Part shown: piece by piece, positions 1 to 64,000 of the stretch
Layout of the letters: each line of letters begins with the position of its first letter
Position numbering within the stretch: the first letter of the stretch is position 1
Source: Massilia litorea
GTDB taxonomy: Bacteria > Pseudomonadota > Gammaproteobacteria > Burkholderiales > Burkholderiaceae_D
NCBI RefSeq assembly: GCF_015101885.1
Contig: NZ_CP062941.1
Location: 2,790,001 to 2,854,000 of the forward strand
Length of the DNA: 64,000 bases
Reading direction: 5' to 3'
The notes under the pieces: model-generated
What the model was told of the DNA's origin: nothing
Databases searched by the model: none
The model's input: the letters and a program-made list of their open reading frames with translations, nothing else
Translations under genes and position numbers: made by a program

Positions 1-277
1 GCGGATCGTGTGGGCAGTAATAAAAGCCGTCGAGGCTGAGGTTTTCGCGAAACAGCAGGTCGGCCAGGCGGTCGGACACCAGACCCATTGCGTCTTCCGG
101 GAAGCGCCCCAGGGCAATGCCTCCCTGGTTGCTGACGACGAAAAAGCGATAGTCGAGCCGGGCGAGCAGGCGCAGGGCAGGGCCGGCTCCGCTGCTGAGC
201 CGGATGCGGCGCGGTTCCACGTTGTAGGGCACGTTGTCGACCAGCGTGCCGTCCTTGTCGAGAAAGATCGCTTTCAT
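1..277 (-). CDS. HAD-family phosphatase, GmhB-like (3' part outside window)
   Basis: The first 92 residues are visible, and the C-terminus lies beyond the left edge. The protein opens with the HAD motif I, with Asp7 and Asp9 in LDKDGTL. A motif II segment, SNQGG, follows near residue 50, which is the form seen in histidinol-phosphate and D-glycero-D-manno-heptose-1,7-bisphosphate 7-phosphatases. The likely role is dephosphorylation of a sugar phosphate during heptose or glycan precursor synthesis in the cytosol. The gene is the last visible member of a minus-strand glycan operon and starts one base after the stop of the dehydrogenase gene. The exact substrate cannot be decided because the cap and metal-binding regions are missing. 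Confidence 0.8.
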   Translation of the reverse strand, partial: MKAIFLDKDGTLVDNVPYNVEPRRIRLSSGAGPALRLLARLDYRFFVVSNQGGIALGRFPEDAMGLVSDRLADLLFRENLSLDGFYYCPHDP

Positions 278-278
278 G

Positions 279-1106
279 TCAGGGCCAGGACGTTTCGCGC
301 ATCGGCAGCACGGTCAGTTCGGCGATGACGGTCTCGCGCGGCATGAGCAGCACCGAGCGGATGGCCTCGGCCACGGTCAGCGGGTCCTGCAGGGCGGACG
401 GATCGAGTTCGGGAAAACGGTCGAGCAGGAAGGGCGTGCGCATGCCGCCGGCCACCACGGCGGTGACCCGGATGCCGTGCGCGCGCAGTTCCGCATGCAG
501 CGCATGCGACAGGCCGAGCAGGCCCCATTTGCTGGCGTGGTAGGCCGCCGCGTTCGGCCAGGCGCGCTTGGCCGCTGTCGAGGTCACGTTCACGATGTGG
601 CCGCCGCCCGCCTGGCGCATGTGCGCGGCCGCCTGCCTGGACAGCAGGAAGGGGCCGTTCAGGTTGGTGCCGATGACGCGCAGCCAGTCTTCCTCGCGCA
701 GCTCGTCGATCGGCGCGGTGACGTCGGTACCGGCGTTGTTGATCAGGACATCGAGCCGGCCCATGGCCTCGACCGCCTCGGCGACGGCATGCCGCGCCTG
801 ATCCGGATCGGCGACGTCGAAGCCGATGGTGTGCACGCGCGTACCGCCGGCGCGCAGCCGCGCGGCGGCCGGTTCGAGCGCGCCCGTGCGGATGTCGGTG
901 GCGACGATGTCGGCCCCGGCATGTGCGAGCACCTCGGCCAGCGCGGCACCGAGCCCGCTGGCGGCGCCCGTGATGAAGACGGTCTTGCCGCGCAGGCCGG
1001 TGCTGCCGTCCTGCGCTGTCCGCACCTGCGGCGCTCCCTGCGCCTGCTGTGCTTCTTGCTGAGCCTTCTGCTGCGCCTTCTGCTGTGGATCGTGCGACGG
1101 GTTCAT
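279..1106 (-). CDS. short-chain dehydrogenase/reductase
   Basis: This is a 275-residue classical SDR. It has the nucleotide-binding TGAASGLG at residues 46-53, an Asp at 71 that favours NAD(H), NNAG at 123-126, and the catalytic Ser176, Tyr189 and Lys193. Residues 8-24 form an unusual Gln/Ala-rich extension before the Rossmann fold. The start codon overlaps the stop of the upstream glycosyltransferase gene in an ATGA arrangement, which indicates translational coupling within the glycan operon. It probably oxidises or reduces a sugar or a small metabolite. The substrate cannot be read from the sequence. Confidence 0.85.
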   Translation of the reverse strand: MNPSHDPQQKAQQKAQQEAQQAQGAPQVRTAQDGSTGLRGKTVFITGAASGLGAALAEVLAHAGADIVATDIRTGALEPAAARLRAGGTRVHTIGFDVADPDQARHAVAEAVEAMGRLDVLINNAGTDVTAPIDELREEDWLRVIGTNLNGPFLLSRQAAAHMRQAGGGHIVNVTSTAAKRAWPNAAAYHASKWGLLGLSHALHAELRAHGIRVTAVVAGGMRTPFLLDRFPELDPSALQDPLTVAEAIRSVLLMPRETVIAELTVLPMRETSWP

Positions 1107-2440
1107 GTTCGCTCCTGGAGAGAGGTGATGCCGGACGCGGTGTTGCTCCGGACTTCGTCGAGTACTGCCGCATACACGGCGGCGGCCTGCTGCGCGACGG
1201 CGCGCCAGGTGTAGTGGCGATACGCACGCTGCAGGCCCGCCTCGCCCATGCGCGTCGCCCGTTCCGGATCGGCGTGCAGCATGGCCAGGCGCTCGGCCAG
1301 CGCCCGCGGGTCGCGCGAGGGAACCAGGAAGCCGGTCAGGCCGTCGACCACGGTGCTCTTGATGCCGCCCACTTCGGAACCGATCACGGGACGGGCGCAG
1401 GCCATTGCTTCGACCGGGGTGATGCCGAAGGGCTCATACCAGGGGGTGGTGACGAAGACGTCGGCGGCGCCGTACCACAGGCGCAGGGCCGCGCGCGGCT
1501 GCTGGCCGACGAAGCGCACGTGGTCCCTGACGCCGAGCTGGTGCGCAAGCGCACGCAGCCGGCCAAGCTCCGGGTCTTCGCCGCCCTCGGGGCCCGCCTG
1601 GCCGCCGCCGACGACGAGCAATTCGGCATCGACCGCATGCCGTTCGCGCAGCAATGCGAGGCCCTGGATCACGGTGTCGACGCCTTTGCGCGGCACCATG
1701 CGCCCGAGCTGGAGCACGATGAACCGCCCTGGTGCCAGGTCAAGGCGTGCCCGTGCCGCCGCGCGCGGGATCCGCCACAGCTCGCCGGGATCGAAGCCGC
1801 AGGGCGCGACCGTGATCCGGCCGGGCGCGGCCCCGTAGAGCTGTTCCATGTCGAGCCGGTCCTGTGCGCATTCGGCAATGATGCGGTCGGCCTGGCGCAT
1901 CAGGGCCGTCTCGATCCGGGTACGCTCGGGCGGGAAGGCATCGAGCGCGCCCTGGGCCAGGCGGCGCACCTGTCCCAGCGCATGGAAGGTGATCACATAC
2001 GGAATGCCGAGCGCGAGCTTGAGCTGCTGGGCGACCATGCCCGACATGAAAAAGTTCGCGTGGGCGATGTCGTAGGCTTGCGGTTGGCGCCGCGCGAAGC
2101 GGGTCACGAAGCGGGCGAAATGGGGCATGTAGCGCAGCAGCTGCTCCTTCGGCACATAGTGCGCGGGACCGGCCGGCACGTGGATCACGCGGACCTTGTC
2201 GCACAGTTCCACCGCCTGATTCTGGCCGGGCGCGTCGCGCCGCGTGAACACGTCGACGCGGGCGCCTGCCAGCGCCAGTTCGCGCGCCAGGTTGGCCACA
2301 TAGACGTTCTGGCCGCCGCAGTCGACGCTGCCCGGCGCGGCGAGCGGCGAAGCGTGCTCGCTGATGAGGGCGATGCGTCCCGGCGGGGTGCCGGCCGGGG
2401 TGCTGACGTTTGTGCCTGCGGGCTCTTCGTTCAACTTCAT
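1103..2440 (-). CDS. glycosyltransferase, GT4 family
   Basis: This 445-residue GT-B enzyme resembles sucrose-phosphate-synthase and MshA-type transferases. The N-terminal acceptor loop CGGQN is at 41-45. The donor-site GRMVPRKG is at 246-253, and the EX7E motif (Glu336, Glu344) lies in a YEPFGITPVE context. It would transfer a nucleotide-activated sugar onto a growing glycan on the cytosolic face. I chose the ATG whose first bases overlap the stop of the upstream transferase gene (ATGA). A longer in-frame reading exists upstream, but it would run through that gene. The acceptor and sugar are unknown. Confidence 0.87.
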   Translation of the reverse strand: MKLNEEPAGTNVSTPAGTPPGRIALISEHASPLAAPGSVDCGGQNVYVANLARELALAGARVDVFTRRDAPGQNQAVELCDKVRVIHVPAGPAHYVPKEQLLRYMPHFARFVTRFARRQPQAYDIAHANFFMSGMVAQQLKLALGIPYVITFHALGQVRRLAQGALDAFPPERTRIETALMRQADRIIAECAQDRLDMEQLYGAAPGRITVAPCGFDPGELWRIPRAAARARLDLAPGRFIVLQLGRMVPRKGVDTVIQGLALLRERHAVDAELLVVGGGQAGPEGGEDPELGRLRALAHQLGVRDHVRFVGQQPRAALRLWYGAADVFVTTPWYEPFGITPVEAMACARPVIGSEVGGIKSTVVDGLTGFLVPSRDPRALAERLAMLHADPERATRMGEAGLQRAYRHYTWRAVAQQAAAVYAAVLDEVRSNTASGITSLQERT

Positions 2441-3405
2441 GGGACGCTCCCGCCGCCCGCGGTACCGGTAACGTGGCGGAAGGCGGCGTCCCAGTCGGCG
2501 CTGAAGCGCTCGATCGAAAAGCGCTCCTGGGCACGGCGCCGCGCGGCCTGGCCCAGGTCGCGCGCCAGCGAGGGGCTGCGCAGCAGCTCGCGCATGCAGT
2601 CGAACAGGCGCTCGACGCGGGTGTCGATGAAACCGTTGGCGCCATCGTCGATCACGGTTGCCATCTCGGCCGTGGCGAGCGCCACCACCGGCATGCCGAC
2701 CATCATCGCTTCGATGACGGCGAGGCCCAGGCTGGAGTAACGGATCGGACTGAACAGGAAGCGGTAGCGCGCGGCAAATCCCGGCAGCTGCGCATGCTGC
2801 ACTTCGCCGATGCCGTCCAGCTCTTCGGCCGCCATGCCGACCAGGTCGAGCGGCAGCTGGCTGCGCGCCTGCAGGAACAGGTCGGGCCCCATGCGCCGGC
2901 CGCGCCGGCCGAGGTGGTTGCTGATGACCAGGCCGCGTTCGAGGGCGCCGAGGTAGCGCACCGACTCGGGGACCAGCACGCCGTGCTCGATCACGCGCGT
3001 GGGCGTGCGTCGGTTGTCCCACATCAGCGCGTTGAAGGGCGTGACGTGCACCAGCAGCACGTTCGGATCGTCGACCAGGTGGGGCGTATCGGTGGGGTGG
3101 GCGCGCGGCGGATCGTGCTCGAGGTAGATGCGCGGCAGGGCGCGCTGGGCGGCCGTGAGGAAGAGGAACTGGTCTTCTTCCCATTGATGGTCGTCCTGGA
3201 ACAGGATGCAGTCGAATTCCTGCGCGTGCGCCGCCTCGACCGGCAGGTCGTGCACGTTGTCGCCCCAGGGAAAGTGGCCGGCGCGCCCGCCATAGCCGGG
3301 CGGGCGGCCGGGCTTGCAGACGACGAAGAAGTCGTGCGGCACCTGCGACAGGTAGTACAGGTAGCTGCCGTGGGTATGCCAGGTCAGGATCTTGAGTCGG
3401 CGCAT
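2437..3405 (-). CDS. glycosyltransferase, GT4-like with altered EX7E motif
   Basis: This 322-residue protein has a GT-B C-terminal half, with the segment YSSLGLAVIEAMMVG followed by PVVALATAEM. Where GT4 enzymes normally carry EX7E, the first Glu is replaced by Ser while the second Glu remains. Activity may therefore be altered, or the enzyme may belong to a divergent subfamily. The N-terminal half has acidic and aromatic segments (QDDHQWEEDQF) of a type often found in transferases that act on cell-surface glycans. The gene is coupled to its neighbours: the downstream start overlaps its stop, and the upstream gene ends 7 bases before its start. Confidence 0.75.
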   Translation of the reverse strand: MRRLKILTWHTHGSYLYYLSQVPHDFFVVCKPGRPPGYGGRAGHFPWGDNVHDLPVEAAHAQEFDCILFQDDHQWEEDQFLFLTAAQRALPRIYLEHDPPRAHPTDTPHLVDDPNVLLVHVTPFNALMWDNRRTPTRVIEHGVLVPESVRYLGALERGLVISNHLGRRGRRMGPDLFLQARSQLPLDLVGMAAEELDGIGEVQHAQLPGFAARYRFLFSPIRYSSLGLAVIEAMMVGMPVVALATAEMATVIDDGANGFIDTRVERLFDCMRELLRSPSLARDLGQAARRRAQERFSIERFSADWDAAFRHVTGTAGGGSVP

Positions 3406-3412
3406 GTGAGCC

Positions 3413-4432
3413 TCAGGTGAAACGGACGCGGTAGCGGATGGCCCCGGCCAGGCGCCAGAACACGGACAAGGGCGGTATCAGGGCCGAGGTGAGGACGACG
3501 TCGGCGATGTGCGACGCGGTGTGGGCCGTGCCGCGCAGGCGCTGCAGGCACAGCCGCGTCGTGAGCGCCAGCCAGGCCAGGCCGGCAAGGAGTGCGAGGG
3601 TGCCCGCGCCGGCGAGCAGGGCGCCGAACGCGACGACGAGCGCGGCCACGGCGAAATAATGGTCCCAGGGCGGCGTGGCCGCGATGCGTTCGCGGTACAG
3701 CCGCGGGTGCTTCTTGTAGAGCAGGGCGTCGAACACGGCCTCGCGTGTGCGGCCCAGGCTGGCGCCCCAGGGCGCCGGGAGCACCGGCTGCACCACCAGC
3801 GCCTCGGGCACGCTGACGATGCGCGCGCCCAGCGCCAGCAGGCGGAAGTGGAGGTCGGCGTCGCAATGGCCGGCCTGCTCGAAGCGTTCGTCGAAGCCGT
3901 CGAGCGACTCGAGCAGCTGTTTGCGGCAAAAGCAGTTGGCGACGCAGAAGGCGTCGATGGCGGCGTGGCGCGCGGCGCGCTGGGCCTCGGTCTCGCGCCC
4001 GGGCAGGGGCGCACGTGGGGAAAAGTCCAGCCGGCCGCACAGCACGTCGACCTCGTCGCCGAAGGCGGCCAGGCCCTGCGCCAGCCAGGAGCACGAGGGT
4101 ACGGTGTCCTCGCCGGTAAAGGCGATGATCGGCGCCCGGGCGCTGCGCCAGCCGAGATTGCGTGCGGCGGCCGGGCCGTGCGTGTTGGAATTGGGCAGGT
4201 AGACCAGCCGCGGGCCGCGCTCGAGGGTACGTGCGCGCCAGCCGGCCACCAGGTGCAGGGTATTATGGCTGGGCTCGTCGTCGACGACGATGACCTCGAA
4301 GGCCGTGCCGGGCAGGCTCTGGCGGGTGAGCGCGTCGAGGCAGCGGTCGAGCAAGTCCATGCGCCCGCAGGTGGGCACCACGACCGAGATGAGGATCGCG
4401 CTGCTGGCTGTCGTTGACTCCCTTCCTGGCAT
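3413..4432 (-). CDS. glycosyltransferase, GT2 family, membrane-associated
   Basis: This 339-residue GT-A enzyme opens with the GT2 signature SVVVPTCGRMDLL, followed by VIVVDDEPS, which contains the first Asp pair that binds the nucleotide-sugar. A GFDERFEQAGHCDADLHFR segment matches the typical GT2 region where the base-catalysing acidic residue lies. Two hydrophobic stretches, at about residues 267-297 and 305-325, suggest membrane anchoring through the C-terminus. It probably extends a surface polysaccharide or a lipid-linked glycan together with the two downstream transferases. Confidence 0.83.
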   Translation of the reverse strand: MPGRESTTASSAILISVVVPTCGRMDLLDRCLDALTRQSLPGTAFEVIVVDDEPSHNTLHLVAGWRARTLERGPRLVYLPNSNTHGPAAARNLGWRSARAPIIAFTGEDTVPSCSWLAQGLAAFGDEVDVLCGRLDFSPRAPLPGRETEAQRAARHAAIDAFCVANCFCRKQLLESLDGFDERFEQAGHCDADLHFRLLALGARIVSVPEALVVQPVLPAPWGASLGRTREAVFDALLYKKHPRLYRERIAATPPWDHYFAVAALVVAFGALLAGAGTLALLAGLAWLALTTRLCLQRLRGTAHTASHIADVVLTSALIPPLSVFWRLAGAIRYRVRFT

Positions 4433-4478
4433 GATCCGCTCCGCTCAGTTCCGCTCGGTTCCAGTCTCGGTTCCAATA

Positions 4479-6254
4479 TTAATGAGGCGTTTCCTTGTCC
4501 ATCCGCTGCTGCAACAGCCACAGCCGCGCATACATGCCCCGCCGCCGCAACAGCTCGGCATGGCTGCCCTGCTCGACGATGCGGCCCCGGTCCATGACCA
4601 CGATCAGGTGGGCGTTGACGACCGTCGAGAGGCGGTGCGCGATGATGAGAGTGGTTCGATTGCGCGACAAACGGTCGAGTTCCTGCGTGATGGCGTGCTC
4701 TGAATCTGAATCAAGGGCCGACGTTGCTTCGTCGAAAATCAGGATCGGCGGATCCTTGAGGATGGCGCGCGCGATCGCGATGCGCTGCTTCTCGCCGCCG
4801 GAGATGTTCACGCCCCGTTCGCCCACCGGCGTCTCGTACTTCAGGGGCAGGGCCGCGATCAGTTCGTGCAGCTGGGCGGCGCGGCAGGCGGCGACTACCT
4901 CGCCATGGGTACTGCCGAGCCGGCCGTAGGCGATATTGCTGCCGATCGTGTCGTTGAACAGGGCCGTGTCCTGCGGCACGACGCCGATCGCCGCGCGCAC
5001 GCTGGCGGCGGCGACTTGCCGGATATCCTGGCCGTCGATGAGGATGCGCCCGCTTCCCGGGTCGTAATAGCGCAGCAGCAGGCGCGCCAGGGTCGACTTG
5101 CCCGAGCCGCTGCGCCCGACCACGGCCACCGTGGTCCCGGCGGCGATATGCAGGTTGACGTCGACGAGCACCGGCCGCCCGGGGTCGTAATGGAAGTGGA
5201 CATGCTCGAACACGATGTCGCCCGCGCCGACGCGCAGCGCCGGCGCATCGGGCGGATCGCGGATTTCGGGACGCTCGCGCAGCAGCGCGAACAGGCGCTC
5301 GGCATTGACCCAGGCGTCGCGCGCCTCGCGGTAAACGAAGCCGAGGGCGTTCAGGGGCAGGCAGACCTGCAGGGCATAGGCATTGATCAGCACCAGGTCG
5401 CCCACGCTCATGCGGCGCGCCATGACGGCCTGGCCGGCCAACACCATGATGGCGGCCACGCCCAGTGCGATGAGGGCACTCTGGCCGACGTGCAGCGTGA
5501 ACAGCGCGCGCTGGTTGGCCGCGCCGGCCGCGCGCCAGTCGTCCATGATGATGGAGAAGCGGTGCGCCTCGAAGGCTTCGTTGGTGAAGTACTTGACGGT
5601 GTCGTAGTTGATCAGGCTGTCGGCCAGCTGGCCCTTGGCGCGCGAGTCGAGCTTGTTGACGCGGCGCTGGTAGACCACGCGACGCGCGGTGAACACCAGG
5701 GTAAAGCCGGCGTAGACGAGGAAGGTCACCAGGATGATGGCGGCAAACCCCACCTCGTAGCGGTTGAGCATGATGGCCAGCACCAGGCCGATCTCGACCA
5801 TGGTCGGCACGATGGTGAACAGGCCGACCCCCAGCAGGAAGGCGATGCCGCTGGTGCCGCGGTCGATGTCGGGCAACAGGCTGCCGAGTTTTCGTTGGGC
5901 GTGAAAACGCGGCCCGAGCGCATGCAGGTGGGCAAAGGTCTTTTGCGCATAGGCCGAGACCGCCGTCAGGGTGACCCGCACGAACAGCAGGTCGCGCCAT
6001 TCGTTGAACAGGGTCGAGGAAAAGCGCAGCAGGGCGTAGCCAATGAGAAGGTAGAGCGGCAGGCGCGCCGGCAGGGTGCTGCCCGAGAAGGCGTCGATGA
6101 TGCGCTTGAGCAGTAGCGGCACGGCCACGGTGGCCAGCTTGGCCACCAGCAGCAGGACGACGGCGGCGACGGTGCGCCAGCGATGGCGGGCAAGCACCTG
6201 CCACAGCTCGGCGCCGATTCGCGTCTGACTTGTCGTGTCGTCCACAGCTTCCAT
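4479..6254 (-). CDS. ABC transporter, ATM1/HMT1-type exporter (permease-ATPase fusion)
   Basis: This 591-residue half-transporter has an N-terminal membrane domain of about six helices (residues 25-320) and a C-terminal ATPase. The ATPase shows Walker A GRSGSGKST, Q-loop VPQD, signature ISGGEKQR, Walker B ILIFDEAT and switch His in AHRLST. The segment DSLINYDTVKYF is characteristic of the ATM1/HMT1 group, which exports glutathione conjugates or metal-thiol species in mitochondria and many proteobacteria. It is the first gene of a minus-strand run into the glycosyltransferases, 46 bases upstream of the GT2 gene, so a role in glycolipid export cannot be excluded. The ATM1-like core argues for thiol-metal export. 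Confidence 0.85.
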   Translation of the reverse strand: MEAVDDTTSQTRIGAELWQVLARHRWRTVAAVVLLLVAKLATVAVPLLLKRIIDAFSGSTLPARLPLYLLIGYALLRFSSTLFNEWRDLLFVRVTLTAVSAYAQKTFAHLHALGPRFHAQRKLGSLLPDIDRGTSGIAFLLGVGLFTIVPTMVEIGLVLAIMLNRYEVGFAAIILVTFLVYAGFTLVFTARRVVYQRRVNKLDSRAKGQLADSLINYDTVKYFTNEAFEAHRFSIIMDDWRAAGAANQRALFTLHVGQSALIALGVAAIMVLAGQAVMARRMSVGDLVLINAYALQVCLPLNALGFVYREARDAWVNAERLFALLRERPEIRDPPDAPALRVGAGDIVFEHVHFHYDPGRPVLVDVNLHIAAGTTVAVVGRSGSGKSTLARLLLRYYDPGSGRILIDGQDIRQVAAASVRAAIGVVPQDTALFNDTIGSNIAYGRLGSTHGEVVAACRAAQLHELIAALPLKYETPVGERGVNISGGEKQRIAIARAILKDPPILIFDEATSALDSDSEHAITQELDRLSRNRTTLIIAHRLSTVVNAHLIVVMDRGRIVEQGSHAELLRRRGMYARLWLLQQRMDKETPH

Positions 6255-6595
6255 CGTCCAGTCCCCGAAGACCTCCGGTGTTGGACCGGCGTGGCAGGAT
6301 TCGGGTCAGGCGGGATTGCTGTGATGGGTCAAATACGGTCGCGTTATTTCTGGGACCCCGGCGTGGCCCCGGTCTGCCAAGGATGAGAGGGCAGGACGCA
6401 GGTCCTCCCGCTGGCCGGAAAACTTTGCAAAGTATTGCTCAGTATTTGTAGGAATGGTCTTATAGCCGACTTGGCGGCGAAGATGCTGTCGGCAGGCCGG
6501 GCGGCCCAAAAAGATGCCTGCATGGCGCAGGCGTGCGAATGCCCGGCGGTCGTGGCGCACCGCCGGGACTGCTTCGACTAGTCCGACAAAAGCGC
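6255..6595. other. intergenic region with one hairpin
   Basis: This gap separates the 5' end of the ABC exporter gene from the 3' end of the disordered-protein gene. It should hold the promoter of the exporter/glycan operon. I see a GC-rich perfect hairpin near its right end, described separately, and an AT-richer tract near its middle. No convincing gene or -35/-10 pair is visible. Confidence 0.5.
6542..6567. terminator. GC-rich hairpin downstream of the disordered-protein gene
   Basis: A 9-bp perfect stem, CCCGGCGGT pairing with ACCGCCGGG around an 8-base loop, lies 29 bases past the stop of the minus-strand gene to its right. No T-tract follows, so intrinsic termination is only possible. 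It could equally be an mRNA-stabilising hairpin. Confidence 0.4.
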
Positions 6596-7471
6596 TCAGC
6601 CGCGCGAGAAACCGGTGTCGTCGTCCATCTTGCGGTCGCCCGCCAGGCGGTTTGCGCCGGCCGGGCTCTTCGGATAGCCGCCGGCGGCGTCGTTCGATTC
6701 GTGCACGCCGTTCGGGTCCTGATTCATGCTGCCGCCCGGCTTCCAGCCCGGGTTTTCGCTCGTCGGCCCCGAGTTGCCCGGGCTGCGCGGGAGACCGCCG
6801 ATGGTGTCGTTCGACTGGTGCGTTCCGGTGGGATCTTCGGTGCCCGCCTCACGACCGTTTTCGCCGGTTTGCGAGCCGGCGCGGTCGGTGCTTTGCTGTG
6901 CTCCCTGCGAGCCGGATTGTCCCGAGGCGCGCTGGCTGTTCTGTCCGCCCCCGCTCGATTGCATCGATTGCCCCACGCCATGATGGTGGCCGAGCGAGCC
7001 GCCCTGCAGTTCGGGCTGGCGCGGATCCTGCGGATTCATGCGTGCGGCTGCCTGGGTGTTGCCCGCATGCTGGCCTTCGTGATGGAGGAGGGAGGTGCCG
7101 GAATCAAGCGGACGGCGTCCCACCGGCTGCTCCAGTTCGCCCCAGGCGGCGGAGTGCTGTTCCATCTGGCGCTGGTGGCTGTCGGTGATGCCCTGCTGCG
7201 GGCCGCTGCCGCCGCTCTGCTGGGTTTGCATCGAGCCGCCCGGCAAATCCCAGCGGCTGCTGTCTTCAGCAAATTGTCCCGGACCCATGCCGCTTTGCTG
7301 GGTGCTCATCTGGTCGACGCCCTGGCGCCCCTGCTGCTGCGCGGCGCCTTGCGGGTAGGTATGGTCGAGCGGCGCGTCGGGCGAGGTCTTGCCCTTGGCA
7401 TTCTTGTTCCACTTCTCGTTGCCGCCGTTATTCGTCTGGTTGTTCATTTCGCTGCGTTGATTCGCATCCAT
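6596..7471 (-). CDS. Gln/Gly/Ser-rich disordered protein with two DPxGxHxSND repeats
   Basis: I do not recognise a family over the full length. From the chosen ATG, preceded by GAAAGGAAAAGAC, the product is 291 residues. It is dominated by Gln, Gly, Ser, Asn and Asp, with no hydrophobic core, signal peptide or membrane segment, so it is predicted to be intrinsically disordered. Two near-identical 19-residue units at 213-231 and 252-270 follow the pattern DP-x-G-x-H-x-SND-xx-GG-x-P-[RK]-SP. A His-rich stretch (GHHHG) lies at 161-165. It is divergent from a KGG-type stress protein gene, so a desiccation or stress-protectant role is a reasonable inference. A longer in-frame reading upstream lacks a ribosome-binding site. 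Confidence 0.7.
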   Translation of the reverse strand: MDANQRSEMNNQTNNGGNEKWNKNAKGKTSPDAPLDHTYPQGAAQQQGRQGVDQMSTQQSGMGPGQFAEDSSRWDLPGGSMQTQQSGGSGPQQGITDSHQRQMEQHSAAWGELEQPVGRRPLDSGTSLLHHEGQHAGNTQAAARMNPQDPRQPELQGGSLGHHHGVGQSMQSSGGGQNSQRASGQSGSQGAQQSTDRAGSQTGENGREAGTEDPTGTHQSNDTIGGLPRSPGNSGPTSENPGWKPGGSMNQDPNGVHESNDAAGGYPKSPAGANRLAGDRKMDDDTGFSRG

Positions 7472-7816
7472 GTCTTTTCCTTTCAAATTTTGCTGGCCTG
7501 GCGCGTCAGACAGGTGCCTGCCGACGCTGACTATCCTGCCATCATGCGCGCCTCCGCACGGTTCCAGTATAGGAAGACGCATCGGTAGTGTGTAGGACAA
7601 TAACTGATGGGGAAAGTGATCAAAAGCACGCTATTTCGTAAGTGCATTTTCTGTCGCCTGTAGTCCTACAAAGTCATCTGAAAATGTCCTATACCCTCAT
7701 CTAATTCGCATGCCTACTATGAATTCGACATTCGCTCATCGGCGTCAATTGATGGGCGAGGGTTAAGCCTGCCGCAGGACGCGGCGGTTTTATAAGTGAA
7801 CAGGGAGAACACGATC
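7472..7816. promoter_or_regulatory. divergent promoter region with three GTCCTA-type motifs
   Basis: This 345-base, comparatively AT-rich stretch separates two divergent stress-type genes and must hold both promoters. The word GTCCTA[CT] occurs three times, once inverted: as its complement GTAGGACA near 7591, as GTCCTAC near 7663 and as GTCCTATA near 7687. This spacing could be an operator array. No start site can be assigned by eye. Confidence 0.45.
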
Positions 7817-8107
7817 ATGGCTTCGAGTAACCAAGGCAACAAGCAAGGCGGTAACCAGTCCAACAGCCAGAGTGCTGGCGGCACCCGTAATCGCGGTTTC
7901 GCATCGATGGATCCACAGCGCCAGCGCGAAATCGCCAGCCAGGGCGGCAAGGCAGCCCATCAGAAAGGCACTGCGCACGAATTCACCTCCGAGGAAGCAC
8001 GCCGCGCCGGCAGCATGAGCCACGGCAACCGTCAATCGGCAAGCGCCGGTTCGGGCAGCAGCTCGCGCAGCTCCTCGAAGAGCGGCGGCCGCAGCTCGAA
8101 AGAGTAA
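7817..8107 (+). CDS. KGG-motif stress protein (YciG-like)
   Basis: This 96-residue hydrophilic protein holds one stress-induced KGG repeat at residues 27-50. Its core is GFASMDPQRQREIASQGGKA, the form seen in YciG and other general-stress proteins. A short tail segment, EFTSEEARRAG, and a Ser/Gly-rich end follow. KGG proteins are small, abundant, soluble stress proteins whose biochemical role is not established. I start at the ATG with AGGGAGAA about 9 bases upstream, rather than at an ATG 21 bases earlier. A strong terminator-like hairpin follows the gene. Confidence 0.85.
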   Translation: MASSNQGNKQGGNQSNSQSAGGTRNRGFASMDPQRQREIASQGGKAAHQKGTAHEFTSEEARRAGSMSHGNRQSASAGSGSSSRSSSKSGGRSSKE

Positions 8108-8173
8108 GGCCAGACCACGACGCCGTGCCGGCTGCCGGTGGTGGCCGGCACGGGACGTCAGGACGAATATGCA

Positions 8174-8199
8174 CGGGGAGCGTCAAGCTCCCCGTTTTC
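8174..8199 (+). terminator. intrinsic terminator after the KGG gene
   Basis: An 8-bp perfect stem (CGGGGAGC with GCTCCCCG) around the loop GTCAA is followed directly by TTTTC. It lies 66 bases after the KGG-protein stop. Confidence 0.8.
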
Positions 8200-8266
8200 T
8201 TGCCAAAGCCACACATGGATGGGGTAGAATCGCTGCGCCTTTTTAACTATCCAGAGGAATCCCGTC

Positions 8267-8668
8267 GTGAAAGAAGCGGTCATTCGTGAAGTCAAGAGCA
8301 TGTCCATGTCGTGCGATCGCGTCGGCAATTCGCTGCTCGCCAAGTTCTCCACGCAAGGCGCCGGCGATATCTGCCTGCATATCCCGGCCTCGATCGTCTT
8401 CTGGCTGCTGAAACATATGCCGGTCAACCAGGATCCGAACCTGCAAGCGCCACCGGCGCCGCCCGAAATCACCCAGCAGGACTGGCATAATCCGAACAAT
8501 CCGCGCGCCTTGACGCTCAATTGCCGCGAACTGCCGGGCAAGCTGCGCATGGCGTTCAACCTCGACCGGACGCCGAACCTGGTGCTCGTCCTCAACCGCA
8601 GCAACGTCGAGCTGATGCGCCAGATCATGGGCATGTACAGCCGCGAGCTGATCGACCTCGACGCGTAA
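8267..8668 (+). CDS. conserved hypothetical protein
   Basis: This is a 133-residue soluble protein with no family that I recognise. It starts with GTG, preceded by AGAGGAAT at a good spacing. An N-terminal strand-rich region (residues 1-45) is followed by a proline-rich linker with PPAPPE near 62-67. The C-terminal part ends in a helix with LMRQIMGMYSRELIDL. There is no signal peptide or catalytic motif. It stands alone between the KGG gene's terminator and the carboxypeptidase gene. Confidence 0.7.
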   Translation: MKEAVIREVKSMSMSCDRVGNSLLAKFSTQGAGDICLHIPASIVFWLLKHMPVNQDPNLQAPPAPPEITQQDWHNPNNPRALTLNCRELPGKLRMAFNLDRTPNLVLVLNRSNVELMRQIMGMYSRELIDLDA

Positions 8669-8789
8669 GCGGCGCCCCGTCGCGACGCCCGTGTCCTCTG
8701 CCCGCGCAGAGGAGTGCGGCGTCAAATCCGGGCATTGAATCCGGTATCATCATCCTTCACTTTGCGAACAGGCCAACAAAGGATCCGCC

Positions 8790-9911
8790 ATGCCTATCAA
8801 AATCAGCCAGCATTTCGATTCCGGCGCCATCGAGGTGGTCGCCGCGGAGCACGCGAAACAGATCGACCTGAACCTGCGCCGCGACAACAATGCGGACATT
8901 CACCAGTGGTTCCACTTCCGCCTGCAGGGCGCGCGTGGCCAGGCCTGCACGATCCGTTTCCTGAATGCCGGCCAGGCAACCTATCCGAAGGGTTTCGAGG
9001 GCTACCAGGTCGCCGCGAGCTATGACACCGAGAACTGGTTCCGCGTGCCGACCAGCTTCGACGGCCAGGTCATGACGGTCAACCACACGCCTGAACTCGA
9101 CAGCATCTACTACGCCTATTTCGAGCCCTACACCTGGGAGCGCCACCTGCGCCTGCTGGGCGAAGTGGCGGAAAACCCGATCGCGCGCGTGCACGACATC
9201 GGCACCACGGTCGACGGCCGCGACATGAACCTGGTGGTGATCGGTAATCCGGCCGCCGAGAAAAAGATCTGGGTCATCGCGCGCCAGCACCCGGGTGAAA
9301 CGATGGCCGAATGGTTTGTCGAAGGCTTGATGGATGCATTGCTCGACGACGCCAACCCGATCGCGCGCAAGCTGTTGCAGCGCGCCGTGTTCTACATCGT
9401 GCCGAACATGAATCCGGACGGCTCGGTGCGCGGCAACCTGCGCACCAACGCCGCCGGCGCCAACCTGAACCGCGAGTGGATGACGCCTTCCCTGGAGCGC
9501 AGCCCGGAAGTGCTGTGCGTGAAGAACAAGATCCATGAAACCGGTGTCGACATGTTCTTCGACATCCACGGCGACGAGGCCCTGCCGTACAACTTCGTGG
9601 CCGGCAACGAAATGCTGGCCGATTTCACGCCCGAGCGCGAAGCGCGCCAGAAGGCCTTCGTGGCCCAGTACATGGCGGCCAGCCCCGACTTCCAGAACGT
9701 GTATGGCTATGCGGCCAGCAAGTACAACGAAGAACTGCTGACCCTGGCCTCGAAATACGTCGGCCACACTTTCAAATGCCTGTCGCTGACGCTGGAGATG
9801 CCGTTCAAGGACAATGCCGACCTGCCCAACAGCTACACCGGCTGGAACGGTGCGCGCAGTGCGGCCCTGGGTGCGGCGATCCTGCAGCCGATCCTGCAAT
9901 CGCTGGATTAA
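8790..9911 (+). CDS. M14 family zinc carboxypeptidase
   Basis: This 373-residue enzyme has a beta-sandwich-like N-terminal domain (about 1-120) followed by the M14 fold, as in cytosolic carboxypeptidase-like proteins. The zinc ligands are visible as His167 and Glu170 (RQHPGE) and His260 (DIHGDE). The catalytic Glu is probably Glu336 in LTLEMPF. The substrate-binding segments NMNPDG and NLNREW are also present. There is no signal peptide, so it should act in the cytosol and trim C-terminal residues from peptides or proteins. The CYTH gene begins 3 bases after its stop, which suggests one transcript. Confidence 0.9.
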   Translation: MPIKISQHFDSGAIEVVAAEHAKQIDLNLRRDNNADIHQWFHFRLQGARGQACTIRFLNAGQATYPKGFEGYQVAASYDTENWFRVPTSFDGQVMTVNHTPELDSIYYAYFEPYTWERHLRLLGEVAENPIARVHDIGTTVDGRDMNLVVIGNPAAEKKIWVIARQHPGETMAEWFVEGLMDALLDDANPIARKLLQRAVFYIVPNMNPDGSVRGNLRTNAAGANLNREWMTPSLERSPEVLCVKNKIHETGVDMFFDIHGDEALPYNFVAGNEMLADFTPEREARQKAFVAQYMAASPDFQNVYGYAASKYNEELLTLASKYVGHTFKCLSLTLEMPFKDNADLPNSYTGWNGARSAALGAAILQPILQSLD

Positions 9912-9914
9912 TCA

Positions 9915-10391
9915 GTGGGCGTAGAGATCGAACGCAAGTTCCTGGTGGCCAGCGATGGCTGGCGAGAGCTGGGCGAACCGGTGCTGCTGCGCCAGGGCTA
10001 TCTCAGCCTCGACCCGGCGCGCGTGGTGCGCGTCCGGATCGAGGGCGACAAGGCTTTTCTCACGATCAAAGGCAAGAGCCAGGGCGCCACACGCGGCGAA
10101 TGGGAATATCCGATTCCCCTCGCCGAGGCATCCGAGCTGCTGGACAGGCTGTGCCAGCCACCACTGATCGAGAAATATCGCCGACGTATCCTGGCCGGCG
10201 CCCACACCTGGGAAGTCGACGAATTCCTCGGCGCCAATGCCGGGCTGGTCGTGGCCGAGATCGAGCTGGCCAGCGAAGACGAGCCTTTCGACAGGCCGGA
10301 CTGGCTGGGAGCTGAAGTCACGCACGACGCCCGCTATTTCAATTCCAACCTGATTCGCCACCCGTATTCCTCGTGGAAGGTCCCCGCATGA
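9915..10391 (+). CDS. CYTH domain protein
   Basis: This 158-residue protein starts with GTG and shows the CYTH signature ExExK at Glu4, Glu6 and Lys8. The other charged tunnel-lining segments follow: RVRIEG, LTIKGK, WEYPI, IEKYRR and WEVDEF. CYTH enzymes are triphosphate tunnel metalloenzymes that hydrolyse triphosphates, for example inorganic triphosphate, using Mg or Mn. It sits between the carboxypeptidase and serine hydrolase genes with coupled spacing. The substrate is not determined by the sequence. Confidence 0.88.
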   Translation: MGVEIERKFLVASDGWRELGEPVLLRQGYLSLDPARVVRVRIEGDKAFLTIKGKSQGATRGEWEYPIPLAEASELLDRLCQPPLIEKYRRRILAGAHTWEVDEFLGANAGLVVAEIELASEDEPFDRPDWLGAEVTHDARYFNSNLIRHPYSSWKVPA

Positions 10392-11548
10392 CCCGCATGA
10401 CCCGGCGCAGTTCGCTTTTCCTCGGCATGGCAGCCTTGCTGGCAAGCGCCGGCCTCCATGCCGCCCAGCCCGCTGCACAGCCCGCAAGCTATTTCCCGCC
10501 GGCCGGAGAATGGGCGCGCAAGGCGCCCGCCGAGCTCGGCATGGACGCGGCGGCGCTGGCGGCCGCCCTCCAGTACGCGCAAGGCCATGAAACCGAACGC
10601 GCCGTCGACTTTTCCGACCAGGAAGCGACCTTCGGCAGCCGTCTCGGTTCGATGCCGACGCGCCGCGCGCACACGAATGGCGTCGTCATCTACAAGGGCT
10701 ATGTCGTGGCCGAGTTCGGCGATACGAACTTTGTCGACCCGACCTATTCGGTTGCGAAAAGCATGCTGTCGACCCTGGCCGGCGTGGCCCGGCGCGACGG
10801 ACGCATAGGCAAGCTGGACGAGCCGGTTGCCAGGCGCGTGAACGATGGCGGCTATGCGTCGGCCCAGAACGCGCCGATCACGTGGAAACACCACTTGCAG
10901 CAGGAAAGCGAGTGGCAAGGCAGCATGTGGGGCAAGAATGCCGATTTCATCGGCAAGGAGCAGTTCGGGGCGGGCGAGCGCAAGCCGCGCACGCCGGGCG
11001 CCCCAGGGACCTATTATGAATACAACGACGTACGCATCAACCGCTTCGCACTGTCGCTGCTGCGCGTGTTCGACAAGCCGCTGCCTGAAGTGTTCCAGGA
11101 GCAGGTGATGGACGTCATCGGCGCCTCGACCACCTGGAAGTGGGTGCCTTACACGAACAGTTATGTCGAACTGAACGGCAAGCAGGTGCCCTCGGTGAGC
11201 GGCGGCACGCGCTGGGGCGGCGGCATGTGGATCAATTCCTGGGACATGGCGCGCTTCGGCTACCTGTGGCTGCGTGGCGGCGCCTGGAACGGGCGCCAGG
11301 TGGTGCCGGCCGGGTATGTGAAGGAAGCCCTGACCCCGAGCGAGCACGGGCCGGACTACGGCTACCTGTGGTGGCTCAATACCAAGGGCAAGACCCTGCC
11401 GGGCCTGCCCACGAATGCCTTCGCCGCCCTGGGCGCGGGCAGCAACACGATCCTGGTGTCGCCGGACCACGACCTGGTGATCGTCTGGCGCTGGCATGGC
11501 GGCAATGTCGCCGAGTTCGGCAAGCGGGTGATCGCGGCGATACGGTGA
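10388..11548 (+). CDS. exported serine hydrolase, beta-lactamase/class C-like
   Basis: This is a 386-residue protein with an N-terminal export signal ending near LHAAQPA (about residue 25). The SxxK catalytic pair is Ser121 and Lys124 in YSVAKSM, and a YEYND segment near residue 213 is a candidate for the YxN motif. It belongs to the penicillin-binding-protein-like serine hydrolases; members include esterases and D-aminopeptidases. The chosen ATG overlaps the CYTH stop (ATGA) and has GGAAGG about 8 bases upstream. An in-frame GTG lies 15 bases earlier. It should act in the periplasm. A strong hairpin terminator follows. Confidence 0.83.
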   Translation: MTRMTRRSSLFLGMAALLASAGLHAAQPAAQPASYFPPAGEWARKAPAELGMDAAALAAALQYAQGHETERAVDFSDQEATFGSRLGSMPTRRAHTNGVVIYKGYVVAEFGDTNFVDPTYSVAKSMLSTLAGVARRDGRIGKLDEPVARRVNDGGYASAQNAPITWKHHLQQESEWQGSMWGKNADFIGKEQFGAGERKPRTPGAPGTYYEYNDVRINRFALSLLRVFDKPLPEVFQEQVMDVIGASTTWKWVPYTNSYVELNGKQVPSVSGGTRWGGGMWINSWDMARFGYLWLRGGAWNGRQVVPAGYVKEALTPSEHGPDYGYLWWLNTKGKTLPGLPTNAFAALGAGSNTILVSPDHDLVIVWRWHGGNVAEFGKRVIAAIR

Positions 11549-11563
11549 TTTCCGGCTATCGAT

Positions 11564-11592
11564 AAAAAAACGGCGCTCGAAGCGCCGTTTTT
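11564..11592. terminator. bidirectional intrinsic terminator
   Basis: A 7-bp perfect stem (CGGCGCT with AGCGCCG) and CGA loop is flanked by AAAAAAA on the left and TTTTT on the right. It can therefore end both the serine hydrolase transcript and the convergent DUF2863 transcript. Confidence 0.88.
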
Positions 11593-11614
11593 CATGGATG
11601 CCTGACAGGCACGA

Positions 11615-12877
11615 TCAGTGGAAGTGCTCGGTTCCCGTGGGCGTATCTTCCGGCATCTCGGCATGCACCAGCTCTCCGGTCGGATCGGCGAACAGCGGCG
11701 CGCCGCAGTCGTCGCAATACTCGGCGACATACAGCTCGTTGATGCGTTTGATGTGGGTGATGCCCGCTTCGTTCAGGTGGGCGATGATCTCGTTGATCGG
11801 GGTCAGCGGTGCCGGCAGCAAGCCGCCCGCGCCCGGTCCCTCCATCGGCGTGCCTTCCTCGTCTTCCTGGCCATACAGTGGCCAGACGATGCCGTACACG
11901 ACTTCGGCGCTCTGGCGCAGGGTAAAGCCGACGCGGTATTCGTCGATCTGGCCGTCGGCCGCTTCTTCGCCGAAGCCGGCGATCACGGCGCGCAGGTCCG
12001 AAGCTTCCAGGTCGAGCGTGTTGGTCAGATAGTGCACGGCGGCGCGGATCGAGATCGGGCGGATCGCCTTGTCGGCTTCGCGGCAGGCCACGTAATACGC
12101 TTCCGGCAGCAGCAGTTCGACGCCGCAGCCCGGCAGCAGGCGCGCCACGTTCGCGGTTGCCTGCTCGCGCCAGGCGGTGAGGGCGTTCGCGCGTTCCTTT
12201 TCGAAATCGATCTGGTGCTGCGCTTCCTGCCAGCGGAACAGCGGGGCGCCGACCGGGGCCACGATCGTCACCAGCAGGTAGCGGGTGTCGGCCAGGAAGG
12301 GTGCCGTTTCCGGCGCGCGGACCGCCGGCTTGATGCTCGCGCCCTTGTGCGCGGCCTGGGCCAGCTTGTGGGTCAGCGCATAGGTTTCGGCATGGGTGCG
12401 CGGCAACTGGTCGATCGCGTACAGCGTCGGCGCCATGGCCATCTGCGTGCCTTCGGCCAGCAGGTGGGCCGAGAAATGTGCGGACAGCGTGCTGAGCAAG
12501 TCCGCCGGGATCGTGCCCGAGCCGATCGAAAAACGCGTCCAGGCCAGGATCGGCGCCGCCACCAGCAAGGCCTGCCAGGTGACCTCGGCGCCATCGTTGG
12601 CCTGCTCGACCATCGTCGACGATTCGCTGACGGCCTCGACGCCATCCATCAGCACATCGTAGCCGGCAAGGTCGTCCTTGAACAGGGCGTTGAGTGCGGC
12701 GTCGATGCTTTCCTGGTGATTGGTCTTGAGCAGTTTCTGCAGCTGCGAGTCCAATTGGCGCTCCCAAGTGCGTTCTTCGACGCGGCTGGCAGACTGCACG
12801 ATGGCCTGGGCAATGCTGGAGAGACGCTGGCTTTCTGCGGAAAGTTTATTTGATGGATCTTTGGAGGGACGACGCAT
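11615..12877 (-). CDS. DUF2863 family protein
   Basis: This 420-residue soluble protein matches the DUF2863 family of betaproteobacteria, recognised from its overall sequence. An N-terminal helical region is followed by a long domain and a conserved end with YCDDCGAPLF, a CxxC pair that might bind metal, near residue 393. The function is unknown. I place the start at MRRPSKDPSN, which fits the usual basic N-terminus. A start 66 bases upstream is also open. It has its own transcript, convergent with the serine hydrolase operon. Confidence 0.8.
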   Translation of the reverse strand: MRRPSKDPSNKLSAESQRLSSIAQAIVQSASRVEERTWERQLDSQLQKLLKTNHQESIDAALNALFKDDLAGYDVLMDGVEAVSESSTMVEQANDGAEVTWQALLVAAPILAWTRFSIGSGTIPADLLSTLSAHFSAHLLAEGTQMAMAPTLYAIDQLPRTHAETYALTHKLAQAAHKGASIKPAVRAPETAPFLADTRYLLVTIVAPVGAPLFRWQEAQHQIDFEKERANALTAWREQATANVARLLPGCGVELLLPEAYYVACREADKAIRPISIRAAVHYLTNTLDLEASDLRAVIAGFGEEAADGQIDEYRVGFTLRQSAEVVYGIVWPLYGQEDEEGTPMEGPGAGGLLPAPLTPINEIIAHLNEAGITHIKRINELYVAEYCDDCGAPLFADPTGELVHAEMPEDTPTGTEHFH

Positions 12878-13189
12878 AGCGCTGAAGAGTCTCTTGTAAA
12901 TAGGTGAGGATCGAAAGGGCAGGATCGAACTGCGAGGGGCCATGATAAACCCTTATCCCCGGTATTGTAGTTGATTCGGCCACATGCCATGAACACAACG
13001 GGCGGGGTGGCCCTTGCAGCGGATGTGGTGTGCAGCTGACACTCGCGCTTGCCGCAGTGCATTGCCTCGATGGGCTGCCCATCAATACTTGCCAAATCCG
13101 TCAATAGAAATCATAATGCGAATCGTTCTCATTTCTTCTCCGGTTTCGCCAGACGCAGTTTCGCCACCGGAGGGGCAAACTTACCAGCG
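12878..13189. promoter_or_regulatory. divergent promoter region of DUF2863 and TonB receptor genes
   Basis: This region holds the promoters of the two divergent genes. The right third contains the Fur-box-like sequence and a GGAGGGG ribosome-binding site for the receptor. The rest shows no further gene, hairpin or repeat that I can support. Confidence 0.6.
13112..13130 (+). promoter_or_regulatory. Fur box upstream of TonB receptor
   Basis: The 19-base CATAATGCGAATCGTTCTC matches the classical Fur consensus (GATAATGATAATCATTATC) at 14 of 19 positions. It lies 60 bases before the chosen receptor start. This predicts repression when iron is sufficient, and supports a receptor start downstream of the box rather than the longer reading frame. 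Confidence 0.75.
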
Positions 13190-15529
13190 ATGACCATGAC
13201 CACGACAGCAAGCCCAGCAGTGCAGAGCGCCACCTCCTTCATCCGCAGCCGCAAGCACCCACGCGCCGCCGCGCCCGTGCTGACCGGTTCCGCGCTCGCC
13301 GTGCTGGCGACGCTGGCCTCGCCCCTGGCGCATGCCGACAGCGGCAACGACGAGATCGAGCAACCGGTCGCCAAGGTCGAAGTCACCGGCACCGCGCGCC
13401 GCGACGTCCAGGCCCCGGTCGCTTCGAGCTCGGACAAGTTCACGGCCGCGCTGCTCGATACGCCGAAGTCGGTCTCCGTCATCGGCCAGGAAGTGATCTC
13501 GCAAACGGCAGCCGTCTCGCTGACGGACGCGCTGCGTTCGGTGCCGGGCATCACCATCGGCGCGGGCGAGGGCGGCAACCCGGTGGGCGACAACGTTTTT
13601 ATCCGCGGCTACAACGCCCAGACCGACACCTATGTCGACGGCATCCGCGACTCGGGTTCGCAGTCGCGCGAAATCTTCAACCTGGAACAGATCGAAGTCG
13701 TGAAGGGTCCGAACTCGGCCTACGGCGGACGTTCCTCGGCCGGCGGCGGCATCAACCTGGTCAGCAAGTCGGCCCAGCTGGACAATTTCAATAACGCCAG
13801 CGTCGGCATCGGCACCGACAAATACCGCCGCGTCACCGGCGACATCAACCGCACGCTGGGCCAGAACGCCGCCTTCCGCCTGAACGTGATGGCGCACGAA
13901 GCGGACGTGGCCGGACGCGACGTCGTCGGCGGGGACCGCTGGGGCATCGCACCGACGATCACCTTCGGCCTGACCGGGCCGACCAAGGCCATCCTCAGCT
14001 ACTACCACATGCAGTCGAGCGAGATCCCGGACACCGGCATCCCGTTCAACAACCCGTTCACCACCGGCCCCAACGTCGCGAAAAACGGCAACGGCACGCC
14101 GTTCACTGTCGATCGCGAAACCTTCTACGGCCTGGCCAACCGCGACTTCCGCGACACCAGAACCGACATCGGCACGATCGACCTGCGCCACGATTTCGGC
14201 AATAACCTGGTGCTGCGCAACGTCACCCGCTATGGCAAGAGCAAGAACGACTTCGTCTGGACCCAGCCCGACGATTCGAAGGGCAACACGGTCCTCTACG
14301 GCACCGTCTGGCGCCGCGCCAACACCCGCGTCACCGACACGGAAACGATGGCGAACGCCACCAGCCTGACCGGCAAGCTGACGACCGGCACGATCAAGCA
14401 CAGCTTCAACACCGGCGTGGAAATCAGCCGCGAGTCGACCGAGCGCAGCAGCTACCTGTTCACGCCGGGCACCAACAATCCGCTGACCAAAACCTTCACC
14501 TGCCCGACCTCGGGCGCTGAAACGCTCTACAACTGCGCGCCCCTGAACAACCCGAATCCCTACGACCCGTGGGTAACCACGCGCAGCGTCTCGCCGGCGC
14601 TGACAAACGTGAAGACCAACACCCGCGCCGTCTATGGGTTCGACACCATCGAATTCAATCCGCAGTGGATGCTCAACGTCGGCGTGCGCTGGGATGAGTT
14701 CAGGACCGCGCTCGACACTGCGGCCGGCCCGACCACGGCCGCCACCCGCGCCCACGTCGATACCGATTTCACGACCTACCAGGCCGGCCTCGTCTACAAG
14801 CCAAGCGCCAACGGCAGCATCTATGTGTCGTACGCCACTTCGGCCACGCCGCCGGGCAACGATGGCGGCGACGGCCTCGACGCGCTGACGGTCGCCGTGC
14901 AGAACCTGCAGCCGCAGGAAAGCAAGAATTTCGAACTCGGCACCAAGTGGGAAGTGCTGAACAGCCGCCTGTCGCTGAACGCCGCCATCTTCCAGAGCAA
15001 GATGAACAATGCTCGCGTGACCGCGCCGGACGGGACCAGCCAGAACGTCGGCCGCAAGGAACTGAAGGGCCTGGAACTGGGCTTCTCGGGCAAGCTGACC
15101 AATGCCTGGCAAGTGTTCGGTGGTTATACCTACTTGGACGGCGTCGTGGCGGACAACGGCTACCTGAACGTCGGCACCACGGCCGCACCGAGCTATGTCG
15201 TGTCGCCGTATAACGGCAACGTGTTCCCGACCACGCCGAAGCACAGCGCCTCGCTCTGGACCTCGTACGCTTTCAACAAGAGTTTCAGCGCCGGCATCGG
15301 CATGAACTATGTCGACAAGGTCTACGCCAACATCAACAACACGAAATACGCGCCGAGCTACACCCGCTTCGATGCGATGGCCAGCTATAACCTGAACAAG
15401 AACGTGTCGTTCCAGCTGAACATCCAGAACCTGGGCGACAAGCTGTATTTCGACCGCGTGTCCTCGCCGCACTATGCCGGCGTGGGTGCGGGACGCTCGG
15501 CGAGCCTGACGGCGAACCTGAAGTTTTAA
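13190..15529 (+). CDS. TonB-dependent siderophore receptor
   Basis: This is a 779-residue outer-membrane receptor. It has an N-terminal signal ending near PLAHA, a TonB-box-like region around VAKVEVTGT, a plug domain of about 150 residues (TPKSVSVIGQEVI, then LRSVPGITIG and IRGYNA) and a 22-stranded barrel ending in a terminal Phe. Plug motifs such as QIEVVKGPNSAYGG and the TonB-dependent siderophore-receptor layout indicate ferric-siderophore uptake, catecholate-type by resemblance. I chose the ATG after GGAGGGG because the longer frame would begin upstream of the Fur box. A PiuC-type dioxygenase gene follows, a common pairing. Confidence 0.88.
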   Translation: MTMTTTASPAVQSATSFIRSRKHPRAAAPVLTGSALAVLATLASPLAHADSGNDEIEQPVAKVEVTGTARRDVQAPVASSSDKFTAALLDTPKSVSVIGQEVISQTAAVSLTDALRSVPGITIGAGEGGNPVGDNVFIRGYNAQTDTYVDGIRDSGSQSREIFNLEQIEVVKGPNSAYGGRSSAGGGINLVSKSAQLDNFNNASVGIGTDKYRRVTGDINRTLGQNAAFRLNVMAHEADVAGRDVVGGDRWGIAPTITFGLTGPTKAILSYYHMQSSEIPDTGIPFNNPFTTGPNVAKNGNGTPFTVDRETFYGLANRDFRDTRTDIGTIDLRHDFGNNLVLRNVTRYGKSKNDFVWTQPDDSKGNTVLYGTVWRRANTRVTDTETMANATSLTGKLTTGTIKHSFNTGVEISRESTERSSYLFTPGTNNPLTKTFTCPTSGAETLYNCAPLNNPNPYDPWVTTRSVSPALTNVKTNTRAVYGFDTIEFNPQWMLNVGVRWDEFRTALDTAAGPTTAATRAHVDTDFTTYQAGLVYKPSANGSIYVSYATSATPPGNDGGDGLDALTVAVQNLQPQESKNFELGTKWEVLNSRLSLNAAIFQSKMNNARVTAPDGTSQNVGRKELKGLELGFSGKLTNAWQVFGGYTYLDGVVADNGYLNVGTTAAPSYVVSPYNGNVFPTTPKHSASLWTSYAFNKSFSAGIGMNYVDKVYANINNTKYAPSYTRFDAMASYNLNKNVSFQLNIQNLGDKLYFDRVSSPHYAGVGAGRSASLTANLKF

Positions 15530-15571
15530 GGAAACGCGGCCCAGCCGCTCTCCTGGCCAAGTTTCACCCGG

Positions 15572-15607
15572 CCCTCCCTGCTTGAAGCGGGGAGGGTCGT
15601 GTTTTTT
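15572..15607 (+). terminator. hairpin between TonB receptor and dioxygenase
   Basis: A 10-bp stem (CCCTCCCTGC with GCGGGGAGGG, one T-G pair, loop TTGAA) is followed shortly by a run of six T. It lies only 18 bases before the dioxygenase start. Readthrough could set a lower level for the second gene. Confidence 0.7.
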
Positions 15608-15624
15608 GCGGAAGGGTAAGCACC

Positions 15625-16305
15625 ATGATGCTCCATATCCCTGGCGTACTGAGCCAGGAACAGGTCGCGCAGATGCGCCAGCGGTTGCGCGAGACCGACT
15701 GGATCGACGGCCGCGCCAGCGTCGGACCACAGGGCGCGCAAGTCAAACGCAACCGCCAGCTTGCCGAGGCTTCGCCGCTGGCGCTGGAACTCGGCCAGAT
15801 CGTCAGCGCCGCGCTGATGGCCAACCCGCTGTTCTTTTCCAGCGTCCTGCCGCTGCGCATCCTGGCGCCGTACTTCAACAGCTACGCCGGCGGGGAGCAT
15901 TACGGCCTGCACGTCGACGGCGCCATCCGCGCCCAGCGTCCCGGCCTGCCGGCGATCCGGGCCGACGTCTCGACCACCGTGTTCCTGAGCGAACCCGACG
16001 AGTACGAGGGCGGCGAGCTGGTCGTCGTGGATGCCTACGGCACCCATGAGGTCAAATTGCCGGCGGGCGACGCCATCGTCTATCCCTCGGGCAGCCTGCA
16101 CCAGGTGCTGCCGGTGACGACAGGCGAGCGTATCGCGTCCTTCCTCTGGACCCAGAGCATGGTGCGCGAGGACAGCAAGCGCGCGCTGCTGTTCGAGCTC
16201 GACACGAATATCCAGAAGCTGCGCGCGGCGCACGGCGAGTCCGAGGCCACGGTCGGGCTGACCGGGCATTATCACAACCTGCTCAGGATGTGGGCGGAGG
16301 TCTGA
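15625..16305 (+). CDS. piuC: PKHD-type Fe(II)/2-oxoglutarate dioxygenase, PiuC/YbiX family
   Basis: This 226-residue protein is close to Escherichia coli YbiX in length and layout. The iron ligands are His96, Asp98 (GLHVDG) and His159 (SGSLHQ). Arg169 (GERIASF) is placed to bind 2-oxoglutarate. Family members are iron-regulated hydroxylases encoded beside catecholate siderophore receptors, and their natural substrate is unsettled. The gene lies 95 bases after the TonB receptor stop, with AAGGGTAA before its ATG. It is probably co-expressed with the receptor under Fur control, reduced by the intervening hairpin. Confidence 0.9.
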
Positions 16306-16384
16306 GCCGAAGGGGGAGGGGCCTCTTGTTGCTTCGATAACCGATCCATGCGAGCATGCCCGGATCCAACCAGGAGCCATCCGC

Positions 16385-16918
16385 ATGCCGCAGCCCATCC
16401 TCGTGCCGCTCACCCTTGCCGACGCTGCATCGCTGTTCGATTTCGAAACGGAGAACCGCGCGTTTTTCGAAGCGACGATCAATGCGCGGCCTGCGTCCTA
16501 CTATTCCCCGGAGGGCGTGGCCGAGGCGATCGCGGAAGCGTGCACGGACGCGGACGGGGACCTCGGCTACCAGTTCCTGCTGAAGGAAGAAGACGGCCGC
16601 ATCGTCGCGCGGGCCAACCTGAGTGCCGTGAAACGCGCGCATTTCCAGTCGGCCGTGCTCGGCTACCGGGTGGCGCAAGCGGCCTGCGGCAAGGGTTATG
16701 CGAGCGAGGCGGTGCGCCAGGTGCTGGGCATCGCTTTCGGCGAGCTGGGACTGGCGCGCATCGAGGCCGACGTGCGCATCGACAACGCCGCATCGGCGCG
16801 CGTGCTGTTGCGCAATGGGTTCGTCCAGTTCGGGCATTCGCGGCGCAGCTTCGAGATGAAAGGCGTGTGGTACGACCGGCTGCATTTCGAATGCCATGCG
16901 CCATGCGCCGCCACGTAG
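16385..16918 (+). CDS. GNAT family N-acetyltransferase, RimJ/RimL-like
   Basis: This 177-residue protein has the GNAT acetyl-CoA pyrophosphate-binding loop in the segment RVAQAACGKGYASEAV (about residues 96-111). It ends with the helix DNAASARVLLRNGF and the strand region FEMKGVWYDRLHF typical of the RimJ/RimL group. These enzymes transfer an acetyl group from acetyl-CoA to an amino group, often a protein N-terminus or a small amine. The acceptor is unknown. A bidirectional terminator separates it from the convergent aconitase gene. Confidence 0.85.
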   Translation: MPQPILVPLTLADAASLFDFETENRAFFEATINARPASYYSPEGVAEAIAEACTDADGDLGYQFLLKEEDGRIVARANLSAVKRAHFQSAVLGYRVAQAACGKGYASEAVRQVLGIAFGELGLARIEADVRIDNAASARVLLRNGFVQFGHSRRSFEMKGVWYDRLHFECHAPCAAT

Positions 16919-16937
16919 GGTGGCATCGCAGTTAATT

Positions 16938-16975
16938 AAAAAGGGCTGGAACCCGTCAAGGTTCCAGCCCTTTTT
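16938..16975. terminator. bidirectional intrinsic terminator between GNAT and acnA genes
   Basis: A perfect 16-bp stem with loop CGTCAA reads AAAAAGGGCTGGAACC on the left arm and its complement on the right. A-rich and T-rich ends suit termination of both convergent transcripts. Confidence 0.93.
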
Positions 16976-17012
16976 GTCATCCGCAGCCCGCCGTGAAGCG
17001 GGCTTAGGACAA

Positions 17013-19721
<2,709 letters not shown>

Positions 19722-19795
19722 AAGCTCTCCTTCAGTGGGTTTCTTGTTATTGCTTCAATATACGAATATCGGGCAACGGGTAGGACGCCGCAGCG

Positions 19796-20314
19796 TCAGC
19801 TCTTCTTCAGTTCCGAAGCGGCGGCCACGACCGGCTTGGCCTGTTCGGCGTTCTTGCATTCGTTGGCCAGCTGGCGGTTCAGCCTCGAGTCGAGCAGGAT
19901 GCCCTTCGAAGGAATGCCGATCCAGATCAGGCGGAAATTGGTGTTCTCGAAACGCATCGCGCCGGTGGTCGTGCCGACGCGTTCCAGGCGGTGCAGGCGC
20001 TTCTTCCAGCGCAGGGCGATGTGCGAATCGTCGCCTTCGTTGGTATAGATCGTGACCTTGTTGTTCAGCTCGCAGCTGTACTCGGTGACCTTGGTGTCGG
20101 TGATGTCCGGTTCGGCTTCATCGGCCGGGGCCCAGTTGTCCTCGGCGGCGGCAGCTGCCTGCTTCGATTTCGGGGACGATTTCCTGGCCTTCAGGACGTC
20201 TTCGGCCTTCGGATGGTTTTTCTCGGGAGCTGCGAACGCGGGAGCGCTGCACAGACTAAAAGCCGCGAACGCGAAAGCGCCGGCGGCGAACAGGTGTTGA
20301 AGGGAGGTGGCCAT
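19796..20314 (-). CDS. small exported protein with MliC-like domain
   Basis: This is a 172-residue protein with a clear signal peptide cleaved after APAFA (about residue 29). A Lys/Ala-rich linker follows, then a domain of about 75 residues. The pattern YSCELNNKVTIY, RLERVGTTTGAMRFEN, LIWIGIPSKGILLDS resembles the MliC/PliC lysozyme-inhibitor fold. That match is by eye and tentative. The mature protein would be periplasmic or released. Its ATG shares one base with the stop of the CitE-like gene (TAATG), so the two are translationally coupled, which is unexpected for a TCA-cycle operon. I chose this start over a longer frame because the signal peptide begins here. Confidence 0.72.
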   Translation of the reverse strand: MATSLQHLFAAGAFAFAAFSLCSAPAFAAPEKNHPKAEDVLKARKSSPKSKQAAAAAEDNWAPADEAEPDITDTKVTEYSCELNNKVTIYTNEGDDSHIALRWKKRLHRLERVGTTTGAMRFENTNFRLIWIGIPSKGILLDSRLNRQLANECKNAEQAKPVVAAASELKKS

Positions 20315-21420
20315 TAGTGGATTTCCGTTGAGTTGACGATTGCCGCCGCGGATTCGGGCAGCGCCAGGCCGGCCAGCTTCGCGCGCTGCAAAACGGTCCA
20401 ATAATATCGGTAGCTGGCGCGGTCGTGCAAGCGCCCATGTTGAGCGATCGGACCCCAGTTCACCGCCATCGCTTCCTGCAAAATGTTGGTGGCTTCGTTG
20501 ACTTCCGAAAGACGGGGCGTAAACGCCTTGACGATCGGTTTGATCTGGTCCGGATGGATGCTCCACATGCGCGTAAAACCGAATTCGGCGCCGGCGCGTT
20601 GTGCATCGTTTGCCACAACTGCGCTGTCCTTGATTTCGGTCGTCACATTATGCGAGGCCACCTTGCCGTGCGCATGACATGCCGCAACCATCTCCAGCTT
20701 GGCGCGGACAACCAGGGGGTGCGTAAACTGTCCCGGCGTACGCATCGCGGCGGCCGGGATCGCACCGAAGTGCGAGGAAACGAAATCCATGATGCCGAAG
20801 GAAAGGCACTCGACCTGGGGCAGGGCGGCAATGTCGTAGGCTTCGTGCAGGGCGCCGTGGGTCTCGATCAGCACGTGCACGGGGAGCGCTGCGCGGCCGT
20901 TCGGCACGGCGACGCGGTTAATGATCTCTAATGCGCGGCGCACGTCGTCCAGGCCGTTCGGCTTGGGCAGCACGACATAGGCGAGCTTGCCGGCTGCGGC
21001 GCCGACGATCGTGACGACGTCCTGGACGAAATGCGGGCTGTCGATGTCGTGCAGGCGCACGCCGATACGCTCAAAACGGTTGTCGGAGCTAGCGATGAGC
21101 GAGGCAACGAGCTGGGCGTGCGCGGCTTCGTTGCCGGCGGCGGCGCCGTCCTCGCAGTCGAAGGTGATGTCGAAGACGGGACCAAGCTCTTGTTGCAGGG
21201 CCATCGACTTGCGCATCAGCTTCTCCGAGCCGCAATAGTGATCGCAGGCGGGGAGGAGGAGCGGCTGGCGTTTGCCCTGGAATAAAACCTCGGAAGGATG
21301 CATGTGGGGTTCGCTGGAAGTGGCGGATGCGGCGGAAGAAACGGATGAAGACGAAGAAACCGCCGCGTCGCTTTCGGCAACACGGCGGGTTCGGCGAACT
21401 GGCGGCTTGGCCGGATCCAT
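20314..21420 (-). CDS. HpcH/HpaI-family CoA ester lyase (CitE-like)
   Basis: This is a 368-residue CitE-like protein. The conserved lyase segments are visible: PACDHYCGSEKLMRKS, ITFDCEDGAA with the metal-binding acidic residues, LPKPNGLDDV, and VHVLIETHGALHEAYDIA. Relatives cleave CoA esters such as malyl-CoA or citramalyl-CoA, or act as malate synthase-like enzymes. The location between mdh and acnA suggests a C4 or glyoxylate-related reaction, which is inferred. The first 38 residues hold a basic patch and a Ser-rich run and are not part of the fold. A second ATG (MHPSEVLF) 117 bases downstream is an equally plausible start. Confidence 0.85.
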   Translation of the reverse strand: MDPAKPPVRRTRRVAESDAAVSSSSSVSSAASATSSEPHMHPSEVLFQGKRQPLLLPACDHYCGSEKLMRKSMALQQELGPVFDITFDCEDGAAAGNEAAHAQLVASLIASSDNRFERIGVRLHDIDSPHFVQDVVTIVGAAAGKLAYVVLPKPNGLDDVRRALEIINRVAVPNGRAALPVHVLIETHGALHEAYDIAALPQVECLSFGIMDFVSSHFGAIPAAAMRTPGQFTHPLVVRAKLEMVAACHAHGKVASHNVTTEIKDSAVVANDAQRAGAEFGFTRMWSIHPDQIKPIVKAFTPRLSEVNEATNILQEAMAVNWGPIAQHGRLHDRASYRYYWTVLQRAKLAGLALPESAAAIVNSTEIH

Positions 21421-21436
21421 GTTCGCCAAATGCGGC

Positions 21437-22426
21437 TTAGGCCAGCAGGTGGGCCACGCCTTCACGCTCTTCGGTCAGTTCCTTCAGCGTGAGGTCGATG
21501 CGCTCTTGCGAGAACTGGTCGATTTCCAGGCCTTGCACGATCTTGTACTCGCCGTTTTCGACGGTGACCGGGAAGCCGAACATGGTGTCCTTCGGAATGC
21601 CGTAGGAGCCGTCCGATGGGATGCCCATCGTGGTCCACTTGCCGGCGGTACCGAGGTGCCAGTCGTGCATGTGGTCGATGGCGGCGTTGGCAGCCGAAGC
21701 AGCCGACGATGCGCCGCGGGCTTCGATGATGGCGGCGCCGCGCTTGCCGACGGTCGGCAGGAAGGTGTCGCGGTTCCAGACGTCGTCGTTGATCGCGTCC
21801 TTGACCGACTGGCCATCGACGGTGGCGAAGCGGTAGTCGGCGTACATCGTCGGCGAGTGGTTGCCCCAGACGGCCATCTTCTCGATCGAACCGACCGGCT
21901 TGCCCAGCTTGGAAGCGACTTGCGACAGGGCGCGGTTGTGGTCCAGGCGCAGCATGGCGGTGAAGTTCTTGGCCGGCAGGTTAGGAGCCGATTTCATCGC
22001 GATGTAGGCGTTGGTGTTGGCTGGGTTGCCGACGACCAGCACTTTGACGTCGCGCGAAGCGACGGCGTCGAGCGCCTTGCCCTGCACCGTGAAGATCTGT
22101 GCGTTGGCTTCCAGCAGGTCCTTGCGTTCCATGCCAGGGCCGCGCGGGCGTGCACCGACGAGGAGAGCGAAGTCGGCATCCTTGAATGCGGTCATCGGGT
22201 CCGAGTGCGCGGTCATGCCGGCCAGCAGCGGGAATGCGCAGTCGTCGATTTCCATCATCACGCCCTTGAGCGCCTTCTGTGCCTTTTCGTTGTCGATCTC
22301 GAGCAGCTGCAGGATGACCGGCTGGTCTTTGCCCAGCATGTCGCCGTTAGCGATGCGGAACAGCAGCGAGTAGCCGATCTGGCCGGCGGCGCCGGTAACG
22401 GCAACACGCATTGGGGTTTTAGCCAT
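21437..22426 (-). CDS. mdh: malate dehydrogenase
   Basis: This 329-residue NAD-dependent malate dehydrogenase oxidises malate to oxaloacetate in the TCA cycle. The NAD-binding [12 protein letters not shown] begins near residue 11. Substrate-binding arginines lie in [20 protein letters not shown] follows, and the catalytic His is in WGNHSP. The length and sequence match the bacterial 327-330-residue group typical of beta- and gammaproteobacteria. The start is the ATG preceded by GGAGATTCATC. It heads a minus-strand operon and is divergent from the GntR gene across a shared regulatory region. Confidence 0.97.
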
Positions 22427-22609
22427 GATGAATCTCCAAAAGTGGGAATGAAAACGGTCGAAGCCGAGGATACGCCTGTTCGGGAAAACTGCAATAAAAG
22501 TGCAATGATACCAAAACGGACATGAATCCTTCCGGGCGCGCGGCACAAGGACGGCCGCCCGATCGACCGCGAGTGTAGTCCTCGCCCGTTACCCCTGTCA
22601 ATCCATATC

Positions 22610-22631
22610 ATATGTCTTATATAAGACACAT
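22610..22631. promoter_or_regulatory. palindromic operator candidate between mdh and GntR gene
   Basis: The centre GTCTTATATAAGAC is a perfect 14-bp palindrome. It extends imperfectly to ATAT on the left and ACAT on the right, and is flanked by the repeated word ATATCATA. The size and symmetry suit a GntR-type dimer. It sits 39 bases before the GntR start and 184 bases from mdh, so autoregulation and control of mdh are both possible. Binding by this regulator is inferred from proximity alone. Confidence 0.7.
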
Positions 22632-22669
22632 ATCATACGGGAAGTACACTGGACGGAAGGGGCAGTTTT

Positions 22670-23452
22670 GTGGTGAAATCGTGGTCTATGAATTCCGTCC
22701 CGACTAACCCCTCCGGCGAGGGCCCAGGCAGTGCCTCCCCCTCGTTCCGGCCCCTGTATCAGCAAATCAAGGCGCTGATCACGCAGAGCCTGCAATCCGG
22801 GGAGTGGAAGCCGGGCGAACTGATGCCGAGCGAAGTCGAGCTCGCCGTGCGCTTCAAGGTCAGCCAGGGCACGGTGCGCAAGGCCATCGACGAGCTGGCG
22901 GCCGAGAACCTGGTGGTGCGCCGGCAGGGGAAGGGCACCTTCGTTGCCACTCACCACGAAGAGCGCGCCCACTTCCGTTTCCTGAAATTGATGCCCGACG
23001 AGGGCGCTCCCCGTCCTCACGAAAACCGGTACCTCGAAGTGCGGCGCATCCGTGCGCCGGCCGAGGTCGCGCGCCTGCTCGAGCTCAAATCCGGCGACGC
23101 GGTCGTCTACATCAAGCGCGTGATGTCCTTCGACGCGGTCCCGATCATCCTCGAGGAGCTGTGGCTGCCGGGGCAGCTGTTCAAGGGACTGACGGCCGAA
23201 CGTCTGGTCGAGTACAAGGGTCCAATGTACGGCTTGTTCGAATCCGAGTTCGGCACACGCATGATCCGCGCGACCGAGAAGATCCGGGCAATCGGCGCCG
23301 ACGGCGCGGCGGCCGAGGTGCTGAACGTGGCCGAAGGGACGCCGCTGCTGTGCGCGGACCGGGTGTCGTTCACGTATGGAGACCGGCCGGTGGAGCTGCG
23401 GCGCGGCCTGTACCTGACGGCGCAGCATCATTACCAGAACGAGTTGTCGTGA
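22670..23452 (+). CDS. GntR family regulator with UTRA domain (HutC subfamily)
   Basis: This 260-residue transcription factor has a winged-helix domain at about 28-100 (PLYQQIKALI, then VSQGTVRKAIDELAAENLVVRRQGKGTFV). A UTRA effector-binding domain (about 110-255) is marked by YIKRVMSFDAVPIILEE and, near the end, PVELRRGLYL. I use the GTG after GGAAGGGG; a second GTG one codon on and an ATG six codons on are alternatives. It lies between mdh and sdhC, so it probably senses a carboxylic-acid metabolite and adjusts TCA genes. This placement is common in Burkholderiales. Confidence 0.9.
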   Translation: MVKSWSMNSVPTNPSGEGPGSASPSFRPLYQQIKALITQSLQSGEWKPGELMPSEVELAVRFKVSQGTVRKAIDELAAENLVVRRQGKGTFVATHHEERAHFRFLKLMPDEGAPRPHENRYLEVRRIRAPAEVARLLELKSGDAVVYIKRVMSFDAVPIILEELWLPGQLFKGLTAERLVEYKGPMYGLFESEFGTRMIRATEKIRAIGADGAAAEVLNVAEGTPLLCADRVSFTYGDRPVELRRGLYLTAQHHYQNELS

Positions 23453-23665
23453 CGTGGATGGGCGGTTTTACCGCCCATCGTGCAACAAGCGGCCGTCAGC
23501 ACGTTTGTGGCTATGCGTTTAAAATATGTTGTTAGTAAGAAAGCGCCAAACAAAACCCGGTTCCGCGTTTGTCTCGCAAATTTCGGGCATCGCATCTTGG
23601 TGCGACGCAAAAAATCGGCGAAAATTAAGGGTTAATCACATTTTGTCAGTTAAGGGAGGTGTTGT

Positions 23666-24091
23666 ATGTCCGAAGCCGTGAGAGAGGCCACAAAAAAAGG
23701 ACGGCCGGAGTTCCGTAATATCCACATTACGGATATCACTACGAAGTACAAGATGCCGCCATCGGCGATCGTCTCGATCCTGCACCGCGTGAGCGGCTTC
23801 GGGATTTTCCTGATGCTGCCTTTCCTGCTGTACCTGCTCCAGGAAAGCCTGCGTTCGGAAATCTCGTATTACCACTTCGGCGGCATCGTCGACAACGTCT
23901 TCACCAAGATCATCCTGCTGGGTCTGTCGTGGGCGTACCTGCACCACTTCACCGCCGGCGTGCGCCACCTGTTCATGGACAACCACATGGCCCTGGACAA
24001 GGACGCAGCGCAGAAGACCGCCCGCTGGGTGCTGGTCATCAGCCTGGCCCTGACCGTCGTCGTCGCCCTGAAACTGTTCGGAGTATTCTAA
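23666..24091 (+). CDS. sdhC: succinate dehydrogenase cytochrome b556 subunit
   Basis: This is a 141-residue membrane subunit with three predicted helices, at about 45-65, 90-110 and 118-138. The family motif near the first helix reads PPSAIVSILHRVSG, where Ser and His act in quinone and heme b binding. With SdhD it anchors the complex in the inner membrane and passes electrons to ubiquinone. The ATG follows a strong GGGAGGTG site. The 213-base gap before it should hold the sdh operon promoter. The next gene starts 2 bases after its stop. Confidence 0.95.
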   Translation: MSEAVREATKKGRPEFRNIHITDITTKYKMPPSAIVSILHRVSGFGIFLMLPFLLYLLQESLRSEISYYHFGGIVDNVFTKIILLGLSWAYLHHFTAGVRHLFMDNHMALDKDAAQKTARWVLVISLALTVVVALKLFGVF

Positions 24092-24093
24092 CC

Positions 24094-24462
24094 ATGGCAA
24101 GCAAGAATAATATCGGCCAGCGCCGCCTCGTCGTCGGCGCGCACTACGGCGTCAAGGACTGGCTGGCGCAGCGCGTCACCGCGATCGTGATGGTGGTCTA
24201 CACCCTGATCCTGCTCGGCACCTTCCTGACTGCACAGAATTTCACCTATGAAGGCTGGGCGGCCCTGTTCTCGCGCCAGTGGTTCAAGCTCTTCTCCCTC
24301 GTCACTTTCCTCGGCCTGTACTACCACGTCTGGGTCGGTATCCGTGACATCTGGATGGACTACGTCAAAAATGCCGGCATCAAGCTGGCCTTGCAGTTTG
24401 CTACGGTGCTCTGGCTGCTGGCCTGCGCCGCCTGGACTGTGCAAATTCTCTGGAGTGTGTAA
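24094..24462 (+). CDS. sdhD: succinate dehydrogenase membrane anchor subunit
   Basis: This is a 122-residue hydrophobic subunit with three helices, at about 27-47, 60-80 and 95-118. The [15 protein letters not shown] segment contains the conserved His and Asp region for heme b and quinone. It forms the membrane anchor with SdhC. I start at [13 protein letters not shown], directly after the sdhC stop. A longer in-frame reading overlaps sdhC and lacks support. The sdhA gene starts 2 bases after its stop. Confidence 0.94.
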
Positions 24463-24464
24463 TC

Positions 24465-26246
24465 GTGGCAGCAATTAAAACTGCAATCCCTTCCCGCCGC
24501 TTCGACGCGGTCATCGTCGGCGCCGGCGGTTCCGGCATGCGCGCATCCCTGCAGCTGGCGGAAGCCGGCCTGAACGTGGCCGTGCTGTCGAAAGTCTTCC
24601 CGACCCGCTCGCACACCGTGGCGGCGCAGGGCGGCATCGGCGCCTCCCTCGGCAACATGAGCGAGGACGACTGGTACTGGCACATGTTCGACACCGTCAA
24701 GGGTGGCGACTACCTGGGCGACCAGGATGCGATCGAATTCATGTGCCGCGAAGCACCAAAGGTCGTCTACGAGCTGGAACACTTCGGCATGCCGTTCGAC
24801 CGCAACCCTGACGGCACCATTTACCAGCGTCCGTTCGGCGGCCACACCGCCAACTTCGGCGAGAAGCCGGTCCAGCGCGCCTGCGCCGCGGCCGACCGTA
24901 CCGGCCACGCGCTGCTGCACACCCTGTACCAGCGTAACGTCCGTGCCCGTACCCACTTCTTCGTCGAGTGGATGGCCCTCGACCTGGTGCGCGATGCCGA
25001 CGGCGACGTCATCGGCGTGGTGGCCCTGGAAATGGAAACCGGCGACGTGATGATCCTGGAAGCGAAGACCACCATCTTCGCCACCGGCGGCGCCGGCCGT
25101 ATCTTCGCCGCATCGACCAACGCCTTCATCAACACCGGCGACGGCATGGGCATGGCGGCACGCGCCGGCCTGCCGCTGCAGGACATGGAGTTCTGGCAGT
25201 TCCACCCGACCGGCGTGTCCGGCGCGGGCGTGCTGATCACGGAAGGCGTCCGCGGTGAGGGCGGTATCCTGATCAACTCGAACGGCGAACGCTTCATGGA
25301 GCGCTATGCGCCGACCCTGAAGGACCTGGCGCCGCGCGACTTCGTCTCGCGTTCGATGGACCAGGAAATCAAGGAAGGCCGCGGCTGCGGTCCGAACAAG
25401 GACCACGTGCTGCTGGACCTGCGCCACATCGGCGCCGATACCATCAAGAAGCGCCTGCCTTCGATCCTGGAAATCGGCCACAAGTTCGCCAACGTCGACG
25501 CCACCAAGGAACCGATTCCGGTCGTGCCGACGATTCACTACCAGATGGGCGGCATTCCGACCAACATCCACGGCCAGGTCGTTACCCCTGATATCGTGAA
25601 TGGCGGCCAGAAAGTCGTGAACGGCCTGTACGCCATCGGCGAATGCGCCTGCGTCTCGGTCCACGGCGCGAACCGCCTGGGCACCAACTCGCTGCTCGAC
25701 CTGCTGGTCTTCGGCCGCGCCGCCGGCAACCACGTGGTCGCCTCGAACCTGAAGCAGAAGTCGAACAAGGCCCTGCCGAAGGACGCCGCCGACTTCGCCC
25801 TCGACCGCCTGAACCGCCTCGAAACCTCGACCGGCTCGGAAAAAGTGCAGGGCGTCGCCAACGACATCCGCGCCACGATGCAGAAATACTGCGGCGTGTT
25901 CCGTACCGACGAGCTGCTGACCCAGGGCGTCAAGGAAATCATGGTCCTCGACGAGCGCCGCAAGCACGTGTCGTACAAGGACAAGTCGCAGGTCTTCAAC
26001 ATGGCCCGCGTCGAAGCCCTGGAACTGGACAACCTGATCGAGACCGCGAAAGCGACCATCGTTTCGGCCCAGGCGCGCAAGGAATCGCGCGGCGCCCACG
26101 CCCACAGCGACTACGAGCAGCGCGACGACGCGAACTGGATGAAGCACACCCTGTTCTACTCGGAAGGCAACCGCCTCGAGTACAAGGAAGTGGTGCAGAA
26201 GCCGCTGACGGTCGACACCTTCAAGCCGAAGGCACGTACTTTCTAA
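24465..26246 (+). CDS. sdhA: succinate dehydrogenase flavoprotein subunit
   Basis: This 593-residue FAD subunit oxidises succinate to fumarate. It has the dinucleotide-binding [13 protein letters not shown] near residue 15, the covalent-flavin His in [10 protein letters not shown], the active-site segment [18 protein letters not shown], and [14 protein letters not shown] near the C-terminal third. It begins with GTG, preceded by GGAG that lies inside the end of sdhD. The length is typical of proteobacterial SdhA. Confidence 0.97.
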
Positions 26247-26302
26247 GAACGAACTTCAGGGCAGGAGCACATGCTCCTGTCCGTTATGAATATAGGTAAA
26301 AC

Positions 26303-27013
26303 ATGGCACGCACAGTCCAACTGAAGATCTACCGCTACGATCCGGACAAGGATTCGAAGCCTTACATGCAAGACATCACCGTCGAACTGAAAGACACCGA
26401 CAAGATGCTGCTCGACGCACTGCAGCGCATCAAGTCGGACGTCGACGATTCGCTGTCGCTGCGCCGCTCGTGCCGCGAAGGCGTCTGCGGTTCCGACGCG
26501 ATGAACATCAACGGCAAGAACGGCCTGGCCTGCACCACCAACCTGAACGAACTGACCCAGCCGATCGTGCTGCGTCCGCTGCCGGGCCTGCCGGTCGTGC
26601 GCGACCTGATCGTCGACATGACCCAGTTCTTCAAGCAGTACCACTCGGTCAAGCCCTACCTGATCAACGACTCGATCAAGCCCGAGAAAGAGCGCCTGCA
26701 GTATCCGGAAGAGCGCGAAGAGCTCGACGGCCTGTACGAGTGCATCCTGTGCGCCTGCTGCTCGACCTCGTGCCCGTCGTTCTGGTGGAATCCGGACAAG
26801 TTCGTCGGCCCGGCCGGCCTGCTGCAGGCCTACCGCTTCATCGCCGACTCGCGCGACGAAGCCACCGCCGAGCGCCTGGACAACCTGGAAGACCCGTACC
26901 GCCTGTTCCGCTGCCACTCGATCATGAATTGCACGGACGTCTGCCCGAAGGGTCTGAATCCGAACAAGGCCATCGGCAAGATCAAGGAATTGCTGGTCCG
27001 CCGCGCGATCTGA
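26303..27013 (+). CDS. sdhB: succinate dehydrogenase iron-sulfur subunit
   Basis: This 236-residue subunit carries electrons from the flavin to quinone. All three cluster sites are complete: [2Fe-2S] in SCREGVCGSDAM with a later LAC, [4Fe-4S] in CILCACCSTSCP, and [3Fe-4S] in CHSIMNCTDVCPKGLNP. The 56-base gap after sdhA has no promoter-like feature, so it is probably co-transcribed. The run of GTAGGGTGGGC repeats begins shortly after its stop. Confidence 0.97.
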   Translation: MARTVQLKIYRYDPDKDSKPYMQDITVELKDTDKMLLDALQRIKSDVDDSLSLRRSCREGVCGSDAMNINGKNGLACTTNLNELTQPIVLRPLPGLPVVRDLIVDMTQFFKQYHSVKPYLINDSIKPEKERLQYPEEREELDGLYECILCACCSTSCPSFWWNPDKFVGPAGLLQAYRFIADSRDEATAERLDNLEDPYRLFRCHSIMNCTDVCPKGLNPNKAIGKIKELLVRRAI

Positions 27014-27055
27014 GTTGGTCCTTTGCGGCCGGCGCTGTATGGCCGGCCGTGTAAA

Positions 27056-27081
27056 CGCGTGGGCACAAGTGCCCACCCTAC
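27056..27081 (-). repeat. GTAGGGTGGGC hairpin repeat (inverted copy)
   Basis: This is a REP-like hairpin unit between sdhB and sdhE, reading CGCGTGGGC, a short loop, GCCCACCCTAC on the plus strand. It is the first of three units in this gap and lies opposite in orientation to the next two. Confidence 0.85.
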
Positions 27082-27098
27082 AAACCCGACGCATACCT

Positions 27099-27133
27099 GT
27101 AGGGTGGGCGGGTTTCCCGCCCACGCGTTCAAC
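27099..27133 (+). repeat. GTAGGGTGGGC hairpin repeat (full consensus copy)
   Basis: This copy has the whole consensus: TGTAGGGTGGGCGGG, loop TTT, CCCGCCCACGCGTTCAAC. The stem GTGGGCGGG/CCCGCCCAC is 9 bp, with asymmetric GTAGG head and GCGTTCAA tail. Confidence 0.88.
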
Positions 27134-27161
27134 CTGCCGGTGATCATTCGCGCGACCGTTT

Positions 27162-27189
27162 GGTAGGGTGGGCGCCCTGTGCCCACCGC
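27162..27189 (+). repeat. GTAGGGTGGGC hairpin repeat (short copy)
   Basis: This short unit reads GGTAGGGTGGGCGCCCTGTGCCCACCGC and has lost the GCGTTCAA tail. It lies just upstream of sdhE. Confidence 0.8.
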
Positions 27190-27298
27190 TGTAAAATGCC
27201 CGCACTGCATCCCAAGTATTGCCATCAATACAGTAGAAGTACCGTACTGCCGATTCCCGGCAGCCGGAGTATAGTGTTGACCGACAACGGACTCTAGA

Positions 27299-27577
27299 GT
27301 GAATACGCAGCAAAACGCGCATCAATCCGACCCCGCCAACCGGGCCCGCCTGCGCTGGCGCGCACGCCGTGGATTGCTCGAAAACGACCTGATCCTCACG
27401 CGCTTCCTTGATGCGCATGAAGCAGACCTGAGCGATGACGACGTCGATGCGCTGACCCGCTTGCTGGACCTGGCGGACAATCCGCTGATGGACCTGCTGC
27501 TCGGACGCGCCGAGCCCGAAGGCGATGTCGACCTGCCGCATGTGCGCGCCCTGCTGGCGCGCCTGCGCCAAGCGTAA
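27299..27577 (+). CDS. sdhE: succinate dehydrogenase assembly factor, SdhE family
   Basis: This 92-residue protein has the SdhE signature RxxRGxxE (here [11 protein letters not shown]), whose Gly and Glu region promotes covalent FAD attachment to SdhA. Acidic helices follow, with [21 protein letters not shown], as usual for this fold of about 90 residues. It starts with GTG. It lies between sdhB and gltA, separated from sdhB by a 285-base repeat-rich gap, so it may have its own promoter. It acts in the cytosol on the flavoprotein before complex assembly. Confidence 0.92.
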
Positions 27578-27633
27578 GCGAAACCCGGTTTCGTTTTATA
27601 TTTTGTAGATTCCACTCCCAAGAAGGAAGTGCC

Positions 27634-28935
27634 ATGAATATCTCTGATACCAAAGCCACCCTGTCGTTCTCGGACGGCAGCCCATCGGTTGACATGCCGA
27701 TTTACAAGGGCACGATCGGCCCGGACGTCATCGACATCCGCAAGCTGTACGGCCAGACCGGCAAGTTCACCTACGATCCGGGCTTCATGTCGACGGCGGC
27801 GTGCAACTCGAGCATCACCTACATTGACGGCGACAAGGGCGAGCTGCTGTACCGCGGCTACCCGATCGAGCAGCTGGCCGAGAACTGCGACTTCCTGGAA
27901 ACCTGCTACCTGCTGCTGAATGGCGAACTGCCGAACGCAGAGCAGAAGGCCACGTTCGACGAGACCGTGACCAAGCACACGATGATCCACGAGCAGATGA
28001 ACTTCTTCTTCCGTGGCTTCCGTCGCGACGCGCACCCGATGTCGGTGCTGGTCGGCACCGTCGGCGCGCTGGCCTCGTTCTACCACGACTCGCTCGACAT
28101 CAACGACGCCAAGCAGCGCGAGATCTCGGCGATCCGCCTGATCGCCAAGCTGCCGACCCTGGTCGCGATGGCCTATAAGTACTCGGTCGGCCAGCCGTTC
28201 ATGTACCCACGCAACGACCTGTCGTACAGCGCCAACTTCATGCACATGATGTTCGCCAACCCGTGCGAAGAGTACAAGGTCAACGACGTGCTGGTGCGCG
28301 CCCTGGACCGCATCCTGATCCTGCACGCCGACCACGAGCAGAACGCATCGACCTCGACCGTCCGCCTGGCCGGTTCGTCGGGCGCGAACCCGTTCGCCTG
28401 TATCGCTGCCGGTATCGCCTGCCTGTGGGGCCCTGCCCACGGCGGCGCCAACGAAGCGGCCCTGACCATGCTGAAGGAAATCGGCTCGGTCGAGAACATC
28501 CCAGCCTTCATCGAGAAGGTCAAGGACAAGAACTCGGGCGTCAAGCTGATGGGCTTCGGTCACCGCGTGTACAAGAACTTCGACCCGCGTGCAAAACTGA
28601 TGCGCGAAACCTGCCACGAAGTGCTGGAAGAGCTGGGCCTGCAGGAAGACCCGCTGTTCAAGCTGGCGATGGAACTGGAACGCATCGCGCTGGAAGACGA
28701 ATACTTCGTGTCGCGCAAGCTGTACCCGAACGTCGACTTCTACTCGGGTATCGTGCAGTCGGCCCTGGGCATCCCGGTCTCGCTGTTCACCGGTATCTTC
28801 GCGATGGCCCGTACCATCGGCTGGATCGCGCAGTGGAACGAGATGATCGCCGATCCGGAGCAGAAGATCGGCCGTCCACGCCAGCTGTTCGTCGGTTCGC
28901 CGGTGCGCGAAGTGCCGCCGATCGACAAGCGTTAA
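27634..28935 (+). CDS. gltA: citrate synthase, type II
   Basis: This 433-residue citrate synthase condenses acetyl-CoA and oxaloacetate, opening the TCA cycle. Active-site residues are visible: His in [13 protein letters not shown], His in [13 protein letters not shown], and Asp in YPNVDFYSG. An N-terminal beta region ending in [21 protein letters not shown] is typical of the hexameric, NADH-regulated gram-negative enzymes. The ATG follows AAGAAGGAAG. It closes the sdh cluster, with an intrinsic terminator 21 bases after its stop. Confidence 0.97.
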
Positions 28936-28956
28936 TTCGGTTTAGATCGTTTCGGG

Positions 28957-28984
28957 AAAGCGGGCTGCGGCCCGCTTTTTTTGT
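28957..28984 (+). terminator. intrinsic terminator after gltA
   Basis: A 9-bp perfect stem (AAAGCGGGC with GCCCGCTTT), TGCG loop and a following T-run end the sdh-gltA transcription unit. Confidence 0.9.
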
Positions 28985-29043
28985 TTGTGGCGCTATACTG
29001 GAGCCGTGTCCGTCGCATGCGTTGCGGCGTGCATGGGTACGAC

Positions 29044-29067
29044 CGCGTGGGCGGAGCCCACCCGACG
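29044..29067 (-). repeat. GTAGGGTGGGC-type hairpin repeat (degenerate)
   Basis: The plus strand reads CGCGTGGGCGGAGCCCACCCGAC, a member of the dispersed hairpin family. The final TAC is changed to GAC. Confidence 0.65.
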
Positions 29068-29068
29068 T

Positions 29069-29333
29069 TTTATTGCAGCAAGCGACTATATCCGGCCATG
29101 AATCCATTCAGCTACGAAAAGGCTTGTGGTTCACCCCTGAACGAGGGAGGTCGCGTCGCGTCCATGCGTGTCATTTGCACGCCAGCGGCGTGCGTGCGAG
29201 ATCTCGCCTGGCTCTCCCTGGCTCGGTGAGGAAATCCGGCCGGCATCCGCCTTCCGTCCTCCCGAGCCTCCTCCACTGCATCGACCTTCTCCGCATGACG
29301 CGGAGCGTTTTCCTTTTGTATATGGAGTACCAC
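29069..29333 (+). other. long leader region upstream of rnk
   Basis: Together with the gltA terminator and one repeat, this fills the 398-base gap between gltA and rnk. It holds a perfect 7-bp hairpin (GCACGCC, loop AGC, GGCGTGC) at 29177-29193, followed by the palindrome GCGAGATCTCGC at 29196-29207. No gene is apparent. It may be a structured 5' leader or simply promoter DNA. Confidence 0.4.
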
Positions 29334-29741
29334 ATGAGACCACCTATCGTCGTATCCTCGCTCGACATGGAGCGCCTGGAACACCTGCTCGATTCGCTTC
29401 CCGCCGCCCAGGCCGGAACGCGGGCGGCCCTGCTGGAAGAACTGGCCAGGGCCGAGCTGGTCGAGCCGGCAGAGATGCCGGCCGACGTCGTCACGATGAA
29501 TTCGCGCGTGCGCTTCGTGCTCGACCACGGCCCCGAAGAATTCGACATGGCGCTCGCTTACCCGAAGGACGTCAAGGGCGCGCCCGACAAGCTGTCGGTG
29601 CTGACGCCGGTCGGCAATGCGCTGTTGGGACTGAAAGTGGGCGACAGCATAGCCTGGACGCGGCCGGACGGCGGGCGCTTCGAGGTGACGGTGCGCGAGA
29701 TCGTCTACCAGCCCGAACGCGCGGGCGAACTGCACCGCTAG
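29334..29741 (+). CDS. rnk: Rnk-type nucleoside diphosphate kinase regulator (GreA/B-like C-terminal domain)
   Basis: This 135-residue protein has a short N-terminal helical pair (residues 8-50) and a GreA/GreB-like C-terminal domain. Its sequence VTMNSRVRFVLDHG, DKLSVLTPVGNALLGLKVGD, then WTRPDGGRFEVTV is the Rnk pattern. Rnk binds RNA polymerase near the secondary channel without the long Gre coiled coil. It was first known as a regulator of nucleoside diphosphate kinase levels. The ATG has GGAG 7 bases upstream. The gene stands alone. Confidence 0.88.
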   Translation: MRPPIVVSSLDMERLEHLLDSLPAAQAGTRAALLEELARAELVEPAEMPADVVTMNSRVRFVLDHGPEEFDMALAYPKDVKGAPDKLSVLTPVGNALLGLKVGDSIAWTRPDGGRFEVTVREIVYQPERAGELHR

Positions 29742-29749
29742 GCAGGCGC

Positions 29750-30127
29750 TCAGCGGCAGACGCCGCGCAGCCTGGCGACTGCGATGAAGGGCAGGGCAAT
29801 AAAACCCGACAGGAAAAAGGTCGGCTGGTTTTTCAGCCCTTCGGAATGCAGGCAGTCCGGCAGGCGGGCGGCGGCAAAGTCTTTTGAAAACGATCGATAG
29901 GGCGTCGCGCTGAGCGAGTCGGCTTCCTGCCGGCGCGGCCTGGGATCGTTCTCGTCCGCTGTCGCTGCGATCGCCGTGCGGATCGTTTCTTTATCCAGGC
30001 GCGCCCGCAGCGGCAGCGCTCCCGCCTGCGCGGGCGGGGCAAGCGAGGGGCCTGGAGGCAAGGGCTTCGCCGGTTCGGCGCGGACGGCAGGCGCAAGGCA
30101 GAGCACGCAGATGAGCAGGAGTCGCAT
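29750..30127 (-). CDS. small exported hypothetical protein
   Basis: This is a 125-residue protein with a signal peptide (MRLLLICVLCLAPAVRA) and a proline-rich mature N-terminus. Its C-terminal block has the pattern LPDCLHSEGLKNQP, GFIALPFIAVARLRGVC. The two Cys could form a disulfide, and the hydrophobic stretch between them may associate with the membrane. I know similar short proteins in Burkholderiales but no function. It is convergent with rnk, with 8 bases between the stops, and divergent from the next exported protein. Confidence 0.6.
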   Translation of the reverse strand: MRLLLICVLCLAPAVRAEPAKPLPPGPSLAPPAQAGALPLRARLDKETIRTAIAATADENDPRPRRQEADSLSATPYRSFSKDFAAARLPDCLHSEGLKNQPTFFLSGFIALPFIAVARLRGVCR

Positions 30128-30250
30128 AAATCGCCGGCAAGAAGTAATGTTGCCAAATATATACCTGAGCTGAAAAAGTTTGGCAATTTGTACACTTGGT
30201 TACATACGGCTGTGTAGAATGTGATTTTCCAGTCAACAATCGGCATCCAC

Positions 30251-30745
30251 ATGAAACGTTTGTTGCTCGCTTGTTCCCTGTTGCTGTGCGCGCTCGTCGC
30301 CCAGGCCGATCCCGGCCTCAAGAAACAGGTCAACGCCTTCGTCGACCGCTGGCACGACGACGCGGCGCATGCCCGCATGGCCTATTTCGACAAGATCGCG
30401 AAGGATGGCGTCTACATCGGGACCGACAAGACCGAGCACTGGCGTCGCGACGCGTTCAAGGCCTGGGCGCGGCCCTATTTCAAGCGCAAGAAGGCATGGG
30501 CCTTCAAGGCCCAGCGCCGTAACGTCTATTCGTCGGAAGATGGATCGATGATCTGGTTCGACGAGCTGCTCGACACCCAGATGGGCGTCTGCCAGGCGAG
30601 CGGCGTCATGCGCCGCAAGGGCAGCAGTTTCGAGATCGTGCATTACCAGTTGTCGATGGCCGTGCCGAACGAGGTCGGCCGCCAGGTCACCCGCCTGATC
30701 CGCGACTTCGAAGAGAAGGACGGCTGGAAGGGCCGCCCGCGATAG
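30251..30745 (+). CDS. exported SnoaL-like protein
   Basis: This is a 164-residue protein with a signal peptide ending LVAQA (about residue 19). The mature part is a single SnoaL/NTF2-like domain: an N-terminal helix [23 protein letters not shown], then [19 protein letters not shown] and strands [13 protein letters not shown] and [14 protein letters not shown]. This arrangement matches the SnoaL-like group often annotated as nuclear transport factor 2-like. The function is unknown and it probably acts in the periplasm. An in-frame GTG lies 30 bases upstream; I prefer this ATG because the signal peptide starts here. Confidence 0.78.
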
Positions 30746-30791
30746 GACCCTGTGGTATCGTGTTGCCCCGTCCAGGCAACTCCTTTACACC

Positions 30792-31712
30792 GTGAGTAAT
30801 CCCTACGTTGGGCGTTTCGCCCCATCGCCCACCGGGCCCCTGCACGCCGGTTCGCTGGTTGCAGCCGTCGCCAGTCATCTCGATGCCCGCGCCCACGGGG
30901 GCGAGTGGCTGGTGCGCATCGAGGACATCGACGAAGGGCGCAGCGTGCCTGGGGCCGACACGGCCATCCTTGCGCTGCTCGATTCGCTCGGCATGCATTC
31001 CGACCGCGAGGTCGTGTGGCAAAGCCGGCGCAAGGCGCTGTACGCGGCGGCCGCCGAACGGCTCGGGGCATATGCCTACCCCTGCGGCTGCAACCGCCGC
31101 GAAATCCTCGACTCGCGCCTGGGCGTCGCGCCCGACGGCGCGGCCATCTATCCCGGCACCTGCCGCCACGGCCTGGCGGCCGGGCGATCCATGCGCAGCC
31201 TGCGCCTGCGCGTGCCGGACTCACCCATGGATGCCATCAGCTTTGTCGACCGCTTTGCCGGCTTGAGAACCCAGCACCTGGCGCATGAATCCGGCGACTT
31301 CGTCCTGAAACGCGCGGACGGCTACTGGGCCTACCAGCTGGCGGTGGTGGTCGACGACGCCGAGCAGGGCGTGACCGACATCGTGCGCGGCGCCGACCTG
31401 ATCGATTCGACGGCGCGCCAGATTTACCTGCAGCGCCTGCTGGGCGTGCCGACGCCGCGCTACCTGCACGTGCCCGTCGTGCGCAACGCCAACGGCGAAA
31501 AGCTCTCCAAGCAGACCGGCGCGCTGGCCGTGCTGCCGGGCGACGAAGCGGCGGGCGTCAAGGCCTTGCTCGATGCCGCGCGCTTCCTCGGGCTGCCGCT
31601 TGCCGGCACGCGGCCCGCCACGCTGGCCGGTTTCTGGGCGGCGGCGATTCCCGCCTGGTCGGCGCTGCTGGCCGAGCGCGAGCTGTCGATTACTTCTTCT
31701 TCTGGATCGTGA
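30792..31712 (+). CDS. gluQ: glutamyl-Q tRNA(Asp) synthetase
   Basis: This 306-residue truncated glutamyl-tRNA synthetase-like enzyme activates Glu and attaches it to queuosine in tRNA(Asp). It has the class I start [16 protein letters not shown], a zinc site with Cys pairs (PCGCNRRE and, later, GTCRHG), and the KMSKS equivalent EKLSKQ. It lacks the anticodon-binding half, as expected for this family. It starts with GTG. Its last 23 bases overlap the 3' end of the convergent DUF421 gene, an unusual arrangement that fixes both stops. Confidence 0.94.
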
Positions 31713-32151
31713 TTTCGCCATCGGCCTCGAGGAAGGCGCATTCCATGTCTTCCCGCTTGCAGTCGGCCGAGCGCAGCGACTGTTCGAGGTCGGACTCCGT
31801 GATGCGGCAGCGCTTGACGACCTTGTCGAAGAACTGGCCGTCGCGCCCGATCAGCACCGCCGTGCCGTCGAGCATGACCGACGCCCGTTTGCTGTTGGCC
31901 GACAGCCAGGCCACGGCGGTGTTCAGGGCGATCAGGGTGGCGGCAATGATCAGGCCGCCGCTCAGCGAATTATCGCCGCCGGACAGGGAATTCGAGACGG
32001 CTTCCGACAGCAGCATCACCACCAGCAAATCGAAAGGCGTGAACTGGCCGACCGTGCGCCGGCCCGAGACGCGCACCATCAACAGCAGTGCCAGGTAGAC
32101 GACCGCGCCGCGTACGATAAATTCCCACCACGCCAAATCCATATCGAACAT
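31690..32151 (-). CDS. DUF421/YetF-family membrane protein
   Basis: This is a 153-residue protein with two or three N-terminal helices (about 8-28, 35-52, 62-82). The first helix carries the family hallmark [30 protein letters not shown] cytosolic domain follows, containing [16 protein letters not shown] and the [22 protein letters not shown] segment. The family is common in bacteria and has no firm function. It is convergent with gluQ and overlaps its end by 23 bases. Confidence 0.85.
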
Positions 32152-32226
32152 AGCCGCCCCGACGATTGATTGCTGATGAGCAGATTCTAATCATTTTGCC
32201 AACAGGGTGCCGTCCGCCAGAAACGC

Positions 32227-32667
32227 TTAATCCGCCTTTCGGTAGCTGCGCAGCTGGAACACCATGCGCCCGTCGACCCGTTCGCACAGGCCGCGCATGG
32301 TTTCGCCCGGCCCGAGCGTCCAGGTCAGGCTGCTGCCGTTCGCCTTGCCGGCACAGGCGGCGTGCGCCGCGGCCGGGATCTCGGGCAGGGGCGGCGGCGC
32401 CGGCGGGGCGGGTGGGGCCGGCATGGCGGGCGGTGCGGGCGGCGTCGGAGGGACGGGCGGGATCGGCGCATAGGCCAGGTCGCCGTCGGCATGCGGCGCA
32501 GGCGGGGCCGGCGGGGCAGGGGGAGTCGGCGGCGCCGGTGGGGCGGGCGGGGCGGCGCAGGGTCCGCTTTTTGCGGGCTTGCAGTCGATCCGGACGGCGG
32601 CCTCGCTGCTGCCGGCGGCCAGCAGCAGGGCAGTCGGGACGATAAGGAAGATGGCGCGTGGGTGCAT
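32227..32667 (-). CDS. proline-rich exported protein next to two-component system
   Basis: This is a 146-residue protein with a signal peptide (MHPRAIFLIVPTALLLAAGSSEA). Residues about 37-92 form a tract of PPAPP/PPTPP repeats. The C-terminal part of about 55 residues has two Cys (HAACAGK, LCERVDG) and ends GRMVFQLRSYRKAD. I do not recognise the domain. The ATG follows AAGGAGAACGAC. It sits 91 bases downstream of the response regulator gene, on the same strand, and the neighbouring sensor kinase has a similar proline-rich tract in its periplasmic part. A functional link is suggestive, not shown. Confidence 0.7.
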   Translation of the reverse strand: MHPRAIFLIVPTALLLAAGSSEAAVRIDCKPAKSGPCAAPPAPPAPPTPPAPPAPPAPHADGDLAYAPIPPVPPTPPAPPAMPAPPAPPAPPPLPEIPAAAHAACAGKANGSSLTWTLGPGETMRGLCERVDGRMVFQLRSYRKAD

Positions 32668-32758
32668 GTCGTTCTCCTTGCGGTGTTCGTTTCGGGCGCG
32701 CGTAATGGTGGCGCCGATGACCTCATCTTGCGCCGCGAATGTGGAGACAAAATGGAGT

Positions 32759-33424
32759 TCAGTACTCGAAGCGGTAGCCGAGGCCATAGATCGAGCGGAT
32801 CGGTTCGAATCCGGGCGCGGCGGCGTCGATCTTGCGCCGCAGGTTCTTGATATGGCTGTCGATCGCGCGGTCGGTCGCATCCAGCTTGTCCTGGCATGCC
32901 AGTTCGAGCAGCCGGGCGCGCGAAAACACCTGGCCGGGCCGCGCGGCAAGGGCCGCCAGCAGGTCGAATTCGGTGCGCGTCAGCTCCAGCGCCTGGCCGC
33001 GTACGCTGGCGCGGCGGGCGGCCGCGTCGATTGCCAGCGCTGCCGCCGGCGCAGGGGCTGTGGCGCCGCTGCGGCGCAGGATCGCCTTGACGCGCGCCAC
33101 CAGTTCGCGCGGGCTGAAGGGTTTGCACAGGTAGTCGTCGGCGCCCAGCTCGAGGCCGAGCAGGCGGTCGATCTCCTCGACCCGCGCCGTCACCATCACG
33201 ATCGGCACCTCGGAAAAGGCCCGCACCTCGCGGCACAGCGCCAGGCCGTCGAGGCCGGGCAGCATCAGGTCGAGCACGACCAGCGCCGGCACCCTTGCGC
33301 GGATCGCAGACAGGGCATCGAGGCCGTCGGCAAAGACCGTGGCATCGAAGCCGGCGGCGCGCAGGTAATCGGCGACCAGGGCGGCCAGCTCGGGCTCGTC
33401 CTCAACGATATAAACAGTATTCAT
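32759..33424 (-). CDS. OmpR-family response regulator
   Basis: This 221-residue regulator has a receiver domain (1-115) with acidic Asp9 and Glu10, phospho-acceptor Asp52 (VVLDLML), Thr79 and Lys101 (LCKPFS). A C-terminal winged helix runs from about 128 to 221, with LTRTEFDLLAALAARPGQVFSR and IRSIYGLGYRFEY. It resembles BaeR/CpxR-type envelope-stress regulators. The kinase gene ends in overlap with its start (the ATG covers the kinase stop), so the pair is translationally coupled and transcribed kinase first. Confidence 0.92.
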   Translation of the reverse strand: MNTVYIVEDEPELAALVADYLRAAGFDATVFADGLDALSAIRARVPALVVLDLMLPGLDGLALCREVRAFSEVPIVMVTARVEEIDRLLGLELGADDYLCKPFSPRELVARVKAILRRSGATAPAPAAALAIDAAARRASVRGQALELTRTEFDLLAALAARPGQVFSRARLLELACQDKLDATDRAIDSHIKNLRRKIDAAAPGFEPIRSIYGLGYRFEY

Positions 33425-34956
33425 TCAACCCGCCGAAATGACAGCGTGGCGCGCAGGCCGCCGAGCGGCGAGTGGGCGAAACGCAGTTCGCCCCCTTGCG
33501 CTTCGACCAGGCGCAGGCAGAGCGCCAGTCCGAGCCCGGCGCCGCCGCCCGCACGGCTGCGCGAGGCATCGACCCGGTAGAAACGCTCGCCGAGGTGCGC
33601 GAGTGCCGCCTCCGGCACGCCCGGTGTGCTGTCGTCGATGACCAGTTCGAAGCGTCCCTCGGCCACCCGCGCCGAGAGTGCCACGCGGCCGGGCGTGCCC
33701 GTATAACGCAGGCTGTTTTCGAACAGGTTGCGCAGCACTTGCCGCATGCGGTCCGCGTCCGCAAGCACCTCGGATTGCGGCGGCGCGTTCCCGGTCTCCA
33801 GGGTCAGCCCGGCCGCCTTGAAACGGTCCGTGAACGACTGCGCTTCCTCACATGCCAGCCCCCACAGGTCGAGCGGTTCGCGCCGGCAGTCGAGGGCGCC
33901 GACGTCGGCGCGCGCCAGCGCATACAGTTCATCGATCAGTTTCGACAGGGCCAGCACCTGGCGCAGCATCGCCGCCACGTGGCCAGGGTCGGCGCTGCGC
34001 ACGCCGTCCTGCAGCGCTTCGAGCTGGGCGCGCAGCACGGCCAGGGGCGTGCGCAGTTCGTGCGAGGTGTCGGCTACCCATTGGCGGCGCGCAGATTCCG
34101 CGCCTTCCAGGCGGGCGGCGAGGACGTTGAAGTGGCCGGCCAGCTCGCCCAGCTCGTCGCTGCGGTCGTCCTTCAGCCGGGTGTCGAAACGGCCGTCGGC
34201 CAGCGCCCGTGCTCCTTGCGCCAGGCGCCCGATCGGACGCCGGAAGTGGCTGGCCAGCAGGGTCGCGGCGAGGGCGCTGAGCAGGACGCCGGCCGCGGCG
34301 ATCGGCCACAGGCTGGCGCCGAGCTGCTGGAGGAAGGCGTAGGCGAGGGCGTCGGTGGGCCGCGCCGTGCGCGCCACCGCCAGGAAGCCGACCGTGCGGC
34401 CGTCGACCAGGATCGGACGCCTCGCCAGCGGTAGCGCACCCGGCGGCCTGCCGGCGAGCACGCGACCGGCGGCGTCGAACAGAGTGATGCGCGACTGGAG
34501 GGACGCCGCCTCGGCAGGTTCGGATGCTTCGTGCAGGGGTGGCGGCGGCAGCGGCGGCAGGGGAGGGGCCGGCGGCGCCGGCGGAGCGGGAGCCGCAACC
34601 GCGGCAACGGGAGCGGACGGCACCGCAGGCACGGCGGGCACGGCGCGCACCGGTGCCGCCGGCGCAGGCGCCGCAGGCAGGGCACGCGCTTCGCGCTCTG
34701 CCTGCAGCCGCGCCAGTTCGCGCGTGATCCAGTCGCGCCGGGCGCCGGCCGGGACGAAGCGCCAGTCGCCGTGCTGCGCGTAGCGCCGGGCGAGGTCGTT
34801 CGACAGTTCTTCCAGGCGATCCAGTTCGATCTGGACCGCGTAGTCCCCGAAGCTCTCCAGCACGTTCTGGCGCAGCAGGAAGACGGCGCTCGCGGCCACC
34901 GCCAGGATGGCCAGCAGGACCGAGAGGAACAGGCGAAGGCCGATCGATATCTTCAA
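33421..34956 (-). CDS. sensor histidine kinase with proline-rich periplasmic segment
   Basis: This is a 511-residue BaeS-like kinase. TM1 is at about 7-28 and the periplasmic sensor at about 29-213. TM2 follows at 214-235 and HAMP at 236-288. The H-box has His299 (DTSHELRTPL), and an ATPase domain ends with N-box FENSLRY and a GGGAGLGLAL G-box. The sensor domain contains an unusual Pro/Ala-rich insertion at about 93-145. The only reasonable start is TTG, with a weak AGG upstream, so the expressed level may be low. It is transcribed with the response regulator. Confidence 0.9.
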   Translation of the reverse strand: MKISIGLRLFLSVLLAILAVAASAVFLLRQNVLESFGDYAVQIELDRLEELSNDLARRYAQHGDWRFVPAGARRDWITRELARLQAEREARALPAAPAPAAPVRAVPAVPAVPSAPVAAVAAPAPPAPPAPPLPPLPPPPLHEASEPAEAASLQSRITLFDAAGRVLAGRPPGALPLARRPILVDGRTVGFLAVARTARPTDALAYAFLQQLGASLWPIAAAGVLLSALAATLLASHFRRPIGRLAQGARALADGRFDTRLKDDRSDELGELAGHFNVLAARLEGAESARRQWVADTSHELRTPLAVLRAQLEALQDGVRSADPGHVAAMLRQVLALSKLIDELYALARADVGALDCRREPLDLWGLACEEAQSFTDRFKAAGLTLETGNAPPQSEVLADADRMRQVLRNLFENSLRYTGTPGRVALSARVAEGRFELVIDDSTPGVPEAALAHLGERFYRVDASRSRAGGGAGLGLALCLRLVEAQGGELRFAHSPLGGLRATLSFRRVE

Positions 34957-35020
34957 GGGAGACCTGGAGGAAGTGGCAGCTTGCCATTCTAGGCCAAGCT
35001 GCCCTCCTGGTCATCCATTC

Positions 35021-37288
35021 TCAGAAACGCAGGTTCGCCGTCAAGCTGGCCGAGCGCGGCGTGCCCGGTGTGTAGCGGTAGCCGCTCTTGTTGATGCTGG
35101 CGATATAGCGCTCGTCGCCGAGGTTGTAGACGTTCAGGCGGATGTCCAGGTTGCGGTTGACCTGGTACGAGGCCATCGCGTCGAACACCCAGTACGAATC
35201 GGTGTACGCGGGCGTGCCGATGGCGCCATCAAGTCCGCGCAGCAGGCGGTCGCTGTAGCGCGCGCCGCCGCCCAGCTTCAGGCCGAAGGGCAGCTCGTAC
35301 GAGGTCCAGAGCGTGAGCGCATTTTTCGGCGTGTAGGCGAGGTGGTTTTCGCCGAGCGCGGTCGTGAGCTTGCCGGCTTTTACGCTGGTGTCCATGTACA
35401 GGTAGCCGGCGCTGACCAGCCAGTTGCGCGCCAGTTCGCCGGTTGCGCCCAGTTCCACGCCCTGCACGCGCTTCCTGCCGGTCTGGTAGTACTTCAGGTC
35501 GACCGGGTCCTGCTCGACTTCGTTCTTCACTTCGGTGCGGAACAGGGCCGCGCTCAGGGCGAGCTTCGCCTTGAACAGATCGAGCTTGCCGCCGATCTCG
35601 GTGGTCACGGTTTCCTGCGGATCGTAGATCGGGTTCTGCGCGTTGTTGAGGTTACCCGAGACCGTGAAACCGGAACCCGGCGGCAGCTTCGAGCTGGCGG
35701 CCATCGCATAGATGCTGCTGTTCGCCGTCGGCTTGTAGAGCGCCGAAAGCTTGCCGTTGACCAGGGAGTCGCCGACCGTGAAATGGGTCGGCACCAGTAC
35801 ATTGTTGGTGAGTGCGACCACGGTGTAGTCACCATTGAAATGGTCGAGGCGCAGGCCGCCGTTGAAGATCCAGCGCTCGCCGAACTTGATGGTGTCGAAG
35901 GCGTACAGACTTTGCGTGTCGATCGTGCCCTCGTTGTAGGCGCCGGTGCGCTTCGGCGCCAGGCCGGTGACGGGCGCCGCCGCATCCGGACGGTACAGGT
36001 TCGCGGCGGGGAGCAGGCCCAGACCCGTCAGGCCGTAGGCAAGCTGGCGCTCGTTGGTCAGTTCGAGGCCCGTCACCAGCGTGTGGCGCAGGCCGCCGGT
36101 GCCGAACTCCGAAGTGAGGGCGCTCTGGTTGGTGAGAATGCGGTTTTCCTGGTCCTTCACGGTGCGGGTGTTGCGCACCAGGGTCCACGTCGACGGATCG
36201 GCTGGGTTGGGCGTGGCCAGGTTGGCGCTCGATCCCATGAAGGCGCTGAGCAGGTAGTCCTGGCTGGTGCGGCCGTAGCGCGTGATGTTGTGCAGCCTGA
36301 AGCCGGGCGCGAAGTCGTGCTCGATGCGCACGGTCGCCATGTCCGCCTTGATCTTGTCGTAGTCGCCGGTCGAGCCGTAGAAGTTCTGCGGATCGACCGG
36401 TACGGCGCCGCCGATGAAGGGACGGGAACGGTCCGGGCTGGTGTAGCCGGGCAGGCCGACGGTCGGCACGCCGCCATCGGGGATGTTGTCCTGGTCGACG
36501 TGCAGGTAATCGAGCACCACGCGTGTCGGGCCATTCAGGCCGAAGCCGAGGCTCGGGGCGATGGCCCAGCGCTTATCGGTGACCACGTCGCGCGCCGGCC
36601 GGCCGGCGTCCTGCGCCATCGCATTCAGGCGCAGGGCGATGCCGCGGTCGGCATCCAGTACTTTGTTGGCATCGAGCGTGACACGCTTCTGCGAGGCGCT
36701 GCCGACCGTCGCCGAACCCGACACCGCGTCTTCCATGTTCGCTTTTTTCGAGACCAGGTTGACCGAACCGGTCGGGGCGCCGCGGCCGCTGTCGGTGCCG
36801 GCCGGGCCTTTCACGACATCGATCTGCTCGAGGTTGAAGACGTCGCGCGAGACCGAGCCGACGTCGCGCACGCCATCGACAAAGATGCTGCCCGAGGTAT
36901 CGAAGCCGCGCATGAAGATCGCGTCGCCGGTGTTCGTGTTGCCGTTCTCGCCGAGGAAGAAGGCGCCCACGCCCGGGGTGTTGCGCAGCGCTTCGGTCAG
37001 GGTGAGGGCGCCTTGCTGCTCGATCAGTTCCTTCTTGATGACCTGCACCGACTGGGCGGTGTCGACCAGCTTCTCGGTGTACTTCGGCGAGGACGCACGC
37101 TCGGCCTTGAAATCGTTTTCCTGGCGGCCGACGACTTCGACTTTCGAGACCGGCATGGCGTCGTCGAGGGCGGGTGGCGAGGCCTCGCCGGCCTGCGCGG
37201 CGAGCGGGAGCAGCATCGTCGCCAGGGCGGCGCTCATCTGGTGCTGGAATCGGCTGGGGGCGTGCTTGCGGCTGGTGATCGGGTGCAT
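35021..37288 (-). CDS. TonB-dependent siderophore receptor, Fiu-like
   Basis: This is a 755-residue outer-membrane receptor. The signal peptide ends near LAAQA, followed by a VSKVEVVG TonB-box region and a plug domain with VDTAQSVQVIKKELI, LRNTPGVGAF, MRGFDTSGSIFVDG and QIDVVKGPAGTDSGRG. The barrel ends in a terminal Phe. It resembles catecholate receptors such as Fiu. The ATG follows AGGAAG, and a Fur box lies about 100 bases upstream. The gene is on the same strand as the flavin reductase/PepSY cluster but is separated from it by a repeat-bearing gap, so it is probably a separate Fur-controlled unit. Confidence 0.9.
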   Translation of the reverse strand: MHPITSRKHAPSRFQHQMSAALATMLLPLAAQAGEASPPALDDAMPVSKVEVVGRQENDFKAERASSPKYTEKLVDTAQSVQVIKKELIEQQGALTLTEALRNTPGVGAFFLGENGNTNTGDAIFMRGFDTSGSIFVDGVRDVGSVSRDVFNLEQIDVVKGPAGTDSGRGAPTGSVNLVSKKANMEDAVSGSATVGSASQKRVTLDANKVLDADRGIALRLNAMAQDAGRPARDVVTDKRWAIAPSLGFGLNGPTRVVLDYLHVDQDNIPDGGVPTVGLPGYTSPDRSRPFIGGAVPVDPQNFYGSTGDYDKIKADMATVRIEHDFAPGFRLHNITRYGRTSQDYLLSAFMGSSANLATPNPADPSTWTLVRNTRTVKDQENRILTNQSALTSEFGTGGLRHTLVTGLELTNERQLAYGLTGLGLLPAANLYRPDAAAPVTGLAPKRTGAYNEGTIDTQSLYAFDTIKFGERWIFNGGLRLDHFNGDYTVVALTNNVLVPTHFTVGDSLVNGKLSALYKPTANSSIYAMAASSKLPPGSGFTVSGNLNNAQNPIYDPQETVTTEIGGKLDLFKAKLALSAALFRTEVKNEVEQDPVDLKYYQTGRKRVQGVELGATGELARNWLVSAGYLYMDTSVKAGKLTTALGENHLAYTPKNALTLWTSYELPFGLKLGGGARYSDRLLRGLDGAIGTPAYTDSYWVFDAMASYQVNRNLDIRLNVYNLGDERYIASINKSGYRYTPGTPRSASLTANLRF

Positions 37289-37386
37289 GGTCTTCCTGTT
37301 TTCTCTCGTTGGAGGACGCCCGCGAAAGCAGGGCGCTTCTTGTTGGGTTGACCAGCATTTTAGATAGGGCTTCACGATTTGTAAAC

Positions 37387-37405
37387 GAGAATCGTTATCA
37401 TTCGC
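37387..37405 (-). promoter_or_regulatory. Fur box upstream of TonB receptor
   Basis: Read on the minus strand, GCGAATGATAACGATTCTC matches the 19-base Fur consensus at 14 positions. It lies 99 bases before the receptor ATG. Confidence 0.75.
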
Positions 37406-37430
37406 GTTTTCATTTGAGGTGCTGATGCAC

Positions 37431-37459
37431 CGTAGGGTGGGCTCTTGAGCCCACGCGTT
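37431..37459 (+). repeat. GTAGGGTGGGC hairpin repeat
   Basis: CGTAGGGTGGGCTC, loop TTGA, GCCCACGCG. It is one of a facing pair in this gap. Confidence 0.82.
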
Positions 37460-37505
37460 ACGCACGGCTGCCGGTCGAAACACCGAACGTATTCCGCACG
37501 CTCTG

Positions 37506-37528
37506 CAACGCGTGGGCTCAAGAGCCCG
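37506..37528 (-). repeat. GTGGGC hairpin repeat (inverted, variant)
   Basis: The plus strand reads CAACGCGTGGGCTCAAGAGCCCG. It runs directly into the 40-base hairpin repeat that follows, overlapping it by a few bases. Confidence 0.75.
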
Positions 37529-37563
37529 GTGAACCCGTCGTTGAGGCCATTAGCCTCAACGAC
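37524..37563 (-). repeat. 40-base hairpin repeat, copy B
   Basis: On the minus strand it has an 11-bp stem GTCGTTGAGGC, loop TAATG, and complement. GGGTTCACCGGGC follows. It matches copy A (50426-50465) at all loop and tail positions and differs only in paired stem positions. Confidence 0.85.
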
Positions 37564-37635
37564 CCCATACGGTGCACTACGGATTCGGGCGTAAAAAAAG
37601 CCACCGCGTGGGTGGCTGTCAGCATGCGCGGTGCG

Positions 37636-38973
37636 TTAGTACACGTCGCGCCGATATCTGCCCTGCGCCGCAAGTTCATCCAGTGCATCCGCTCCCAGCG
37701 CAGCCGCCAGCGCCTCGTGCACCCCGCTCGCCATCCCCTGCAAACTGCCGCAGACATACACCGCCGCGCCGCGTGCGATCCAGGCGCGTACTTCGGCCGC
37801 CTGCTCGGCCAGCACGTGCTGCACATAGCGCGCCTCGGCGCCGTCGCGCGAGAAGGCGGTGTCGAGGCGCGCCAGGCGGCCCGCGTCGCGCCAGCGTTCG
37901 AGTTCGTCACGGCAGAGGAAGTCGGCCCGCGCATTGCGCTCCCCGAAGACGAGCCAGTTGTCGGCCACGCCGGCGTCGATGCGCGCTTTCAGGTGGGCGC
38001 GCAGGCCGGCGAGGCCGGTGCCGTTGCCGACCAAAATCAACGGACGGGCGGCGTTGTCGCCGAGGCGGAAGCGCGCATGAGCGCGGATGCGCAGGGAGAT
38101 GGTGTCGCTGCCGCTCGCCTCCAGGCACAGCCAGCCCGAGGCCGCACCAAGGCTGCCATCGGCATGACCTTGCAGGCGCACCAGCAGTTCGATGCGTCCT
38201 TCGCCCGGAACCGAGGCAATCGAGTATTCGCGCGGCAGGTCCGGGTCGCGCGGAGCACGGATCTGCACCAGGTCGCCGGCTTCCCAATCCGGCAATGCCC
38301 CCTCGGCGGGGATCAGGGCGATGCGGTACAGGGGCGCGCCGGCGCTGCCTTCGTTGAGCAGCGTGCGCTCGAGGATGCGCCACTGGCCATAGGCCGGTGC
38401 TTCCCAGTCCGGCAAATCGCTGGTGCCGGCCAGGTGGCTGAGCTGGTGCTGCCAGCCCGCGATGGCCTCGGCGTTGCCGCGGTCGACGTCGATGCGCGCG
38501 AACAGGGGCGTGGCGCCGCGCGCCGTGAGCCATCCATCGAGCGCGCGGCCGAAGCCGCAGAAGTGGGTGTAGCTGCTGTCGCCCAGCGCGAGCACGGCAT
38601 AGTGCAGCTGCGACAGGTCGGCGCCGCCGGCCATCGTGACGCCGGCGAAGCGCGCGGCGGCATCGGGCGAATCGCCTTCGCCGTAGGTGCTGGCGATGAA
38701 GAGGGCGCGCGTGGTGCCGGCGAGGGTGCCGGCGTCGAGGTCCTCGATGCTCAGGGCGCGCGCCGACAGGCCGCCGGTGGCGAGCGTGGCCGCGGTCTGT
38801 CGGGCCAGGTATTCGGCGTTGCCGGTCTGGCTGGCGTAGACCACCAGCCAGTCGGCGTCGCCGTCCGGGACCGCAGGCGTCGCCCTGCGCAGCATGGCCG
38901 CGCACAGTCCGCCCCAGGCGGCCACCAGTGCGAGGGCGCTGCCCCAGCGCACGGGATCGAGCGTGAGCATCAT
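37636..38973 (-). CDS. membrane-anchored flavodoxin/FNR-type reductase
   Basis: This 445-residue protein resembles the sulfite-reductase flavoprotein. A single N-terminal helix (about 10-28) precedes a flavodoxin domain (42-185) with the FMN loop VYASQTGNAEY. The FAD/NADP(H) half has REYSIAS for flavin, ILVGNGTGLAGLRA for pyrophosphate binding and VYVCGSLQGM near the end. It would pass electrons from NADPH through FAD and FMN to a membrane partner. It is the last gene of the run PepSY, DUF2271, DUF4198, ApbE, and its start overlaps the ApbE stop. Reductases of this kind are found beside PepSY proteins in iron clusters. Confidence 0.85.
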   Translation of the reverse strand: MMLTLDPVRWGSALALVAAWGGLCAAMLRRATPAVPDGDADWLVVYASQTGNAEYLARQTAATLATGGLSARALSIEDLDAGTLAGTTRALFIASTYGEGDSPDAAARFAGVTMAGGADLSQLHYAVLALGDSSYTHFCGFGRALDGWLTARGATPLFARIDVDRGNAEAIAGWQHQLSHLAGTSDLPDWEAPAYGQWRILERTLLNEGSAGAPLYRIALIPAEGALPDWEAGDLVQIRAPRDPDLPREYSIASVPGEGRIELLVRLQGHADGSLGAASGWLCLEASGSDTISLRIRAHARFRLGDNAARPLILVGNGTGLAGLRAHLKARIDAGVADNWLVFGERNARADFLCRDELERWRDAGRLARLDTAFSRDGAEARYVQHVLAEQAAEVRAWIARGAAVYVCGSLQGMASGVHEALAAALGADALDELAAQGRYRRDVY

Positions 38974-39983
38974 TGCAGCAGCGCCCGGTAAGCCGTCGTC
39001 GTGCGCTCTTCGAGACCGCCGCGACGGCGCAGCAGCAGGCGCGCGGCGAGACCGCGTTCCTCGGCAAAGGCCAGCCCAGCCTCGGGGCCGAGCACGGTGA
39101 TCGTCGTCGACAGCGCATCGGCCGCCATGCAGCTCGGATGCAGGACGGTGCAGGAGGCGACCTCGTTTGAGACCGGATAGCCGCTGCGCGGATCGAGCGT
39201 GTGCGCAGCGCGCAGCGCGCCATGCTGGAAATAGCGGCGGTAATCACCCGAGGTGGCGATCGACAAACCGTGCAAGGCGGCGACCGTGGCCGGACTGTCC
39301 ACACCGGGCACGCCTTCGAGCGTCACCCACCAGGGCTGGCCGTCGGGCTTCATGCCGGCACCGCGCAGTTCGCCGCCGATCTCGACCAGGTAATGGCGCA
39401 CGCCGTGCTGTTCCAGGCACCAGGCCAGGCGGTCGACCGCATAGCCCTTGGCCACAGAGGAGAAATCGAGGAGGGCGCCGCCCGGCTGCAGCAGGCGTGC
39501 ACCGGCACGGTCGAAAACCGGATGGAGAGACGCGCGCTGCGCCAGCGTGGCCTGCACCGCGTCGGGCGCGGGCGCATAAAAACCCGGCTGGTTGTAGCGC
39601 CGCTCGGGACCGAAGCCCCACAGGTTGACCAGCGCGCCGGAGAAAGGATCGTAGGCGCCGCCGCTGTCGGCAGCTACCTGCAGCGCGTAGTCGAGCACGT
39701 CGACAAATCGCGGCGGCAGCGCATGCCAGCTGCCGCTTGGTGCGCGGTTGTAGCGGCCCAGGATGGAATCGGGTTCCCAGTGGCTCATCTCGCCGACGAT
39801 GCCGTCGAGTTCCCGCTGCATCTGCTCGCCGAGATTGCTGCGCACCCCGGCAGGGACGAGCAGGTGCGCCGACCAGCTCGTTCCCATCGTCGACCCGGCG
39901 GCGTCAGACAGGACGCTGCCGCCAGGGGGCGCGGCGGGATCGATGGCGAGGGGAACGAGGACCTGGCGCAAGGGAGTACTCAA
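38970..39983 (-). CDS. FAD:protein FMN transferase, ApbE family
   Basis: This is a 337-residue ApbE protein. The family opening STMGTSWSAHL is followed by DSILGRYN, SGGAYDPFSGALVNLWGFG, LLDFSSVAKGYAVDRL, HYLVEIGGELR and the Mg-binding HTLDPRSGYPV. ApbE enzymes move FMN from FAD onto a Thr or Ser in a DxxSGAT-type motif of an extracytoplasmic protein. A matching motif occurs in the DUF2271 protein two genes upstream. The start appears to be TTG, 8 bases after the DUF4198 stop. No signal peptide is clear, so the site of action is uncertain. Confidence 0.9.
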   Translation of the reverse strand: MSTPLRQVLVPLAIDPAAPPGGSVLSDAAGSTMGTSWSAHLLVPAGVRSNLGEQMQRELDGIVGEMSHWEPDSILGRYNRAPSGSWHALPPRFVDVLDYALQVAADSGGAYDPFSGALVNLWGFGPERRYNQPGFYAPAPDAVQATLAQRASLHPVFDRAGARLLQPGGALLDFSSVAKGYAVDRLAWCLEQHGVRHYLVEIGGELRGAGMKPDGQPWWVTLEGVPGVDSPATVAALHGLSIATSGDYRRYFQHGALRAAHTLDPRSGYPVSNEVASCTVLHPSCMAADALSTTITVLGPEAGLAFAEERGLAARLLLRRRGGLEERTTTAYRALLQ

Positions 39984-39991
39984 AGGCGCGC

Positions 39992-40834
39992 TTACTCCGG
40001 CAGGGCTTCGAGCGTGGCCGTGTAGGCGTAGCGCTTGCTCTCGGCCGGGCCGTTGTCCGGAGCAGGACCCTTGCCCGGATTCGGCGGATAGGCCGCGTTC
40101 ATCCAGTACATGTTTGCGGCTGGCAGCTTGAAGCTGGCCTCGCCTTTGGCGTCCGTGGTGAGGCGGATTTCGCCGGCCACGCCACGGTAGCGCACGCCGC
40201 CCGGCACCAGGGAAAACGGCAGGTTCGGCAGCGGTTTGCCGTCGAGCAGGAAGCGCACGCGCATCGTCTCGTTGGCGCGCAGGTCGTTCGGATGGGTCAG
40301 CGGGACCATCTCCAGGCCTGCATTCGTCGGCTTGAGGGCCGCATCATTCGTTTTATGCGCGGTGACGAAGGTTTCGATGCGCTGGTGGGTGACGGTCTTG
40401 CGCACGTCCTGCGCGCCGGCCGGCAGCTGTTTCGCAAAATCGGCCTCGCTGCCGCGGAAGCGTTTGACGTCCTCGCCGACCTTGTAGCTGCCCATCACGT
40501 TGGTGCTGACCAGGGCGATGCGGTAGGTGCCTTCCTTCGGGAGCGGCAGGTCGATCGAGGAACGCAGTTTCCCCGTCACGGCGGCAGGGCCGGCCGCAGT
40601 CGTCCCGTCCGGCGCGGTGACGGTCACGCCGTCCATCCGCAGTGGCATGTGGTCGAAGTCGAACAGGCCTTCCGAGACTGCGCCGTCGATCGTGACCCAG
40701 GCTTCCTTGGTCTCGACGATGGTCGAGGTCGGGAGCATCCAGGGGCGGTGGGCGCTGGCAACGCCGGCGGTAGCGAGCAGGATCAGGCCGAGTACGCCAT
40801 GCTTGACGAATGAACTGTGGAGCGAGTTTTGCAT
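39992..40834 (-). CDS. DUF4198 family exported protein
   Basis: This is a 280-residue protein with a signal peptide cleaved near GVASA, directly before HRPWMLP, the DUF4198 hallmark whose N-terminal His could bind metal. The rest is beta-rich, with a carboxypeptidase-regulatory-like or NikM-like segment (VRYRGVAGEIRLTTDAKGEASFKLP). DUF4198 proteins occur in metal-uptake clusters and are thought to be periplasmic. Here it lies between the DUF2271 and ApbE genes, in a Fur-controlled run. Confidence 0.85.
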   Translation of the reverse strand: MQNSLHSSFVKHGVLGLILLATAGVASAHRPWMLPTSTIVETKEAWVTIDGAVSEGLFDFDHMPLRMDGVTVTAPDGTTAAGPAAVTGKLRSSIDLPLPKEGTYRIALVSTNVMGSYKVGEDVKRFRGSEADFAKQLPAGAQDVRKTVTHQRIETFVTAHKTNDAALKPTNAGLEMVPLTHPNDLRANETMRVRFLLDGKPLPNLPFSLVPGGVRYRGVAGEIRLTTDAKGEASFKLPAANMYWMNAAYPPNPGKGPAPDNGPAESKRYAYTATLEALPE

Positions 40835-40846
40835 GATGGCTTTCTC

Positions 40847-41359
40847 TTATTGGATGTTGATCGACACGGCGCCGAGTTCTTCCTTGCCGTTGGCCGTGGC
40901 CGCGACCTTGCCCTTGGCCGGCAGGCTGAACGGCACGCGCACCAGTTCGCGTCCGCCCGCTTCACGCGCCGCTTCGATGACGAGCTTGTAGTCGCCGGCC
41001 GGCAGCTTGTCGATGCCGGTCTTCGCCGGGCCGAAGCTCAGCGTGTGGGTGCCGGCGGCACGGGTCGCGCCGGAGACGCCGTCGATCGGCAGCGTGGTTT
41101 CGCGGCCCGCTTTGCGCCACCAGGTGCGCATGTCCTTCACCCATTTCTCGCCGGCGTTGTCCTTCTTCTTGACGTCGTAGAGCACAGCCAGGGTCGAGGC
41201 GACGGCGCCGTCGGCCTTTTCGATCCACATCGCGACATAGGGCTTGTGGTACTCGGCCACGTTCAGCTGCGGCAGTTCGAACTTCACCGACAGGTCGGCG
41301 GCCACGGCGCCGCCCGAAATCAGGGGCAGGGTCAGGGCGAGCGAGGGAGACAGTTTCAT
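40847..41359 (-). CDS. DUF2271 periplasmic protein with predicted FMN-attachment motif
   Basis: This is a 170-residue protein with a signal peptide ending near GGAVA (about residue 20). The mature domain fits DUF2271, including YVAMWIEKADG and KWVKDMRTWW. Residues 93-99 are Asp-Gly-Val-Ser-Gly-Ala-Thr, matching the DxxSGAT flavinylation site of ApbE substrates such as NqrC and RnfG, with Thr99 as predicted acceptor. With ApbE in the same run, this is probably a flavinylated electron carrier in the periplasm. The attachment itself is inferred. The ATG is followed 12 bases past its stop by the DUF4198 gene. Confidence 0.87.
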   Translation of the reverse strand: MKLSPSLALTLPLISGGAVAADLSVKFELPQLNVAEYHKPYVAMWIEKADGAVASTLAVLYDVKKKDNAGEKWVKDMRTWWRKAGRETTLPIDGVSGATRAAGTHTLSFGPAKTGIDKLPAGDYKLVIEAAREAGGRELVRVPFSLPAKGKVAATANGKEELGAVSINIQ

Positions 41360-41390
41360 GCAAATGCCTTCTGTATTAATAGATGCGAGA

Positions 41391-42059
41391 TTAGTGAACG
41401 AACAAGAGTGCGAGAACGGCCGGCAGGACGATGCCGAAGCCGATCACGGGCCAGGTCGAGGGCCGGTTGCCGGCGTGGATCTTCATGATCAGGAAACCGG
41501 TGATGCAGAACACGAGGCAGGCAAGGGCGAAGAGGTCGATGAACCAGCTCCACACGGGGCCGGTATTCCGGCCCTTGTGCATGTCGTTGAGCCAGGAAAT
41601 GGCGCCGCGGCTGGTAAGTTCGTATTCGGCCTTGCCGTCGAGGCTGACGCGCAGCCAGGCATCGCCGCCCGGACGGGGCAGGGCGATATACGCGTCTTCC
41701 TCGCTCCATTCGGCGGAGCGGCCGCGCAGGTCGACCGGGAAGGCTGCGTTCGCCCATTCGGCGAGCTGGGCCGGCACCGGCGCCTCGCCGTCGACGTGCT
41801 GTTCGGCATACACGCGCAGTGCAGGAAGCAGCGCCGCCGGCACCACAGACTTGATGCGCGTGACGTCCGGCTTCGATTCGATCTGCGCCGCATGGTTCAG
41901 CGTGAAGCCGGTGATGCTAAAAAGCAACATCGCCGTCAGGCAAATCGCCGAGCTGATCCAGTGCCACTGATGCAAGGTCCTCAGCCACAACGAGCGCCGT
42001 GCGCCGGGCAGGGCAGCAGGAGCTGCTTCGGTCGAGCGCGGCGGGTTCTGGACAGACAT
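41391..42059 (-). CDS. PepSY-associated three-helix membrane protein
   Basis: This is a 222-residue inner-membrane protein with helices at about 35-56, 170-193 and 203-220 and a PepSY-like periplasmic region between the first two (LRVYAEQHVDGEAPVPAQLAEWANAAFP). Five His at 30, 33, 56, 161 and 195 sit near the membrane boundaries and could bind heme b or pass electrons. Related PepSY-TM proteins act in ferric-siderophore reduction. It is the first gene of the run, directly behind an almost perfect Fur box. The ATG follows AGGAAG; an in-frame start eight codons upstream is possible. Confidence 0.85.
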   Translation of the reverse strand: MSVQNPPRSTEAAPAALPGARRSLWLRTLHQWHWISSAICLTAMLLFSITGFTLNHAAQIESKPDVTRIKSVVPAALLPALRVYAEQHVDGEAPVPAQLAEWANAAFPVDLRGRSAEWSEEDAYIALPRPGGDAWLRVSLDGKAEYELTSRGAISWLNDMHKGRNTGPVWSWFIDLFALACLVFCITGFLIMKIHAGNRPSTWPVIGFGIVLPAVLALLFVH

Positions 42060-42350
42060 GCAAGCTTCCTGTTGAGTACACAACGCAAATGATAACTATT
42101 ATCATTTAGGTGGTCAACAAAATTCAGTCCAGCTCTTATGCGTGCCGTATGTTGCGTTACAATACCCCGGCTATTGCGGAGCGTCATAAAAATGCTCAGC
42201 AATAACATGGGGCCGAAGAAACTTCTGTCCCATCTGTCCTTCCCCCACAACTTGATGTAGTAAGTGCGATCCGCTAACCGGTCAGGCCGTGTCGCGGAAG
42301 GTTAGATTAACCCGCCAAACTCGCGAAGCGCGAAGAAAAGGTGAGCAAGA
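42060..42350. promoter_or_regulatory. divergent promoter region between PepSY cluster and sucA
   Basis: The left end holds the Fur box of the iron cluster. The remaining 240 bases should carry the sucA promoter and leader. No gene, repeat or strong hairpin is apparent. Confidence 0.6.
42087..42107. promoter_or_regulatory. near-perfect Fur box of the PepSY/DUF2271 cluster
   Basis: AAATGATAA and TTATCATTT form a 21-base palindrome around CTA. It fits the 7-1-7 Fur form (TGATAAT-n-ATTATCA) with one mismatch. It is the best Fur site in the window and lies 28 bases from the PepSY start. Confidence 0.92.
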
Positions 42351-45215
42351 ATGATGCAACAACAAACTGCGAACTCGTACCTGTTCGGCGGTAATGCGCC
42401 GTACGTGGAAGAGTTATACGAAGCCTACCTGAACAATCCTGGCTCGGTCCCGGACAACTGGCGCGCCTATTTCGACAGCATGCAGAACGTGCCTGCAGTC
42501 GACGGCAGTGCCCGTCCCGACGTGATCCACTCGTCAGTGATCGCCTCCTTCGCCGAACGCGCGAAGCATGGCCCGATCCGCACCGTCACCGCCACCGCCG
42601 GCGAAGCCGACCCGGAAATGGCACGCAAGCGCGTCGCCGCGACCCAGCTGGTCGCCGCCTACCGCAACCTCGGCTTGCGCTGGGCCAACCTGGATCCGCT
42701 GCAGCGCCAGGAACGTCCGCCCATCCCTGAACTCGATCCGGCCTTCTACGGTTTCACCGATGCCGACCTGGACACCAAGTTCAACATCAGCAATACCTAT
42801 TTCGGCGGCGAGAACGCATCCCTGCGCGACTTGCTGCAAATGCTGCGTGACACCTACTGCCGCTCGATCGGCGCAGAGTTCATGTACGTCAGCGACCCGA
42901 CCGAAAAGCGCTGGATCCAGGAGCGCCTCGAGTCGATCCGTTCGACCCCGACCTTCACGGCCGAGAAGAAGCGCCACATCCTCGACCGCCTGACCGCGGC
43001 CGAAGGCCTGGAACGCTACCTCCACACCAAATACGTCGGCGCCAAGCGCTTCTCGCTCGAAGGCGGCGAGTCCTTCATCGCCTCGATGGACGAGACCATC
43101 CAGCGCGCCGGCGAAAAGGGCGTCCAGGAAATCGTCATCGGCATGGCCCACCGCGGCCGCCTGAACGTCCTGGTCAACACCCTGGGCAAGGCGCCATCGG
43201 AACTGTTCGAAGAATTCGAAGGCAAGCACGCCGACGACCTGCCGTCGGGCGACGTGAAATACCACCAGGGCTTCTCGAGCGACGTCTCGACCCCGGGCGG
43301 CCCGGTCCACCTGTCGCTGGCCTTCAACCCGTCCCACCTCGAGATCGTCAACCCGGTCGTCGAAGGTTCGGTCAAGGCCCGCATGGAACGTCGCGGCGAC
43401 CGCAAGGGCAAGACAGTGCTGCCGATCCTGGTGCACGGCGACGCCGCATTCGCCGGCCAGGGCGTGGTCATGGAAACCCTGAACCTGGCGCAAACCCGCG
43501 GCTACGGCACGGGCGGCACGATGCACATCGTCATCAACAACCAGATCGGCTTCACCACCTCCGACCCGCGCGACGCCCGTTCGACGCTGTACTGCTCGGA
43601 CGTCGTGAAGATGATCGAAGCGCCGGTCCTGCACGTCAATGCGGACGACCCTGAAGCGGTCGTGCTGGCTACCCAGATCGCGATGGACTACCGCGTCGAG
43701 TTCGGCAAGGACATCGTCGTCGACATCATCTGCTACCGCAAACTGGGCCACAACGAGCAGGACACGCCTGCGCTGACCCAGCCGCTGATGTACAAGAAGA
43801 TCGCCAAGCACCCGGGCACCCGCAAGCTGTACGCGGAGAAGCTCGCTGCCCAGGGCACGATCGCGGCCGACGAAGGCGACAAGATGGTTGCCGCCTTCCG
43901 CGACGCGATGGACGCCGGCAAGCACACGGTCGATCCGGTCCTGACCAACTACAAGAACCAGTTCGCCGTCGACTGGGCGCCGTTCCTGAACAAGAAGTGG
44001 ACCGACGCGGCCGATACCGCCGTGCCGCTGGCGGAACTGAAACGCCTGGCCGAGCGCATCACCAAGGTGCCTGAAGGTTTCAAACCACATTCGCTGGTCG
44101 AAAAAGTGCTGGCCGACCGCGCCGCCATGGGCCGCGGCGAACTGAACCTGGACTGGGGCATGGGCGAACACCTGGCCTACGCGACGCTGCTGTCGTCCGG
44201 CTATGCGATCCGCCTGTCGGGCCAGGACGCCGGCCGCGGCACCTTCGTGCACCGCCACGCCGTGCTGCACGACCAGAACCGCGAGCGCTGGGACCAGGGC
44301 ATCTACCTGCCGCTGGCCAACGTGTCGGAAAACCAGGCACAGTTCACGGTCATCGACTCGGTGCTGTCGGAAGAAGCGGTCCTCGGCTTCGAGTACGGCT
44401 ATTCGACCGCCGAACCGAACACGCTGACCATCTGGGAAGCCCAGTTCGGCGACTTCGTCAACGGTGCCCAGGTCGTGATCGACCAGTTCATCGCTTCGGG
44501 CGAAGTGAAGTGGGGCCGCGCCTCGGGTCTCGTCATGATGCTGCCGCACGGCTATGAAGGCCAGGGTCCGGAGCACTCGTCGGGCCGTATCGAGCGCTTC
44601 CTGCAGCTGTGCGCGGACAACAACATGCAAGTCGTCCAGCCGACCACCGCCGCGCAGATCTTCCACCTGCTGCGCCGCCAGATGGTGCGCCAGTTCCGCA
44701 AGCCGCTGGTCATCTTCACGCCGAAATCGCTGCTGCGTAACAAGGATGCCGGTTCGTCGCTGACCGAGCTGACCAAGGGCGGTTTCCAGACCGTGATCGG
44801 CGAGACCGACGAGAAGATCGAAGCGTCGAAGGTCAAGCGCGTGATCGTCTGCTCGGGCAAGGTCTATTACGACCTGGTCAACGCACGCAAGACGCGCGGC
44901 GTGAACGATGTCGCGATCATCCGCATGGAACAGATGTACCCGTTCCCGCACAAGTCGTTCGGCGCCGAACTGAAGAAGTTCAGCAACGCGACCGAAGTGG
45001 TGTGGGCACAGGACGAGCCGCAGAACCAGGGCCCGTGGTTCCAGATCCAGCACAACATTTTCGAAAACATGGACGAAGGTCAGCGCCTGGCATATGCCGG
45101 CCGTCCGGCCTCGGCGGCTCCGGCTGTCGGCTACTCGGACAAGCACGTGGCGCAGCAGAAGGAACTGCTGGACACGGCGTTCTCGAAGCTCAAGGGTTTC
45201 ATCCTGACCAAATAA
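42351..45215 (+). CDS. sucA: 2-oxoglutarate dehydrogenase E1 component
   Basis: This 954-residue thiamine-diphosphate enzyme decarboxylates 2-oxoglutarate and succinylates the E2 lipoyl arm. The N-terminal segment [19 protein letters not shown] is typical of OdhA/SucA. The core shows [13 protein letters not shown], ThDP-binding [17 protein letters not shown] and NNQIGFTTS, and a C-terminal domain with [11 protein letters not shown]. The start is ATGATG after AAGGTGAGC. It is the first gene of sucA-sucB-PspC-lpdA. A hairpin with a T-rich end follows, which may limit readthrough. Confidence 0.97.
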
Positions 45216-45226
45216 GTCCACACCGC

Positions 45227-45258
45227 AAACCGGTCGCCCCAAGGCGGCCGGTTTGTTT
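45227..45258 (+). terminator. hairpin between sucA and sucB
   Basis: A 12-bp stem (AAACCGGTCGCC with GGCGGCCGGTTT, one T-G pair), loop CCAA, then GTTT. It resembles a weak terminator or an mRNA-processing hairpin within the operon. Confidence 0.65.
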
Positions 45259-45309
45259 AACGTGTGTAACGTGTTTTCAAAATCACAGAATAATTTAACG
45301 GAGTTTTAC

Positions 45310-46566
45310 ATGGCACAAATCGAAGTCAAGGTCCCGCAACTGTCGGAATCGGTCGCTGAAGCGACCCTGCTGTCGTGGCACAAGAAGGTCGGCGAGCCTA
45401 TCGGCCGCGACGAAAACATGATCGACATCGAAACCGACAAGGTGGTCCTTGAACTGCCGGCGCCAAGCGCTGGCGTGATCGTGCAACTGCTGAAGGCCGA
45501 CGGCGCCACCGTCGTCGCCGGCGAAGTCATCGCCGTCATCGACACCGACGCCTCGGCGCAAGTCTCCCCGCTGGAAGTGAAAGCCGTACCGTCGGCCGCG
45601 CCGAACGCAGCGATCTCGACGCCAGCCGCTGCTCCTGCCGCCACCGGTGGCGCGATGTCCGGTGTCGCCATGCCGGCCGCTGCCAAGATCCTGGCCGACA
45701 ACAACATGAACGCCGCCGGCATCGACGGCTCGGGCCGCGACGGCCGCGTGACCAAGGGCGACGCCCTGGCCGCAGTCGCCAACAAGCCTGCCGCCGCTCC
45801 AGCACCGGCACCAGCCGCCAAGCCGGCGCTTCAACAGGTCGCCGCACCGGTCGCGAACCTGGGCGACCGCGCCGAAGAGCGCGTGCCGATGAGCCGCCTG
45901 CGCGCCCGTATCGCCGAGCGCCTGCTGCAATCGCAGTCGACCAACGCCATCCTGACGACCTTCAACGAAGTCAACATGGCACCGGTGATGGACCTGCGCG
46001 CCAAGTACAAGGACAAGTTCGAGAAAGAGCACGGCGTCAAGCTGGGCTTCATGTCCTTCTTCGTCAAGGCCGCCGTTGCCGCACTGAAGAAGTACCCGAT
46101 CCTGAACGCCTCGGTCGACGGTAACGACATCGTCTACCACGGCTACTTCGACATCGGTATCGCCGTCGGTTCGCCGCGCGGCCTGGTGGTGCCGATCCTG
46201 CGCAACGCCGACCAGATGTCGATCGCCGAGATCGAGAAGAAGATCGGCGAATTCGGCCAGAAAGCCAAGGAAGGCAAGCTGACCCTGGAAGACCTGTCGG
46301 GCGGTACCTTCTCGATCTCGAACGGCGGTACCTTCGGCTCGATGCTGTCGACCCCGATCATCAACCCGCCACAGTCGGCGATCCTGGGCGTGCACGCGAC
46401 CAAGGACCGTGCCGTCGTCGAAAACGGCCAGATCGTCATCCGTCCGATGAACTACCTGGCGATGTCCTACGACCACCGCATCATCGACGGCCGCGAAGCC
46501 GTGCTGGGCCTGGTTGCGATGAAGGATGCGCTGGAAGATCCGGCGCGCCTGCTGCTGGACCTGTAA
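45310..46566 (+). CDS. sucB: 2-oxoglutarate dehydrogenase E2 (dihydrolipoyl succinyltransferase)
   Basis: This 418-residue E2 has one lipoyl domain, with the modified Lys in [13 protein letters not shown] near residue 43. An Ala/Pro-rich linker, a peripheral-subunit-binding domain ([21 protein letters not shown]) and the catalytic domain follow, ending [13 protein letters not shown] with the active His and Asp. It transfers succinyl groups to CoA. The ATG follows ACGGAG. A longer in-frame reading upstream overlaps the hairpin and has no support. Confidence 0.96.
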
Positions 46567-46582
46567 TCTCTCTGTAACGGCC

Positions 46583-46612
46583 CGGACACGCAGGCCAGCG
46601 CTTGCGTGTCCG
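46583..46612. other. perfect hairpin between sucB and the PspC gene
   Basis: A 10-bp perfect stem (CGGACACGCA with TGCGTGTCCG) around a 10-base loop, without a T-tract. It may stabilise or process the mRNA. Confidence 0.6.
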
Positions 46613-46635
46613 CCGAACCCTAGTGGAGGACTGCC

Positions 46636-46974
46636 ATGATCTCCGATGAAATCCGGCGTCTGCACGAGCTGCACCAGGCCGGCGCATTGACGGCCGCCGA
46701 GTTTGAACAGGCCAAGGCGCGGGTACTGTCCGGCGCTGCCCCCGGCAGCGAAAAGGTCAGCCTGAACAAGGGCGACGGCACGCTCGCCGGCGACTTCAAT
46801 GCGCTGCGGCGCTCGCGGGTGGACCGCTGGCTCGGTGGCGTCTGCGGCGGCCTGGCCCTTGCGACCAACATCGACGCCTGGGTCTGGCGCCTCCTGTTCG
46901 CGCTGTTCACCATCACCTTCGGGTTCGGGGCCGTGATTTATCTGCTGATGTGGATTTTTGTCCCAGAAGAATAA
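46636..46974 (+). CDS. SHOCT-PspC domain membrane protein
   Basis: This is a 112-residue protein with an N-terminal SHOCT-type helix (EIRRLHELHQAGALTAAEFEQAKARVL, residues 5-31). A PspC domain from about 58 to 110 follows, marked by RSRVDRWLGGVCGGLA and a membrane stretch ending WIFVPEE. PspC proteins sense or respond to inner-membrane stress. It lies between sucB and lpdA with 15 bases to the latter, so it is probably co-transcribed with the 2-oxoglutarate dehydrogenase genes. A link between that complex and membrane stress is only inference. Confidence 0.88.
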   Translation: MISDEIRRLHELHQAGALTAAEFEQAKARVLSGAAPGSEKVSLNKGDGTLAGDFNALRRSRVDRWLGGVCGGLALATNIDAWVWRLLFALFTITFGFGAVIYLLMWIFVPEE

Positions 46975-46989
46975 ATAAGGAAGCTATTC

Positions 46990-48423
46990 ATGAGTAACGA
47001 GAAACAATTCGACGTCGTCGTCATCGGCGGCGGCCCTGGCGGCTATATCGCTGCCATCCGCGCAGCCCAGCTCGGCTTCAAGACGGCCTGTATCGACGAG
47101 TGGAGCAACGCGGCAGGCAAGCCGGCTCCAGGCGGCACCTGCACCAACGTCGGCTGCATCCCGTCGAAAGCGCTGCTGCAATCGTCGGAACACTTCGAGC
47201 ACGCCGGCCACGCCTTCGCCGAGCACGGCATCAATGTCGCCGGCCTGGAACTGAACCTGCCGCAAATGCTCAAGCGCAAGGACACCATCGTCAAGCAGAA
47301 CAACGACGGCATCCTGTTCCTGTTCAAGAAGAACAAGGTCACCTTCTTCCACGGCCGCGGCGCCTTCGCCGGCAAGGCCGAAGGCGGCTACACCATCAAC
47401 GTGACCGGTCCAACGACTGACACGCTGACGGCGAAGAACGTCGTCGTCGCCACCGGCTCGAACGCACGCCAGCTGCCGGGCGCGGAATTCGACGAGAAGC
47501 TGATCCTGTCGAACACCGGCGCCCTGGCCATCGATGCGGTTCCATCGAAGCTGGGCGTGATCGGCGCCGGCGTCATCGGCCTGGAAATGGGTTCGGTATG
47601 GCGCCGCGTCGGTGCCGACGTCACCGTGCTGGAAGGCCTGCCGACCTTCCTGGGCGCCGTCGACGAGCAGATCGCCAAGGAAGCCCACAAGCTGTTCACC
47701 AAGCAGGGCCTGAAAATCAACCTGGGTTGCAAGATCGGCGCGATCACCAAGGGCGAGAATAATGTCACGGTGCAGTACGCCGATTCGACCGGCGCCGAGC
47801 AGACCGCGACCTTCGACCGCCTGATCATCTCGATCGGGCGCGTGCCGAACACGATCGGCCTGAACGGCGAATCCGTCGGCCTGCAGCTGGACGAGCGCGG
47901 CTTTGTGGTCGTTGACGACGAATGCCGCACCAGCCTGCCGGGCGTGTGGGCAGTCGGCGACGTCGTGCGCGGCCCGATGCTGGCGCACAAAGCCGAGGAA
48001 GAGGGCGTTGCCGTTGCCGAGCGCATCGCCGGCCAGCACGGCCACGTCAACTTCAACACGATTCCATGGGTGATCTACACCTCGCCGGAAATCGCGTGGG
48101 TCGGCAAGACCGAGCAGCAGCTGAAGGCCGAAGGCGTCGCGTACAAAGCCGGCACCTTCCCGTTCATGGCCAACGGCCGTGCGCGCGCGCTGGGCGATAC
48201 CTCGGGCATGGTGAAATTCCTGGCCGACGCCACCACCGACGAAATCCTGGGCGTGCACATCGTGGGCCCGGTCGCTTCGGAACTGATCTCGGAAGCCGTC
48301 GTCGCGATGGAATTCAAGGCCTCGTCGGAAGACATCGCCCGCATCTGCCACGCGCACCCGTCGCTGTCGGAAGCCGTCAAGGAAGCCGCGCTGGCGGTCG
48401 ACAAGCGTTCGCTGAATTTCTAG
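46990..48423 (+). CDS. lpdA: dihydrolipoyl dehydrogenase (E3)
   Basis: This 477-residue flavoprotein re-oxidises dihydrolipoamide with NAD+. It has the FAD-binding [14 protein letters not shown] at residues 9-22, the redox disulfide in [13 protein letters not shown], the NAD-binding [14 protein letters not shown] and the C-terminal catalytic dyad [14 protein letters not shown]. The ATG is 15 bases after the PspC gene stop. The last gene of the 2-oxoglutarate dehydrogenase run, it is followed by three hairpin repeats. Confidence 0.97.
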
Positions 48424-48445
48424 TAGGGTGGGCATGCCCACGCGG
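48423..48445 (+). repeat. GTAGGGTGGGC hairpin repeat (short)
   Basis: GTAGGGTGGGCATGCCCACGCGG starts on the last base of the lpdA stop codon. The stem is short (GTGGGCATGCCCAC). Confidence 0.82.
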
Positions 48446-48467
48446 AACTTCGCATCACGATAGCCCC

Positions 48468-48502
48468 CGTAGGGTGGGCGGGTTCCCCGCCCACGCGTTC
48501 AA
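48468..48502 (+). repeat. GTAGGGTGGGC hairpin repeat (full consensus)
   Basis: CGTAGGGTGGGCGGG, TTCC turn, CCGCCCACGCGTTCAA. It faces the next unit across a 40-base spacer, as in BIME-like pairs. Confidence 0.88.
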
Positions 48503-48542
48503 ATTACGTATTCCAGCCCGCTCCTTGGCTTGCGTATGTGCG

Positions 48543-48577
48543 TTGAACGCGTGGGCGGGAGACCCGCCCACCCTACG
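48543..48577 (-). repeat. GTAGGGTGGGC hairpin repeat (inverted copy)
   Basis: The plus strand reads TTGAACGCGTGGGCGGG, AGA, CCCGCCCACCCTACG. It forms the partner of the preceding unit and ends 17 bases before zapE. Confidence 0.88.
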
Positions 48578-48593
48578 TTTATATGTGTAACTT

Positions 48594-49691
48594 ATGAACG
48601 TCCAAGAGTACTACCAGCACGCCCTCACCGAGCGCGGCTTCAAGTCCGATCCGGCCCAGCAGGCCGCGGTCGACCGCCTCCAGCAGGCGTACGACGACTG
48701 GGTCCAGTACAAGGCCCAGCGGTCGTCCGCTTTCAAGCGTCTCATCAACCGTCCGGACGTGCCGCGCGGCGTCTACATGTGGGGCGGGGTAGGGCGCGGC
48801 AAGTCCTTCCTGATGGACAGCTTCTATTCGGTGGTCCCGGTGGTGCGCAAGACGCGCCTGCACTTCCACGAATTCATGCGCGCCGTGCACGGCCAGCTCG
48901 ATGAACTGAAAGGCGTCGCCGATCCGCTCGACGAAGTGGCGAAACGCATCGCGCGCAAATACCGCCTGATCTGCTTCGACGAATTCCACGTCTCCGACAT
49001 CGCCGACGCGATGATCCTGTATAACCTGCTGACCGCGCTGTTCAACAACGGCGTCAGCTTCGTGATGACCTCGAACTACGAGCCGTCGACGCTGTATCCG
49101 GATGGCCTGCACCGCGACCGCATGCTGCCGACCATCGCGCTCCTCAAGGAAAAACTCGACATCCTGAACGTCGACGCCGGCAACGACTACCGCAAGCGCG
49201 CCATGGAACAGGTGCAGGCCTACTACACGCCGCTCAATGCGGCATCGGACCACGCACTGCGCGAAGCCTATTCGAAAGTCGCCGACACCGCCGACGAAAG
49301 CCCGATCGTCCACATCGAGAAGCGCGAGATCCGCGCGCTGCGCCATGCGGGCGGCGTGATCTGGTTCGATTTCGCGACCCTGTGCGGCGGGCCGCGTTCG
49401 CAGAACGACTACCTGGAACTGGCCACGCGTTTCCACACCGTGATCCTGTCCGGGATTCCCGCCATGTCGGCAGGCCAGTCGTCTGAGGCGCGCCGCTTCA
49501 CCTGGCTGATCGACGTGTTCTACGACCACAAGGTCAAGCTGATCATGTCGGCGGCGGTGGAGCCGGAGCAGCTCTACACGCAGGGCATGCTGGCGAACGA
49601 ATTCCACCGCACCGTCTCGCGTATCATTGAAATGCAGTCGCGCGAGTACATGCTCGCCGAACGGCGCGGCGCGGCCGACGCCATCGCCTGA
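48594..49691 (+). CDS. zapE: cell division protein ZapE / AFG1-like ATPase
   Basis: This is a 365-residue AFG1-type ATPase. It has Walker A GGVGRGKSFLMDSF near residue 64, a following HFHEFMRAVH, Walker B LICFDEFHVSDIADAM, and an arginine-finger region VMTSNYEPSTLYPDGLHRDR. Family members associate with the division ring (ZapE) or assist quality control of respiratory complexes. It follows lpdA with only repeats between them, an arrangement often seen in Burkholderiales. The downstream lipoprotein gene starts 22 bases after its stop. Confidence 0.92.
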   Translation: MNVQEYYQHALTERGFKSDPAQQAAVDRLQQAYDDWVQYKAQRSSAFKRLINRPDVPRGVYMWGGVGRGKSFLMDSFYSVVPVVRKTRLHFHEFMRAVHGQLDELKGVADPLDEVAKRIARKYRLICFDEFHVSDIADAMILYNLLTALFNNGVSFVMTSNYEPSTLYPDGLHRDRMLPTIALLKEKLDILNVDAGNDYRKRAMEQVQAYYTPLNAASDHALREAYSKVADTADESPIVHIEKREIRALRHAGGVIWFDFATLCGGPRSQNDYLELATRFHTVILSGIPAMSAGQSSEARRFTWLIDVFYDHKVKLIMSAAVEPEQLYTQGMLANEFHRTVSRIIEMQSREYMLAERRGAADAIA

Positions 49692-49713
49692 CCGCTCGAA
49701 CCCGAGGAAGAAG

Positions 49714-50406
49714 ATGACGAAATCACAGTCCCTGTTGCGCCATGGCGGCGCAGTGTTGATGTTCAGCCTGCTGGCCGCCTGCGCCGGCCAGCGCCCCGCA
49801 CCGGTGAGCAAGGCCGTCGCGCCGACCACCTCGGTGGCACAGGCCGACGAGCGCCTGGCGGCAGTGGCGGCCGAGCGTGCCGCGATCGGAGCGCGCTATA
49901 CTGCGCGCGAGGCGGTCTGCTACGACAAATTCTTCGTGAATAACTGTCTGGACGAGGCCAAGGAACTACGCCGCATGGCGCTGGCCGAGCAGCGCATGAT
50001 CGAGGTCGAAGCCGAACACTTCAAGCGCAAGAACACGGTCGAGCAGCGCGACAAGGCGATCGCGGAAGCCGAAGCGAAGTTCCAGGCCGAGGAGGCGAGC
50101 GCCGCCGCCCAGCCGCCGGTGGCGCCAAAGACGCTCACACCGGTGCCGCCCCCGCGCGCATCGACGGTACCGGGCCGCATCGCCCGCCGCAACGCGCGCG
50201 CCGCCCAGGAGGCCGCTGCGGAACCGGCGAATGCCGCGACGCGTGCTGCAAATGCGGCCGCTTTCGAGGAAAGGCGCCGCAAGTCCGAAGAGCGCCAGCG
50301 CGACGTCGCCCGCCGCAAGGCCGAACGCGAAGCCAAGCGCGCCGCGGAAAAGGCCAGGAAGGAAAAGGCGGAGGCCGAACAGCAGGCACCTGCCCCATCA
50401 CGTTGA
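49714..50406 (+). CDS. putative lipoprotein with charged coiled-coil tail
   Basis: This is a 230-residue protein with a lipoprotein signal peptide; the lipobox LAAC puts the lipidated Cys at position 23. The mature chain has two Cys in AVCYDKFFVNNC, followed by a long Ala/Glu/Lys/Arg-rich region that is predicted helical. It includes RRRKSEERQRDVARRKAERE and a proline-rich hinge near 135. The function is unknown. I start at MTKSQSLL, after GAGGAAGAAG. It probably shares the zapE transcript and is convergent with the phosphatase gene. Confidence 0.8.
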   Translation: MTKSQSLLRHGGAVLMFSLLAACAGQRPAPVSKAVAPTTSVAQADERLAAVAAERAAIGARYTAREAVCYDKFFVNNCLDEAKELRRMALAEQRMIEVEAEHFKRKNTVEQRDKAIAEAEAKFQAEEASAAAQPPVAPKTLTPVPPPRASTVPGRIARRNARAAQEAAAEPANAATRAANAAAFEERRRKSEERQRDVARRKAEREAKRAAEKARKEKAEAEQQAPAPSR

Positions 50407-50425
50407 CCGCAGCGTAACGTACGGG

Positions 50426-50465
50426 GTCATTGATGCTAATGGCATCAATGACGGGTTCACCGGGC
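50426..50465 (+). repeat. 40-base hairpin repeat, copy A
   Basis: It has an 11-bp stem GTCATTGATGC, loop TAATG and complement, followed by GGGTTCACCGGGC. Compared with copy B (37524-37563), two stem pairs change together, A-T to G-C and T-A to G-C, so pairing is preserved. Confidence 0.85.
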
Positions 50466-50478
50466 ATGCCCGATGAAG

Positions 50479-50514
50479 CCGTGGGCGAGGCCATTGGCCT
50501 CGCCCACCCCTACG
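50479..50514 (-). repeat. GTGGGC hairpin repeat (long-stem variant)
   Basis: The plus strand reads CCGTGGGCGAGGCC, loop, GGCCTCGCCCAC, then CCCTACG. It sits between the ends of the convergent lipoprotein and phosphatase genes, directly after the 40-base repeat. Confidence 0.78.
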
Positions 50515-50519
50515 ACCGT

Positions 50520-51317
50520 TCACTCCCGCGCCGCCACCCCAAACACTCCTGTCCCCTCCGGCAAGGCCTTCACCAGCTTCACAATCGCCATCGAGCAATT
50601 CCCACCCTTGCCCTGCGACCGTTCCCGCGCCTTGCTGATCAGCATCTCCGACGCCTGACGCGGCGTCGACCTCGCCAGCGCCGCCCCCAGTTCCGCATCG
50701 GTAAAGAAATGCCACAAGCCGTCCGAGCAGAGCAGGAACTGATCGCCCGGCGCCATCCCCATCTGCCAGCCCACCGTCACGAACGGTTCCTTGCGGCTAT
50801 TACCCAGCACATTGAGCAGCAGCTTCGAGCGGCGGTGGTTGCGCGCCGCGTCGAGCGGCAATTTGTCGAGGGAGACCAGGTGCTCGATATACGCCTCGTC
50901 GTTCGTGCGCAGCACCGGATCGCCGTTTTCGAAACGGTACAGGCGCGAGTCGCCCACATGGGCCCAGACCGCCTCGCCGTGCGGGGAGAGCAGCAGGCCG
51001 ACGAAACTGGCGTGCGCTTCCTCGCCGGTGGTGACGGCGTTCATCTTGATGACGAGGTGGGTTTCCTGCACGATGTCGCGCAGCAGCTGGGCCAGGCGCT
51101 CGGGATTGGGCGTGTCGCTCGGCTTGAAGCTGTCGAATACCTGTTTGGCCGTGTGGAGCACCTGTTCGGCGCCGGCGGCGCTGTTGATGCCGTCGGACAG
51201 CACGGCCAGCACGTGGCCCGGCGCACGCGCACCCGTCAGCATGGCGACCCGGTCGTTCTGGCGCGGGCGGTTGCCGATGTGCTGTGCGGTTCCGGCCTCG
51301 ATCTTGAAGAGATTCAT
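50520..51317 (-). CDS. PP2C-family serine/threonine phosphatase
   Basis: This 265-residue single-domain PP2C has the motifs GNRPRQNDR, VLAVLSDG, HASFVGLLL, WAHVGDSRLYRF and FLLCSDGLW. The first Asp-containing motifs that bind the metal pair are intact. The C-terminal motif that usually contains Asp-Asn is GKGGNCSMAIVKL here, so the last metal-binding Asp appears to be absent. Activity may therefore be altered. It probably dephosphorylates Ser/Thr proteins in a cytosolic signalling pathway; no kinase gene is adjacent. The ATG has no strong ribosome-binding site. Confidence 0.85.
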   Translation of the reverse strand: MNLFKIEAGTAQHIGNRPRQNDRVAMLTGARAPGHVLAVLSDGINSAAGAEQVLHTAKQVFDSFKPSDTPNPERLAQLLRDIVQETHLVIKMNAVTTGEEAHASFVGLLLSPHGEAVWAHVGDSRLYRFENGDPVLRTNDEAYIEHLVSLDKLPLDAARNHRRSKLLLNVLGNSRKEPFVTVGWQMGMAPGDQFLLCSDGLWHFFTDAELGAALARSTPRQASEMLISKARERSQGKGGNCSMAIVKLVKALPEGTGVFGVAARE

Positions 51318-51525
51318 AAACTTTGATGCTTTCCGTGGCTCAGAAGCCAATCTTTGTTGGCGGCAACGTCGCTCTGGATTAAACTATGCACCGAGATGCC
51401 GTCGCGTTGCAAGCCGTAAGCGTTAATCTGCAATGCGAATTCGGCATGCCCAGCGCCTGCCTGCGGCGCCCGCTTGCGGTCCCCGCCGCCCCGCCTTGTT
51501 GAAAAACTCGTTTGGAACCGCCATC

Positions 51526-51726
51526 ATGACCGATGTCCAAGACATCCAGCGCCGCATTATTGAACTCGACGTCGAACACCGCGACCTGGACGCAGTCATT
51601 GCCATGCTGACCGCCGATGGCCATGCCGACCAGCTCCAGCTGCGCCGCCTGAAAAAGCGTAAACTGCAGCTGAAAGACCATATCACCCTGCTGAAAATGC
51701 AACTCGTGCCGGACGTGCCGGCCTGA
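51526..51726 (+). CDS. DUF465 (YdcH-like) small protein
   Basis: This is a 66-residue protein of the DUF465 type. It is an almost fully helical pair with EHRDLDAVIAML and LQLRRLKKRKLQLKDHITLLKMQL, ending shortly after. Family members are small, abundant and of unknown role. The start MTDVQDIQRRI is chosen because the upstream frame has no DUF465 sequence. The helicase gene begins 50 bases downstream on the same strand. Confidence 0.85.
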   Translation: MTDVQDIQRRIIELDVEHRDLDAVIAMLTADGHADQLQLRRLKKRKLQLKDHITLLKMQLVPDVPA

Positions 51727-51776
51727 TTGCTTTTCGGCCTCCGGATTCAAGCTCCGCATTTAAAAAAGCACTCATT

Positions 51777-53807
51777 TTGACCGATCAATTACCTGCGCCC
51801 GGCGCCGCCGACGGCGCACCTGCCGACTATTCGCCCCAAGAACCGGCCGGTAAATACGATGCCGAGCTCGACCGCCTGTTCGGGGTCGGCGGCCCGCTCG
51901 CGCCCGCCGTCGGCACCTTCAAACCGCGCCAGTCGCAGACCGAGATGGCAAAGGCCATCGCCAGCGCGATCGACGGCCAGAAGGTCCTGATGGCCGAGGC
52001 CGGCACCGGCACCGGCAAGACCTTCGCCTACCTGGTCCCGGCGCTGCTCTGGGGCGGCAAGACCATCGTCTCGACCGGTACCAAGAACCTGCAGGACCAG
52101 CTGTTCCTGCGCGATATCCCGACCATCCGCCAGGCGCTGAAGGCGCCGGTGTCGGTGGCGCTGCTCAAGGGCCGCTCGAACTACGTCTGCCACTTCCACC
52201 TGGAGCGCACGCTGCAGAACGGGCGCCTGACCTCGCGCGACGACGTCGGCCACCTGCGCGAGATCTCGCGCTTCATCAAGATGACCAATTCCGGCGACAA
52301 GGCGGAACTGGCCAAGGTGCCGGAAAACGCCTCGGTGTGGAACCTGGTGACCTCCACCCGCGACACCTGCATGGGCGCCGAGTGCCAGTACTACCAGGAT
52401 TGCTTCGTCATGAAGGCGCGCAGGGAAGCCCAGCAGGCGGACGTGGTCGTGGTCAACCACCACCTGTTCTTCGCCGACGTGGCCTTGAAGGATACCGGCG
52501 TCGCCGAGCTGCTGCCGTCGGCCAACACCATCATCTTCGACGAGGCGCACCAGCTGCCCGATACCGCGACCCTGTTCTTCGGCCAGTCGATCTCGACCTC
52601 GCAAGTGCTGGAACTGTGCCGCGACGTGCTGGCCGAGGGCCTGGCCCATGCGCGCGGCGGTCCGGACTGGGCCAAGGTCGTCACCGTCGTCGAAAAGGCC
52701 GCGCGCGACCTGCGCCTGACCTTCCCGGAAGGCGGCACGCGTCTGTCGCTGCCGCAGGTGCCGCCGACTTCGAATTTCTTCCCGGCGCTGGACAAGCTGA
52801 AGGAAGAACTCGATGGCCTGATCGACGTGCTGGAAGACCAGGCCGAGCGCGCCGAAACGCTGGAAGCCTGCCGCGTGCGCGCGGTCGAGCTGAAGGCGGC
52901 CTACGACGCCTGGAAGGCCGATCCGAAGGCCAAGGTGCCCGAGGGCGAGCAGGCCGTGCTCTGGGTCGAGGCCTTCAACTCCTCGCTGCAGCTGCACAAG
53001 ACCCCGCTGTCGATCGCGCCGATCTTCCAGAACCAGCGCGAAGGCACGCCGCGCAGCTGGATCTTTACCTCGGCGACGCTGGCCGTCAAAAACGATTTCA
53101 AGCATTTCGCCGACCAGATGGGGCTGACGGGCGAACCGGCGCTGACTTGGCCGAGCCCCTTCAATTATGGCGAGCAGGGCGTGCTGTACGTGCCGACCGG
53201 CCTGCCGGAACCGAACTCGATGGGCTACACGGATGCCGTGGTCGACTGCGCGCTGCCGGTGATCGAGGCGGCGGGCGGGCGCACCTTCTTCCTGTGCACG
53301 ACGATCCGCGCCGTGAACCGCGTCGCCGAGCGCCTGCGCACCGAATTCGCCGAACGGGGGCTGGAGTTCCCGCTGTTCGTGCAGGGTGAGCGTGGACGTA
53401 CCGAACTGCTCGACTCGTTCCGGAATGCGGGTAACGCGGTGCTGGTGGGGAGCCAGAGTTTCTGGGAAGGCGTCGACGTGCGCGGCGATGCGCTGTCGCT
53501 CGTCATCATCGACAAGCTGCCCTTCGCCCCGCCGGACGATCCGGTGCTGGCCGCGCGCATCGAGGTGATGGAAAAGCAGGGCATGAACGGCTTCATGCAC
53601 CACCAGCTGCCGGAGGCGATCATCACCCTGAAGCAGGGCGCCGGACGCCTGATCCGCGACGTCGACGACCGCGGCGTGCTGATGATTTGCGACCCGCGCC
53701 TGATCAGCAAGCCGTATGGGCGGCGTATCTGGCAGAGTCTGCCGCCGTTCAAGCGGACCAGGGTGCAGGAAGAGGTGCTGGCCTTCTTCAAGCCGGCTGC
53801 GGAATAA
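51777..53807 (+). CDS. ATP-dependent DNA helicase, DinG/YoaA family
   Basis: This is a 676-residue XPD-like helicase. Walker A is AGTGTGKTF near residue 78, followed by a DEAH box in IIFDEAHQLPD. Four Cys in a cluster arrangement (NYVCHF, DTCMGAECQYYQDC) can hold a [4Fe-4S] cluster. The second motor domain has VLVGSQSFWEGVDVRGD and QGAGRLIRDVDDRG. It would unwind DNA during repair or replication restart. The start is TTG without a clear ribosome-binding site; the N-terminal 40 residues are Pro/Ala-rich and not conserved. Confidence 0.92.
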   Translation: MTDQLPAPGAADGAPADYSPQEPAGKYDAELDRLFGVGGPLAPAVGTFKPRQSQTEMAKAIASAIDGQKVLMAEAGTGTGKTFAYLVPALLWGGKTIVSTGTKNLQDQLFLRDIPTIRQALKAPVSVALLKGRSNYVCHFHLERTLQNGRLTSRDDVGHLREISRFIKMTNSGDKAELAKVPENASVWNLVTSTRDTCMGAECQYYQDCFVMKARREAQQADVVVVNHHLFFADVALKDTGVAELLPSANTIIFDEAHQLPDTATLFFGQSISTSQVLELCRDVLAEGLAHARGGPDWAKVVTVVEKAARDLRLTFPEGGTRLSLPQVPPTSNFFPALDKLKEELDGLIDVLEDQAERAETLEACRVRAVELKAAYDAWKADPKAKVPEGEQAVLWVEAFNSSLQLHKTPLSIAPIFQNQREGTPRSWIFTSATLAVKNDFKHFADQMGLTGEPALTWPSPFNYGEQGVLYVPTGLPEPNSMGYTDAVVDCALPVIEAAGGRTFFLCTTIRAVNRVAERLRTEFAERGLEFPLFVQGERGRTELLDSFRNAGNAVLVGSQSFWEGVDVRGDALSLVIIDKLPFAPPDDPVLAARIEVMEKQGMNGFMHHQLPEAIITLKQGAGRLIRDVDDRGVLMICDPRLISKPYGRRIWQSLPPFKRTRVQEEVLAFFKPAAE

Positions 53808-53832
53808 TCCTGACGGGCTGCTTGTTGGCCGC

Positions 53833-53866
53833 TTGAACGCGTGGGCGGGCGACCCGCCCACCCTAC
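53833..53866 (-). repeat. GTAGGGTGGGC hairpin repeat (inverted copy)
   Basis: The plus strand reads TTGAACGCGTGGGCGGG, CGA, CCCGCCCACCCTAC. It lies between two convergent genes and faces a second unit. Confidence 0.88.
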
Positions 53867-53905
53867 CGCCGGCCTCGGAATAATCGGCCGGTTTCGCTCT
53901 GACCC

Positions 53906-53935
53906 GCAGGGTGGGCGGGTTTCCCGCCCACGCGG
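53906..53935 (+). repeat. GTAGGGTGGGC hairpin repeat
   Basis: GCAGGGTGGGCGGG, TTT, CCCGCCCACGCGG. The first base triplet is GCA instead of GTA. Confidence 0.85.
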
Positions 53936-53984
53936 TGATCGTTGGCAGCGAGATCATCCGGCGCGATAGCGGAGCCGTTATCGG

Positions 53985-54959
53985 TCACGGCACGATGACA
54001 ACCTTGCCCGTCACCTTGCGCTCGGCCATGTCGTTCAAAGCCTGCGCCGTCTCGCCAAGCGCATAACGCTTCGACACCAGCGGCTTCAATTTACCTTCCG
54101 CCATCCAGCCCAGCATCTCGCGCATCGCCGCCAGGTTCTTCTGCGGCTCGCGGCGCGCAAAATCTCCCCAGAACACGCCGACCACCGAGGCGCTTTTCAG
54201 CAGCATCAGGTTCCACGGCAGCTTCGGGATCTCGCCAGCCGCAAAGCCGATCACGAGATGGCGTCCCCGGTACGCGATCGAACGCAGGGCCGGCTCGCTG
54301 TACGGACCGCCGACCGGGTCGTAGATCACGTCCGGACCGCGGCCAGCGGTGGCCGCCTTGATTGCCTCGCGCAGGTCTTCCCTGGTGTAGTCGATCAGGA
54401 CGTCGGCGCCATGCTGGCGGCAGACTTCCAGCTTCTCCGCGCTGGACGCCGCCGCGATCACGCGTGCGCCGAGCGCCTTGCCGATCTCGATCGCCGCCAG
54501 TCCCACGCCGCCGGCCGCGCCCAGCACCAGCATCGTCTCGCCCGCCTTCAGCTGGCCGCGGTCGACCACCGCATGGTGCGAGGTGCCATAGGTGAGGGTG
54601 ATCGCGGCGGCGGTGTCGAAATCCATCCCGGGCGGCATCGGCATCAGGGCGGCTGCCGGTGCGATCGCCTGCTGGGCGAAGGCGCCGGTCTGGGTGAAGC
54701 CGATCACCTGGTCGCCGACGGCGACGTTGCTGACGCCCGCGCCGAGGGCGCGCACCACGCCGGCGAACTCATTGCCGGGCGTGAAGGGCAGGGGCGGCTT
54801 CACCTGGTATTTGCCCTGTACCGTCAGTACGTCGGGAAAGTTGACCCCGGCCGCGCGCACGTCGATGGCGACTTCGCCCGGGCCCGGCACCAGGTCGGGC
54901 AGGTCCTGCAGTTCGAGGCTGTCGGGCGGGCCCCAGGCCTTGCATACGATTGCTTTCAT
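53985..54959 (-). CDS. NADPH:quinone oxidoreductase-like MDR protein
   Basis: This is a 324-residue member of the zinc-free medium-chain dehydrogenase/reductases. It has an N-terminal GroES-like part with GEVAIDVRAAGVNFPD and PFTPGNEFAGVV. The nucleotide-binding domain reads LVLGAAGGVGLAAIEIGKALGARVIAAASS, with ALNDMAERKVTGKVVI at the end. The enzymes reduce quinones or alpha,beta-unsaturated compounds with NADPH. It is divergent from the TIR-domain gene, with 181 bases between the starts. Confidence 0.9.
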   Translation of the reverse strand: MKAIVCKAWGPPDSLELQDLPDLVPGPGEVAIDVRAAGVNFPDVLTVQGKYQVKPPLPFTPGNEFAGVVRALGAGVSNVAVGDQVIGFTQTGAFAQQAIAPAAALMPMPPGMDFDTAAAITLTYGTSHHAVVDRGQLKAGETMLVLGAAGGVGLAAIEIGKALGARVIAAASSAEKLEVCRQHGADVLIDYTREDLREAIKAATAGRGPDVIYDPVGGPYSEPALRSIAYRGRHLVIGFAAGEIPKLPWNLMLLKSASVVGVFWGDFARREPQKNLAAMREMLGWMAEGKLKPLVSKRYALGETAQALNDMAERKVTGKVVIVP

Positions 54960-55140
54960 GCTGTCTCCTCCTGTTGGTTATTGGTTATCCATTCAGTTGA
55001 TTATGCCTCAGGGAACGCTAACGCTGGCATTGACCCCGCGAGGCGGACGCGTTTGTGCGCCCGCAAAATGATGAGGGAACGCGGCGCTAGAGTGATGGAT
55101 GCGCATGCGGCCCAGCAGCGTCTTGACTGGAGGAATGGCA

Positions 55141-55749
55141 ATGGCGATACGGTACGGCTGTTTCTTCAGCTACGCCCACGGGCGACACGATTTGATGAAG
55201 CGCTTCAAGAGCGCGCTGGCCGACGCATTGCGCTGCTACCTCGAACCCTATTTCGACAATGAGGACGAGCTCTTCGTCGACACCGAGCAGCTCGGCGGCG
55301 GCGATGACCTCGACGGCAAGATCGCGCGCGCGATGTGCGAGAGCGTCTGCATGATCCTCATCTACACGCCGAAATACGAGGCGCACCCGTACACGCGGCG
55401 CGAATACGCGGCGATGCGCCAGATCGAGGCCGAGCGCAGCCAGTGGTACACGCTGCCCAGCCACCTGATCATTCCGGTCATCATGACCCAGCACCCGGAC
55501 CGGCTGCCGCCGCAGATCGCGTCCTCGACCTTCTATGTGGATTTTTCGCATTTCACGATGGCCACGGCCGACCTGAAATCGAACCCGGATTTTCTACCCG
55601 ATATCGGCAAGATGGTGAAGCGGATCGCCACCCACTACCAGTACCAGAAAATGACCATGCCCCCCGGGCATGACTGCAACCAATTCGTGCTCCCCGATGT
55701 CCCACCGGAGTGGCGTGCCGTCCCGGATCTCACCTTCCCCAAAAAATGA
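55141..55749 (+). CDS. TIR-domain protein, first gene of accessory operon
   Basis: This is a 202-residue protein. It starts with a TIR-type first strand (CFFSYAH, residues 7-13) and continues with LFVDTEQLGGGDDLDGKIARAM and MILIYTPKYEAHPYTRREYAAM. Glu88 in the RREY segment sits where TIR NAD-consuming enzymes carry their catalytic Glu. A C-terminal extension (residues about 150-202) is not part of the core TIR fold. It has GGAGG with 7 bases to this ATG; a nearer ATG six bases upstream would be too close. The next gene starts 7 bases after its stop. It probably cleaves NAD or signals with the downstream protein. No adjacent known defence gene marks it as Thoeris or CBASS. Confidence 0.82.
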   Translation: MAIRYGCFFSYAHGRHDLMKRFKSALADALRCYLEPYFDNEDELFVDTEQLGGGDDLDGKIARAMCESVCMILIYTPKYEAHPYTRREYAAMRQIEAERSQWYTLPSHLIIPVIMTQHPDRLPPQIASSTFYVDFSHFTMATADLKSNPDFLPDIGKMVKRIATHYQYQKMTMPPGHDCNQFVLPDVPPEWRAVPDLTFPKK

Positions 55750-55756
55750 GGAGCTC

Positions 55757-58426
55757 ATGGAAATCAACCGTTTGACGCTGCCGCCGATCGGCGGCCCCGG
55801 CGAAGTCACCACCTTCTATTCCTTCGAAAGCGGCGCCGCGCGCAGCATCGCACTGGCCGACAGCGCCGTGCTGCTGGCCGGACGCCAGAATGCGACCACC
55901 CCGGTCCTGATGATCGACTGGGACACCGAGGCGCCGGGCCTGCACCACCTGTTCCCGACCCGCGACGAGCGCTACGAACAGGCGCACGCCGACGAGGGCC
56001 GGGGCGTGGGCCGGGGCGTGGGACCAGGCGCGGGCGGGGGCGGCCCCAGCGGCCGGCACGGAGGCGCGCGCGGCGAGGCGGGACGCGCCGAGGCATCGCG
56101 GCCCGGCCTGGCGCGGCCCGGCCTGCTCGAATACTTCGAAGCCTGCCGCGAGCAGTTGAAAACGCTCGGACGGACAGGGGGCGACGACCACGAGGAACGC
56201 GCGCGCCTGGTGCTCGAGGCGATCGATTGGGAAGCCCATGTCGAACGCGTCGACCAGAGCCGCACCCTGTACCTGATGCGGGCCGGCTGCTTCGACGACA
56301 GCTTCGGCGAGCGCGCCGACCGCATGGACTGGGACGGCCTGTTCGCGGCCTGCCCGGCCTTGTTCCGCGCCTTCGCCGCGCACCTGACGCGCCACTTCCG
56401 CCACGTGCTGATCGACTGCCGCGGCGGGCGTTCGGCCGCGGTGAGCGTCTGCACCACGCTGCTGCCCGACCGCCTGGTCGGCCTGTTCACGCCGAACGGG
56501 CGCAGCCTCGAGGGCCTGGCCGGCGTCGTCACGCGCGCCATCGAGTACCGCTGCAGCCATGAAGAGGCCCAGCGTCCGCTACTGGTGTATCCGGTGCCCT
56601 GCGGCGTCGACGGCGTCGACGCCGAGCGCCGCCTGCTGTGGCGCCGCGGCGACCTGCACAAGGGCGTGGCCGGCTACCAGCCGCGTCTCGAACAGCTGCT
56701 GCGCAACTGCTACGGCATGGCGCAGGTCTCGCTCGACAGCTACCTCGACGAAGTCCAGCTGCACGGTGCGCTGGCCTGCGGCGCGGCCCTGCATGTCGGC
56801 GCGCTGCCCGAACGCGATGGCGACCGCCTGTCGCAGACGCGCGCGATCGAGGCGCTGCTCGGCTGGGCTGCGGCGGGGCGCTTTCCGTGGCAGTCGCGCC
56901 TCGAGATCGAGTTGCTCGACGCCGTCGAGGCGGCGCGCGCACGGTTGGCGGCGAACGAGCGCCGTGAGGATGCAGCGGGCCATGAGGGTCACGCCGGCGG
57001 GCATGCCGCCTTCGATCCGAACGCGGTGCTGCTGGCGCGCGAGCTGCTGCGCCTGGGCGAGCTGTACCTGCACGCAGGACGCCTGCCGGGCGCCTGCGAC
57101 TGCTTCGCCGAGAGCACCACGCTGCGCCAGCGCCTGCTGGGCGACGCGCATGCCGACACCCGCGCCAGCCGCGCGGCGCTGGCCGCCGCCCTGCGCGACA
57201 GCGGCCGGCTGCCCGAGGCGCGCCAGCAGTACGAGGCGCTGGTCGAGCACTGCGCCGGCGCGGCCGGGTTCGACGATCCGGAAACCCTGGCCGCGCGCTC
57301 GGGCCTGGCCGCGACGCTCGCGCGCCAGGAAGAATTCGGCGCCGCGCTCGGCCTGCACGATGCCGTCCTCGATGCCTGCGAACGCCTGTACGGCCCGGAC
57401 CAGATCGCCACCCTCGATGCCGTCGCTGCCCAGGCCCGGACACTGGCCCTGCAGGGCGAGTATTCGCGGGCGCGCATGCTCTACGAGCAGGTGCTCGAAG
57501 GACGCCAGCGCATGCTCGGCACCGAACATGAAGACACGCTGCGCTGCACCCAGCAGCTGGCCACGCTGCTGCGCGACATGGGCGACCTCGGCAACGCGCG
57601 CAAGCTGCAGGAGAGCGTGGTGCGCGTGCGCGAGCGCCAGGCCGGGATGGACGCCGCGGTCACCTTGCAGGCACGCGAGGCCCTGGCCGAGATCTTTGCC
57701 GCCCAGGGCGATCTCGGCGCGGTGCGCGACATGCAGCAGTCGCTTGCCGTGGCGCGCGAGCAGCGCCTCGGCTCCGAACATCCGGATACCCTGGGGGTGC
57801 TGCTGCGGCTGGCCTCGACCTTGAGCCAGCAGGGCGAGCTGGAAGAAGCGCGCCGCCTGCAGCAGCACGTGGTCAGCCTGCACGAACGCCTGCGCGGCAT
57901 GGACGACCACGAAACCCTGCGCAGCAAGCAGATGCTGGCCCAGACCCTGTCGAGCCAGGGGCACAGCGTCGCCGCGCGCCGGCTCGAGCAGAGCGTGGAG
58001 GAGGGCGGCAATCGCCTGCTGCAGCTGCGCGCGATGTCGGCAGGGGCCCATGACAGCCCGGCCGGCTTGCCGGGCGCGAGTTTGCCCGGCACCCGCGATC
58101 CGGGCGGCGGGCGGGCCCCGGACGGGCGCGCCAGCTCCGGCCCGGCGGGGCAGGAGCCGCTCGAACACAAGCTCGGGCAATTGCACAAGCTGGTCGAGGG
58201 AGGACGGGCACGCGAGGCGCGCCAGCTCGCCGACAGCCTGCGCGAAATCATCCTGCGGCCCTCGGTCGCCCAGCCGCTGCGGCGGCGCGGGGTGGCGCTG
58301 ATCAAGCAGGTGTACCAGGACGATAACGACAAGGATGCGCTGCTCGCCTTTGCCGAGGACGAGGTGGCCTCGCTCGAAGGCGCGCTGATCGAGGCCGCGG
58401 GCGGGCGGCCGCTGGCGATGCGCTGA
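55757..58426 (+). CDS. ParA-like (degenerate KGGVGR) TPR protein
   Basis: This is an 889-residue protein. Residues 15-63 resemble the opening of KGGVGR-type MinD/ParA ATPases: TFYSF, IALADSAVLLA and MIDWDTEAPGL. The P-loop itself reads ESGAARS (24-30) in place of KGGVGRT, losing the Lys and two Gly. The Walker B region HVLIDCRGGRSA (216-227) is kept. A Gly/Arg-rich linker spans about 80-115. About eight 42-residue TPRs of kinesin-light-chain type (LG-x-x-H-x-DTL pattern) run from 424 to 750. A charged C-terminal region of about 90 residues (800-889) is of unknown fold. The ribosome-binding site GAGGAG is ideal. TPRs suggest ligand or partner recognition, and pairing with the TIR gene suggests a signalling or defence unit. 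Confidence 0.82.
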   Translation: MEINRLTLPPIGGPGEVTTFYSFESGAARSIALADSAVLLAGRQNATTPVLMIDWDTEAPGLHHLFPTRDERYEQAHADEGRGVGRGVGPGAGGGGPSGRHGGARGEAGRAEASRPGLARPGLLEYFEACREQLKTLGRTGGDDHEERARLVLEAIDWEAHVERVDQSRTLYLMRAGCFDDSFGERADRMDWDGLFAACPALFRAFAAHLTRHFRHVLIDCRGGRSAAVSVCTTLLPDRLVGLFTPNGRSLEGLAGVVTRAIEYRCSHEEAQRPLLVYPVPCGVDGVDAERRLLWRRGDLHKGVAGYQPRLEQLLRNCYGMAQVSLDSYLDEVQLHGALACGAALHVGALPERDGDRLSQTRAIEALLGWAAAGRFPWQSRLEIELLDAVEAARARLAANERREDAAGHEGHAGGHAAFDPNAVLLARELLRLGELYLHAGRLPGACDCFAESTTLRQRLLGDAHADTRASRAALAAALRDSGRLPEARQQYEALVEHCAGAAGFDDPETLAARSGLAATLARQEEFGAALGLHDAVLDACERLYGPDQIATLDAVAAQARTLALQGEYSRARMLYEQVLEGRQRMLGTEHEDTLRCTQQLATLLRDMGDLGNARKLQESVVRVRERQAGMDAAVTLQAREALAEIFAAQGDLGAVRDMQQSLAVAREQRLGSEHPDTLGVLLRLASTLSQQGELEEARRLQQHVVSLHERLRGMDDHETLRSKQMLAQTLSSQGHSVAARRLEQSVEEGGNRLLQLRAMSAGAHDSPAGLPGASLPGTRDPGGGRAPDGRASSGPAGQEPLEHKLGQLHKLVEGGRAREARQLADSLREIILRPSVAQPLRRRGVALIKQVYQDDNDKDALLAFAEDEVASLEGALIEAAGGRPLAMR

Positions 58427-58442
58427 CGTGTGTGCCGACAGG

Positions 58443-58668
58443 TATAAAATTGAAAATAGCGCGGCATGGCGTACTTACAACGCAATGCCGCTACGCCAGT
58501 AATAAAATGAAAACCGCGGGGCGTGCGTAGTTCCAGAGCAACGCCGCTACGCCGTAATAAAAATGAAAACCGCGGGGCGTAGCGTAGTTGCAGTGCAACG
58601 CCGCTACGCCGTAATAAAAATGAAAACCGCGGGGCGTAGCGTAGTTGCAGTGCAACGCCGCTACGCCC
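58443..58668. repeat. four tandem 55-57-base hairpin repeats
   Basis: Units begin at 58443, 58500, 58555 and 58612, the first more diverged. Each reads TAATAAAA(A)TGAAAACCGCGGGGCGTAGCG or close to it, then a GTTGC-AGT-GCAAC inner stem and CGCTACGCC. GGCGTAGCG pairs with CGCTACGCC (9 bp), and in the last unit the stem extends to 12 bp. The array starts 17 bases after the TIR-operon stop and ends 65 bases before surE. The intervening 58669-58732 holds no gene and should contain the surE promoter. Confidence 0.9.
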
Positions 58669-58732
58669 CGCAGCCCAGAATTTATCTGCCCCGGATGCGT
58701 GTTCAAAGCGTTGCTTCAGGTAAAATCGCTGG

Positions 58733-59470
58733 ATGCGAATTCTTATCAGTAACGACGACGGCTATCTCGCCCCTGGTATCAACGCCCTGGCGGAAGCCCT
58801 GGCGAGCATCGCCGAAATCATCGTGGTCGCGCCCGACAGCAACCGCTCGGGCGCGTCGAACTCGCTGTCGCTCGACCGTCCGCTGACGGTGACCCGTGCC
58901 GCCAATGGTTTCTATTTTGTCAACGGCACGCCCACCGACTGCGTCCACATCGCGCTGACCGGCATGGGCGACGCCTTGCCCGACCTGGTCGTCTCCGGCA
59001 TCAACAATGGCCAGAACATGGGCGACGACACCCTGTATTCGGGCACCGTCGCCGCCGCCACCGAAGCCTATCTGTTCGGGATCCCGGCGATCGCCTTTTC
59101 CCAAGTCCACCACGGCTGGGAACATCTCGATTCGGCCGCGCGCGTTGCGCGCGATGTGGTGCTGCGCAAGTTCGACATGCTGCCGTCGCCGTTCCTGCTG
59201 AATGTAAATATCCCGAACCTGCCCTACGAGGCGCTCGGCCCGCTCACCCCGACCCGCCTCGGGCGCCGCCACCAGGCCGAGCCCGTGATCCGCTCGCAGG
59301 ATCCGCGCGGACGCGAGATCTTCTGGATCGGGGCGCCAGGCGCCTGCCGCGATGCGGGCGAGGGCACGGATTTCCACGCCACGTCGACCGGCCTGGTCTC
59401 GGTCACGCCGCTCCAGATCGACCTGACGCACCAATCCCAGCTCGCCTTGCTGAAACAGGGACTCGCATGA
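58733..59470 (+). CDS. surE: 5'/3'-nucleotidase SurE
   Basis: This 245-residue metal-dependent phosphatase removes phosphate from nucleoside monophosphates. The metal site is [15 protein letters not shown] at the N-terminus (Asp8, Asp9) with Ser and Asn in [14 protein letters not shown] and in [13 protein letters not shown]. It opens the stationary-phase run surE-pcm-nlpD-rpoS, an order conserved in proteobacteria. The pcm start overlaps its stop (ATGA). Confidence 0.96.
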
Positions 59471-60345
59471 ACGACCGCAGCAAAACCACGGGAGGCAGCA
59501 CCTTTCCCTTGCCGCTGTCCTCGGTGACGGGCGGCGGCGCGCGCAAGCCGACGACGCCGGCGCCGGTGGCCACGCCCCAGACCGCGACCCAGAATGCGGC
59601 GCGCGCCGTCGGCGGCGCGCCGCTGCCGAAGGCGCCGCAACCGGGCCCGAAGCTGCCCGGTTATGCGCCGCCGGCTACCCGGAGCGCGCCCACCGCCCAG
59701 CGCTCGGACCTGATGGCCACCGAAGCGCTCCGCCGCGCCATGGTGGCGCGGGTCGCCGGGCAGGGCGTGCGCGACCAGCAGGTGCTGGCTGCCCTGGAGG
59801 CCGTGCCGCGCCACCTGTTCATCGAGCCGGCGCTCTCCAGCCAGGCGTATATCGACGCCTCGCTGCCGATCGGCCACCACCAGACGATTTCCCAGCCGTA
59901 TATCGTGGCGCGCATGATCGAAGCCATGCGCGACGGTAAACAAATGAACCGCGTCCTCGAGATCGGCACCGGCTGCGGCTACCAGGCGGCGGTGCTGGCG
60001 CGGGTCGCCGGCGAGGTGTATTCGATCGAGCGCATCAAGCCTTTGCACGAGCTCGCCAAGGCCAATTTGCGCACCCTGCGCCTGTCCAATCTGCGCTTGC
60101 ACTACGGAGATGGTATGCTCGGGCTCGCGCAAGTTGCGCCATTCGACGGTATCATCCTCGCCGCGGCCGGGATGGAAGTACCGCGCGCCCTGCTCGAACA
60201 GCTCGCCATCGGCGCGCGCCTGGTGGCCCCGGTCGGCGGCCAGGTTCAACACCTGCAGCGGATCACCCGTACCGGCAAGTCGGAGTGGACCAGCGAAACC
60301 CTGGAAGCCTGCCATTTCGTGCCGCTTCGCCCGGGCACCGCTTGA
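59467..60345 (+). CDS. pcm: protein-L-isoaspartate O-methyltransferase
   Basis: This 292-residue enzyme methylates isoaspartyl residues in damaged proteins using S-adenosylmethionine. The methyltransferase domain begins near residue 78, with [17 protein letters not shown] and the SAM-binding [16 protein letters not shown]. The first 75 residues form a Pro/Ala-rich extension not present in the common enzyme of about 210 residues. The start is fixed by the overlap with surE. It repairs aged proteins in stationary phase. Confidence 0.94.
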
Positions 60346-60379
60346 TCGCCGCCGCTGCCACGTACGTAACAAATATTAG

Positions 60380-61312
60380 ATGAGAATGAAACAAACACCC
60401 CGTTTAGTCCTGCTGACTCTCACGCTCGGCCTGGTTGCCGGCTGTACCACCACCTCGCGCCAGGCGCCGATCATCGAGCGTCCCGTCGGTTCCTCCACCG
60501 CCAAGCCGCGCCCGGCGCCGGTCCGCACCGAAGAAGCGCGCCCGGACGCGAAGGGCACCTATACCGTGCGCCGTGGCGACACGCTGCTGCGCATCGCCTT
60601 CGACCACGGCCAGAGCTACCGCGACCTGGTCACCTGGAACAACCTCAGCGACCCGGACGACATCAAGGTCGGGCAGGTGCTGCGTGTCGCGCCCGAGCGC
60701 CAGGCCAGCACGGCGGTCGTGACCCAGCCGGTGCCGATGCCGCCGGAAAGCCGTCCGGCGGTGCCGCGCAAGACCACGCCGCGCGCCGACAAGAAGGCGT
60801 ATGAAGATACCGCCGAGGCGCCGCGCAGCGACAAGGCCGGCGAGCGCGCCGAGACCGTGGCCGCCGCCGCGGCTCCGTCGCCTGCCGCCGCCGCGGCCGT
60901 CACCGGTTCGCGCGTCGGCAGCACCGTCACCGCGACCGACGACGAGAAGCTGAGCTGGATGTGGCCGTCGGACGGCCGCATCATCGCCACCTTCGACGAA
61001 GGCAAGAGCAAGGGCATCGACATCGCGGGCCGCGCGGGACAGCAAGTCATGGCGGCGGGCGCCGGTAAAGTAATGTACGCTGGTAGCGGTATCCGAGGTT
61101 ATGGTAACCTCGTCATCGTCAAACACAGCAACAGCTTGCTGTCGGCCTATGCCCATAACCGCGCCATCGTCGTGAAGGAAGGCGACAACGTGGCCAAGGG
61201 ACAGGTAATCGCCGAGATGGGCGATTCAGACGCCGAGACGGTGAAGCTGCATTTCGAGATTCGCCAGCAGGGTAAACCGGTCGATCCGTCGAGGTTCCTG
61301 CCCAGCCGTTAG
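60380..61312 (+). CDS. nlpD: NlpD-like LysM/LytM lipoprotein
   Basis: This is a 310-residue protein with a lipoprotein signal (LVAGC, Cys22), LysM near 60-105 (YTVRRGDTLLRIAFDHGQSYRDLVTWN) and a LytM domain near 185-305. The first metal-ligand His of M23 peptidases is absent: KSKGIDIAG replaces an HxxxD-type motif. LSAYAHN and KLHFEIR are kept. As with Escherichia coli NlpD, this predicts an amidase activator rather than an endopeptidase. It anchors at the outer membrane and aids septal peptidoglycan cleavage. Two ATG codons lie six bases apart; either is possible. Confidence 0.92.
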   Translation: MRMKQTPRLVLLTLTLGLVAGCTTTSRQAPIIERPVGSSTAKPRPAPVRTEEARPDAKGTYTVRRGDTLLRIAFDHGQSYRDLVTWNNLSDPDDIKVGQVLRVAPERQASTAVVTQPVPMPPESRPAVPRKTTPRADKKAYEDTAEAPRSDKAGERAETVAAAAAPSPAAAAAVTGSRVGSTVTATDDEKLSWMWPSDGRIIATFDEGKSKGIDIAGRAGQQVMAAGAGKVMYAGSGIRGYGNLVIVKHSNSLLSAYAHNRAIVVKEGDNVAKGQVIAEMGDSDAETVKLHFEIRQQGKPVDPSRFLPSR

Positions 61313-61320
61313 GGCGTGTG

Positions 61321-61344
61321 AAAAAAGCGCCAGGGCGATTTTTT
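61321..61344 (+). terminator. possible weak terminator between nlpD and rpoS
   Basis: AAAAAA and TTTTTT flank a short imperfect stem (CGC/GCG, with a G-A mismatch). Stability is doubtful, and rpoS is often expressed from within nlpD, so functional termination is uncertain. Confidence 0.35.
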
Positions 61345-61366
61345 CATATGCTCGTAGAGAGGGTTA

Positions 61367-62392
61367 ATGACGCTGCCGCCGCACTCTCAGGAAAGAGACG
61401 CTTCAGACGAACTGCCTGACGAACTGGAGGGGGAGGGCGCGTCGAGTTTCGCTGCCGAAGCAGTCACTGACGGTGCCGATGCCGACGCACTGCTGCCCGG
61501 CGCGGCCGCCGAGGTCGACAGCGTCGACGAACTCAAGAAAGTGCTTGCGGCCGAGCTCTCGACCGACACCACCCAGCATTACCTGAACCAGATCGGTACC
61601 CGGCCGCTCCTGTCGGCCCAGCAGGAATCGCATTACGCGACCCTGGCCAAGGCGGGCGACTTCGAAGCCCGCCAGAAGATGATCGAGCATAACCTGCGGC
61701 TCGTCGTCTCGATCGCCAAGCACTACATCAACCGCGGCGTCGTCCTGCTCGACCTGATCGAGGAGGGCAACATCGGCTTGATGCGCGCCATCGACAAGTT
61801 CGAGCCCGAGCGCGGCTTCCGCTTCTCTACCTACGCCACCTGGTGGATCCGCCAGAGCATCGAACGCGCGATCATGAACCAGGCGCGCACGGTGCGCCTG
61901 CCGGTGCACATGGTGCGCGAACTGAACGGCGTGCTGCGCGCCAAATACCATCTGGAAGCCCAGCACCACGACGGCAAGGACGCCAGCATCGAGGACATCG
62001 CCAGCCTGGTCGGACGCCCCCCGGAAGAGGTGCAGGACATCCTGGCCCTGTCCGAGCATGCGGCCTCGCTCGACGCCCCGCTCGACAACGACCCGGGCTC
62101 GAGCCTGATGGACATGCTGCCGGGCGAGGCCGACGACGGCCCCGATACCCGCGCCGAGCAGCACGAGATGACCGAACTGGTGCGTGACTGGCTGACGCGC
62201 CTGCCGGAAAAGCAGCGCCTGGTCGTGATGCGTCGTTTCGGCCTGGATAACGACGACCCGGCCACGCTCGAGACCCTGGCCGAGGAGATGGGCGTGACGC
62301 GCGAGCGGGTGCGCCAGATCCAGCAGGAAGCCCTGGTCAAGCTGAAGCGGGCGATGGCGGCCCGTGGCGTCGTGCGCGATTCCTTGTTATGA
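61367..62392 (+). CDS. rpoS: RNA polymerase sigma factor RpoS
   Basis: This is a 341-residue sigma factor of the group 2 class that directs stationary-phase and general-stress transcription. Region 1.2 is near [15 protein letters not shown]. Region 2 follows with [48 protein letters not shown], then regions 3 and 4.2 with [23 protein letters not shown]. An acidic N-terminal extension of about 65 residues precedes these. A promoter inside or before nlpD is expected by analogy but not visible. Confidence 0.96.
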
Positions 62393-62504
62393 TGCCGCCG
62401 GTCTTGTGAGCTGGATATTACCGCCGTTGGGTCCTGCGCGACGGTAGCAGGCCGAATTCCGGCGCCTGGCTCATTCCTGGATCCGCCTTCCACTGTTCAT
62501 GCGT

Positions 62505-62532
62505 CCGCGTGGGCACGGGGCGCCCACCCTAC
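62505..62532 (-). repeat. GTAGGGTGGGC hairpin repeat (inverted copy)
   Basis: The plus strand reads CCGCGTGGGCACGGGGCGCCCACCCTAC. It lies 39 bases before rlmD. Confidence 0.85.
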
Positions 62533-62570
62533 ATTCACGATTCTGCGTGGGCCATGCGCCCCCATACCCA

Positions 62571-63914
62571 ATGCAAGAAACTTTCATCGAAATCAAATCC
62601 CTCGACGCGGATGCGCGCGGCGTCGGCCACCTCGAGAACGAGGACGGCTCCCAGGGCAAGGTGGTCTTTGTCGAAGACGCACTGCCGGGCGAGCGCGTCA
62701 GCTACGAGGTCAAGAAAAAGAAGAAGAACTGGGAAGCGGGCAGCATGGTCACGCTGCAGCGCGCTTCCTCGATGCGGGTGGAGCCGCGCTGCGAGCACTT
62801 CGGCTATTGCGGCGGCTGCTCGATGCAGCACCTGGAGCCGACGGCGCAGGTGGCGATGAAACAGCGCACGCTCGAGGACAACCTGTGGCACCTGTCGAAG
62901 GTAAAAGCCGAAAACATCATGCGTCCGATGTATGGCCCGACCTGGGGCTACCGCTTCCGCGCGCGCCTGTCCGTGCGCCACGTGGCGAAGAAGGGCACGG
63001 TGCTGGTCGGCTTCCACGAGCGCGCCTCGGCCTTTGTCGCGGACATCAAGTTCTGCCACATCCTGCCGCCGCACCTGGGCGCCATGCTGATGCCGCTGCG
63101 CGAGCTGATCGGTTCGCTGTCGATCTACAACGGGGTACCGCAGATCGAAGTGGCGGTCGGCGAGGAAACGACGGTGCTGGTGCTGCGCATCATGGCGCCG
63201 CTCAGCAACAAGGATGAGGAGCTGCTCAAGGCCTTTGCCGACCAATGGGGCATCCAGTGGTGGCTGCAGACCAAGGGGCCGGAAACGGTCGCGCCGTTCT
63301 ACCCACTGGGCAAGGAGCTGTATTACACGCTGCCCGAGTTCGGCGTGCGCATGCCCTTCAAGCCGACCGATTTCACCCAGGTCAACCACCAGATCAACCG
63401 CGCCCTGGTGCACAAGGCGCTGACGCTGCTGGAAGTGCAGCCGAACGACCGCGTGGCCGACCTGTTCTGCGGCCTCGGCAATTTCACGCTGCCGCTGGCG
63501 ACGCAGGCGCGCGAAGTGGTCGGCATCGAGGGCAGCGCGATCCTGAGCGAGCGCGCCCTGGAAAACGCGAAAGCGAACGGCCTGTCGGAAAAGACGACCT
63601 TTTATACGCGTAACCTGTTCGAGGCGACGGCGGAGGACCTCGTCGCCCTGGGTCGTTTCGACCGCATGCTGATCGATCCGCCGCGCGACGGCGCGATCGC
63701 GCTGGTGACTGCCCTGGCCGAGCTGCGCGAAGGCGGCCACGCCGAATTCCTGCCGCAGCGCATCGTCTACGTCTCGTGCGGCCCCTCGACCCTGGCGCGC
63801 GACGCCGGCATCCTGGTGCACCGGGCAGGCTATGTGATGAAGAAGGCGGGCGTCGTGAACATGTTCCCGCACACCTCGCACGTCGAGTCGATCGGCGTGT
63901 TCGAGCTGGCGTAA
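62571..63914 (+). CDS. rlmD: 23S rRNA (uracil-1939-C5)-methyltransferase RlmD
   Basis: This is a 447-residue methyltransferase with an N-terminal TRAM-like domain (about 1-60). An iron-sulfur Cys set follows in [14 protein letters not shown] plus a later Cys. The SAM-binding domain has [15 protein letters not shown] and LIDPPRDGA, and the catalytic Cys is in [12 protein letters not shown]. It methylates U1939 of 23S rRNA. The chosen ATG starts a conserved [12 protein letters not shown]; a longer in-frame reading upstream includes the hairpin repeat and is not coding. Confidence 0.94.
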
Positions 63915-63916
63915 TC

Positions 63917-63943
63917 GTAGGGTGGGCTCCGCCCACGCGGTGA
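63917..63943 (+). repeat. GTAGGGTGGGC hairpin repeat
   Basis: CGTAGGGTGGGCTCCGCCCACGCGGTG, 3 bases after the rlmD stop. A partial inverted partner, TATCACCGCGTGG, starts at 63988 and is cut by the window end. Confidence 0.88.
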
Positions 63944-64000
63944 TACGCGCCGATTCCGTTATCGTGCTCGACGATCTCGCCGCCGCGTATCACCGCGTGG

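Follow-up and report, generated by a model that had tools for sequence, protein, structure and literature searches.

A TIR gene and a ParA/MinD-like TPR gene form a near-core chromosomal pair in Massilia, Duganella and Janthinobacterium, with loss of the ATP-site lysine in one branch

The window, a stretch of 64,000 nucleotides from the Massilia litorea chromosome, contains a two-gene operon for a TIR protein and a degenerate ParA/MinD-like protein with a TPR array, hereafter the partner (Table 1). Bacterial TIR genes are known chiefly as defence effectors that are mobile and patchily distributed. This pair occupies the same chromosomal position in nearly all sampled members of the Massilia-Duganella-Janthinobacterium clade and has lost the ATP-binding lysine of the partner in one branch, and we therefore read it as an immunity-style module that was turned into a lasting signalling pair. 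That a conflict-type TIR/ParA-like-NTPase-TPR module became fixed here as a signalling pair of the core genome, passed on vertically, has, in our judgement, an even chance of being correct. A more specific version is put forward tentatively: an immunity-type TIR and its ParA/MinD-like switch may have been domesticated as a near-core NAD-signalling pair linked to stationary phase or quorum sensing, the switch having decayed to a pseudo-ATPase scaffold in Massilia while the TIR is still constrained.

Table 1. Positions of the gene pair, its parts and the flanking genes in the window
Feature	Position	Strand	Basis or remark
qor-type quinone oxidoreductase gene, divergent neighbour	53985..54959	-	present in 58/83 loci
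Ribosome-binding site GGAGGA of the TIR gene	55129..55134	+	read from sequence
TIR gene, 202 aa (TIR_2)	55141..55749	+	sequence, Pfam; putative catalytic Glu88 within motif TRRE
Spacer TIR/partner, 7 nt, holds the partner's GGAG	55750..55756	+	sequence; spacer 7-21 nt in 82/83 loci
Partner gene, 889 aa, degenerate ParA/MinD-like (KGGVGR-type) domain and TPR array	55757..58426	+	Pfam, NCBIfam, structure comparison
Degenerate SIMIBI (ParA/MinD) domain, residues ~1-375	55757..56881	+	within partner gene
TPR superhelix, residues ~421-758	57017..58030	+	within partner gene
surE, start of conserved block surE-pcm-nlpD-rpoS	58733..59470	+	downstream of partner

A preliminary description had proposed a coupled operon of a TIR gene and a KGGVGR-like/TPR gene, which was borne out. 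The pair sits between dinG(-qor) and surE-pcm-nlpD-rpoS, and the order dinG-TIR-partner-surE-pcm-nlpD-rpoS on one strand is identical in all 83 seven-gene loci compared. These stem from 103 loci with a TIR, 84 of which had all seven genes (L064, with an early stop codon, and L230 being excluded) and one of which was dropped as a duplicate (L215). All loci were located via the TIR, so that partner-only loci are under-sampled. The partner is present in 100 of the 103 loci; two others stop at contig ends (L067, L068), and one TIR (L212) truly lacks a partner, which counts against our preferred explanation. On the plus strand a promoter scan gave one promoter-like site (0.5 expected), and four terminator-like sites (1.6 expected) all lie on the minus strand within the TIR gene. 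An Rfam scan of positions 53900-59500 revealed nothing at gathering scores.

The TIR was searched for in several samplings; one listing of homologues covers the best 80 of 134 loci, and two others the best 120 proteins. Within the window's genus, 56 of 61 genomes carry the TIR (own genome counted, with a single match there), and the 40 other genera of the same sampling have no match. Two sister genera carry it in 36 of 40 and in all 74 genomes, two of the four misses being genomes less than 90% complete; their labels, Janthinobacterium-like (g46) and Duganella-like (g80), are presumed ones. Across the family, a profile search matched 96 of 294 genomes, from 5 of 44 genera, and among 273 other genomes of the class there was no TIR match except a marginal one (E 0.009). 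A tblastn search with the TIR had no match in plasmid and phage collections, and mobile spread was rejected.

Pairwise protein distances of both the TIR and the partner N-domain track those of surE, dinG, rpoS and pcm, with Mantel coefficients of 0.80 and 0.82 that no permutation out of 999 attained. Among the genes compared, the TIR has the lowest rank correlation with the housekeeping distances (0.66, against 0.79 for nlpD and 0.77 for the partner N-domain), an observation counting against the preferred explanation. In trees built by a quick method, the 46 Massilia-type rows form a single clade of the TIR tree (support 98.7), and in the housekeeping tree the nearest named relative is Massilia sp. 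Mn16-1_5. Four of the five TIR-less genomes of the window's genus are without both genes at the site, and one TIR-less genome retains a relic matching partner residues 551-662. On the tree they represent two separate whole-pair losses. The preliminary description was right to place the pair between qor and the surE-pcm-nlpD-rpoS block; its reading as an accessory gene set fails, as the accessory-island explanation is ruled out by near-universal presence, fixed synteny and vertical inheritance, with no plasmid or phage match.

The window TIR scores 43.3 bits against the TIR_2 profile (PF13676; curated cut-off 28) and has a TIR fold that, by structure comparison, is closest to SPARTA and other NADase TIRs. 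A search of PDB sequences with the single TIR gave six matches, none of them a TIR. Glu88 occupies the WCxxE-type position of NAD-cleaving TIR enzymes and aligns without gaps, at weak E-values, with the glutamate of BtTir (E 0.37) and TcpB (E 0.59), which we take to be the catalytic residue of enzymatic TIRs. It is invariant in 83 of 83 loci, as are many further TIR positions. Thus, the enzymatic-type TIR assumed earlier does have the glutamate in place. Fold and aligned glutamate are shared with the TIR NADase effectors (SPARTA TIR-APAZ, BtTir, AbTir, TcpB, SARM1, RUN1); unlike these, the window TIR has no attached Argonaute, STAND or LRR part, and its presumed controller is a separate ParA-like/TPR protein.

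The N-terminal domain of the partner has the SIMIBI fold of ParA, MinD and McdA, with a low-confidence insert at residues 86-116. Earlier remarks on an altered ATP site proved correct: residues 24-30, at the P-loop position, read ESGAARS instead of KGGxGR, while Asp54 and the Walker-B Asp220 are both kept. Profile searches of both proteins recovered TIR_2 as well as numerous TPR matches (Pfam, NCBIfam), but the KGGVGR-ATPase family was reached only below its curated cut-off (67.9 bits versus 90; NF047398), so that the partner was not assigned to it. NF047398 proteins, including PDC-M28B, have an N-terminal domain homologous to that of the partner and frequently TPR tails; the window partner differs by its adjoining TIR gene and by the P-loop lysine lost in the Massilia-type clade. 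The PDC-M28B profile matches part of the N-domain (window 25.1 bits, Duganella 60.6 bits); as a further difference from this family, the neighbours of the pair that Pfam names are ordinary chromosomal genes.

Features of both proteins bear on a rather improbable alternative, a non-enzymatic, structural pair in which the TIR serves as a protein-protein adaptor and its partner has a positioning or scaffolding role for an envelope, division or chemosensory cluster, no NAD chemistry being involved. The ParA/MinD/McdA fold is consistent with it, as is the TPR superhelix, which is nearest to the LGN and kinesin light chain scaffolds, and non-enzymatic filament TIRs such as MyD88 are among the structures similar to the TIR model. 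Against such a role stands the invariance of Glu88 at the NADase position, tempered by the many other invariant TIR positions, and the loss of the ATP-binding lysine in 48 of 83 loci. This lysine is needed for ParA-type positioning.

At the lysine position of the KGGxGR signature the 83 loci show K (35), E (35), D (11), R (1) and Q (1). Every one of the 46 Massilia-type rows carries E or D, and the sister genera mostly retain the motif, which is intact in 35 of the 83 clade members. The lysine state changes three times on the housekeeping tree (Massilia-type clade with L229; the MAG L108; L221), and these changes are read as losses because KGGVGR proteins elsewhere carry the lysine. The Massilia-named isolate Root351 groups with Pseudoduganella and keeps it. 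The arginine at motif position 6 (Arg29) and Asp54 are invariant in all 83 partners, and Ala takes the place of Walker-B Asp220 in 11 loci that together make up a single Massilia subclade.

Relative rates (slopes against the housekeeping mean) were 0.76 for rpoS, 0.90 for dinG, 0.99 for surE, 1.34 for the TIR, 1.36 for pcm, 1.70 for nlpD, 2.14 for the partner N-domain and 2.85 for the partner C-part. Median dN/dS of loci with lost versus intact lysine was 0.133 versus 0.078 for the TIR, 0.161 versus 0.170 for surE, 0.198 versus 0.121 for dinG, 0.186 versus 0.116 for rpoS, 0.251 versus 0.183 for pcm, 0.322 versus 0.233 for nlpD, 0.478 versus 0.205 for the partner N-domain and 0.598 versus 0.533 for the partner C-part; these Nei-Gojobori values are rough at the high dS (0.4-1.2). 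Thus, the TIR is constrained like housekeeping genes (dN/dS 0.08-0.13). In the lysine-lost group the values rise 1.4-1.7-fold for most genes, with the TIR rise about that of dinG and rpoS, and 2.3-fold for the partner N-domain. Since dN/dS is up in most genes of this group, only part of the 2.3-fold rise is specific. This partly general rise in the Massilia-type clade counts against the preferred explanation.

Loss of the P-loop lysine, the Walker-B aspartate and the TPRs, together with the faster partner N-domain, would also be expected if the pair were a remnant, without present function, that the Massilia-type clade is losing. Both whole-pair losses adjoin Walker-B-less rows (L051 and L039; L074 and L069), and the early stop in L064 points the same way. 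Nevertheless, we regard a remnant as very improbable, given that the TIR is still strongly constrained in the lysine-less clade (dN/dS 0.133), that the partner N-domain remains below 1 (0.478) and that Arg29 and Asp54 never vary.

The TPR tail is hypervariable, and the superhelix falls in the fastest-evolving part compared (partner residues past 330). Three to seven TPR stretches were found in Duganella-type, Janthinobacterium-type and window partners, and partner length ranges from 402 to 950 aa in the 83 loci. The partners of L222 and L223 have 350 aa and only AAA/ParA matches in Pfam, and of the 11 short Massilia-type partners the five tested (L041, L059, L062, L063, L066) matched no Pfam family at E 0.01. 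As TPRs are undetectable in these two lineages, both of which retain the TIR, the TPR array is dispensable for keeping the pair, which weakens the earlier assumption that the TPRs recognise a trigger, if this is taken as a necessary step.

The main rival to a domesticated signalling pair is an anti-phage system of the abortive-infection type, in which the TIR NADase is set free once the partner detects infection and which happened to become fixed in the clade; we consider it unlikely. It is favoured by the similarity to SPARTA and other NADase TIRs, by the partial PDC-M28B match, by the fast-evolving TPR tail and by the presence of MinD/ParA-like domains in conflict systems described in passages of PMC7159879. 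A Rhizobium pair on a conjugative plasmid, next to a second TIR gene and a SLOG-cluster gene, fits it as well. Near-universal, syntenic and vertical inheritance argues against it, as do the failure to match plasmid and phage collections and a TIR constraint equal to that of surE; the patchy distribution and the mobile or defence-island context of mobile anti-phage systems were not found. As had been stated earlier, no Thoeris, CBASS or retron component is adjacent: a Pfam scan of eight neighbours (PP2C, DUF465, dinG, quinone oxidoreductase, surE, pcm, nlpD, rpoS) revealed none of these and no other defence family.

If the domesticated signalling pair is the correct explanation, the TIR would be the presumed output, cleaving or cyclising NAD or a related nucleotide through Glu88. 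The partner may bind the TIR via its ParA/MinD-like domain and thereby restrain or assemble it, acting in its Duganella and Janthinobacterium types as an ATP-dependent dimerisation switch. Ligand or client contacts could be added by the TPR tail, a variable, dispensable and adjustable surface. In the Massilia-type clade the ATP step would have been lost, leaving an ATP-independent pseudo-ATPase scaffold that probably decays further in one subclade. A function in signalling at stationary phase or by population density is suggested by the location of the pair ahead of surE-rpoS and by a possible connection to quorum sensing in Janthinobacterium HH01. If this is true, the clade offers a natural before-and-after experiment on the NTPase threshold controlling a TIR enzyme. 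A near-core, syntenic TIR with lysine-bearing and lysine-less presumed controllers in close relatives makes domestication directly testable, likewise whether the NTPase step is required for restraint of the TIR enzyme, and gives a lead on the function of a little-studied gene pair in Massilia, Duganella and Janthinobacterium.

A literature search found no description of this pair, and the available sections of PMC8195603 and PMC8565338 hold nothing on it. A 2016 study (PMC5080296) lists, in its available part, Jab_2c19720 of Janthinobacterium HH01 as a 'TIR domain containing protein' that is core except in strain Marseille, lowered in a quorum-sensing synthase mutant (log-fold -2.29) and provided with a JAI-1 motif. 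Jab_2c19720 is a candidate HH01 copy of this TIR and would fit a near-core clade TIR; the literature gave no second paper with locus tags that start with Jab_2c197. JAI-1 (TTGAN6/7TCAA) was rejected as a conserved TIR promoter element, being present in only 3 of 103 TIR upstream regions (0.5 expected from shuffling), and this lack of conservation counts against the preferred explanation. A related recurring element, ATTATGCCT, was set aside, as it resembles the -10 box of the divergent qor promoter.

In passages of Kaur et al. (2020; PMC7159879), FxSxx peptide systems are described as containing inactive MinD/ParA-like domains alongside TIR/AP-ATPase-TPR proteins. The FxSxx-COOH systems of actinobacteria (NF040588, NF040586; same passages) likewise combine a TIR-like FxsC, the TPR protein FxsT and a MinD/ParA-like domain, but the window pair is a chromosomal near-core pair of Oxalobacteraceae and scores far below the NCBIfam cut-offs (FxsC 39.5 versus 130, FxsT 137.6 versus 300). 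FxsB did not exceed its cut-off in the own genome (best 39.9 versus 370), the eight neighbours scanned include no such gene, and membership was ruled out on the scores. Thoeris also consists of two genes, one of them a TIR (ThsB with ThsA); it was excluded, as no ThsA-type gene is present among the eight neighbours and the PADLOC ThsB profile gave just 11.1 bits. The MoxR AAA+ and vWA genes of VMAP/ternary conflict systems, as outlined in passages of PMC7159879, are absent among the same neighbours, and the pair was not assigned to these systems.

Most KGGVGR proteins examined elsewhere have partners other than a TIR, which counts against the preferred explanation. An MqsA-like gene lies beside the KGGVGR gene on a Massilia forsythiae plasmid, in Rhizobium phaseoli, in R. 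gallicum and at four loci of another family (presumably Rhizobiaceae, centred on G411), where a search of 247 genomes for the R. beringeri-type ATPase gave these four loci, none beside a TIR. In Pseudanabaena the KGGVGR gene belongs to a plasmid region containing a caspase gene, and in L160 to PDC-M28, a candidate phage-defence system of three genes, with scores of 169.6 bits for A, 596.8 for B and 672.3 for C. Around over-cut-off KGGVGR places in 37 genomes, with positions compared by eye, a single TIR lies within 2 kb outside the clade (G437:C92) and the next at about 7 kb, which also counts against it. Nevertheless, three independent links outside the clade show that the pairing of a TIR with a KGGVGR-type ATPase recurs. 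On the Rhizobium beringeri plasmid pRlX4, the conjugative plasmid mentioned above, overlapping genes encode a 419-aa TIR protein and a 761-aa KGGTGR ATPase that ends in an FGE-sulfatase tail; genome G437 has three overlapping genes on one strand, for a TIR protein, a 217-aa protein and a 1082-aa KGGTGR ATPase; and Sinorhizobium chiapasense has a KGGVGR ATPase-TIR fusion (TIR_2 56.9 bits, residues 324-445). Co-occurrence beyond the lineage, as envisaged in the preliminary description, thus fails for the close TIR subfamily, confined to the five genera, and holds for unrelated TIR genes beside KGGTGR or KGGVGR ATPases, because of which the idea of a system survives in weakened form. The Duganella and Rhizobium ATPase domains share 34% identity over 315 alignment columns, and their TIRs are only remotely alike (24% over 101).

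The arrangement of the TIR gene and its partner, the 889-aa degenerate ParA/MinD-like and TPR gene upstream of surE, varies in single loci. The partner gene is absent from L212 (genome G327 of genus g46, probably Janthinobacterium-like), where the TIR gene is kept directly upstream of surE. At locus L064 the TIR gene is intact and a stop follows after 66 aa in the partner reading frame. In Massilia sp. ZL223 (L058) a 703-aa reverse-strand ORF separates partner and surE. The interval between these two genes in M. litorea holds a tandem palindromic repeat, for which a search of the same genome revealed no further matches elsewhere.

Coordinates of features in the window and at other loci (L)
Feature	Location	Strand	Details
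Palindromic unit, partner gene-surE interval	window:58444-58694		4 tandem copies, spacing 56-57 nt
Three overlapping genes, genome G437	L237:1247-6335	minus	TIR-containing 399 aa, 217 aa, 1082 aa
Surroundings of TIR-KGGTGR pair, Rhizobium beringeri pRlX4	L191:478-9366		second TIR gene (TIR_2, 32.5 bits), SLOG-cluster gene (99.7 bits), gene for 911-aa WD40 protein
MqsA-like/KGGVGR operon	L173:1915-4730		
Shortened partner reading frame	L064:8615-8812		66 aa
ORF between partner and surE	L058:11278-13389	reverse	

The 1082-aa protein of G437, a genome outside the clade, carries KGGTGR at its start. Judged by eye, another P-loop NTPase comes after it, and the tail resembles FGE.

An MqsA-like gene and a KGGVGR ATPase gene (about 620 aa) form a different conserved operon (L173, L192, L193, L233-L236), found on a Massilia forsythiae plasmid, on Rhizobium plasmids and at further loci. 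In L173, L235 and L236 it is preceded by a 120-158-aa gene, judged by eye to be alike across the three, and together these genes possibly constitute a three-gene toxin-antitoxin-like system.

KGGVGRS ATPases, mostly of about 430-480 aa (915 aa at L165), are encoded at 16 loci of environmental genomes (L160-L172, L174-L176). A small (about 125-173 aa) and a larger (about 470-515 aa) neighbour are both present at eight of them, and L160, the one locus scored, has the complete set of the three-gene phage-defence candidate PDC-M28, with A, B and C all matched.
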